This document shows positions 1-42,029 of a DNA stretch of 42,029 nucleotides, piece by piece. Under the pieces are notes generated by a model. The model did not search any database. It was not told where the DNA came from and was given only the letters and a program-made list of their open reading frames with translations. The stretch's first letter is position 1. Every line of letters begins with the position of its first letter. The position numbers and the translations under genes were made by a program. The stretch is from Chloroflexota bacterium (GTDB lineage: Bacteria > Chloroflexota > Dehalococcoidia > Lucifugimonadales > Lucifugimonadaceae): the NCBI GenBank assembly GCA_002714425.1, contig PAXI01000001.1:8109-50137 (forward strand), given 5' to 3'.

Positions 1-9
1 ATGAAAAAG

Positions 10-36
10 CACCTGACAAATTCAGGTGTTTTTTTT
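10..36. terminator. Rho-independent terminator
   Basis: A 7-bp perfect stem (CACCTGA at 10-16, TCAGGTG at 22-28) has a 5-nt loop and is followed by eight T residues. An A-run precedes it, so it could also work on the minus strand. It would end a gene lying before the window or insulate the DapA-like gene that starts at 62. Confidence 0.75.
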
Positions 37-61
37 CTTTATATATGATATAAATATCATA

Positions 62-970
62 ATGCTAAAAGATTCAAAATATAGAGGTATTTTTGGAATA
101 CCTGCAACTCCATTCAACGAAGATGAAAGTTTAGATTTATACTCTTTGGAAAAAGTTTTAGATTTTACGTTGAATAATGGTTGCCACGGCATAGTTATGC
201 CTGTAATGGCAAGCGAATATCAATCCCTTACAGACAAAGAAAAAAAAGTCATTTTCAAAACCACTACAAAAATTGTCAATAATAAAATACCTACTGTTGC
301 TGGAGTTACTGGAGTGTCTGATATTCACTCAATTGAATTAGCTAAATATGCTGAAGATGTTGGTTTTGACTCAGTGATTACCATGCCACCACATAGTATG
401 CCTCCATCTACAACACAAGTAAATAAATTTTTTTCAAAAATTAATGATTCAATTAATATTCCCGTATGGATTCAAAATCATCCAAAAGGTCACCCACTAT
501 CGGCTGACCAACTTATTGAACTTTGTAACTCCTTTGAAAATATCTCTTTAATAAAAGAAGAAACTGCATATTCTGGACAAATGATCACAAATTTAATTCG
601 CGGAGACCTAAAGAAAAATATCAAAAGTATCATGGGCGGCATGGGATGTATGCACTTGATATCCGAATACAGCAGGGGAGCTACCGGTAATATGCCTGCA
701 TCTCATTATGGAGACATTCTTTCTAAAATATGGAACTTACTTGACTCTGGAGAGGAAAAACAAGCTATAGAAATGCATAACAGAATGATTCCACTTATTA
801 ATTTTGAAATGATTTATGGTGCCCCTGCATTTAAAGAAATCCTTGTTGAAAGAAAAATTATTAGATCTGCTACCACTAGATCTCCAGGGTTTAGGTCTTT
901 TGATGAATACGACTTTAAAGAATTAAAAAAACTAATGAAAACTGTTGAAGATTTATTTGATTGGAGATAA
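62..970 (+). CDS. DapA/NanA-family class I aldolase or dehydratase-like protein
   Basis: This is a (beta/alpha)8 protein of the dihydrodipicolinate synthase / N-acetylneuraminate lyase family, about 302 aa from the ATG at 62. An upstream in-frame start at 26 lies in the terminator tail and is unlikely. The N-terminal GIPATPF stretch and the Schiff-base lysine in SLIKEE (K165) are visible. The tyrosine of the usual YN-x-P motif is replaced by glutamine (IQNHP, Q138), and the usual GTTGE loop reads VMASE. It is therefore probably not DapA itself. A 2-keto-3-deoxy-sugar-acid aldolase or dehydratase would fit the sugar-acid enzymes elsewhere in the window, but the substrate cannot be read from sequence. 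It stands alone before groES. Confidence 0.75.
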   Translation: MLKDSKYRGIFGIPATPFNEDESLDLYSLEKVLDFTLNNGCHGIVMPVMASEYQSLTDKEKKVIFKTTTKIVNNKIPTVAGVTGVSDIHSIELAKYAEDVGFDSVITMPPHSMPPSTTQVNKFFSKINDSINIPVWIQNHPKGHPLSADQLIELCNSFENISLIKEETAYSGQMITNLIRGDLKKNIKSIMGGMGCMHLISEYSRGATGNMPASHYGDILSKIWNLLDSGEEKQAIEMHNRMIPLINFEMIYGAPAFKEILVERKIIRSATTRSPGFRSFDEYDFKELKKLMKTVEDLFDWR

Positions 971-1028
971 ATTTTTACCTGTAAACGTATGAATCTTGAT
1001 CTATTTGCTAATAAACTAGAATTTATAG

Positions 1029-1057
1029 TTGACGATTTATAAAACTATTAATAAAAT
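1029..1057 (+). promoter_or_regulatory. Sigma-70-type promoter for groES-groEL
   Basis: TTGACG (1029-1034), a 17-bp spacer and TAAAAT (1052-1057) lie about 55 bp before the groES start. No CIRCE element (TTAGCACTC-N9-GAGTGCTAA) is visible between 971 and 1113, so HrcA control is not supported here. Confidence 0.6.
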
Positions 1058-1113
1058 TAACTATTGGCGTAAGCAAATAAATTATACAAACAATTAATAG
1101 GAGATTAGATTTA

Positions 1114-1410
1114 GTGACAATTAAACTTAATCCACTTGGAGACAGAGTAGTGATACTTCCGTCTGAAGCTGAAGCTTCTACCTCTCCAGGAGGAATAATT
1201 ATTCCTGACACAGCAAAAGAAAAACCTCAGCAAGGTGAAATTGTAGCAGCTGGTCCAGGAAGAACAACAGACGACGGAAAACTTGTAGATTTGCCAGTAA
1301 AAGTTGGTCAATCTGTAATTTATTCAAAATATGCTGGTACTGAATACTCTGAAGGTGGAGTTGATTACCTAATTGTTAGAGAGAGCGATATACTCGCAAT
1401 CGTTGATTAA
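1114..1410 (+). CDS. groES: Co-chaperonin GroES
   Basis: This is the 98-aa heptameric lid of the GroEL chamber. It begins NPLGDRVVI with the mobile loop region [15 protein letters not shown], continues with [15 protein letters not shown], and ends with the [10 protein letters not shown] beta strand, all typical of GroES. The start is GTG, with AGGAG at 1099-1103 (10 nt spacing). The groEL gene follows after 21 nt, so the two form one transcript. Confidence 0.98.
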
Positions 1411-1431
1411 GAAAATGGAGAATATAAAAAT

Positions 1432-3069
1432 ATGGCAGCTAAAGATTTAAAATTCAGTGATGATGCTCGAGCTAGGCTAAAAGAAGGTATAGACGTTTTG
1501 GCTAATACCCTTAAGTCAACACTTGGCCCTAGAGGGAGAAATGTCATTGTAGATAAAAAGTTCGGTCCTCCTCAAGTTAATTCGGATGGTGTTACTATAG
1601 CAAAGGAAATCGATTTAGATGATCCTTTTGCAAACATGGGTGCACAACTACTTAAAGAGGTATCAAAGAAAACTAATGATGATGCAGGAGATGGTACAAC
1701 AACTTCTACTGTTTTAGCCCAGGCAATTATTTCTGAAGGATTCAAAAATGTTGCAGCTGGTGCAGATCCAATGGCGCTTAAGCGTGGAATGGACATAGCA
1801 ATGGATACAGTAAGAAAATCAATTGCAGGTCAATCTACAACAGTAAGCACCAAGGAACAAATTGAAAATGTTGCAGTACTGTCATCTCATGACGATGAAA
1901 TGGGAAGTCTTATTTCTGATGTAATGGATAAAGTTGGTAAAGACGGAGTAATAACCGTTGATGAATCCAAATCATTATCTTACGAAACTGAGTTTGTTGA
2001 AGGTATGAACATTGATAGAGGTTATTTATCACCTTATTTTGTTACCAATTCAGAGAGACAAGAGTCGGTACTAGATGATACTTACGTATTGATTACTAGT
2101 GAAAAAATTTCAGCTGTGTCTGATCTTCTTCCAGTACTTGAGAAAGTTCTTCAGACAAATAAAAACATACTAGTTATTGCTGAAGATGTCGAAGGCGAAG
2201 CTCTAGCAACCTTGGTTGTAAACAAATTAAGAGGGACTTTAAATGTTGCTGCAGTTAAAGCACCTGGATTTGGTGACCGAAGAAAAGCTATGCTTGAAGA
2301 TATTGCTATCCTAACAGGAGGAACTGTTATATCTGAAGAAATTGGTAGAAAGCTTGACTCTGTCACGTTAGATGATTTGGGTAAATGTAAACAAATTGTA
2401 GTGAAAAAAGATGACACTACTTTTGTTGACGGAGCAGGATCTGTAGATCAAATAAACGGAAGAAAAGCAGAGATAGAGAGTCAAATAGCAGATACAACTT
2501 CTGATTACGACAGAGAAAAACTTCAAGAAAGACTAGCTAAGCTTTCTGGTGGTGTTGCAATTCTTAGAGTTGGAGCAGCAACTGAAGTAGAAATGAAAGA
2601 GAAAAAGCAAAGAATGGAAGATGCATTATCAGCTACCAGAGCAGCAGTTGAGGAAGGTATTGTTCCAGGCGGGGGAAGCGTTCTAATTAAAGCTTCTCAA
2701 GCGCTATCTAAAGTCAAATCAAAAATAGATGATGAACAAACTGGGGTTGAAGTACTAAAAAGAGCCTTACTCGCTCCTATAAGTGTTATTGCAGGCAACT
2801 GTGGTCACGAAGGTGCAGTAATTCTTAATAAAGTTTCTGAAAGCTCAGACAAGAATTTTGGTTTTGACGCTCATAAAGCTGAGTATGGAGATATGCTAGA
2901 AATGGGAATAGTAGATCCAGCTAAAGTAACACGAGCTGCAGTAGAAAACGCTGTCTCGGTTGCTGGAATGATTCTTACGACAGAGGCATTAATCAGTGAA
3001 AAAGATGAGCCAGCACCTCCTATGCCTGCAGGACCTCCTGGGGGTGATATGGGCGGAATGGGCTTCTAA
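1432..3069 (+). CDS. groEL: Chaperonin GroEL (60 kDa)
   Basis: This 545-aa ATP-dependent folding chamber subunit has the ATP-binding [11 protein letters not shown] segment near residue 86. It also has the [15 protein letters not shown]-terminal stretch, [12 protein letters not shown] near residue 405, and a Gly/Met-rich tail ending GGMGF. It follows groES by 21 nt with a GGAG ribosome site and is closed by a strong terminator. Only this copy is in the window. Confidence 0.99.
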
Positions 3070-3093
3070 TAAAAAAGTAAATATAAAAAAAAG

Positions 3094-3125
3094 GAGAGTT
3101 AAAAATTTTAACTCTCTTTTTTTTT
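3094..3125. terminator. Terminator after groEL
   Basis: GAGAGTTAAAA (3094-3104) pairs with TTTTAACTCTC (3106-3116) and is followed by a run of nine T. An A-run on the left side gives the mirror T-run on the minus strand. It therefore probably ends both groEL and the converging DUF5343 gene. Confidence 0.85.
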
Positions 3126-3821
3126 CTACTCTTCGCCTGATAGAATCTCATATAATTTATTCATACCATCAAGCCATTTAATTTGAACATCAGAGTTCCA
3201 TGATGGATCATAATCTGGATACTTAGACAATATCTTACTTGCTAGTTCAAATTTATAAGAAACTTCTTTATTGATATCATTTGTAACTTTTGTATCTATC
3301 TGAATTTTATTACTAGAATCGCTTATATCATTAGATAATTTTTTTAAAGTACTTTTATTTCTTGTTTTTCCATGTCTGCCAGCTAAAATATGTTTTGAAA
3401 GTTTTATTCCAGCAAATTGGGCAGCTCTGATAAAAAAAGCTTCGCATTTCACAATAACCCCTTCTTTTGTTCCAAAAGATTTGAAGGCCTCTCTAAATTG
3501 ACCCTTACTTGCTCTTGAAAGATCTAATCTGAAGACTGGCTCATAAAAGTCACTTAAAACACTGTAAAGGACAGACTTTCTTTCTTCTCCCTCGGCAAAT
3601 ACTAACCCTTCAAGAGATTTTTTTGGACGACCATCCTGATCAATTAAATTTAAAACCTTTAAAGTTGTCATTAATTGTGTACCTGAGCTACCAGAAAATC
3701 TTGCCCCCCAGACGCTTCTGTCTATTCGGTCTGGAATTCCTTCATCAAATAAAAATTCCAAAAAAGTTTGGAATGTACGATAGGGAACATAGGGAGGAAT
3801 TGTTTTTTGCTCTTGAAACAT
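3126..3821 (-). CDS. DUF5343-domain protein of unknown function
   Basis: About 231 aa from the ATG at 3821; a TTG at 3836 would add five residues, and neither start has a strong Shine-Dalgarno. The N-terminal half matches what I recall of DUF5343: PYVPYRTFQTFLEFL, then GIPDRIDRSVW, then a TQLMTTLKVLNLID helix that looks like a winged-helix core. A basic, Ser/Asn-rich linker (roughly residues 150-190) precedes a C-terminal helical segment ending GMNKLYEILSGEE. There is no signal peptide or membrane segment. It is divergent from the ParB-like gene, with an inverted repeat in the 98-bp gap. The function is unknown; DNA binding is an inference. Confidence 0.6.
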   Translation of the reverse strand: MFQEQKTIPPYVPYRTFQTFLEFLFDEGIPDRIDRSVWGARFSGSSGTQLMTTLKVLNLIDQDGRPKKSLEGLVFAEGEERKSVLYSVLSDFYEPVFRLDLSRASKGQFREAFKSFGTKEGVIVKCEAFFIRAAQFAGIKLSKHILAGRHGKTRNKSTLKKLSNDISDSSNKIQIDTKVTNDINKEVSYKFELASKILSKYPDYDPSWNSDVQIKWLDGMNKLYEILSGEE

Positions 3822-3880
3822 ATTTTTTATTCTCAAAACTACTAAAATTATATACTTTACAATTAAGAATATATCCCATA

Positions 3881-3908
3881 AATTCTAAAGTCAAATCATT
3901 TTAGAATT
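3881..3908. promoter_or_regulatory. Perfect inverted repeat, operator candidate
   Basis: AATTCTAAA (3881-3889) and TTTAGAATT (3900-3908) form 9-bp perfect arms separated by 10 bp. The half-site centres are 19 bp apart, about two helical turns. It lies 12 bp before the ParB-like start at 3920 and inside the divergent spacer with the DUF5343 gene. There is no T-run, so a terminator is unlikely. Autoregulation by the neighbouring helix-turn-helix protein is an inference. Confidence 0.5.
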
Positions 3909-3919
3909 GATTGTTTCCC

Positions 3920-4897
3920 ATGTTGGACAGTTTTAGAAATTACTTTTTGGAATGTAGAAAATTAAAGTATGAAAAATTATTTTATATTGAAAGGCGTAAA
4001 AAATTGAGGATACCTATAAACGAAATATTTCCTAATCCAGATATTCCTAAATCAGAAAAAAGAGAAAATTCTAAACCAAATAACAAATTTAAAAAGAACC
4101 CTGTGGTTCTTGCAACAAAAAATGGTTATGTTTTATTAGCTGGTACTAGCAAAATATCATATGCAAAAGAAAGGGGGGAAAGTTCCATAGAATGTACGGT
4201 AAAAGAATATGTAAATGAGCAAGAAAAATTTGAGCTTTTATTATCTGAAAATTACCACTCTTCACTTATGTCGCCTATGGATCTTGGCGGATCTTTTATT
4301 AAGTACAGAGAAAAGTATGACATAACACAGCAAGAATTAGCACGAAGAACAGGAATAACTCCAGGAACAATACATCACTATGAAAGCCTAATTAGAACTT
4401 TAAACCCTAAGCTTGGCGAAGCTCTGTCTGCAGGGTTATTAACATTTAAAGAAGCAAGATCTATAGCAGACTTAGACGATCATGACAGGCAAATGGAAAT
4501 AGCTAAGCCGTTCCTTGAAGGAAAATTATCAAGTGTTTATGTAGAAAAAATAGTTGGTCGAGCAAAAATAGCCTCGATACTGAGTGTAGATCAAATAATT
4601 GACGAGGTAGTAAATGGAAAAAAATCTCATATTGTGAACAAAAATGATAATTTGTCTAGATTAGAAAGAAAGCCTAGCGCTACTAGTACTGAATTAATTG
4701 AAAACTCAATCTTAAAAATTGCAGGAGAATTAGAAGCTTTACAGATAAAAAATATTCCTGAGTATAGGAGGCTGAAATTAATTAGTAGTCTAAGGATACT
4801 GGAGACCAGGCTTAAGTATTCATTAAACAACTTAAATGGAGGTTTTACGTCTAAGTATAGTACGCCAAAATCCTATTCAAATAGAATAAAGGTTTAA
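3920..4897 (+). CDS. ParB/KorB-like DNA-binding protein with degenerate N-terminal domain
   Basis: About 325 aa from the ATG at 3920; a TTG at 3911 is also possible. The ParB-like N-domain is seen as IPINEIFPNP (near residue 30), then a YVLLAG strand, then LLSENYHSSLMSPMD, which matches the ENLQR-x-DL-x-P-x-E region of ParB. The CTP-binding GERR motif is replaced by LAGTSKISY. A KorB-type helix-turn-helix follows: DITQQELARRTGITPGTIHHY, then GEALSAGLLTFKEARSIADL. A basic linker and two C-terminal helices could dimerise. No ParA or parS site is visible. A transcription regulator descended from ParB is as likely as a partition protein. Confidence 0.7.
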   Translation: MLDSFRNYFLECRKLKYEKLFYIERRKKLRIPINEIFPNPDIPKSEKRENSKPNNKFKKNPVVLATKNGYVLLAGTSKISYAKERGESSIECTVKEYVNEQEKFELLLSENYHSSLMSPMDLGGSFIKYREKYDITQQELARRTGITPGTIHHYESLIRTLNPKLGEALSAGLLTFKEARSIADLDDHDRQMEIAKPFLEGKLSSVYVEKIVGRAKIASILSVDQIIDEVVNGKKSHIVNKNDNLSRLERKPSATSTELIENSILKIAGELEALQIKNIPEYRRLKLISSLRILETRLKYSLNNLNGGFTSKYSTPKSYSNRIKV

Positions 4898-4931
4898 ATT
4901 TAATTTTATGGAGACAGATATAAATTCTATA

Positions 4932-5055
4932 TATAATGCGGACACATTTTGTATAGAACTCCTAAATAAAAAAGACTATTGTATTTAGGAGCGATTGTCT
5001 CTTCCGGTTATGGTCATAAAAACGCCCCTCCTCTTACGCCTCTGGAGGGGCGCTT
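4932..5055 (+). ncRNA. Possible small RNA or leaderless hairpin transcript
   Basis: The 136-bp gap after the ParB-like gene holds a consensus TATAAT at 4932-4937, a perfect 10-bp stem (CTCCTAAATA 4959-4968, TATTTAGGAG 4982-4991, 13-nt loop), and a GC-rich terminator-type hairpin (5023-5052) followed by CTTTT. A transcript of about 110 nt would fit. I do not recognise an RNA family, and the -35 region is poor. The first hairpin lacks a T-run, so it is not an ordinary terminator. Confidence 0.25.
5014..5052 (-). terminator. Terminator of the MFS transporter gene
   Basis: A 9-bp GC-rich stem (CGCCCCTCC at 5023-5031, GGAGGGGCG at 5044-5052) stands out in this AT-rich sequence. Read on the minus strand it is followed by TTTTTATG. 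One arm lies inside the last codons of the transporter gene, so the hairpin overlaps the coding end. Confidence 0.8.
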
Positions 5056-6257
5056 TTCATAGGTAATACTAAGGATAAAGTTGCGCCAATAAGAGCTATA
5101 ATACCTGAAAAAATTACTACGCCATGAAATCCACTTGATTCGTTTATTATGCCGGCAAATATCGGTGTTATAGAGCCAATTACTGACCCGCCAGTAAACA
5201 TTAAGGCCGTACCTGAGCCTTCAGATCCTTTGTCAACCATATCCATAGCAGCGGCATTTATTATTGGCATAACAGAAAAAAAGAATAAACCTAAACACCC
5301 AACAAGAAAAGTCATCATAATACCACTATCAAAAAATAAAAATAAAAAAATTAAAATTGTCATTAAAATCATCGCAAAAGAAATAACTGGCCTCCTACCT
5401 AACTTGTCCGAAAAGTTGCCCATTATTGGAGTGGAAATGATACCTGCCATGGTAATTAATGCAACATGAACACCCACAAGAGTATTTGAGTACTCAAGAA
5501 CTTCACGCATGTAAATAACTAAAAAAACCTGAAAGGAGGTGTGAACTGCTCCTCTCATAGCCCCAAGCAAGGCCATGCCTAGAACACTATAATTATTTAA
5601 TAGAGTTTTTGCAGATCGAAAATAGTCTCTAATAGCGATATTACCCTCAGATTCACTTCCAGCAGACTTAAACTTAAAAATTACCAATAGCCCTGTTATT
5701 ATCATGGGTATTGATAAACATACAGCAATTATTCTCCATGAAATACCTGAGAAAAAGACGTAACTTCCAATTGTTCCGGCCAAAAGAAAACCTATAATTA
5801 TTGGCGACGCAGTATTTCCAATTTGAGCTCCGGTCAAATGAGCTGACATTGCAAACCCTCTTCTCTCGGGGTATCTAGCTGCAAGAGTACCAAAAGCTGG
5901 GGCATGCCATAATGATGTACCGAAACCGATAATAGCTACTCCAAAGAGTAATGCCCAATAAAGCGGAGAAACACCTATTATGAAATAACCTAACCCAACC
6001 ATAATCATAGATATAAAAAGTATCCATGCAATTTTTTTTCTAAACATGTCTGTTAGTATTCCTGCTGGAATGTTCGCAATTCCTGATGATATAGATTGAA
6101 CAGTAGATATACCACCTACTCCTACATCTGAAAGACCTAATGTAGATTTTATGCTAGGTATCATGACTAGAAGAGCACCTTGGCCAAAATGCTTAACTCC
6201 ATGACCGGCTGACAGGCCATATAACAATGACATTGATTGCTTATTTTTTTTACCCAA
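5034..6257 (-). CDS. MFS transporter, 12-TM, fosmidomycin-resistance-like
   Basis: This inner-membrane major-facilitator transporter (407 aa) has about 12 hydrophobic segments. It has the loop 2-3 motif GILTDMFRKK and its C-half repeat GNFSDKLGRRP. The start GHGVKHFGQGALLVMIPSIK resembles the Fsr-type exporters. The TTG at 6257 follows the aminotransferase stop by one base, giving translational coupling; the ATG at 6233 is an alternative 399-aa start. Pairing with an aminotransferase suggests transport of an amino or keto compound, but the substrate and direction are unknown. Confidence 0.8.
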   Translation of the reverse strand: MGKKNKQSMSLLYGLSAGHGVKHFGQGALLVMIPSIKSTLGLSDVGVGGISTVQSISSGIANIPAGILTDMFRKKIAWILFISMIMVGLGYFIIGVSPLYWALLFGVAIIGFGTSLWHAPAFGTLAARYPERRGFAMSAHLTGAQIGNTASPIIIGFLLAGTIGSYVFFSGISWRIIAVCLSIPMIITGLLVIFKFKSAGSESEGNIAIRDYFRSAKTLLNNYSVLGMALLGAMRGAVHTSFQVFLVIYMREVLEYSNTLVGVHVALITMAGIISTPIMGNFSDKLGRRPVISFAMILMTILIFLFLFFDSGIMMTFLVGCLGLFFFSVMPIINAAAMDMVDKGSEGSGTALMFTGGSVIGSITPIFAGIINESSGFHGVVIFSGIIALIGATLSLVLPMKSAPPEA

Positions 6258-6258
6258 A

Positions 6259-7638
6259 TTACTGACTCAATTTTTTATTTACTGTCGCTATAGATTCATC
6301 AATAATACTACATAATTCTTCTGTTTGATCTGCATTTATAGTTAATGGAGGAGCAATAGGTAATATAAATGCAGGGACTCTAATCCAAACACCTCTTTTT
6401 CTCAACTCATCCGTAAGAAGCTTGTTTAGTCCAACTGAACTATCAAAGTGTTTTTTTGAAGCTCTATCTTCAACAAATTCTATACCTTGAATTAATCCAA
6501 CTCCTCTTACGTCGCCAATTATTTCATATTTTTCTTTCATTTCTATTAGTTTTTCGCTAATCTGCAAGCCTCTAAGCTTTGCGTTCTGAACAAGGTCATT
6601 TTTTTCTACAATTTTCAGATTTGCTAAAGCGGCTGCGGCCCCTGCGGGGTGAGCAGAATATGTATACATATGACTCCATACTTTTTCAGGCCCTCCGGCA
6701 AAAGCATTTGAAACTTTTTTAGTAGAAACAGTACCGCCAAGTGGAAAGTACCCAGATGTTACGCCCTTTGCAAAACTCATAATATCTGGAACGGTTTTTA
6801 CTAAATTTGCACCAAACCACTCCCCTAATCTTCCAAAACCTGTAATTACTTCATCAAAAATTAACAATACCCCGTACTTATCACATATTTCTCTTACTAA
6901 TGGCCAGTAGCTTTCGTGAGGAACTATGCCTCCCAGAGGCTGTGAAACAGGTTCACCTATAACTGCTGAAACAGACTCTGCACCTTCAAAAATAATAGCA
7001 TCCTCGATGGCCTGCGCAGAATTCATTGCATTTTCTTCAGGAGATTTTGATCCGAACTCATCACGATAAAAATGAGGATGAGGTACAGTTACAACGTTTA
7101 ATGGTTTTGGCTGGTAATCAGTTCTAGGAAAGCCAGGATGCCCGCCTAACCACATAGTTCCATATGTTGAACCGTGATAGGATCCTTTTCTAGAAATAAT
7201 TTTATACCGACCTTTTTCACCGTTTCTTACATGAAATGCTTGAGCTAATTTTAATGAAGATTCATTGGCCTCTGAACCACCTTGACAAAAAAAAGATCTA
7301 GATAGGCCTCCTGGAGTAATCTCTGATATTTTTTTAGCCAATTCAGCACTCTTAGGAGTTATACCTGAATAAACATTCATACTCACCGAGTTCAATTGAT
7401 CATAAATTGCTTTTGAAATTATTTTTTGACCATGCCCTACATTTCTAAAATACATTCCTGAAATACCATCTATATACCTATTTCCTTCAACATCGTTTAT
7501 ATAAATTCCATCTGATGATTCCATAACTAACGGGCCGCCCTCTTCAGCCATCAAGGTTTGATTAGTCATTCCTACATACATATGCTCTATGGCCATTTTT
7601 TGATAATAATTCATATCTTTTTGGTCTTTATTAGTCAA
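6259..7638 (-). CDS. Class III PLP-dependent aminotransferase (omega-amino acid type)
   Basis: A 459-aa fold-type I aminotransferase moving an amino group from an omega-amino acid or amine to a keto acid. The PLP sites are GSEANESSLKLA (about 121-132), SYHGSTYGT, the aspartate of IFDEVITGFGRLG (D262) and the Schiff-base lysine in SFAKGVTSGYFPLGG (K291). The TTG start at 7638 is preferred over the ATG at 7614 because it has AGGAA about 8 nt upstream. It is first in a two-gene minus-strand unit with the transporter. The exact substrate (beta-alanine, taurine, putrescine) cannot be assigned. Confidence 0.9.
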   Translation of the reverse strand: MTNKDQKDMNYYQKMAIEHMYVGMTNQTLMAEEGGPLVMESSDGIYINDVEGNRYIDGISGMYFRNVGHGQKIISKAIYDQLNSVSMNVYSGITPKSAELAKKISEITPGGLSRSFFCQGGSEANESSLKLAQAFHVRNGEKGRYKIISRKGSYHGSTYGTMWLGGHPGFPRTDYQPKPLNVVTVPHPHFYRDEFGSKSPEENAMNSAQAIEDAIIFEGAESVSAVIGEPVSQPLGGIVPHESYWPLVREICDKYGVLLIFDEVITGFGRLGEWFGANLVKTVPDIMSFAKGVTSGYFPLGGTVSTKKVSNAFAGGPEKVWSHMYTYSAHPAGAAAALANLKIVEKNDLVQNAKLRGLQISEKLIEMKEKYEIIGDVRGVGLIQGIEFVEDRASKKHFDSSVGLNKLLTDELRKRGVWIRVPAFILPIAPPLTINADQTEELCSIIDESIATVNKKLSQ

Positions 7639-7685
7639 TATTTGTTCCTATAAACTTTTTATATGAAAGTATTTTACAACCTATA

Positions 7686-7934
7686 ATGAAATTAATTGAT
7701 AACAAAAAGCCAAAAACCTCATCTTTATTGATAGGTATTATTTTTGGGATATTAATTTCTTCCGGATATAGTGTCATGTCCATAATTATATGCTCAGGAC
7801 TTTTAATTTGTCCTAAAGCTTGGGAACCTTTCATTTTTATATTTTTTTTAGTTTTTTTACTAATTACAGCTTTTTTTACAACAATTTTTCTGATTTTATT
7901 TAAGTTGTATAAATTTTTTGATATTTCTAATTAG
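7686..7934 (+). CDS. Small two- to three-helix membrane protein, unknown
   Basis: Eighty-two residues with a short basic N-terminus (KLIDNKKPKTSS) and strongly hydrophobic segments at about 13-42 and 48-73. It sits alone between the aminotransferase and dihydrolipoamide dehydrogenase genes. There is no clear Shine-Dalgarno and no recognised family. Supporting coding status: it is the only open frame in this spacer and has membrane-protein composition. Against: AT-rich sequence easily gives hydrophobic open frames. Confidence 0.45.
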   Translation: MKLIDNKKPKTSSLLIGIIFGILISSGYSVMSIIICSGLLICPKAWEPFIFIFFLVFLLITAFFTTIFLILFKLYKFFDISN

Positions 7935-7944
7935 ATCTTAAATG

Positions 7945-7950
7945 TATAAT
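7945..7950 (+). promoter_or_regulatory. -10 box before lpd
   Basis: A perfect TATAAT lies 34 bp before the dihydrolipoamide dehydrogenase start. The nearest TTGATA (7918-7923) is 21 bp away, too far for a standard -35, so the upstream element is uncertain. Confidence 0.4.
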
Positions 7951-7984
7951 GATTTTATATTTACAAAAAATTTAAGGAAATATT

Positions 7985-9397
7985 ATGAGTAATTCTACCT
8001 TTGATCTAATAGTTATTGGCGCTGGACCAGGTGGCTACCATGCAGCAATAAGAGGCTCTCAACTTGGCCTTACAGTTGCAGTTGTGGAGAAAGATGACGG
8101 CTCTGGTAACGGAGGAATAGGTGGAGTTTGTCTTAATTGGGGGTGTATACCTTCCAAATCCTTGCTGAAAAATGCCGAAATAGTGAATCATTTAAAACAT
8201 GCTGACGAATGGGGAATTAGCATAGAAAATTGGTCAGCAGATATAGGAAAAGCGGTAGACAGAAGTAGAAAAGTATCAAAAACTCTTACTGGCGGGATTG
8301 AATTTTTATTTAAAAAAAACAAAATAGAACTTATAAAAGGTAGGGCAAAACTCCTATCTTCTACTGAAATTTTAGTTGATGAAACGACAAAATATATATC
8401 AAAAAATATAATAATATCGACGGGCGCAAGACCCAGAAGCCTGCCAACTCCGGGACTTGAAATTGACGGTGAAAAGATTATTACTTCAAGAAATGCACTA
8501 GAACTCAAAGATAAGCCAAAATCCATTGCTATAATTGGAGCTTCGGCTATTGGATGTGAATTTGCATATTATTTTAATGCTTACGGTGTGAAAGTTAGAT
8601 TATTTGAAATGGAAAAGCATATAGTTCCAAAAGAAGATGAAGATATTTCAATCGAATTAGAAAAGCAGTTTAAAAATCAAGGTATCGAATTTGCAACTTC
8701 AGCTCAAATTTCTAAAGTTGTTCATGGAAAAGATCTATCGATAGAATATATGGTTGATGGGAAAAATGAAGTATTTAATTGCGAAAAAATCTTGCTTGGA
8801 GTAGGGGTACAGCCGAATTCTGATGATATAGGATTAGAGAAGCTAGGAATCAAAACATATGGCCCTGGTTTTATTGAGGTAGATGAACATATGAAAACAA
8901 ATATCAATGGAATCTACGCTGTGGGCGATATCACTGGTAAGCTTCCATTGGCACATGTAGCTTTTGACCAAGGTGTTGTGGCTGCTGAAACCATTGCAGG
9001 AGAAAATGTAGAAGGAATTGATGATTATTCCAATATGCCTAAATGTACATATTGTCAACCTCAAATAGCATCAATCGGGCTTAGCGAGAAAGAGGCTAGA
9101 GAAAAAGGCTTAAGTATCAAAGTTGGAAAAGTTCCATTCCAAGTTGCTGGAAAATCTGTGGCAATTGGTGAACCAAATGGATTTACTAAAGTTATTACAG
9201 ATGAAGCCTCAGGGGAAATAATTGGAGCACATATTATTGGGCCAGAAGCAACTGAATTAATAGCTGAAATTGGTATGTTAAAAATGTTAGAAGGCACTAA
9301 TCTGGAGCTTCAAAAACTAACTCATGCACACCCTACCTTATCTGAAGCAGTAAAAGAAGCCGGAGCTTCTGTTAACAATGAGGCGATTCATTTTTAA
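7985..9397 (+). CDS. lpdA: Dihydrolipoamide dehydrogenase (E3)
   Basis: This 470-aa FAD enzyme reoxidises dihydrolipoyl groups of 2-oxoacid dehydrogenase complexes with NAD+. It has the FAD-binding VIGAGPGGYHAAI at the N-terminus, the redox disulfide C49/C54 in CLNWGCIPSK, a NAD-binding IIGASAIGCEFA, the second FAD contact YAVGDIT, and the C-terminal catalytic pair H449/E454 in HPTLSEAV. AAGGAAA precedes the ATG. It is separated from the E1/E2 genes at 30931-34128, which lack their own E3 in this window, and is their likely partner. Confidence 0.96.
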   Translation: MSNSTFDLIVIGAGPGGYHAAIRGSQLGLTVAVVEKDDGSGNGGIGGVCLNWGCIPSKSLLKNAEIVNHLKHADEWGISIENWSADIGKAVDRSRKVSKTLTGGIEFLFKKNKIELIKGRAKLLSSTEILVDETTKYISKNIIISTGARPRSLPTPGLEIDGEKIITSRNALELKDKPKSIAIIGASAIGCEFAYYFNAYGVKVRLFEMEKHIVPKEDEDISIELEKQFKNQGIEFATSAQISKVVHGKDLSIEYMVDGKNEVFNCEKILLGVGVQPNSDDIGLEKLGIKTYGPGFIEVDEHMKTNINGIYAVGDITGKLPLAHVAFDQGVVAAETIAGENVEGIDDYSNMPKCTYCQPQIASIGLSEKEAREKGLSIKVGKVPFQVAGKSVAIGEPNGFTKVITDEASGEIIGAHIIGPEATELIAEIGMLKMLEGTNLELQKLTHAHPTLSEAVKEAGASVNNEAIHF

Positions 9398-9404
9398 TTA
9401 GTTT

Positions 9405-10313
9405 TTATATTCTGTAAATTCTTTCAGCATTTTCCATAAACATTTGGTTTCTTTCTGTTTTTGTAAAATTTTTTGTTATTTCATCAAAAGACCGCCAAAT
9501 AGTTTTATAATCACTAAAAAGACTATCAACTGGAAAATTTGATGCAAACATACATCTTTTCGATCCAAAAATCTCTATTGTTTCCATAACGAAAGGATCA
9601 ATAGAAGCTTTAGTCCAATTTTTATTCATCATTCCTAAAGCAGATATTTTTACAGCAACATTGTCTGCTTTAGCTAAAACTCTTAACCCTTTTTTCCATA
9701 AATTTATACCATTTGTTGATAGATCTATTGGCATACCTGTATGGTTTAAAATAATAAATATGTTTGGGAATTTATTAGCCAAATCTAAACACTCTTGTAG
9801 CTGCCATGGCCACACTTGAAGATCAAACGAAGCATTATATTTTTCTAATAACTTATAGCCTTTTATCCATCTTTCATCAGTAATTAGTTTTCCAGACTCT
9901 GCAAATCTAAAATCAGGTCTTTGATCATCCCAGTTAAGCATTTGCCTTATTCCACGCCAGTTAGGAAAATTTGAATGCCTCTCTAAAATTTCATCAGCAG
10001 TTTTTTCTTGTAGATTTACAAAACCGATTATTGCATTTGGCATTCCTCTAGATTTTTCATCATCCGCAACCCCTTGCAACCATTTGGTCTCACCTGAAGG
10101 GTCTAAAGAAGAATCCCATTCTGCTTGAACATGAACTGACTTTTTAATGGGCAGATCCCCCACTGAATTTATAAAGTCAGAAATCAAATAATCCTTTCGA
10201 ATTTTTTCATAATCTCCAACAAAGTGATCTATCCCTTCATCGAGCCAAGGATATGAATTATTACCTAAGTCCCACAAATGATGATGTGTGTCAATAAAAT
10301 TAGGAATTGTCAT
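9405..10313 (-). CDS. Amidohydrolase 2 family protein, L-fuconolactonase-like (COG3618)
   Basis: A 302-aa TIM-barrel hydrolase. The start at 10313 is chosen because GAGAG lies just upstream and the frame opens with the FIDTHHHLWD metal-site motif; a longer frame to 10349 would run into the mutarotase gene. Other landmarks are IILNHTGMP near the fifth strand and MFASNFPVDS near the last catalytic aspartate. Members open sugar-acid lactones such as L-fucono- or L-rhamnono-lactone. Eight bases separate it from the upstream mutarotase gene, which supports a deoxy-sugar role. Confidence 0.8.
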   Translation of the reverse strand: MTIPNFIDTHHHLWDLGNNSYPWLDEGIDHFVGDYEKIRKDYLISDFINSVGDLPIKKSVHVQAEWDSSLDPSGETKWLQGVADDEKSRGMPNAIIGFVNLQEKTADEILERHSNFPNWRGIRQMLNWDDQRPDFRFAESGKLITDERWIKGYKLLEKYNASFDLQVWPWQLQECLDLANKFPNIFIILNHTGMPIDLSTNGINLWKKGLRVLAKADNVAVKISALGMMNKNWTKASIDPFVMETIEIFGSKRCMFASNFPVDSLFSDYKTIWRSFDEITKNFTKTERNQMFMENAERIYRI

Positions 10314-10321
10314 TTTTTCTC

Positions 10322-10645
10322 TCAGTCTAAATGGAATACCTCTTCCCATTCAATCATATTTTTATCTGGATGCGCACCTTTAGGAAGTTCAAAATACGGT
10401 GACATCAAGTTTTGCCAATCTGTATTTATCTTTTCTTTTGACATTCTTTCTAATGCATTTTTAAAAGAATCCTTAACCTCAAAATAACCAAACAATGTGC
10501 CATCTGGCCTTAAAAAAATAGAATAATTTTTCCAACCATTTTTTCTTAACGCATCAAGCATCTCAGGCCAAACATTAGCATGCCATTCTTTATATTCCTT
10601 TATACTTTTTGTTTTAATTTTCATTTCAAAGCCAACACGTTTCAA
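10322..10645 (-). CDS. rhaM: L-rhamnose mutarotase family protein
   Basis: This 107-aa dimeric alpha/beta-barrel protein interconverts alpha and beta anomers of L-rhamnose or a similar deoxy sugar. The catalytic histidine in EWHANVWPEM is residue 22, the same number as in E. coli RhaM. YSIFLRPDGTLFGYFEV and the C-terminal EWEEVFHLD also match. The TTG start is supported by GGAGG six bases upstream. It is co-transcribed with the lactonase-like amidohydrolase. Confidence 0.88.
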   Translation of the reverse strand: MKRVGFEMKIKTKSIKEYKEWHANVWPEMLDALRKNGWKNYSIFLRPDGTLFGYFEVKDSFKNALERMSKEKINTDWQNLMSPYFELPKGAHPDKNMIEWEEVFHLD

Positions 10646-10703
10646 TTGACACCTCCAAAAAACAAATTATCATACAATTATTAGTTACTTAAAGGAGTAT
10701 ATT

Positions 10704-11057
10704 ATGTCAAAGTCAGTTGCACAAGTTTTAGATCTAAAAAATGATGAAGAACTTATAAAAGAATATGAAGAATATCACAAAAAAGTTTGGCCTGAGGTCT
10801 TAGAAGGAATCAAGGAAGCTGGTATAGAAAGAATGGAAATTTTTAGATCAGGCAATCATCTTTTCATGTATTGTCTTGTAGGCGATAATTTTGATCCAAA
10901 TAATGATTTTCCCCAGCAATCTAAAAATAATGAAAAATCTATCGAATGGAATAAATTAATGAAAAAATATCAACAAAAAGTACCCATTGCAAAAGAAAAT
11001 GAGTGGTGGTCACCTATGACTCTCGCGTTTGATACAGAATGGTTCAATGAAAGGTAA
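10704..11057 (+). CDS. Second L-rhamnose-mutarotase-like protein
   Basis: A 117-aa paralogue of the mutarotase encoded divergently next to it. It keeps the EEYHKKVWPEVLEGIKEAGI helix with the catalytic-type histidine, and a FRSGNHLFMYCLV strand. It carries a short insertion (NFDPNNDFPQQSK) and a different C-terminus, WWSPMTLAFDTEWF, so it may act on another sugar such as L-fucose. The start is well supported by AAAGGAG. Its end overlaps the VanZ-like gene. Confidence 0.8.
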   Translation: MSKSVAQVLDLKNDEELIKEYEEYHKKVWPEVLEGIKEAGIERMEIFRSGNHLFMYCLVGDNFDPNNDFPQQSKNNEKSIEWNKLMKKYQQKVPIAKENEWWSPMTLAFDTEWFNER

Positions 11058-11442
11058 GTATTATATAACTTTATCTATTATATGGATGATGTTTATTTTT
11101 TTCCTGTCAAGCCAGAGTAATGAAAAATTTCAAGAAGTTAGTTATTCTATAAAATGGCTAAAATTTCAAAGCTTTATTGCTCACTTCACACTTTATTTTA
11201 TTCTTGGATTTTTTTTTATAAATTTTTTACACTTCTATATAAAAAATACGATTAAAAAAATTTTATCTTATTTTTTATTAATAATTTTTTATTCTGTATT
11301 TGATGAAATTCACCAACACTTTGTTCCGGGGAGATTTTTTGAAATAATAGATATATTTATAAATATAATTGGCGCCACTACTCTTGTTTTAATCTTTTTT
11401 TTGAAAAAAAGATTAAATATTATAGTTAGTAAAAATAAATAA
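11047..11442 (+). CDS. VanZ-like membrane protein
   Basis: About 131 aa from the ATG at 11047 (a TTG at 11029 is possible), overlapping the mutarotase end by 11 nt. There are four hydrophobic segments. The conserved VanZ signature is visible: FLSSQSN after the first helix, FIAHFTLYFILG, and the DEIHQHFVPGRFFEIIDIFINIIGA block. VanZ-like proteins are small membrane proteins of unclear role, some linked to glycopeptide tolerance. No resistance genes are nearby. Confidence 0.8.
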   Translation: MKGKYYITLSIIWMMFIFFLSSQSNEKFQEVSYSIKWLKFQSFIAHFTLYFILGFFFINFLHFYIKNTIKKILSYFLLIIFYSVFDEIHQHFVPGRFFEIIDIFINIIGATTLVLIFFLKKRLNIIVSKNK

Positions 11443-11444
11443 AG

Positions 11445-11735
11445 ATGATAAAAAATAATAAAATAAAAATGATTGAAGAGACAGTTGAATTCGCTGAAAA
11501 CCTAATATTAATATTAGAAAATAAAAATACAAACGATACTATTAGTAACATAATTTTGCCTTGTCTTCATACAGCAAAAACTTATGTGGAAGTAAAAATG
11601 TTTGAATCACCAGAGATAAAAATTAATCTTTCAAAAGCTGCTATTGAAACAAGTTACTTAACTGACAAAAATCCAAAATACGCTCCTTTATACTCCAAAA
11701 TTCGAGTTTTACTTGAAGAGTTTAGTCAAATATGA
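11445..11735 (+). CDS. Hypothetical helical protein
   Basis: A 96-aa soluble, mainly helical protein, not recognised. It begins two bases after the VanZ-like stop and overlaps ybeY by 4 nt (ATGA), so it is probably real and translated with its neighbours. No catalytic motif or metal site is visible. Position in front of ybeY-dnaX suggests a housekeeping or lineage-specific gene rather than an accessory one. Confidence 0.55.
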   Translation: MIKNNKIKMIEETVEFAENLILILENKNTNDTISNIILPCLHTAKTYVEVKMFESPEIKINLSKAAIETSYLTDKNPKYAPLYSKIRVLLEEFSQI

Positions 11736-12208
11736 TTCATAAAATAGAAATATATGACAAAAAGAAGCTGATTTCTGAAAATTTGGATATTAAAACTTTA
11801 ATAATCAAAGCTTGCATTTTTACATTAGAAATAGAAGAGATTTCTACTCCTAAATCATTGGGTATAAACTTTACTGACGATAAAGAAATGAAGCTCCTAA
11901 ACAATAAATACATGGGTTATAACGAAACTACCGATGTATTATCGTTTAATGAAATTTCTATGGAAACACAAAAAAAATATAACTGGCCAAAAGAAGAAAA
12001 AATACCCCACGAAAAAATTGGAGAAATAATAATATCCGTTCCCCAGGTAATAAAACAGTGTATGGGTGACTTTAATCACGAGTGTACAAAACTTGTAGTT
12101 CACGGATTATTACATATTTTAGGCTATGATCACGCTTTAAAAAAGGAAGAATTAATCATGTTTAATAAAACTGATGATATATTAAGTTATATATTTAAAA
12201 AAAATTAG
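11732..12208 (+). CDS. ybeY: Endoribonuclease YbeY
   Basis: A 158-aa zinc metalloprotein for 16S rRNA 3'-end maturation and ribosome quality control. The three-histidine metal motif HGLLHILGYDH is present near residue 130, after TTDVLSFN and IGEIIIS, the usual YbeY landmarks. It starts in a 4-nt overlap with the preceding gene and ends 7 bp before dnaX. Confidence 0.95.
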   Translation: MIHKIEIYDKKKLISENLDIKTLIIKACIFTLEIEEISTPKSLGINFTDDKEMKLLNNKYMGYNETTDVLSFNEISMETQKKYNWPKEEKIPHEKIGEIIISVPQVIKQCMGDFNHECTKLVVHGLLHILGYDHALKKEELIMFNKTDDILSYIFKKN

Positions 12209-12215
12209 GATAATT

Positions 12216-13829
12216 TTGGACAATCAAGTTTTTTATAGAAAATGGAGACCGTTTGATTTTGATAACGTCGTTGGTCAAAATCATATTACATCGACTCTAA
12301 AAAGAGCAATTCTTTTGGAAAGAATTGCTCATGCATATCTTTTTACCGGGCCTAGAGGGGTTGGAAAAACATCAACTGCAAGAATTTTAGCCAAAGCTTT
12401 AAATTCTGAAATTAATGATGATGGCAATCCTGTTATTGAATCTGAAACGTCCCTAGCTATCGACGAAGGAAGGTACTTAGACCTAGTAGAGATAGACGCT
12501 GCTTCTAATAGAAGAATAGATGATGTTAGAGAGTTATTAGATAGCGTTCAAATTCAACCCACCCTCGGGAAGTATAAAATATATATAATAGATGAAGTTC
12601 ACATGTTAACTCCCGAAGCTTTTAATGCACTGTTAAAAACCCTGGAAGAACCTCCTCCTAATATAGTTTTTATACTAGCAACAACCGACTCACATAAAAT
12701 TCCCGATACCATTAAGAGCAGATGTCAAAGATTTGACTTTCGAAGACTATCTGATGACGATGTTATTGATAGGTTAATTGAGATTTGTGATTCTGAAAAT
12801 ATTGAAACAGAGCAAGAGGTATTAGAAATTATAGCTAGGATATCATGGGGGAGCCTAAGAGATGCCGAAAGCTTACTTGAACAATTACATATTTCTTACG
12901 GCGGCAACAACAATGAGATAAAAGAAGAACAAGCAAGAGAATTTTTGGGCTTAGGCGATTTTGAAATATGTCTAAACTTAGCATTTTCTATTATTAATAA
13001 AAAATCCAGTGAAGCTTTAAAATTAATTAATTCAGAGTACAATAAAGGCACAAACTTAAATTCTATTTACCAGGGTCTACTTGAAACGCTAAGAAGTTCC
13101 CTTCTTATTAAGGCAGGCATATTAGAACAGGAAAACTTAGAAAAATATTCGGATGAATTTAGGTCATCAATTTCAAAAATATCATTAGAAAAAATTCTTG
13201 AAATCTTAACTATTTTTTCTAAAATAAAAATTGATGAGTCAGAAAAATTACTAAATTTTGAAATTGCAATAATTGACTCAATAGTCGGTAAACAAACTGT
13301 TTATGAGGCCAAAGCTCATCACCAAACAATAGACAACAAACCAGAGCAAACGAACGTACAGAATAAAATATTAGCTGAAGATGGTGTTCAAGAAAAATAT
13401 GTTACTAATTCATCTGAAAGTAAAGTAAATAATTTTCGTAAAGAAAAATCTAAGGATGAAATTAAATGGGATGACGTTATATACCAAACAAGAAGAACAA
13501 AAAACAAGCAATTTAATATCAGCGCTTTATTGAGAAATGTTGAAACACCCATAGTTACTGATAATAAAATAAAATTAAAGTTCAAAAGTAACGCTATAAA
13601 AAAACACTTCATGGATGAGATGGAAGACCCAAGATCGAAAAATGCGTTAAAATTAGCAATAAATAAATCATATGGGTCAGAACTTGACCTACAAATCTCG
13701 TCACCTAAAGAAGAAAATAATCAAACAGATCATGCCCAACAAAAAGAAACTAGCTCATCTATAAAAAAAGCATTATCAATGGGTGCTAAAATTATTAATA
13801 ATGAAACATCGGAGGACATAAATGAATAG
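12216..13829 (+). CDS. dnaX: DNA polymerase III subunit gamma/tau, zinc-site-less
   Basis: This 537-aa AAA+ clamp-loader subunit starts at TTG. Walker A is GPRGVGKTS (about 45-53), the DE box is IIDEVHML and sensor 1 is LATTDSHKIP. The SRC motif is in IKSRCQRFDF. The zinc-binding cysteines (64, 73, 76 and 79 in E. coli) are S64, V73, S76 and S79 here, so the small zinc module cannot bind metal in the usual way. The C-terminal half is Lys/Glu/Asn-rich. An A7 run at 13763-13769 near the end would only trim the tail if ribosomes slipped. It overlaps ybaB by 8 nt. Confidence 0.95.
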   Translation: MDNQVFYRKWRPFDFDNVVGQNHITSTLKRAILLERIAHAYLFTGPRGVGKTSTARILAKALNSEINDDGNPVIESETSLAIDEGRYLDLVEIDAASNRRIDDVRELLDSVQIQPTLGKYKIYIIDEVHMLTPEAFNALLKTLEEPPPNIVFILATTDSHKIPDTIKSRCQRFDFRRLSDDDVIDRLIEICDSENIETEQEVLEIIARISWGSLRDAESLLEQLHISYGGNNNEIKEEQAREFLGLGDFEICLNLAFSIINKKSSEALKLINSEYNKGTNLNSIYQGLLETLRSSLLIKAGILEQENLEKYSDEFRSSISKISLEKILEILTIFSKIKIDESEKLLNFEIAIIDSIVGKQTVYEAKAHHQTIDNKPEQTNVQNKILAEDGVQEKYVTNSSESKVNNFRKEKSKDEIKWDDVIYQTRRTKNKQFNISALLRNVETPIVTDNKIKLKFKSNAIKKHFMDEMEDPRSKNALKLAINKSYGSELDLQISSPKEENNQTDHAQQKETSSSIKKALSMGAKIINNETSEDINE

Positions 13830-14127
13830 AAATATGCTAAAGCAAGCACAACAAATGCAAGCTAAGTTAGCTCAAATACAAGAAGAAATAGCCATCACAA
13901 AAACAGAATCAACTTCTGGAGGGGGCGCAGTAAAGGTAATTGTAATTGGCACCTCAAAAATAGAATCTATATCTATAGATCCAAAGGCGGTAGATCCAGA
14001 GGATGTTGAATTACTACAAGACTTAATTATGGCAGCCGTGAATGAGGCTTTTGAAAATGCGCAAAAAAATGCTAATGAAAAAATGGGGCAAATAACTGGA
14101 GGGCTAAACATCCCAGGATTGATGTAA
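13822..14127 (+). CDS. ybaB: YbaB/EbfC nucleoid-associated protein
   Basis: A 101-aa dimeric DNA-binding protein commonly found between dnaX and recR, exactly the order here. It starts MLKQAQQMQAKLAQIQEE, has a GGGAVKVIVIGTSKI beta hairpin, and ends GGLNIPGLM. GGAGG lies 6 bases before the ATG. Translation is probably coupled to dnaX through the 8-nt overlap. Confidence 0.95.
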   Translation: MNRNMLKQAQQMQAKLAQIQEEIAITKTESTSGGGAVKVIVIGTSKIESISIDPKAVDPEDVELLQDLIMAAVNEAFENAQKNANEKMGQITGGLNIPGLM

Positions 14128-14134
14128 TTATAAT

Positions 14135-14743
14135 ATGAATAATCATAATTCAACTGTTCCAGCTGTAACAAGATTAATAGAGGCTTTTCATAGGCTTCCT
14201 GGAGTTGGGCCAAAAACAGCCCAAAGATATACTTACCATCTAATTAAAATGCCTGAAGAAATAGCAAAAGAATTTTCTGAAGCAGTTTTAGGCATAAAGG
14301 AAAAAATTACTTTTTGTAATTTATGCTCAAATATTTCACAGGAAGAAATTTGTTTGTTGTGTAGTAATAGCAATAGAGATAACTCAAAAATTTGTGTTGT
14401 TGAAGAACCTCTAGATATAGTACCAATTGAAAGAACTAGAGCGTATAATGGGCTTTATCAAGTTCTACATGGTGTTATATCTCCTATGAATGGAATCGGT
14501 CCAGAAAATTTAAAAATAGATAAATTGCTAGAAAGAATTAAATCTCAAAACATTGAGGAAATTATAATTGCAACTAACCCAAAACTAGAAGGCGAAGCAA
14601 CAGCAATGTATATCCAAAATCTAGTAGGGCCATTAAAAATAAAAATCACTAGGCTAGCAAGAGGGCTTCCGAGTGGTTCAGATATCGAATATGCTGATGA
14701 TTCAACCTTAGAACACGCATTAAATAGCAGATCTGAAATTTAG
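14135..14743 (+). CDS. recR: Recombination mediator RecR
   Basis: This 202-aa RecFOR-pathway protein loads RecA onto gapped DNA with RecO. It has the N-terminal helix-hairpin-helix RLPGVGPKTAQR, an intact C4 zinc finger (C61, C64, C73, C76) and a Toprim domain from ICVVEEPLDI onward. It ends with the Walker-B-like LARGLPSGSDIEYAD. It is followed by recO after 8 bp. Its zinc site is intact, unlike those of dnaX and recO. Confidence 0.97.
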   Translation: MNNHNSTVPAVTRLIEAFHRLPGVGPKTAQRYTYHLIKMPEEIAKEFSEAVLGIKEKITFCNLCSNISQEEICLLCSNSNRDNSKICVVEEPLDIVPIERTRAYNGLYQVLHGVISPMNGIGPENLKIDKLLERIKSQNIEEIIIATNPKLEGEATAMYIQNLVGPLKIKITRLARGLPSGSDIEYADDSTLEHALNSRSEI

Positions 14744-14751
14744 AATGATTC

Positions 14752-15516
14752 ATGAGTCCATCTAAACCTGAAATTTACACTAGCACAGGAATAGTGATAA
14801 AAATAAATAATCTGGGGGAAGCCGATAGAATAATAACTCTCATAACTCCAAATTTTGGTTTGATTAGGGGTGTTGCAAAGTCTGCGAGAAAAACAGTTTC
14901 AAAACTTGGAGGACATTTTGACATTCTAAGATATGTTAATTTTTCAATAAGGGAAACAAAATCAATAAGTCAACTTAGCCAGGCAACCACTATTTATGGT
15001 TATAAAAAAATCCGAACAGATTTAAATCTTTTTTTTCAGACATCTTACATTTCCGAAATTGCTGAAAAATTTTCCATGGAGAATAATGCTAATCTAAGAT
15101 TATTTAATTTACTAAAAAATACATTAGACCATATAGAAGAATTTGGATTTACCGAAAGTCTACTTCTCTTTTTTGAATTAAAAATACTAGAATTAAATGG
15201 ATTTGCCCCTGAATTATATAAATGTGTAGAATCTGAAAATATACTAGAGCCTGGGAATCATTATTACTCTCCTGAGAGAGGAGGGCTGATAGATTTCAAA
15301 TTTTCAAATCTAAAAGCCAACTTAACACTTTTGCCAGCAAACTTAAATACAATTAAATATATGAGATTTCTTTCTAAATCATCGATGGAAAAAATAAATA
15401 ATTTGTCCATCGATGAGATCTATGAAAAACAAGCTTCAAGGATATTAAAAGTACAAATACAAAATATTATTGATAGAAAACTTAAATCCGAAAAATTTAT
15501 AAACAAAAAATTATGA
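14752..15516 (+). CDS. recO: DNA repair protein RecO, zinc motif lost
   Basis: A 254-aa protein with an N-terminal OB fold (TGIVIKINNLGEADRIITLIT, then GLIRGVAKSARK) and a helical C-domain. It anneals single strands and helps RecR load RecA. Many RecO proteins have a C-x2-C ... C-x2-C zinc site; here the positions are C158, S161, D181 and F184, so zinc binding is unlikely. The SPERGGLIDF segment marks the region. The stop overlaps the uvrA start by 4 nt (ATGA). Confidence 0.92.
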   Translation: MSPSKPEIYTSTGIVIKINNLGEADRIITLITPNFGLIRGVAKSARKTVSKLGGHFDILRYVNFSIRETKSISQLSQATTIYGYKKIRTDLNLFFQTSYISEIAEKFSMENNANLRLFNLLKNTLDHIEEFGFTESLLLFFELKILELNGFAPELYKCVESENILEPGNHYYSPERGGLIDFKFSNLKANLTLLPANLNTIKYMRFLSKSSMEKINNLSIDEIYEKQASRILKVQIQNIIDRKLKSEKFINKKL

Positions 15517-18515
15517 TAAACGACGAAATAATAATTAGAGGGGCTAAAGAACATAACCTAAAAAATATTAATGTTCGAATACCAAGAAATAAGTTATGTG
15601 TCATAACTGGTGTTTCGGGGTCAGGAAAAAGTAGCCTTGCATTTGATACGATTTTTGCAGAAGGCCAAAGAAGATATGTTGAGTCTCTTTCAGCTTACGC
15701 AAGACAGTTTTTAGGCCGAATGGAAAAACCTGATGTAGAGTATATAGAAGGTTTAAGTCCTTCTATTTCTATAGATCAAAAAGGTGTATCAAAAAATCCA
15801 AGATCGACCGTCGGAACAGTGACTGAAATTTATGATTACTTACGATTATTATTTGCTCGAATAGGAGTAGTTCACTGTTTTAGATGTGGGAAGGTAGTTG
15901 AAAAACAAACAGTGCAACAAATTGTTGATTCGATAGCAAAACTAAAAGAAAATTCTAGAATACAAATATTAAGTCCAATTATTACCCATATGAAAGGTGA
16001 ACACCTGCAAATACTTGACTCTGTAAAAAAACAAGGGTTTGTTCGAGCAAGAATTGATGGCGAGATTGTAGATTTGGCATCTAATATTAAATTGGAGAAA
16101 AATAAATGGCACAATATAGAAATAGTTGTAGACAGGTTAATAATTAAGAAAAATATAGACTCAAACAGGTTAACTGAATCTATAGAGGCGGCTCTAAAAG
16201 CCGGTCAAGGAACAATAATTATCGAACATAAATCGAATGGTGAATCGAAAGATATTGTTTATTCTGAAAAATTTGCATGCTTAGAATGCGATATATCAAT
16301 TGCTGAACTTGAGCCTAGAAATTTTTCTTTTAATACCCCTTTTGGAGCGTGTTCTCTGTGTACAGGGTTGGGTTATAAACTTGAAATTAACCCATACTTA
16401 ATTATTCCTAATCCGGACGCAAATATCTTAGAAGGGGGCATACTTCCGTGGTCCAATCCAAATAGTTTTGAAATGTCAAGCCTAAAATCATTATCTGAGT
16501 TCTACGACTTTTCACTTCAATCACCAATAAATACTCTTCCTAAAAAAATATTAGAAATTATACTTTTTGGATCTAAAAATGAAACTATACCTTTCTCCCA
16601 CTTAACAGGTTCTGGAAAAAAATACAACTGGTCGTCAAAGTTTGAAGGAATAGTAGCCAACTTAGAAAGAAGATACATTAATAGTGAGTCCGAAAAAACA
16701 AAAGAAAATATTTTGCGATACATGACACAACAACCATGCAATGAATGTAACGGTGAACGATTAAAACCTGAAGCTTTAGCTGTAAAAGTTACAAATTTAA
16801 ATATCACTGATCTGACAAAATTATCGGTTGAGGACTCCTTAAAGTGGGTAACCTCATGTAAATCAGGATTAAGTAATTTAAGCGACAGAGATCTAAAAAT
16901 TGGTGAGCAAATTTTTAAAGAAATTGAATCTAGACTGAATTTTTTATCAAAAGTTGGACTAAACTATCTTTCTTTAGATAGAACAGCTTCTACTCTTTCT
17001 GGCGGGGAAGGTCAAAGAATAAGACTTGCAACACAAATTGGTTCAGGCTTGATGGGTGTACTTTATGTTTGCGACGAACCTTCAATAGGGCTTCATCCAA
17101 TTGATAACGAGAAATTAATATTAACTTTATTAAATCTTAGAGATGTAGGAAATAGTGTAATAGTTGTTGAACATGACGAATCAATTATGAATGCGGCAGA
17201 CCACATTATTGATCTTGGGCCTAGGGCAGGAGAGAATGGAGGTAATATTGTCGCTGAAGGAAATATCAGTAAAATAAAAAAAAGCAAACAGTCACTAACA
17301 GGATTATATTTAAGTAAGAAAAAAATTATTGATCTCCCCAAAAAAAGACGTGATGGGAACGGCAAGGAAATAAGTATTATAAATGCAACTGAAAACAACT
17401 TAAAAAACTTATCTATAAATATCCCATTAGGAAAACTTGTTTGTATAACCGGGGTTTCTGGTTCTGGTAAAAGTACATTAGTTAACGAAATACTTTACAA
17501 AAAATTAGCTCAAAAATTTTATAAATCGAAAAATGCTCCTGGAAAGCATGAAAAGATTTTGGGAACAGAGAATATTGACAAAGTAATTAATATTGATCAG
17601 TCACCAATAGGAAGAACTCCTAGATCTAACCCAGCAACTTATACAGGTTTATTTGGTTATATTAGAGATATATTCGCGTCAATGCCTGAGTCAAAAACAA
17701 GAGGGTACAAAGCAGGACGATTTTCTTTTAATGTTAAGGGTGGAAGATGTGAATCATGCAGCGGGGCAGGTTTTACTCAAATCGAAATGCAATTTTTACC
17801 TGATGTTACCGTTCCGTGTGAAGTTTGTTTAGGTAAAAGATATAACAGAGAGGCTATCGAGATTAAATTTAAGGATCTATCCATATCGGACGTTCTAAAC
17901 AAAACAGTTAGTGAGGCTGCTAAAATTTTTGAAAATCAGCCGGCCATCTTAAGAAAGTTACAAACTCTGATTGATGTTGGATTAGACTATATAAAATTAG
18001 GTCAACCAGCAACAACTTTATCTGGAGGGGAAGCACAAAGAATAAAACTGGCATCAGAATTATCTAAGCGGTCCACAGGTAAAACTTTATATATTTTAGA
18101 TGAACCAACAACAGGCTTATCTTTTGATGATGTATCAAAGCTTTTATTAGTGTTACATAAACTTGTTGACAAAGGTAATTCTATAATTTTAATAGAGCAT
18201 CATTTAGATTTGATTAAAAATGCCGACTGGATTATCGACTTAGGGCCGGAGGCTGGTGAAAAAGGAGGTAGATTAGTAGGAGAAGGAACTCCTGAGTTTA
18301 TATCAACCATAAAATCTTCTGCAACAGGAATTTACCTAAACAAACTTAATGATATTACCCCAGATAAAAAATCTAAAGGTAACACAAAGCCACTATCTAA
18401 ACCAGTGAATAAAAAAATAAACTTAAATGAAAACTTTTTATTTCCTGAAAGACCCAGAAAACTAGAAATCAAGAAAAAAAACAAGAAAAGGTTTAGAAGA
18501 AGAAGAAGAAGATAA
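15513..18515 (+). CDS. uvrA: UvrABC excision nuclease subunit A
   Basis: This 1000-aa damage-recognition ATPase of nucleotide excision repair has two ABC modules, each with Walker A GVSGSGKS (about residues 33 and 648). The signatures are LSGGEGQRIRLA and LSGGEAQRIKLA. Zinc modules include CFRCG, CLECD ... CSLC, CNECNGERL, and CESCSGAG ... CEVCLGKRYN. The switch after the second Walker B reads TTGLSFDD rather than the usual TTGLHFDD. It extends beyond the usual length of about 940-960 with a basic tail ending KKRFRRRRRR. The stop abuts the stop of the enolase-family gene on the other strand. Confidence 0.98.
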   Translation: MINDEIIIRGAKEHNLKNINVRIPRNKLCVITGVSGSGKSSLAFDTIFAEGQRRYVESLSAYARQFLGRMEKPDVEYIEGLSPSISIDQKGVSKNPRSTVGTVTEIYDYLRLLFARIGVVHCFRCGKVVEKQTVQQIVDSIAKLKENSRIQILSPIITHMKGEHLQILDSVKKQGFVRARIDGEIVDLASNIKLEKNKWHNIEIVVDRLIIKKNIDSNRLTESIEAALKAGQGTIIIEHKSNGESKDIVYSEKFACLECDISIAELEPRNFSFNTPFGACSLCTGLGYKLEINPYLIIPNPDANILEGGILPWSNPNSFEMSSLKSLSEFYDFSLQSPINTLPKKILEIILFGSKNETIPFSHLTGSGKKYNWSSKFEGIVANLERRYINSESEKTKENILRYMTQQPCNECNGERLKPEALAVKVTNLNITDLTKLSVEDSLKWVTSCKSGLSNLSDRDLKIGEQIFKEIESRLNFLSKVGLNYLSLDRTASTLSGGEGQRIRLATQIGSGLMGVLYVCDEPSIGLHPIDNEKLILTLLNLRDVGNSVIVVEHDESIMNAADHIIDLGPRAGENGGNIVAEGNISKIKKSKQSLTGLYLSKKKIIDLPKKRRDGNGKEISIINATENNLKNLSINIPLGKLVCITGVSGSGKSTLVNEILYKKLAQKFYKSKNAPGKHEKILGTENIDKVINIDQSPIGRTPRSNPATYTGLFGYIRDIFASMPESKTRGYKAGRFSFNVKGGRCESCSGAGFTQIEMQFLPDVTVPCEVCLGKRYNREAIEIKFKDLSISDVLNKTVSEAAKIFENQPAILRKLQTLIDVGLDYIKLGQPATTLSGGEAQRIKLASELSKRSTGKTLYILDEPTTGLSFDDVSKLLLVLHKLVDKGNSIILIEHHLDLIKNADWIIDLGPEAGEKGGRLVGEGTPEFISTIKSSATGIYLNKLNDITPDKKSKGNTKPLSKPVNKKINLNENFLFPERPRKLEIKKKNKKRFRRRRRR
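18495..18512 (+). repeat. (AGA)6 simple repeat encoding six arginines
   Basis: Six perfect AGA units form the last six sense codons of uvrA before TAA. In-frame unit changes would alter the tail length by one arginine without a frameshift. Confidence 0.85.
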
Positions 18516-19724
18516 CTAAAATATCCTAACCTTTTCAACTTTATTTTCATCTATTATCATTCCGAGACCATTATGGCTTGGAATCTTAATGGTTCCGTTT
18601 GTTGGCAGAACTGGTGTTTTCAAAAAATGTTGATGAACTAAGTTCCACTTAATTAAGTATTCTTGATATGGTGTGTGTATTGGAGACTGTGATAATGAAA
18701 AGTGTATTCCAGCGTTGGTGGAGTGGCCATGAGGGATAGTAATTAGGTCCGCTGTTGTTGCTATGTTTGCAATTTTTATTACTTCTGACAGGCCTCCAGC
18801 CCAATAAATATCAGGCTGAAGAATATCTAATGCCTCTGCCTTAATAAACTCATTTAACCCCCAGCGAGTATAATGGTGCTCTCCTCCAGAAATTGGGATT
18901 AATGTAGAATTTTTTATCTTTTTGTAAGAATCAATTCTATCTGGCATTGCAACTTCTTCTAGCCACCTTGGATTAAATTCTTCGATATATTTCGTAAGTT
19001 TTATCAAATAATTAACATCCATAGACTGCCAACAATCAAGCATTATATCGTAATCCTCACCAAGTTCTAATCTGAGAGTTTGAACTAATTGAATATTTTT
19101 CTTTAATCCGTCGTGTCCGGACATAGGTCCATGTCTAAAAAACCATTTTTGGGCAGTATACCCTTGAGACTTAAATTCTTTTGCTCTTTCTTTGACTAAG
19201 CCCATATCTTCAACATTAAATCCAAGCATCGATGCATATGCCGGAACACTTTTTCTAGTAGGACCACCAAGAATTTTATAAACAGGAGTTTGATAATAAT
19301 TACCCTTAAGATCCCATAAAGCGTTATCTACTGCGCTTATGGCAATCATATTATTTCCATGGCGACCATGAACAGACCTTCTATGCATTACATCCCATAA
19401 ATACTCTATGGCGAGAGGATCTTGATTCAATATATGTTGCGATAATTCATTTTTTATTATGTATGCTATTGATTCATCAAATGGGCCGGAAATACCAGTA
19501 ACACCTTCATCGGTTATTATAAATAAGAAAAATGCATTTATACTTAAGTCATTTTTTGATCCTTGAGAAGTTTTTTCTTGTGTCTGACGAAATGGTTGCG
19601 ATCTATATTCTTCATAAATATCTATTGGTTGAACAAGCCTTTCTTCCCAAAAAATTTCTTTACTTTTTAACGTTCCAAAAAATTGCTTAATTTGTATTTT
19701 TTCTATCTTCATAATTTTTCTCAT
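18516..19724 (-). CDS. Mandelate racemase / rhamnonate-dehydratase-like enolase
   Basis: A 402-aa acid-sugar dehydratase of the enolase superfamily. Metal ligands are visible as D230 (MLDCW), E256 (RWLEE) and E282 (GGEHHYTRWG), with the catalytic base H332 in TIPHGHSTN. The QKWFFRHGPMSG stretch and VLQPDIYWAGG-like segment resemble L-rhamnonate dehydratase (RhmD) more than mandelate racemase. The start is the ATG at 19724 or the ATG at 19712, the latter having GAG upstream. It is convergent with uvrA with no gap. Together with the mutarotases and lactonase it suggests L-rhamnose or L-fucose catabolism. Confidence 0.85.
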   Translation of the reverse strand: MRKIMKIEKIQIKQFFGTLKSKEIFWEERLVQPIDIYEEYRSQPFRQTQEKTSQGSKNDLSINAFFLFIITDEGVTGISGPFDESIAYIIKNELSQHILNQDPLAIEYLWDVMHRRSVHGRHGNNMIAISAVDNALWDLKGNYYQTPVYKILGGPTRKSVPAYASMLGFNVEDMGLVKERAKEFKSQGYTAQKWFFRHGPMSGHDGLKKNIQLVQTLRLELGEDYDIMLDCWQSMDVNYLIKLTKYIEEFNPRWLEEVAMPDRIDSYKKIKNSTLIPISGGEHHYTRWGLNEFIKAEALDILQPDIYWAGGLSEVIKIANIATTADLITIPHGHSTNAGIHFSLSQSPIHTPYQEYLIKWNLVHQHFLKTPVLPTNGTIKIPSHNGLGMIIDENKVEKVRIF

Positions 19725-19739
19725 ATTTTTATAAATGAT

Positions 19740-19751
19740 TATTGTACAATA
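19740..19751. promoter_or_regulatory. 12-bp palindrome in divergent spacer
   Basis: TATTGTACAATA is a perfect palindrome between the divergent enolase-family and CoA-transferase genes. It contains TACAAT-like -10 sequences in both directions. It could be overlapping promoters or an operator, and AT-rich palindromes also arise by chance. Confidence 0.3.
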
Positions 19752-19787
19752 TTAAAGTAGTTTTAAGTTAACAAGAAGAATAAAAGA

Positions 19788-20519
19788 ATGAATAATGCGA
19801 AAATCTGTAACTCTTTCGATGAATCAGTCAAGGATATAAAATCGAACAGCTCTGTGATGATTGGTGGATTCGGAGGGTCCGGAGGTCAACCCACAAGATT
19901 AATGCTTGCATTATCTAAAAGAAAAATAAAAGGTTTAACTATAATTGGAAATGTAGCCGGTATATCTGAAACCACAGGATATGGTTGGCCAAAGAATATT
20001 AAACCTGTTGATCAAGGAGTTTTTTTTAGAAAAGGAATAGCCGATAAGATAATTTGTTCATTTCCGGTTCCTGCCAGCCAAAACCCAAAAAGTCCAATTG
20101 AAAATTTTTGGAACGATAATAAAGATTCTGTTGAAATAATACCTCAAGGAACGCTTATAGAAAAAATTAGATGCGCGGGTGCAGGTATACCAGCGTTTTA
20201 CACTCCAACTGGCGTTGGAACGATAGTTGAAAAGAATAAAGAAACCAAACTTATTAATAATAAAAAGTATATCTTAGAATACGCCTTAAGTGCAGATTTT
20301 GCTCTAATAAGAGCTAGCGTGGCTGACGAAAATGGGAATTTACAATTTAAGGGTACCTCAAGAGCTTTCAATCCAGCAATGGCGACAGCTGCCAAAACTA
20401 CAATAGTTGAAGTCGACAAAATAGTAAAAGTTGGATGCTTAGATCCAAACAATGTACATACACTTGGAATTCATGTAAACAGAATTGTAAAAAGAAGAAA
20501 GGGTGATATTTACCCATGA
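19788..20519 (+). CDS. 3-oxoacid CoA-transferase subunit A
   Basis: The 243-aa alpha subunit of a family I CoA-transferase (acetoacetate or 3-oxoadipate type), which swaps CoA between succinyl-CoA or acetyl-CoA and a 3-oxoacid. The glycine-rich MIGGFGGSGGQPTRLMLAL replaces the common GGFGLCGIP loop. FYTPTGVGT and FKGTSRAFNPAMATAA are family landmarks. The stop overlaps the subunit B start by 4 nt. The substrate is not fixed by sequence. Confidence 0.9.
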   Translation: MNNAKICNSFDESVKDIKSNSSVMIGGFGGSGGQPTRLMLALSKRKIKGLTIIGNVAGISETTGYGWPKNIKPVDQGVFFRKGIADKIICSFPVPASQNPKSPIENFWNDNKDSVEIIPQGTLIEKIRCAGAGIPAFYTPTGVGTIVEKNKETKLINNKKYILEYALSADFALIRASVADENGNLQFKGTSRAFNPAMATAAKTTIVEVDKIVKVGCLDPNNVHTLGIHVNRIVKRRKGDIYP

Positions 20520-21202
20520 TATATAACTCTGATCCTGCTGAAAGATTAAATAAAAATCAAATTGCAAAATACGCAACTAAGTTTCTAAAGAGCAATTCAA
20601 TTATTAACTTAGGTATCGGCATACCTTCATTATGCGCACAATACATCAATGACCCTACAATACTTTTACATGCAGAAAATGGAGTCTATGGTTTTAATAA
20701 ATTTGCAAATGACAAAAAGGTTGATCCTAATTATATGGATGCAGGTGGTAATTTTTTGAAGATGAATAAAAATATGGTATTTTTTGACTCTGTTGAATCG
20801 TTTAATTTAATAAGAGGAGGTCATATAAACACAACAATTTTAGGTGCATTTCAGGTTTCAAAAAATGGAGATATTGCAAATTGGATGATTCCAAAAAGAG
20901 GGATAGGAAGCATTGGCGGAGCAATGGATCTTTGCGCTAATACAAAAAATGTAATAGTTACAATGGAACACACAACAAAATTTAATGAACCAAAAATTGT
21001 AGAAAGATGCGATTTTCCTCTCACGGCTGTAAATTGTATAGATAAAATTGTCACTGATGTTGGGGTTTTTGAATTAGGGAACAATTCAATCATATTGAAA
21101 GAATGTGCCCCAGGTTGGGACGTTCTGAGTATTCAAAATATTACTGGCGTTAAGGTAAAATATGATAAAAAAGTAGTAATTATGGATATTGATAATGTTT
21201 GA
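20516..21202 (+). CDS. 3-oxoacid CoA-transferase subunit B
   Basis: The 228-aa beta subunit carrying the catalytic glutamate that forms the CoA thioester: E54 in LHAENGVYGF (the SENG motif of the family, with Ala for Ser). INLGIGIPSL near residue 30 and GIGSIGGAMDL also match. It begins inside the subunit A stop (ATGA) and its end overlaps the ffh start, so A, B and ffh are probably one transcript. Confidence 0.92.
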   Translation: MIYNSDPAERLNKNQIAKYATKFLKSNSIINLGIGIPSLCAQYINDPTILLHAENGVYGFNKFANDKKVDPNYMDAGGNFLKMNKNMVFFDSVESFNLIRGGHINTTILGAFQVSKNGDIANWMIPKRGIGSIGGAMDLCANTKNVIVTMEHTTKFNEPKIVERCDFPLTAVNCIDKIVTDVGVFELGNNSIILKECAPGWDVLSIQNITGVKVKYDKKVVIMDIDNV

Positions 21203-22535
21203 TAACTTATCAGAAAAATTTACAAAAATTGTACAAAATTTAACCAGCAAAGGAAAAATTTCTGAGCAAGATATTAAAACCACACTTAGAGAAGTAAGAT
21301 TGGCTTTATTGGAAGCAGATGTAGATTTTACTGTTGCTAAAAAATTTATTTCATCTATAGAAGATAAAGCCAAAAAAGAGAATGTTTTTTCTTCATTAAC
21401 TCCAGGTCAAACAATTATAAAAATAGTAAAAGATGAAATGACATCTATACTTGGTGAAGCATCAACTGGATTAAATATAGGGGAGGACTTTCCTACTAAA
21501 ATAATGTTAATTGGGTTGCAGGGTGTTGGGAAAACAACAACTGCAGCTAAACTTGCGCTACATCTGAGAAAATTAAAAAATTCTGTATTAATGGTTGGCT
21601 GCGACCTTCAAAGACCCGCTGCTATAGAACAAATTATACAGCTAGGTAAAGAATTAAACATTGAAGTTTATAATGAGAATAATCAAAATTCATCTGCGAT
21701 TTTAATTGCAAAAGAAGCCCTAAAGTATGCTAAAGAAAAAAGGATCAATTATGTTATCTTTGACACAGCAGGTCGACTGGCAATTGATGAAGAGTTGATG
21801 AATGAATTAATGCAAATAAATAAAGAAATTGATTCTGATGAAGTATTATTAACTTTAGATGCTATGACAGGTCAAGATGCTGTTAATTCTGGAAATGAGT
21901 TTAATAAGTATATTCCAATATCAGGAATAATATTAACGAAAATGGACGGGGATGCTCGTGGAGGTGCTGCATTATCTATGAAGGCTGTTACAGGAATACC
22001 CATAAAGTTTGTTGGCACAGGAGAAAAGCCGGATGAAATTGAAATATTTCACCCTGATAGGGTTGCTTCCAGAATATTAGGAATGGGTGACGTAGAAACA
22101 CTTATAGAAAAAGCTCAAAAAGAATTTGATATTGACCAAGTTAAAAATCTTGAAAACAAAATAAAGAAAAATCAATTTGACTTAAACGATATGCTTCAGC
22201 AATTTCAAAGTATAAAGAAAATGGGGTCAATGACAGATTTGTTAGGGATGGTTCCAGGTTTAGGTTCGTTGAAAGGTAAAATTAATTCAAATGATATAAG
22301 TGATGACAAAATGAAAAAAGCTGAATCGATAATATATTCAATGACTCCTTATGAAAGAAGTAATCCCGAATCAATAAATGGATCTAGAAGAAATAGAATC
22401 GCTAATGGCTCTGGTACAAATATTACTGAAGTTAATCAAGTATTAAATCAATTTAAGCAAATGCAAAAAATGATTAAGCAATTTTCTGGTCCTAATGGCA
22501 AAAGAAATATTATGCAAATGTTTAACAAAAAATAA
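21195..22535 (+). CDS. ffh: Signal recognition particle protein Ffh
   Basis: This 446-aa SRP54-type GTPase targets nascent membrane proteins to the translocon with 4.5S RNA and FtsY. G1 is GLQGVGKTTTAAKLA, followed by DLQRPAAIEQ, DTAGRL, and the G4-type TKMDGDARGGAALS. The methionine-rich M domain starts near residue 325 (MLQQFQSIKKMGSM). Its RNA-binding part includes IYSMTPYERSNP and GSRRNRIANGSG. The ATG at 21195 is preferred; a TTG lies at 21189. It overlaps the CoA-transferase end by 8 nt. I did not find the SRP RNA in this window. Confidence 0.97.
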   Translation: MFDNLSEKFTKIVQNLTSKGKISEQDIKTTLREVRLALLEADVDFTVAKKFISSIEDKAKKENVFSSLTPGQTIIKIVKDEMTSILGEASTGLNIGEDFPTKIMLIGLQGVGKTTTAAKLALHLRKLKNSVLMVGCDLQRPAAIEQIIQLGKELNIEVYNENNQNSSAILIAKEALKYAKEKRINYVIFDTAGRLAIDEELMNELMQINKEIDSDEVLLTLDAMTGQDAVNSGNEFNKYIPISGIILTKMDGDARGGAALSMKAVTGIPIKFVGTGEKPDEIEIFHPDRVASRILGMGDVETLIEKAQKEFDIDQVKNLENKIKKNQFDLNDMLQQFQSIKKMGSMTDLLGMVPGLGSLKGKINSNDISDDKMKKAESIIYSMTPYERSNPESINGSRRNRIANGSGTNITEVNQVLNQFKQMQKMIKQFSGPNGKRNIMQMFNKK

Positions 22536-22547
22536 AGGAAAAATTAA

Positions 22548-22790
22548 ATGAGTAAAATAGCGCACCTAAGAGTCTACCCAATAAAAAAAGGAATGGAATC
22601 AGATTGGATATCACTGTTTAGTAATAAGCTTATTCCTGAAATGAAAAAAGCTGGAATTATTGTAGAAACAGCATGGATGGATAAAGAAAACTCTAAATTT
22701 ATTTGGATAAGATCTTATGGTTCAACAGAAAAAGATATTGAAGAAAAGAAAAATTGTTTTATGAAAGTAAATGGTGGAAAGACAATGTAA
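22548..22790 (+). CDS. NIPSNAP-like small protein, apparently frameshifted
   Basis: The open frame gives 80 aa: AHLRVYPIKKGMESDWISLF, then KLIPEMKKAGIIVETAW, then FIWIRSYGS, which resembles the NIPSNAP dimeric alpha/beta-barrel family (monooxygenase-like or unknown small-molecule role). AAAGGA precedes the ATG. After EEKK the frame ends in NCFMKVNGGKTM, which does not look like the family. In the -1 frame the sequence continues with a plausible C-terminus to 22849 (next entry). A single A missing from the A-run at 22749-22753 would explain this, giving a product of about 100 aa. Confidence 0.6.
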   Translation: MSKIAHLRVYPIKKGMESDWISLFSNKLIPEMKKAGIIVETAWMDKENSKFIWIRSYGSTEKDIEEKKNCFMKVNGGKTM

Positions 22791-22849
22791 ATTATGTAAG
22801 GGGGCACCTTGGAGAAAACAGAGAGATTACTATTATTTATTCAGTCTAA
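22757..22849 (+). other. Out-of-frame C-terminal tail of the NIPSNAP-like gene
   Basis: In the -1 frame the bases encode 30 residues beginning FYESKWWKDN, with VRGHLGENRE in the middle and ITIIYSV before TAA. This is the alternating strand/helix pattern expected for the end of a NIPSNAP domain. It overlaps the convergent fmt stop by 9 nt. It has no start codon of its own, so it is either a sequencing or assembly indel, a true frameshift mutation, or a recoding site. Confidence 0.55.
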
Positions 22850-23773
22850 GCAAGATCCATTAAGATTAGAATAACCATTGATAACTTTATCAACACTCAT
22901 AATTTTTTTACCCTCGAATTGAATTTTTTTTATTTCAAGAAATTTATTTTGTGTTGAAACAAAAATTTTCTTATCAATAAACTTTACTAAACCGGGTTTT
23001 TCTAATGAATCAATTTGTGTTTCCGCAACATCAATAATTTTTATCCTTTTGTTATTCCAAAATGTGAATGTTCCAGGCCATTTGTCATAAGCTCTAACTT
23101 TTCTTATTATTTCAAAATCTTTATCATTCCATTTTATTTTTCCGTCGATCTTATTAATTTTTTTTGTTGTGGATGCATTGTTATTATTTTGAGAAATAAA
23201 GCTTTGATTACCTTGCTCAATATTTCGTAAAATATTAGGAAGCATATCTGAACCCAATCTGAATAGTTTTTCCTGCAACGCACTTGCTGAATCTTTTGAG
23301 GATATTGACACTTTATGCGATTTTTCTAAAATAGGCCCGGTGTCCATATTTTCATCAAGTTTTATTATTGTTACACCAGTAAACTTTTCACCCTCTAAAA
23401 TAGCGGAGGCTACAGGACTTGGGCCTCTAAATTTTGGTAGCAACGAAGGGTGAATATTAATAACACCATATTTGGGTATTTCTAAAATCTCTTTTGGTAT
23501 TATTATTCCATAGGAAGATACAACAAATATATCAGGTTTGATTTTGCTAAAATATGCAATTAAATCATTATCGCTTTTTAGTGAACGAGGTTTTTTAATG
23601 TTTATTTTATGTTCACTTGCATAATTTTCAATTGATGTAAGGCTTGTCTCGCGCCCCCTTCTCATTGACTTAGAATTTTTTGTAAAGATTGTAAAAATCT
23701 CAAAATTGTTTTGTTTCAATACATCTAATGTGTATATTGAATCTTCCGTTGAGCCAAAATAAATAATTTTCAT
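22841..23773 (-). CDS. fmt: Methionyl-tRNA formyltransferase
   Basis: A 310-aa enzyme that formylates initiator Met-tRNA. Catalytic N106, H108 and D144 are all at the E. coli positions, in INIHPSLLPKFRGPSP and LDENMDTGPIL. The C-terminal OB-type domain includes RAYDKWPGTFTFWN. It is convergent with the NIPSNAP-like gene and divergent from dnaA across a 333-bp AT-rich spacer. The usual partner def is not in the window. Confidence 0.96.
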   Translation of the reverse strand: MKIIYFGSTEDSIYTLDVLKQNNFEIFTIFTKNSKSMRRGRETSLTSIENYASEHKINIKKPRSLKSDNDLIAYFSKIKPDIFVVSSYGIIIPKEILEIPKYGVINIHPSLLPKFRGPSPVASAILEGEKFTGVTIIKLDENMDTGPILEKSHKVSISSKDSASALQEKLFRLGSDMLPNILRNIEQGNQSFISQNNNNASTTKKINKIDGKIKWNDKDFEIIRKVRAYDKWPGTFTFWNNKRIKIIDVAETQIDSLEKPGLVKFIDKKIFVSTQNKFLEIKKIQFEGKKIMSVDKVINGYSNLNGSCLD

Positions 23774-24106
23774 AAAATTAATGTTAGCAGATTTTTGCCT
23801 TACTTTAAAAAATCTTTTTTTTTTGGTGGGCGGTTGGGAAATATTTAATACTTTAAAATAAAATATTTTAGTATTTCAAACTAAAAAAATAAATTTTTAT
23901 AAATTAATTCTGGGAAATTAATATAAAATTTCATATTTTTAACTTTTCATCGTATTTTTTTTTCTTGGAAATATGGTAGATTTTTTTCAACAACTTAATT
24001 AATTTAATTAATTTAAGTTATGTCTCTAATAAGATTCGTAACATTATTAATTTGGTATTTAAATCATAAAATTTATTATTTGATTTTATTCTAAATAGGG
24101 GAAGTT
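23774..24106. other. AT-rich fmt-dnaA spacer, possible replication origin
   Basis: This 333-bp gene-free spacer is one of the two longest here. It contains two TGGGAAAT copies (23835-23842, 23911-23918) and a near copy, CTTGGAAAT (23964-23972). There is a hairpin with AATACT/AGTATT ends (23847-23875), long A/T tracts, and a TTAATTAA-type array at 23992-24019. No TTATCCACA-type DnaA box is visible. Its position before dnaA and its composition fit an unwinding region, but this is an inference. Confidence 0.35.
23992..24019. repeat. AATTAATT direct/inverted repeat array
   Basis: A 28-bp all-A/T block apart from its ends, AACTTAATTAA...TTTAAGTT, made of TTAATTAA-type units with matching AACTTA/TAAGTT ends. 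It is low melting, as in DNA-unwinding elements, and lies 87 bp before dnaA. Confidence 0.5.
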
Positions 24107-25465
24107 TTGACAAAAAAAAATTCATATATATCATCAAGAAACCCCACTGTTATTTGGAATGCTGTATTGGGAATTTTGGAGCTAGAAATTCCTAGGCCTA
24201 ATTTTAAAACATGGTTAAAATCTACAAAAGCTATAAACATATCAGACAACACACTTACTGTTTCAACTCCTAGTCCCTTTGCCGCCGAAATGATAAATAA
24301 AAGACTTATGGGTTCTATTAGAAAATCGATAAAAAAACTCACAGGTGAAAAATTCAATATTAAAATAACTATTGAGGGCTCTGAAAACCTAAAGGATGTG
24401 CAGACGTCTCCGAAATATGTGAAGAATCAAAAAATACAAACAAAATCTAATTTACTGAACAATAAACAAACCTTTGACACTTTTATTGAGTGTGAATCAA
24501 ATATTTTGGCAAGATCTGCAGCGCTAAAAGTTTCTGATTCTCCAGGTGAAACCTATAATCCCCTATACATATATTCAGATGTAGGCTTAGGAAAAACACA
24601 TTTACTGAACGCAATAGGCAACAAGCTTAAACTCAAGCAACACAAGGTCATTTATCTAAGTAGTGAAAAATTTACAAATGAATATATTGCTGCAATTAGG
24701 AACGGAAAAATAGATGAATTTCAAAGCTATTTTAGAAATTGTGACGCTCTTTTAATCGACGACATTCAGTTCATAGGAACCAAACCTCAAACTCAAGAAG
24801 GGTTTTTTCACATATTTAACCACCTTCACATGAATAAAAAACAAATTGTTGTAACCGGAGATGACCCAGCAAACAAAATTGCCCTAAAGTCCCGTATTCA
24901 ATCAAGGCTTTCAGGTGGTATTGAAGTTGACATCCAAGAACCAAAATATGAGTCTAAATTTGCAATACTTAGCCATAAGGCACCAGATATTGGTACAGAA
25001 GTTATAGAATATTTGGCTAAATATCCACATAAAAATGTGAGAGAGCTTGAGGGCGCATTGAACCGGATAAAAGCTTTCTCTCAATTAACTTCTAGTGTAA
25101 TCGACATAACGTTAGTTGACGAATCTTTGAGTGGACTGAAACAAAATAAAGAAAATTTCTCAGTGACAAAAAATAAAATTCTTGAAGAGGTTAGCAAATA
25201 TAAAAATGTATCTGTAGACAATATCTTAGGTACAAAAAAAGATAGACTAACGGTAAACGCTAGACAACTTGTTATGTTTTTTTTAAAAAAAGAACTCAAT
25301 ATGACATTTATAGAAATTGCATTATTTTTAGGAGGAAAAAATCATTCCACTGTAATATATGCACTTGAAAGAATTGAAAAAATTCTAAAAAAAGATCAAA
25401 ATTTGGTTAAAGATACAATTCACATTAGGGAATTAATTTACAGAAAGAATAAAGTAAAAACATAA
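24107..25465 (+). CDS. dnaA: Chromosomal replication initiator DnaA, divergent
   Basis: A 452-aa AAA+ initiator. The start is TTG at 24107 with AGGGGAAG just upstream. Domain I is at about 14-85, a linker at 90-120 and the AAA+ domain at 121-325. Walker A reads SDVGLGKT (157-164) instead of GGVGLGKT. Walker B ALLIDDIQFI and NVRELEGALNRI are normal, but the usual TSDR segment is TGDD (250-253) and RLRSRFEWGL-type residues become RIQSRLSGGI. Domain IV ends with GGKNHSTV (409-416) where most DnaA have GGRDHSTV. Identity is clear, yet DNA-contact residues are altered. dnaN and recF do not follow. Confidence 0.95.
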   Translation: MTKKNSYISSRNPTVIWNAVLGILELEIPRPNFKTWLKSTKAINISDNTLTVSTPSPFAAEMINKRLMGSIRKSIKKLTGEKFNIKITIEGSENLKDVQTSPKYVKNQKIQTKSNLLNNKQTFDTFIECESNILARSAALKVSDSPGETYNPLYIYSDVGLGKTHLLNAIGNKLKLKQHKVIYLSSEKFTNEYIAAIRNGKIDEFQSYFRNCDALLIDDIQFIGTKPQTQEGFFHIFNHLHMNKKQIVVTGDDPANKIALKSRIQSRLSGGIEVDIQEPKYESKFAILSHKAPDIGTEVIEYLAKYPHKNVRELEGALNRIKAFSQLTSSVIDITLVDESLSGLKQNKENFSVTKNKILEEVSKYKNVSVDNILGTKKDRLTVNARQLVMFFLKKELNMTFIEIALFLGGKNHSTVIYALERIEKILKKDQNLVKDTIHIRELIYRKNKVKT

Positions 25466-25603
25466 TTAGCCGAAATCTTTTCAAATAATATGAGCTGTAT
25501 TTCACATTTTATTCAATAGTAAACATTGCATAATTTATATTTAAATTTTATTTTATTCACGTTATTATTAATATTAAATAAAAAAAATAAAATATATAAA
25601 TTA
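25466..25603. other. dnaA-obg spacer
   Basis: These 138 bp are very AT-rich and hold no convincing terminator, promoter pair or small gene. An in-frame extension of obg back to a TTG at 25526 would add 26 residues of low-complexity hydrophobic and lysine-rich sequence and is probably not translated. Confidence 0.4.
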
Positions 25604-26878
25604 ATGTTAGATTTAAAAAAAATAGAAGTTAGGGCAGGAAATGGAGGTAACGGAGCAGTTTCTTTTATAAGAGAAGCATTGCTTCCTAAAGGTGGACCTG
25701 GAGGTGGTAACGGAGGTAGCGGAGGGAATATAATTTTTGTTACAGATGATTCTATAATATCTTTAGATAAATTTTCAAAAAGACACCACTTAATCGCTGA
25801 AAACGGAAAAAATGGATTGTCACATAAAAAAAATGGTTCAAAAGGAAAAGATTTAATTATCAAAATTCCAGTTGGCACAGAAATATGGAATATATCAGAC
25901 GATAATAGAAAAAAACTTATAGCAGATTTGAGAGATAATGGTCAAAGTGTGGTTGTGGCAAAAGGAGGAAACGGAGGTTTCGGAAATTCACATTTCGTAA
26001 GTTCTGTAAACCAAGAACCCCTCCTTGCAGAATCCGGAGAGTTAGGTGAAAAAAAAATTTTATTGCTTAATTTAAAATTTATTGCAGACATAGGAATAAT
26101 TGGATTGCCTAATGCTGGTAAATCTAGTTTACTTTCTGTAATAACACAGGCAAAACCCAAAATAGCAAATTATCCTTTTACTACAATTGATCCCAATTTA
26201 GGTGTAGTAAGTGACTATAAAAATCAAAAAATTATTGTCGATATACCAGGAATAATAGAGGGGGCAAGCAGTGGGTATGGCCTAGGTCATAAGTTTTTGA
26301 AGCATATTCAAAGAACAAAATTTCTTATACACCTGGTCGATGGATCTGAAGACAATATAATAAAAAAAATAATTCAAATTAATAATGAACTAAAAGCCTT
26401 TGATGATGAATTGGTTAAAAAACCTCAAATATTATGTATAAACAAATATGATTTAGAAAATGTTAAAAAAATAAAATCTGAAATAGAAAGAGAGTTACAA
26501 AATTACGATTTACCGCATTATAAATTGTTCTTTATTTCAGCTAAGAATCAGGTAGGCATAAATGATTTGATAAAAGAAATATTCACCCTTAATTCAAATG
26601 AGACAGAAAACAGTAAATATCAAACAGAAATAATTAAGCCTAAGATATATAAGAGGTCTGTTGATATGGTGGTGAAAAAAGAGTCAGACAATTCATTTCG
26701 AATAATAGACAGAGAAATAATACGCCTAACAAAAGGTAGCAATATGGCTAACTGGGATACAAGGGTGCAGTTATTTAACATTATTACAAAAAGAAAAATT
26801 ACAAATATGCTAATAGGATTAGGAATCAAGACTGGGGATACATTATTAATTGATGATTTGGAGTTTGAGTGGGAGTAA
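25604..26878 (+). CDS. obg: GTPase Obg/CgtA
   Basis: This 424-aa ribosome-assembly GTPase is taken from the ATG at 25604, because the Obg fold begins LDLKKIEVRAGNGGNG there. The glycine-rich Obg domain (KGGPGGGNGGSGGN) is followed by the G domain: G1 GLPNAGKSSLLS, G3 DIPGIIEGAS, G4 NKYD and G5-like ISAKN. A C-terminal OCT domain ends DDLEFEWE. It overlaps nadD by 10 nt. No strong Shine-Dalgarno is visible before the ATG. Confidence 0.95.
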   Translation: MLDLKKIEVRAGNGGNGAVSFIREALLPKGGPGGGNGGSGGNIIFVTDDSIISLDKFSKRHHLIAENGKNGLSHKKNGSKGKDLIIKIPVGTEIWNISDDNRKKLIADLRDNGQSVVVAKGGNGGFGNSHFVSSVNQEPLLAESGELGEKKILLLNLKFIADIGIIGLPNAGKSSLLSVITQAKPKIANYPFTTIDPNLGVVSDYKNQKIIVDIPGIIEGASSGYGLGHKFLKHIQRTKFLIHLVDGSEDNIIKKIIQINNELKAFDDELVKKPQILCINKYDLENVKKIKSEIERELQNYDLPHYKLFFISAKNQVGINDLIKEIFTLNSNETENSKYQTEIIKPKIYKRSVDMVVKKESDNSFRIIDREIIRLTKGSNMANWDTRVQLFNIITKRKITNMLIGLGIKTGDTLLIDDLEFEWE

Positions 26879-27523
26879 AAAACATTGCTATATTTGGCGG
26901 AACCTTTGATCCTGTTCATAAGGGTCATTTCTACGCTGCTGAAATAGCAATTAAAAAATTATCTTTAGATAAATTAATTATTGTTGTTGCTAAGGATCAA
27001 TGGCGCAGAAAAAATACAATTCAAGCAAACCCTAGTCAGCGACTAGATATGGTAAATTTAGCTATAAATGAAGAAAGGTCTGATTCAAAAACAAGATTAT
27101 TAAATTATGAGAAAAAATTTATAATTGAAGCTTCTGATATCGATATAAAACGCAATGGCAAAACTTATACAATAGACACAATTAAGGAAATACGATCATT
27201 ATATGGAAAAAACCATTCCTATTTTTTCTTAATTGGCGCTGATGTAGCTTTAGATATTCATAATTGGAAAAATTTTAATGATATAAATAGTTTATTGAAT
27301 ATAGTTGTAGTCAATAGAAAAATTCAAGAAAACATTTTGCCAGTGATTAAAGAAAGATATAAATTTCTTAGTGAAAATCTCATAGAAGGTGTGTCTGATC
27401 AAACTTCAACAAATCAAAGACTCGGATGGTCAAATAACGGTTTCTTAGAGCAAGTTGATGGTCATGTAGCAAAAATAATTAATTATGATTCAGTAGCAGA
27501 ATATATCTCAAAGAAAAAATTAT

Positions 27524-27537
<14 letters not shown>
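26869..27537 (+). CDS. nadD: Nicotinate-nucleotide adenylyltransferase
   Basis: A 222-aa enzyme that adenylates nicotinate mononucleotide to deamido-NAD. The N-terminus is AIFGGTFDPVHKGHFYAAE with the HxGH nucleotidyl-transfer motif; FLIGADVALDIHNWKN follows. The ISSTxIR-type motif near residue 185 is diverged (SDQTSTNQRLGW). The start is GTG inside the end of obg and the end overlaps pyrE by 14 nt, so the three genes are coupled. Confidence 0.92.
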
Positions 27538-30930
<3,393 letters not shown>

Positions 30931-31920
30931 TTGGATATAAATAAAGATATATTAGTTTTAATGCTTGAAAGAATGTGGCTTATAAGAAACTTTGAATTAA
31001 AAGTTATGGAAGTTCACTCTGCAGGAGAGTTTGCAGCAGCAGCACATCCATACATTGGTGAAGAAGCTGTAGCCGTTGGTTCATGCCTAGCGTTAAAAGA
31101 TACAGATTATATTGCTGGAAACCATAGATCTCACGGCCATCCAATAGCAAAAGGTGGAGATATAAACCGCGCAATGGCCGAATTATATGGAAAAGTTGAC
31201 GGTTATTGTAAAGGTAAGGGAGGCTCAATGCACCTTGCGGATTTCTCTATTGGTATTCTAGGAGAATCAGGAATTGTTGGCTCTTCAGTACCAGTGGCAA
31301 CTGGCGCTGGACTAGCATCAAAAATAGGTGGCGACGATTTTGTATCAATGGTTTTTTTTGGTGACGGTGCATCAAATCAGGGCGCTTGTCACGAATCTAT
31401 GAACTTAGCTTCAGTATGGAATTTGCCAGTAATATTTTTATGTGAGAATAATCAATTTGCCGTCACAACATCTTTTAAAGATACAGTAGCAGTTGACCAT
31501 GTGTCTGATAGAGCTGCGGCATATAATATGCCTGGAGTACTTGTGGATGGGCAAGATTGTATCGCAATGTATGAAGCAACTGTTCAAGCTGTGGATCGAG
31601 CTCGAAAAGGAGAAGGCCCAACATTGATTGAAGGCTTGACCTATAGATACGAAGAGCATTCACTTGGATTAGGGAGAGTTCGTCGAGGAGAGTACAGATC
31701 TCAAGAAGATATTGATGAATGGAAAAAAAGAGACCCTATACATATACATCAAGAAAGATTAATATCTCAAGGAATTTTGACTACAGAAGATTGTAAAAAA
31801 ATTGAAGATGACACGATGAAAAGATGTGAAGATGCAGTTGAATTTGCTAGAAATAGTGAATTTCCAAAACCAGAAGAAGTTTTTGAAGATATGTGGGCTA
31901 ACCCAATCCCTCTACCATAA
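30931..31920 (+). CDS. acoA: TPP-dependent dehydrogenase E1 alpha (acetoin or pyruvate type)
   Basis: 329 aa from the TTG at 30931, chosen because GAGGTG (30921-30926) sits four bases upstream. An open frame back to 30859 has no ribosome site and adds a basic, non-family N-terminus. Landmarks are the PYIGEEAVAVGSCLAL region, NHRSHGHPIAKGGD, GKGGSMHLAD, and the thiamine-diphosphate motif from GDGASNQGACHESMNLA to CENNQFAVTT. With E1 beta, E2 and an AcoX homologue downstream, an acetoin dehydrogenase complex is more likely than ordinary pyruvate dehydrogenase, though the substrate is not proven. Confidence 0.85.
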   Translation: MDINKDILVLMLERMWLIRNFELKVMEVHSAGEFAAAAHPYIGEEAVAVGSCLALKDTDYIAGNHRSHGHPIAKGGDINRAMAELYGKVDGYCKGKGGSMHLADFSIGILGESGIVGSSVPVATGAGLASKIGGDDFVSMVFFGDGASNQGACHESMNLASVWNLPVIFLCENNQFAVTTSFKDTVAVDHVSDRAAAYNMPGVLVDGQDCIAMYEATVQAVDRARKGEGPTLIEGLTYRYEEHSLGLGRVRRGEYRSQEDIDEWKKRDPIHIHQERLISQGILTTEDCKKIEDDTMKRCEDAVEFARNSEFPKPEEVFEDMWANPIPLP

Positions 31921-31938
31921 AATATTAAGGATATTATA

Positions 31939-32910
31939 ATGACACAAACCGTTTTTATTGAAGCTATCAATCATGCAACAAAAGAAGAAATGAGAAAAGA
32001 TTCTAATGTATTTATTATGGGTGAAGATATTACCCTATCAGTGTATGGGGCAACTCAAGATTTATTATCAGAATTTGGAGACACAAGAGTACTAGACACT
32101 CCATTATCAGAAAATGGTTTCGTTGGGGCCGCTGTTGGAGCATCTTTAGTTGGCAAAAGGCCATTAGTTGAAACAGTATCAAGTTTTATGTGGGTTGCAA
32201 TGGATCAGTTTATTAGTCAGGCAGCAAAAATGAGATATATGTTTGGAGGCCAGGCAAAATTACCTGTAACTTTTAGGGTATCAATGTTGTATGGATCGGG
32301 TGCAGCGGCTCATCATTCAGATAGAAATTATCCGATGTTCATGAATATGCCCGGGATGAAAATTATAGTGCCATCTACTCCTGCTGACGCAAAAGGATTA
32401 TTAAAAACAGCCATAAGAGATGATGACCCATGTATAGTTTTTGAAGATGGAAACTTGTATGGTACAAGAGGTGAAGTACCCGATGATGACGACCATTTGG
32501 TCCCCTTTGGTGTTGCAAGCATCTTGAAACCTGGAACAGATGTAACAATTGTAGCAATAGCGGGAGGAGTTATTCACGCACTTGCAGCAGCAAAAGAATT
32601 AGAATCCCAAGGTGTCTCTGCTGAGGTGATTGACCCAAGAACCCTTGTTCCGCTTGATAAAAAAACAATTTTAGATTCCGTGGAAAAAACAGGAAGATTA
32701 GTTGTGGTTGACCCCGCTCATAAAGTTTGCTCTGCTGCTTCTGAAATTTCTTCAATTGTTGCACAAGAAGGGTTTTGGTCACTGCAAGCTCCTATTCAAA
32801 AGGTAGCAGCCGAACAAGTACACATACCTTATAGCCAAGCTCTTGAAAAATTAATTTATCCTGATAAAGATAAAATAATATCAGCGGTTAATAATACTCT
32901 AGAAAGTTAA
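31939..32910 (+). CDS. acoB: TPP-dependent dehydrogenase E1 beta
   Basis: A 323-aa transketolase-type beta chain that pairs with E1 alpha. IMGEDITLSVYGATQDL, RVLDTPLSENGFVGAAVGASLVGKRPLVE and IDPRTLVPLDKKTI are family landmarks. The usual HSQ-type loop reads HHSDRNYPMFMNMPGMK. AAGGA precedes the ATG, and the gap to E1 alpha is only 18 nt. Confidence 0.92.
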   Translation: MTQTVFIEAINHATKEEMRKDSNVFIMGEDITLSVYGATQDLLSEFGDTRVLDTPLSENGFVGAAVGASLVGKRPLVETVSSFMWVAMDQFISQAAKMRYMFGGQAKLPVTFRVSMLYGSGAAAHHSDRNYPMFMNMPGMKIIVPSTPADAKGLLKTAIRDDDPCIVFEDGNLYGTRGEVPDDDDHLVPFGVASILKPGTDVTIVAIAGGVIHALAAAKELESQGVSAEVIDPRTLVPLDKKTILDSVEKTGRLVVVDPAHKVCSAASEISSIVAQEGFWSLQAPIQKVAAEQVHIPYSQALEKLIYPDKDKIISAVNNTLES

Positions 32911-32925
32911 GAAGGATAAATAGTT

Positions 32926-34128
32926 ATGCCAGCTCCAATTATATTGCCCCAATGGGGAATGGCTATGAACGATGGACAAATCGTTAAGTGGTTAAAAGAA
33001 ACAGGTGAAGACATTAAAAAAGGCGACCATCTTGTAGAAATAGAGTCATCCAAGGTAAACGCAGAAATAGAAGCAACGCATGATGGTAAACTAGGCAGGA
33101 TTGATTTTAAAGAGGGTGTAATAGTTGATGTAGGAACAGTAGTTGGTTATATTTTGTTTGATGGCGAAACAGAGTCTGATTTGCCAGATTTACCAACTGA
33201 AAATTCAGAGGTTATTGAAGAAAAAGCCCAAGAAAATAAACCACCTTCTAGTTCAGGGTCTATGAACACCTTAAATCAGAAGGCAACTACAAAACAAATT
33301 ATTACACCTAGGGCTAGAAGACTGGCTAAAGAGTTAGGCATTGAAGATTTTTCCGGTATATCTGGTTCTGGTCCTAGTGGTAGAGTTACAGAAGATGATA
33401 TAAGAAATTTTAATTCTTCTTCTAAAAAAGAATCTCAAATTTCAAAAGTTCCAGTTAGAGAAACTATTCCTATGTCACCTCTAAGGCAAACTATATCTAA
33501 GAGAATGTCTGAAAGCGCTCAAATACCATCTGTGACACTAAACACGAAAGTTGATATTACTAATACATTAGAGCTGCAAAAAAACTTGGTTAAGGAATGG
33601 AGAAAGAACAGAATTCGTCCACAGTTTCAAGATTTAGTAATTATTTCACTTGCGAAATCATTAAGTGATGCGCCTCATGCAAATGCACATTTGGTAGATG
33701 ATGAAATAAGAATATTAGACGAGATAAATATAGGTGTGGCAATGGCGGTTGTAGGAGGGTTACTTGTTCCGGTTATAAAAAAAGCAGATCAAAAAAACCC
33801 TTTAGAAATTGCTCAGGAAATCAGAGAATTAGCAAAAAAATCTAAAAACAATAGTTTTGACGTAGATGATTTATCTGGAAGCACTTTTTCTGTTACTAAT
33901 TTGAGTTCTTATAATATATCAACATTTAATCCATTGCTAAATCCTCCTGAAATAGGGATTTTAGGAATAGGGTCGACTGAAGAAAGTGTTAGCCTGTCTG
34001 GAGAAAAAAAATCTTTTGCAAACCTTTGCCTGACATTTGACCATAGAGCTTGGGACGGGGCACCCGCAGCTGAATTCTTAAAGTTGATCTCTAATAATCT
34101 GTCAAATATAGATTCAATTTTCAAGTAG
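32926..34128 (+). CDS. acoC: Dihydrolipoamide acyltransferase E2
   Basis: The 400-aa core enzyme of the complex. An N-terminal lipoyl domain carries the lipoylated lysine K43 in EIESSKVNAEIEA (the more common motif is ETDKA). A flexible Pro/Ser linker (about 85-120) leads to the E1/E3-binding domain (ITPRARRLAKELGI, then GSGPSGRVTEDDI). The acyltransferase domain ends with H373/D377 in DHRAWDGAPAAEFL. It lies 15 bp after E1 beta with AAGGA upstream. Confidence 0.93.
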   Translation: MPAPIILPQWGMAMNDGQIVKWLKETGEDIKKGDHLVEIESSKVNAEIEATHDGKLGRIDFKEGVIVDVGTVVGYILFDGETESDLPDLPTENSEVIEEKAQENKPPSSSGSMNTLNQKATTKQIITPRARRLAKELGIEDFSGISGSGPSGRVTEDDIRNFNSSSKKESQISKVPVRETIPMSPLRQTISKRMSESAQIPSVTLNTKVDITNTLELQKNLVKEWRKNRIRPQFQDLVIISLAKSLSDAPHANAHLVDDEIRILDEINIGVAMAVVGGLLVPVIKKADQKNPLEIAQEIRELAKKSKNNSFDVDDLSGSTFSVTNLSSYNISTFNPLLNPPEIGILGIGSTEESVSLSGEKKSFANLCLTFDHRAWDGAPAAEFLKLISNNLSNIDSIFK

Positions 34129-34133
34129 TAGAT

Positions 34134-35111
34134 ATGGCAGTAGTAGGAATTATCGCTAACCCCTCTGCAGGAAAAGATATTAGAAGATTAGTAGCTCACG
34201 GAAGAGTTGTTTCTAATCAAGAGAAATCAAATATTTTGAGGAGGGTATTTGCTGGAGTTGCATCAACAGATACAAAAAAGATCCTGATAATGCCAGATCA
34301 TTCAGGTTTATCGATATCAGCTGCTGCAGATGTATCTAAAAAATTGGAAGTTGAATATCTTGACATGAGGGTAGCAGATAGTCAGGAATCTTCAACTCTT
34401 GCTGCACAAAAAATGTATCAAGAAAAAGTAGATTGTATTGTAACTTTAGGTGGAGATGGCACGAATCGCGTTGTGGCTAAAGGTTCTAAAAATATACCCC
34501 TAGTTCCTATCTCAACTGGCACTAATAATGTTTTTCCTGCACCAACAGAAGGAACTCTTGCGGGAATAGTTGCTGGAAGAATTGCAGATAAAACATTATC
34601 TATAAAAGAATCTTGTAATCAATCTAAAAAAATCGATATATTTTGTAATGATGAGTTTATTGATGATGCCCTTGTGGATGTTGCTATATCAAAAGAAATG
34701 TTCGTTGGGGCTAGAGCTGTTTGGGATATAAACACTCTTCATTCAATAATCTTAACTCGAGCTGAACCTGTATCAATTGGATTGTCGTCAATTGGATCAA
34801 GGATAGAAAATATAAATATTGATGATCCATTTGGGTTATATATAATACTAGATAAAAATATCAAGCAAGGTAAAAAATATGTTGAGGCTCCAATTGCCCC
34901 CGGAACTATACCTAAAATAAAAATCGTAGATTATAAAAAAATAACTACAAAAGATAAAATATTTATTGAAACCTATCCTGGAACTATTGCTCTTGACGGC
35001 GAAAGAGAGATTGAATTACTTCCAGATAACAACTACTATGCTATATTAAATTTAGATGGCCCATGGGTTGCCAGTATTCCAAGATCAATGAAAGTTTTAT
35101 CCAATATATAA
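34134..35111 (+). CDS. acoX: AcoX-like ATP-NAD kinase family protein
   Basis: A 325-aa member of the NAD-kinase fold as found in acetoin-catabolism operons. It starts VVGIIANPSAGKDIRRLVAH, strongly recalling AcoX. It has the nucleotide-binding LGGDGTNRVVAKG (about residue 103) and ISTGTNNVFP. The role of AcoX in acetoin breakdown is not established. It begins 5 bp after the E2 stop. Its presence is the main reason to call the whole operon acetoin-type. Confidence 0.82.
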   Translation: MAVVGIIANPSAGKDIRRLVAHGRVVSNQEKSNILRRVFAGVASTDTKKILIMPDHSGLSISAAADVSKKLEVEYLDMRVADSQESSTLAAQKMYQEKVDCIVTLGGDGTNRVVAKGSKNIPLVPISTGTNNVFPAPTEGTLAGIVAGRIADKTLSIKESCNQSKKIDIFCNDEFIDDALVDVAISKEMFVGARAVWDINTLHSIILTRAEPVSIGLSSIGSRIENINIDDPFGLYIILDKNIKQGKKYVEAPIAPGTIPKIKIVDYKKITTKDKIFIETYPGTIALDGEREIELLPDNNYYAILNLDGPWVASIPRSMKVLSNI

Positions 35112-35120
35112 AAAATAATC

Positions 35121-35924
35121 ATGAGTAATATCGACGTAAATATTTATAAAGAATGTGCAGAGAAAGCCATGTTTGAGGCTTCTGATGTTCTTATAGGAAA
35201 ATTTAGACCTGAAAAACCATCAGAATTAAAAAGATTTTACAAATCAGTTAATGCATTAGTAACAGATGCAGATTTAGCAAGTGATAAAAAAATCTCAGAA
35301 AACCTTAATGATTCGAGACTAAAAGCTAATATTTACTCAGAAGAAAGTAAAAAAACAATTGATGAAAATTCTAACCTTTTTTGGTTGATTGATCCTCTTT
35401 GTGGAACAGTACCTTATAGTCTAGGTATGGATCATTGGGGAATTAATATCGCACTTAGAGACAAGGAAAAATTAATATTATCATGTTTATCTTCCCCATC
35501 AATAGGTGAATATTTTTCTGCTGTTCAAGGCCAAGGGGTTACCAGAAATGGCAACCTTCATATATCGACACCTCCAACAAAAAATTTATCAGAATCTACC
35601 ATAGTTTTAGAAGTTGATGGAGGTGTAGAGTGGAAAAAAAATATTAATCAAATTTCGAGATGGATAACCAATGTAAGTCAAATTAATTCTTTTTCTTCAA
35701 TTGCCTATCCTATGACTCAAATGGCGCTTGGTCGAATTCCTGGGGGAGTTTTTTACGGTATTGATACAGTTCATTTTGCAGCAGGAGCAATGATAGTTGA
35801 ATCCTTAGGGCTTTTTGTAACAGACAAACAAGGTAGAAAAATTGATTGGTCAAAAAAAGAGCCCCTTGATTGTGTAGTTGTTGGCTGGCCTCATATTCAT
35901 GAAGAACTAATAAAATTGATGTAA
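35121..35924 (+). CDS. Inositol-monophosphatase-fold protein with altered metal site
   Basis: A 267-aa protein with the IMPase/FIG fold: VTDADLASDKKI (D51), YSEES (E74-E75) and WLIDPLCGTVPYS. The last should be DPLDGT, so the metal-binding aspartate is C94 here. The second conserved metal site, WDxAAG, reads VHFAAG (H218). Both changes affect known metal ligands, so it may be a phosphatase with altered metal use or a non-catalytic protein. It follows acoX by 9 nt and probably shares the operon. No substrate can be named. Confidence 0.75.
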   Translation: MSNIDVNIYKECAEKAMFEASDVLIGKFRPEKPSELKRFYKSVNALVTDADLASDKKISENLNDSRLKANIYSEESKKTIDENSNLFWLIDPLCGTVPYSLGMDHWGINIALRDKEKLILSCLSSPSIGEYFSAVQGQGVTRNGNLHISTPPTKNLSESTIVLEVDGGVEWKKNINQISRWITNVSQINSFSSIAYPMTQMALGRIPGGVFYGIDTVHFAAGAMIVESLGLFVTDKQGRKIDWSKKEPLDCVVVGWPHIHEELIKLM

Positions 35925-35925
35925 T

Positions 35926-35990
35926 AATATAAATTTATATTTCATCTTGTAGATTTTTTTTATATTATTATTTTTTAATAAAAACAAGAT
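35926..35990. promoter_or_regulatory. AT palindrome and 7-bp inverted repeat after the aco operon
   Basis: AATATAAATTTATATT (35926-35941) is a perfect 16-bp palindrome immediately after the IMPase-like stop. ATCTTGT (35944-35950) and ACAAGAT (35984-35990) then bracket a T-rich stretch (eight T from 35953). Together they may act as a weak terminator and as control for the VOC gene. Confidence is low because the sequence is nearly all A and T. Confidence 0.3.
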
Positions 35991-36004
35991 TCGAGGGTAA
36001 ATTC

Positions 36005-36397
36005 TTGCCATATAAAGTTAATCACATACATATAAAATCTAAAAATCCTAAAAAAACTGCAGAATGGTTTGTAAAAGCATTTAATGTAAAAATTTTGTCT
36101 GAAACAGTTCGTCCTGTTGGAGACACTTTTATTGTCACTCACACAGAAGGAGGCCTAGCAATAAATATATCTAGTGAGAGAACAGACGAAGTCTTGGGCC
36201 CGTCTAATGATGATGCTCATTACGGTCTAGAACACTTTGGATTTGATACAGATGATATCGTATCTGATATTGAAAGGTTGGTTGACCTGGGAGCTGTTTA
36301 TAAAGAAGGGCCTATAGAATTGCCTGACGGGAAAAAAATTGCTTTCATTGGTGCTCCAGGTGGTATAAGAATAGAATTAATTCAGCAAGTATCTTAA
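36005..36397 (+). CDS. VOC (glyoxalase/bleomycin-resistance/dioxygenase) family protein
   Basis: A 130-aa single-domain metalloprotein with two beta-alpha-beta-beta-beta modules: VNHIHIKSKNPKKTAEWFVKAF with a metal-type histidine at the start, LEHFGFDTDDI in the middle, and IRIELIQ with the terminal glutamate. TTG start with GAGGG 8 nt upstream. Members include methylmalonyl-CoA epimerase and glyoxalase I; the substrate is unknown. Its stop shares TTAA with the convergent amidohydrolase. Confidence 0.8.
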   Translation: MPYKVNHIHIKSKNPKKTAEWFVKAFNVKILSETVRPVGDTFIVTHTEGGLAINISSERTDEVLGPSNDDAHYGLEHFGFDTDDIVSDIERLVDLGAVYKEGPIELPDGKKIAFIGAPGGIRIELIQQVS

Positions 36398-37980
36398 GGT
36401 ATAGCTTTACCTGCTAATATTCCAGTTATTTTTTCTTTTTCAACAGCAATTTTCCCGTTAACTATTACCCAAGGTATCCCTTCAGGGTGAATATTGGGAT
36501 CTTCGAAAGAAGATCTGTCATTTATATGATCTTTGTCAAAAATTACTATATCAGCATAAAAGCCTTTCTTTATATTTCCTCTTTCTGATAAATTAAATCT
36601 TTTAGCTGGGTTTTCTGTGATTCTTTGAATAACTTGTTCAATTGGGTATTTATATCTTCTTCTCAATCTTCCCAATACTCTAGGAAAACATCCGTATGCT
36701 CTAGGATGGGGTAATCCTCCAGTGGGTATTGCATCAGATCCTATCATATAATCTGGCCTTGAAAGTAGTTCCATAACATTTTTTTCAACCTCCCTCCAAA
36801 TTTTTATATTGCGTGGAGGTGCGCCCCTAAATCCGCAACCTAATGATTCTTCATACATTACTCTACACAGCATTTCTTCAACACTTATTTCCCACATGTC
36901 TGCTACCTCTTCAAAAAGCATTCCTTCTAAAAATTTATTTTTTTTAGAAGCTATATGTGTCCAAACATTATTTGATGGATTTCCATAGTGCGTTCCAATC
37001 ATTTTTGAAATAACGATTTTTCTTTCTTCTGTGTCATTAAGTTTTTCAAGCATTTTTTTTGGCCCGCCTTCGTGAAAATAACTAGGGAAAAAAGTTTGCG
37101 GAAAAGAAGAACCCACAGGATAAGGATAAGTTTCTAGTGTTATATCAACCCCTTCGTTTTTGGCTTTGTCAACAGGATCCAAAACATCGCTTATTGATTG
37201 ATTGAAGTCGGGTTTATAATGCTCTATGTGAAGTTTTGTTTCCGTTCTTTTTGCTATTTCTATTGCTTCCATAACACCTCCAGCATGAAAAGCTCTGTCT
37301 ACATTATGATTTCTTAGATGTATAGACATTGGTTTGTCATAAATTTTTGCAACTTTCATCAATTCACAAATTTCTTCACTGTTAGAAAAGCTATTTGGAT
37401 AATAAGAAAGGCCTGTTGAAAAACCTACGGCACCTTGTTCAAATGATTCTGAAAGCAAAGATTTAGCATGATCTAATTCTTTGCTCTCCAGAGGCTTGTC
37501 TTCCATTCCTAACGCCTCTAATCTTATTGGGCCATGGCCGGCAAACATAGCAACATTACACGATGTTTTGTTATGATAGTTTAGTCTTGCCTTTTCAATG
37601 CTAGACATATCTAAATCATTGTTTGGCACACCTAAAATGCCAGATAAATACCATTTATAAAGTTGATAATTTTTTGGTGATAATGGTGCTAGCGTTAATC
37701 CATCTGGTGCAATTATCTCTGTTGTTATTCCTTGCATAATTCCGTTTGCATGTTGACCATCATTTAATAACGCTACATCAGCATGAGAGTGGGTGTCGAT
37801 AAAGCCTGGGCAAACATATAAATTTTCTGCATCTATAACTTTATTTGCTTGAATATTATCTTCTCCTGTGTTTGAAATATCGACAATTCTATCGCCTTTA
37901 ATTCCTATATCAGATTTAAATTCTTTTTTACCAGTACCGTCCAATATATTCCCATTTTTTATAATTATGTCTATTTTCAT
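36394..37980 (-). CDS. D-aminoacylase-family amidohydrolase
   Basis: A 528-aa amidohydrolase-superfamily protein (N-acyl-D-amino acid deacylase branch). PGFIDTHSHAD (H64, H66) gives the first metal site. SIHLRNHN and LHIEHYKP carry the strand 5 and 6 histidines, and GSDAIPTGG has the catalytic aspartate. The metal cysteine of classical D-aminoacylases (GNCG) is aspartate here (APDG, D93). A C-terminal beta-sandwich follows from GFYADIVIFDKD. AGGGAT precedes the ATG. Cleavage of an N-acyl or cyclic amide is likely, but D-amino acid specificity is not established. Confidence 0.85.
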   Translation of the reverse strand: MKIDIIIKNGNILDGTGKKEFKSDIGIKGDRIVDISNTGEDNIQANKVIDAENLYVCPGFIDTHSHADVALLNDGQHANGIMQGITTEIIAPDGLTLAPLSPKNYQLYKWYLSGILGVPNNDLDMSSIEKARLNYHNKTSCNVAMFAGHGPIRLEALGMEDKPLESKELDHAKSLLSESFEQGAVGFSTGLSYYPNSFSNSEEICELMKVAKIYDKPMSIHLRNHNVDRAFHAGGVMEAIEIAKRTETKLHIEHYKPDFNQSISDVLDPVDKAKNEGVDITLETYPYPVGSSFPQTFFPSYFHEGGPKKMLEKLNDTEERKIVISKMIGTHYGNPSNNVWTHIASKKNKFLEGMLFEEVADMWEISVEEMLCRVMYEESLGCGFRGAPPRNIKIWREVEKNVMELLSRPDYMIGSDAIPTGGLPHPRAYGCFPRVLGRLRRRYKYPIEQVIQRITENPAKRFNLSERGNIKKGFYADIVIFDKDHINDRSSFEDPNIHPEGIPWVIVNGKIAVEKEKITGILAGKAIP

Positions 37981-38103
37981 AGTAATCCCTTATAAATTTT
38001 GTTATTCAGAGAATACAATAAAAAAATGTACTAGTCGATAGTGAAAATATATAAATTATTAAATATGATTAAGTTATTATTTTTTTAGATTAAGGTAAAA
38101 GTA

Positions 38104-39036
38104 TTGAAATTAAATAATCAGGTAGCAATAGTAACTGGTGGAGCGTTGGGTATAGGTGGTGGTGTTGCTAGAAAACTAGCGCGGGAAGGCTCAAAAGTTT
38201 TAATCGTTGATATTGCAGAAGAAGAAGCAAAAAAAAATAAAGAAACAATTGAAGAAAACGGTGGAATTGCAGAATATTTGATTGGTGATGTAGCTTTGGA
38301 GTCGGTAGCAAAAGAAATGGTTGATTTATCTGTCTCGCTGTTTGGAAGATTAGATATTATTGTTCAAAATGCTTATGGAGGCTTAGGTGCTGGGAGTGCT
38401 GTTGATATTAATATTAAAGATTGGAATAAAGGCTTAAATTTGCTTGTAGGTGCTTTGTACCTAGGAGCTAAATATGCAGTACCAGCGATGGAAGACTCGG
38501 GTGTTGACTCCAACTTTATTCCAAAACAATGGAAGGGATTTGGTTTACGCCAAGGAAACCCTCCTAAAGAAAATATAGGTAGAATAATTAATATATCTTC
38601 TGTTCATGGAATTTTAAATGCTCCCAAGTCAATAGTATATGAAACAGGTAAGTCGGCGGTTATTGGAATGACCCGTCAAATGGCTGTTGATTTTGGCCCC
38701 TTGGGAATTACGGTTAATGCTATTGCTCCTGGACATATTGTTACGGAAAGAGGAGATGACCAATGGAAAAAAGTTGGTAACAACGAAGGTTTTAGATTAT
38801 TTGAATTACAATACCCAGTTAGGCGCACAGGTACACCTCAAGATGTTGCGAATATGATATCTTTTTTATGCTCACACGAAGCTTCATTTATTACAGGTCA
38901 AACTATTGCTGTTGATGGAGGGCTATCTGTTCAACTACAGGAAGATTTGGTTATGGACTTAAAAAATTTCATATCCACAAATAAAAACTTAAGAACTCAT
39001 TTTGACAAAGAAGATAAATCAAGAGATCGTTGGTAA
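38104..39036 (+). CDS. Short-chain dehydrogenase/reductase
   Basis: A 310-aa NAD(P)-dependent oxidoreductase of the classical SDR type, longer than the usual 250 aa. The cofactor site is VTGGALGIGGG, NAYGG corresponds to NAG, the catalytic Ser is in INISSVHG and the YxxxK is YETGK. An insertion near residues 135-160 (PKQWKGFGLRQGNPPKEN) and an extra C-terminal helix add length. IVDIAEEE with an aspartate after the second strand suggests NAD rather than NADP. TTG start. A sugar or sugar-acid substrate would suit the neighbourhood but is a guess. Confidence 0.85.
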   Translation: MKLNNQVAIVTGGALGIGGGVARKLAREGSKVLIVDIAEEEAKKNKETIEENGGIAEYLIGDVALESVAKEMVDLSVSLFGRLDIIVQNAYGGLGAGSAVDINIKDWNKGLNLLVGALYLGAKYAVPAMEDSGVDSNFIPKQWKGFGLRQGNPPKENIGRIINISSVHGILNAPKSIVYETGKSAVIGMTRQMAVDFGPLGITVNAIAPGHIVTERGDDQWKKVGNNEGFRLFELQYPVRRTGTPQDVANMISFLCSHEASFITGQTIAVDGGLSVQLQEDLVMDLKNFISTNKNLRTHFDKEDKSRDRW

Positions 39037-39038
39037 AA

Positions 39039-41468
39039 ATGAACAATTATAATCATAAACAAATTGAAAATAAATGGCAAAAAATATGGAAAGAATCTGA
39101 ATTATATAAAACGCCAGATACTATACCTTCGAAAAAAAACTGGTATGCATTATCTATGTTTCCTTATCCTTCAGGAGATTTACATATAGGTCACTGGTTT
39201 GCTTTTACTCCTGCAGATGCTCATGCAAGATTCAAAAGGCTGGAAGGATTCAATGTTATGCACCCTCAGGGTTTTGATGCTTTTGGTCTTCCAGCAGAAA
39301 ATGCTGCTATTAAGAATAATATAAACCCCAAAAAATGGACTTTTGACAATATTAGTAATATGCAAAAGCAATTTGATATGATGGGTAATTCTTATGATTG
39401 GAGTAGAAAGCTAATAACCTGCACTCCTGAATATTATAAATGGAATCAAAAGTTTTTTGTAGAGATGTATAAAAAAGGTTTAGCCTATAGAAAAAATGGA
39501 CCTGTGTGGTGGGACCCTATAGATCAAACTACACTAGCCAATGAACAAGTTGTTGATGGCAAGTCAGAAAGATCAGGAGCTGATGTGGTTAAGAAATTAA
39601 TGCCTCAGTGGTATTTCAAAATCACAGATTATGCAGAAGAATTATTAGACATGGATAACCTTGAATGGCCTGAAAAAATTAAACAAATGCAAAGAAACTG
39701 GATTGGTAAGTCGAGTGGGGTTACTATAAATTTCAGTATTGAAAACTCAAATGAAAAAATTAGTACATTTACAACAAGGATTGATACTATTTATGGAGTA
39801 ACTTTCGTTGTTTTGGCCCCAGAGCATCCAATTATAAAAACTCTTTCTTTGAGTAAAAATAAATATGTAAAAGAATATATTGCGCGATCGCAAAAAATGT
39901 CAGAAATAGATAGAACTTCAACGATTAGAGAGAAAACAGGAGTAAGAACGGACGTTTGTTGTATTAATCCTTTAACAGGTGAGAAAATTCCTGTTTTTGT
40001 AGGAGATTATGTCTTAGCATCTTATGGGTCAGGAGCAGTAATGGGTGTGCCAGCTCACGATGAAAGAGATTTTTTATTTGCCAGGAAATATGATTTGCCC
40101 GTTAAGGTTGTAGTATCTCCTGATGGTTCCAAAAATTTTCAACTAAGCAAAGCATTTACTGGAAATGGTATTCAGGTAAACTCTGAAGAATTTAATGGCC
40201 TGAATAATGTTGAAGGAAAGGAAAAAATTGCAAAATTAGTTGAGGAAAAAAAGTTTGGTAAAAAAACAATCACTTATCACTTAAGAGATTGGTTAATCTC
40301 AAGGCAACGATATTGGGGTACGCCAATACCAATGTTTTATGACGAAAATAATGAAATTATTCCTGTTGAAGAAAAATATTTACCAGTTATTTTGCCTGAA
40401 GCGAAAGAATTTATGCCTACTGGTCAGTCACCGTTGACCCTTGATGAGAAATTTTTATATTTTGATCACCCTAGGTATGGAAAATTAAGAAGAGAAACAG
40501 ATACTATGGATACTTTTATGGATTCGTCTTGGTATCATTTGAAATTTGCTAGCCCAGGTATATTAGACTCCCCTTTTAAGAAAGAAAAAATTGATCTTTG
40601 GAATCCTGTTGATCAATATATGGGTGGCGCAGAACATGCAGTCATGCATTTATTATATGCAAGATTTTTTAATAAAGTCCTTAGAGACTTAGGATATTTA
40701 GATTTCGATGAACCGTATAAAAGATTATTTAATCAAGGCGTTATGCTAGCTAGGCATATGAAAATTTCTAAAAGAAACAATCCATTAAATCCTCAGCCAC
40801 TTGTAGAAAAATATGGAACAGATTCCGTAAGAGCTTATCTAATGTTTTTAGGGCCATGGGATAGAGGTGGAGACTGGTCAGACTCAGGAATTAATGGAAT
40901 TTATAGATGGCTAAATAGAGTTTGGGATATGATTACTGTACAGTATAAAGAAAAAAACATTTCACAAGAACAAACTAAAATTTCTATTCAAACCTCAAAT
41001 GAAATAACAAAAAATATTTTATCTGATATGAAAAATTTTAAGTTCAATACTACAATAGCATCTTTAATGGAATATAGTAATTTTCTTTCTAAAATAAAAA
41101 AAGAAGGTAGTATTTCAAATACAAATTGGAATAATTCTTGTAAAAGACTTCTAATTCATTTGTCTCCTATTTGTCCTCATATCACAGAGGAAATATGGAG
41201 TATATTAGGAAATAAAAAATCTATTCATTTACAAAAAAATCCGACCTTTGATGATAAATTATTAGAAAAAGATAATTTAACTTTGATGGTTCAAATTAAT
41301 GGAAAGCTAAGAGACCAAATTCAAGTTGAAAAAAATGCTCCAAAAGAACAAATAATTGATAATGCAAAAAAAATAAAAAAAATTCAACAACATCTCGAAG
41401 GTATGAAAATCATAAAAAGTATTTACGTGCCCGGAAGAATAATTAACTTTGTGGCTAAACCGGAGTAA
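39039..41468 (+). CDS. leuS: Leucyl-tRNA synthetase
   Basis: An 809-aa class I synthetase. The HIGH motif is H49-H52 in YPSGDLHIGHW. The CP1 editing domain has GSGAVMGVPAHDERD. WWDPIDQTTLANEQV and DWLISRQRYWGTPIPMFY are LeuS-specific. The KMSKS loop near residue 575 is unusual: KISKRNNPLNP. The ATG at 39039 lies 2 bp after the SDR stop; a TTG at 39030 overlaps it. The C-terminal domain (LMVQINGKLRDQIQV) is complete. Confidence 0.97.
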   Translation: MNNYNHKQIENKWQKIWKESELYKTPDTIPSKKNWYALSMFPYPSGDLHIGHWFAFTPADAHARFKRLEGFNVMHPQGFDAFGLPAENAAIKNNINPKKWTFDNISNMQKQFDMMGNSYDWSRKLITCTPEYYKWNQKFFVEMYKKGLAYRKNGPVWWDPIDQTTLANEQVVDGKSERSGADVVKKLMPQWYFKITDYAEELLDMDNLEWPEKIKQMQRNWIGKSSGVTINFSIENSNEKISTFTTRIDTIYGVTFVVLAPEHPIIKTLSLSKNKYVKEYIARSQKMSEIDRTSTIREKTGVRTDVCCINPLTGEKIPVFVGDYVLASYGSGAVMGVPAHDERDFLFARKYDLPVKVVVSPDGSKNFQLSKAFTGNGIQVNSEEFNGLNNVEGKEKIAKLVEEKKFGKKTITYHLRDWLISRQRYWGTPIPMFYDENNEIIPVEEKYLPVILPEAKEFMPTGQSPLTLDEKFLYFDHPRYGKLRRETDTMDTFMDSSWYHLKFASPGILDSPFKKEKIDLWNPVDQYMGGAEHAVMHLLYARFFNKVLRDLGYLDFDEPYKRLFNQGVMLARHMKISKRNNPLNPQPLVEKYGTDSVRAYLMFLGPWDRGGDWSDSGINGIYRWLNRVWDMITVQYKEKNISQEQTKISIQTSNEITKNILSDMKNFKFNTTIASLMEYSNFLSKIKKEGSISNTNWNNSCKRLLIHLSPICPHITEEIWSILGNKKSIHLQKNPTFDDKLLEKDNLTLMVQINGKLRDQIQVEKNAPKEQIIDNAKKIKKIQQHLEGMKIIKSIYVPGRIINFVAKPE

Positions 41469-41472
41469 TATT

Positions 41473-42029
41473 ATGAAAGCAATGATTTGGCATGGAGAGG
41501 ATAAATTTATAGAAGAAACGATGGATGATCCAAAGGCCTTAAATCACCAAGTAGTAGTAAAGGTTGATACTGTTGGGGTCTGCGGGACAGATGTACACAT
41601 AACTCAAGGTTTGTTTCCAAAATCCCCCCCTTTAATTTTAGGTCATGAGGGATCAGGCACTATAGTAGATGTTGGAAATAAAGTAGATAAATCTAGATTA
41701 GGGCAAAGGGTAGTTATGAATACTACAAGCCATTGTAATAATTGTTTTTCATGTTTAAACTGGTCAATTTCAAGGTGTGAAAATGCAGAATTTACATCAG
41801 GCATGTTTGCTGAATATGCTGTATGCCCTTCTCAGTCAGCTGTTATAATTCCGGAAACTTTAGATATTGAAAAAGCTAGCCTAACAGAACCAGCATCATG
41901 TTGTCTTTCCGGAGCCCTTATGATGAAAACCAAGGAAGCAAAGCTAGGGGTTGTCATTGGTGGTGGAATAATGGGTCTTTTTACATTGGCATTCTTAAAA
42001 AATTTGGGTGTGGATAAAATGATAATGTC
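41473..42029 (+). CDS. Zinc-dependent alcohol dehydrogenase (MDR), truncated by window end
   Basis: The first 185 codons of a medium-chain dehydrogenase, four bases after leuS; no stop occurs before the window ends. The start MKAMIWHGEDKF is followed by catalytic-zinc motifs VCGTDVH and LGHEGSG. The structural-zinc cysteines are in HCNNCFSCLNW...RCEN, and the Rossmann motif VIGGGIMGLF comes near the cut end. These enzymes oxidise alcohols or polyols such as threonine, sorbitol or L-fucose-type sugars. The substrate cannot be read from the fragment. Confidence 0.88.
   Translation, partial: MKAMIWHGEDKFIEETMDDPKALNHQVVVKVDTVGVCGTDVHITQGLFPKSPPLILGHEGSGTIVDVGNKVDKSRLGQRVVMNTTSHCNNCFSCLNWSISRCENAEFTSGMFAEYAVCPSQSAVIIPETLDIEKASLTEPASCCLSGALMMKTKEAKLGVVIGGGIMGLFTLAFLKNLGVDKMIM

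Follow-up and report, generated by a model that had tools for sequence, protein, structure and literature searches.

KorB of plasmid RK2 and VirB are ParB-type regulators of transcription that use CTP switching (PMC11790492, PMC10770331). In addition, a survey of orphan ParBs has described ParB-like proteins located outside parAB operons, some of which bind other NTPs, and includes 17 tested proteins without nucleotide binding; its stress is on mobile elements, and Chloroflexota are not mentioned in its main text (PMC12704722). Here, we have analysed an orphan ParB/Noc-like gene that lies divergent from a DUF5343 gene in a Chloroflexota bacterium. The window, by which we mean the whole stretch of DNA analysed, is 42,029 nucleotides long, and its family and genus are referred to below as f1 and g1. 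Similar to Noc and ParB, the ParB-like protein shows the same arrangement of N-domain and helix-turn-helix (HTH), matches them in both sequence and structure, and is usually encoded near dnaA. In contrast to them, its CTP boxes II and III are decayed, it has neither a ParA motif nor a ParA partner, no parS accompanies it, and its C-terminal part differs, being helical with no Pfam match. As for KorB and VirB, an action on promoters and not in partition is proposed, but the pocket is degenerate as judged by sequence, the gene is chromosomal and family-wide, and the fold is closer to Noc than to KorB. Like the orphan ParBs of the survey it is encoded outside a parAB operon, yet its gene is fixed in the chromosome and tied to DUF5343. 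The explanation that we regard as probable is a two-protein, vertically inherited regulatory locus, composed of DUF5343 and an orphan ParB/Noc-type protein, in which divergent promoters are controlled by short boxes (Table 1).

Table 1. Coordinates of the features of the locus, numbered from the first nucleotide of the window.
Feature	Position	Strand	Details
Terminator-like hairpin	3094-3116	-	putative terminator for DUF5343
DUF5343 protein	3126-3821	-	231 aa; PF17278 above cut-off, AlphaFold model
Inferred leftward sigma-70 promoter for DUF5343	3866-3894	-	TTGACT-17-TATTCT; consensus scan
Inverted repeat AATTCTAAA-N10-TTTAGAATT	3881-3908		left arm overlaps leftward -35 and spacer
Conserved TTTCCC element	3914-3919		intergenic alignment
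Conserved GGACAGTTTTAGAAATTACTTTTTGGAAT block	3925-3953	+	intergenic alignment; homologous block in sister families
Inferred rightward promoter for ParB-like gene	3934-3962	+	TAGAAA-17-GAAAAT
Third half-site TTTTTGGAAT	3944-3953	+	inside GGACAGTTTTAGAAATTACTTTTTGGAAT block
Orphan ParB/Noc-like protein	4004-4897	+	297 aa, TTG start
Degenerate CTP box II	4142-4153	+	residues 47-50, GTSK replacing GERR; alignment with class ParBs
Near-invariant HTH region	4295-4414	+	residues about 98-137; invariant alignment columns
RNA hairpin with invariant loop CGGACA (4939-4944)	4928-4955	+	
Second hairpin, downstream strand and terminator hairpin (5023-5052) of the same RNA	4959-5057	+	

The divergent gene pair

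The leftward gene had been called DUF5343 in an earlier note on this DNA, and its protein does score 31.7 bits against PF17278, above the gathering cut-off of 27. The AlphaFold model (mean pLDDT 81.9) predicts a helical, DNA-binding-type fold with an N-terminal part like a winged helix; its best structural matches, both weak, are BrxA (7zge, Z 6.0) and SspB (6lb9, Z 5.2), and the C-terminal part has no Pfam match. No function has been described for DUF5343, and the literature searched does not mention the domain. The domain match is shared with the PADLOC candidate profile PDC-M34A, which DUF5343 matches weakly (E 2e-6; 23 of 37 members); it matches no other M34 profile, and the ParB-like protein matches none.

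The rightward gene was previously begun at 3911. Because stops break up the frame upstream of TTG 4004 in genomes of the same genus, and because homologues from other genera begin at the equivalent position, several with a good ribosome-binding site, TTG 4004 is most likely the coding start. With the start at 4004, the intergenic region would therefore be 182 bp long, with the inverted repeat in its middle. The protein contains a ParB-type HTH (PF17762, 40.2 bits), and searches of the PDB with phmmer and with a profile returned Spo0J, Noc and ParB. In its AlphaFold model (mean pLDDT 80.6), which was also searched with Foldseek, residues 1-191 adopt a ParB/Noc fold and align to Noc (7nfu) with Z 15.2. 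The ParB N-domain and the HTH noted earlier thus stand, but not the assignment of the HTH to the KorB type, since Noc/ParB structures (Z 15.2 and 14.6) are closer by Z than those of KorB (Z 11.8, for 8qa9, and 9.7). Against the NCBIfam Noc model TIGR04285 the protein scores 40.3 bits, below the cut-off of 315. Between genera of f1, identity is 0.70 in the HTH and 0.31 in the N-domain, compared with 0.51 and 0.48, respectively, among five ParBs of the class; these values indicate a frozen HTH and a drifting CTP domain.

In a first set of f1 genomes, the 36 that hold the pair, representing 12 genera, all have the two genes side by side in divergent orientation. The same holds for 33 of 35 further f1 loci, and the remaining two are at contig ends. 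The earlier proposal that they form a unit is therefore borne out at 69 of 69 assessable loci in genomes of one family, which are not independent of one another, and linkage in these relatives is established. In a larger f1 sample DUF5343 was found in 70 of 76 genomes, the six without it being 56-85% complete, and one f1 genome (G015, 69% complete) lacks both genes. G496 has two copies of DUF5343, on contigs C8 (L135) and C16 (L134), the latter at a contig end; either contamination or duplication may account for them. G009 carries a second, divergent DUF5343 gene (L123, 5110-5832) that has no ParB-like neighbour in the stretch fetched. The genes that flank the pair differ among genera, with a groES/groEL group in some and, as read from the sequences, an SbcCD-like pair in others.

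The pair had also been thought defence-like. A two-gene defence or toxin-antitoxin-like module would fit the weak PDC-M34A match and the weak BrxA/SspB fold likeness of DUF5343. However, the pair is near-universal and single-copy in f1, its neighbours (groEL, for example) are ordinary genes, neither a nuclease nor a toxin domain was found, and relatives of the pair were not found in plasmid and viral collections; together, the PADLOC, PHROGs, plasmid and viral searches yielded one weak profile at most. A defence role is unlikely, and such a module we consider highly improbable. The pair is instead a core, single-copy, chromosomal and usually dnaA-proximal locus of one family, and the best reading is a regulatory pair that is inherited vertically, controls its own expression and does not spread.

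The intergenic control region and its probable reader

The perfect 9-bp inverted repeat reported earlier is present exactly at 3881-3908, with a 10-bp spacer. By itself it is unremarkable and not significant, as its chance is about 12% among equally composed random intergenic regions; it carries weight because it is conserved across genera, being kept as ATTCCAAA..TTTGGAAT in most of them. The intergenic alignment contains the conserved blocks TATCCC, ATTCCAAAGTCAA, TTTGGAAT, TTTCCC and GGACAGTTTTTGAAA-N8-TTGGAAT. Models built with one genus left out recovered the control element in the right place at E<0.005 in 11 of 12 genera, the element of held-out g10 being missed (best E 0.046), and the model trained without the window's own genus placed its element at 3865-3963 with E 3.7e-18. 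The operator-like element that was suggested to serve both genes thus belongs to a control region conserved across genera. The full composite pattern is carried by 20 genomes, including that of the window, each time as a single copy and always at this locus. The dyad alone also has a single copy in the window's genome, and a multi-copy parS-like site was rejected on that ground.

An RNA hairpin was likewise rejected for the repeat. We treat the repeat as a DNA element because its left arm overlaps the putative leftward -35, it is upstream of each inferred transcript start, and the region shows no stronger folding than shuffles (z 0.25). The -35/-10 spacing of the putative leftward promoter is kept in most genera, and the rightward promoter, weak in the window, is better in other genera, for example TTGAAA-17-GATAAT. 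Consensus promoter matches in the region are no more numerous than in shuffles, and conservation is their sole support. Both putative spacers hold a TTTGGAAT-like box. When half-site changes were compared by eye across genera, the DUF5343 protein and the ParB-like HTH both varied with phylogeny.

Which protein reads the boxes can be approached through other families of the order, in which DUF5343 is present without the ParB-like gene. In f3, f9, f11 and f16 the region upstream of DUF5343 is laid out in the same way: TGCCA/TGGCA half-sites are accompanied by a GGACA-TTTGAAA block and by a further, third half-site. Homology of this sister element rests on the common layout and the GGACA-TTTGAAA-N8-TGG block; direct profile comparison failed on the window, where the sister-family element model did not find the element at E<10. 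Given its presence in families that lack the ParB-like gene, the control element appears to be independent of that gene, and its presence therefore does not count as evidence of binding by the ParB-like protein. By the same reasoning the boxes were probably DUF5343's first, DUF5343 is more likely their original reader, and the ParB-like gene was probably captured later than the boxes. Alternatively, the ParB-like protein could be the main reader and repress both genes, similar to KorB without CTP, as its frozen HTH and the conservation of the dyad within f1 would suggest. The homologous element before DUF5343 in families without the ParB-like gene argues against this, and we hold it to be doubtful.

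In the sister families, GC-rich segments replace the ParB-like gene after the same promoter (L100 and L128 in f9, L101 in f3, L102 in f16, L125 in f11), and in f3, f11 and f16 the segment sits between DUF5343 and a gyrA-like gene. The two that were tested fold strongly (z -5.1 and -4.5), and these segments are candidate non-coding RNAs. At L126 (f19) and L127 (f22), the divergent neighbour of DUF5343 is another small gene, of 84 aa in L127.

CTP pocket, partition partners and the replication origin

Canonical ParBs of the class have GERR as CTP box II, and the change to GTSK in the window, previously read from the window alone, is seen in the alignment with them. Across f1, the box is GTSK in g1, GERK in g12 and GERRWR in g4, and has otherwise diverged. 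Box III (ENxQR) is ENYHS in the window, with E and N kept and QR lost; across the family E is kept in most genera and N in few, and QR is lost. Decay of the CTP boxes appears family-wide yet uneven, and, given the GERRWR of g4, some members of f1 may still bind CTP. The outside relatives G232 and G347, the nearest, were rejected as ancestors: they keep GERRWRA, and their fetched neighbourhoods contain no DUF5343.

No parA adjoins the window locus, in agreement with the earlier note, and AAA_31 matches are restricted to other contigs of the window genome. An intact CTP pocket together with a nearby ParA was not encountered, though g4 keeps GERR. A ParA-binding motif of the LGRGL type is absent from 36 ParB-like proteins, and the parS consensus, with 0-1 mismatch, has no site in f1 genomes. 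HTH_ParB has one copy in the window genome, that is, there is no second ParB-type HTH, and beyond f1 it is found in 1 of the 23 other families in this order, which is thus largely without canonical ParB. Contig C21 of G052 has two exact parS consensus sites (85272 and 97933), though no ParB-type HTH was found in this genome. Because most of the CTP switch is lost and the HTH is frozen, the ParB-like protein is most likely a fixed, DNA-bound, non-spreading partner.

In 15 of the 18 genomes checked, the locus and dnaA share a contig and are about 5-75 kb apart (the distance in G014 assumes a circular contig). The locus is 501 kb from dnaA in G030, and dnaA is on a separate contig in G011 and G031. 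In most genomes dnaA is found on the downstream side of the ParB-like gene. Together with Noc and ParB as the closest structures, and with an order largely without canonical ParB, this proximity raises the idea of a factor for the origin domain or for nucleoid occlusion, in which a Noc/ParB relative would mark the origin region with the intergenic element as a single centromere-like site. We judge this unlikely. As dnaA is nearly always on the same side, the position of the locus may simply reflect ancestral gene order, and the distance in G030, the one composite site per genome, the decayed CTP box and the absence of parS and of an adjacent ParA all speak against such a role.

The RNA 3' of the ParB-like gene and the proposed mechanism

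Stem-loops had been described as setting off the module on both sides. That at 3094-3116 is terminator-like and follows DUF5343, but that at 4959-5052 is part of a longer, covarying structured RNA at 4909-5057, 3' of the ParB-like gene. The RNA is ordered as a hairpin with the CGGACA loop, a second hairpin, a loop-to-downstream pairing, which makes a pseudoknot likely, and a terminator hairpin. The CGGACA-loop hairpin is common to 34 copies in six genera (g1, g2, g4, g8, g11 and g12), and 10 of its 11 stem pairs show changes on both sides in these 34 sequences. For the whole structure, 33 of 39 pairs have changed on both sides, and the covariation score is 0.397 compared with at most 0.151 for slid structures, a score somewhat favoured by drawing the structure partly from the same sequences. 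Beyond these genera, the covariance model gave weak matches in g9 only and no match in sister families. No Rfam match at gathering level was obtained at the locus or for the sister-family segments, and sub-threshold matches to known RNA families were judged to be chance.

In the two-protein reading that we favour, the DUF5343 and ParB-like genes would be transcribed back-to-back from two promoters, each with a TTTGGAAT-like box in its spacer, and a third copy would complete the 3881-3908 repeat. Both genes would be autoregulated, being repressed or tuned through site-specific binding at the boxes. DUF5343 would have read the boxes first, given that sister families lacking the ParB-like gene have the same architecture upstream of DUF5343. 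The ParB-like gene would have been captured under the rightward promoter in the ancestor of f1. With its HTH frozen and most of the CTP switch lost, the ParB-like protein would serve as a fixed DNA-bound partner, not a sliding clamp. A tentative extension, which we think possible at best, is a three-part protein-protein-RNA locus, in which DUF5343 would be an ancestral autoregulator of a divergent unit, apparently a structured RNA in sister families. In f1 the orphan, CTP-decayed ParB would have been inserted behind that promoter and ahead of a different structured RNA, probably with a pseudoknot, forming a fixed nucleoprotein/RNA regulator in bacteria without ParABS.

The locus points to a structured RNA without an Rfam match, and DUF5343, an uncharacterised domain, gains a testable partner and a target site. 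The ParB-like protein would be a clean example from nature of how a relative of ParB can leave the CTP switch behind with its DNA-reading part frozen, fixed throughout a family where no ParABS was found.
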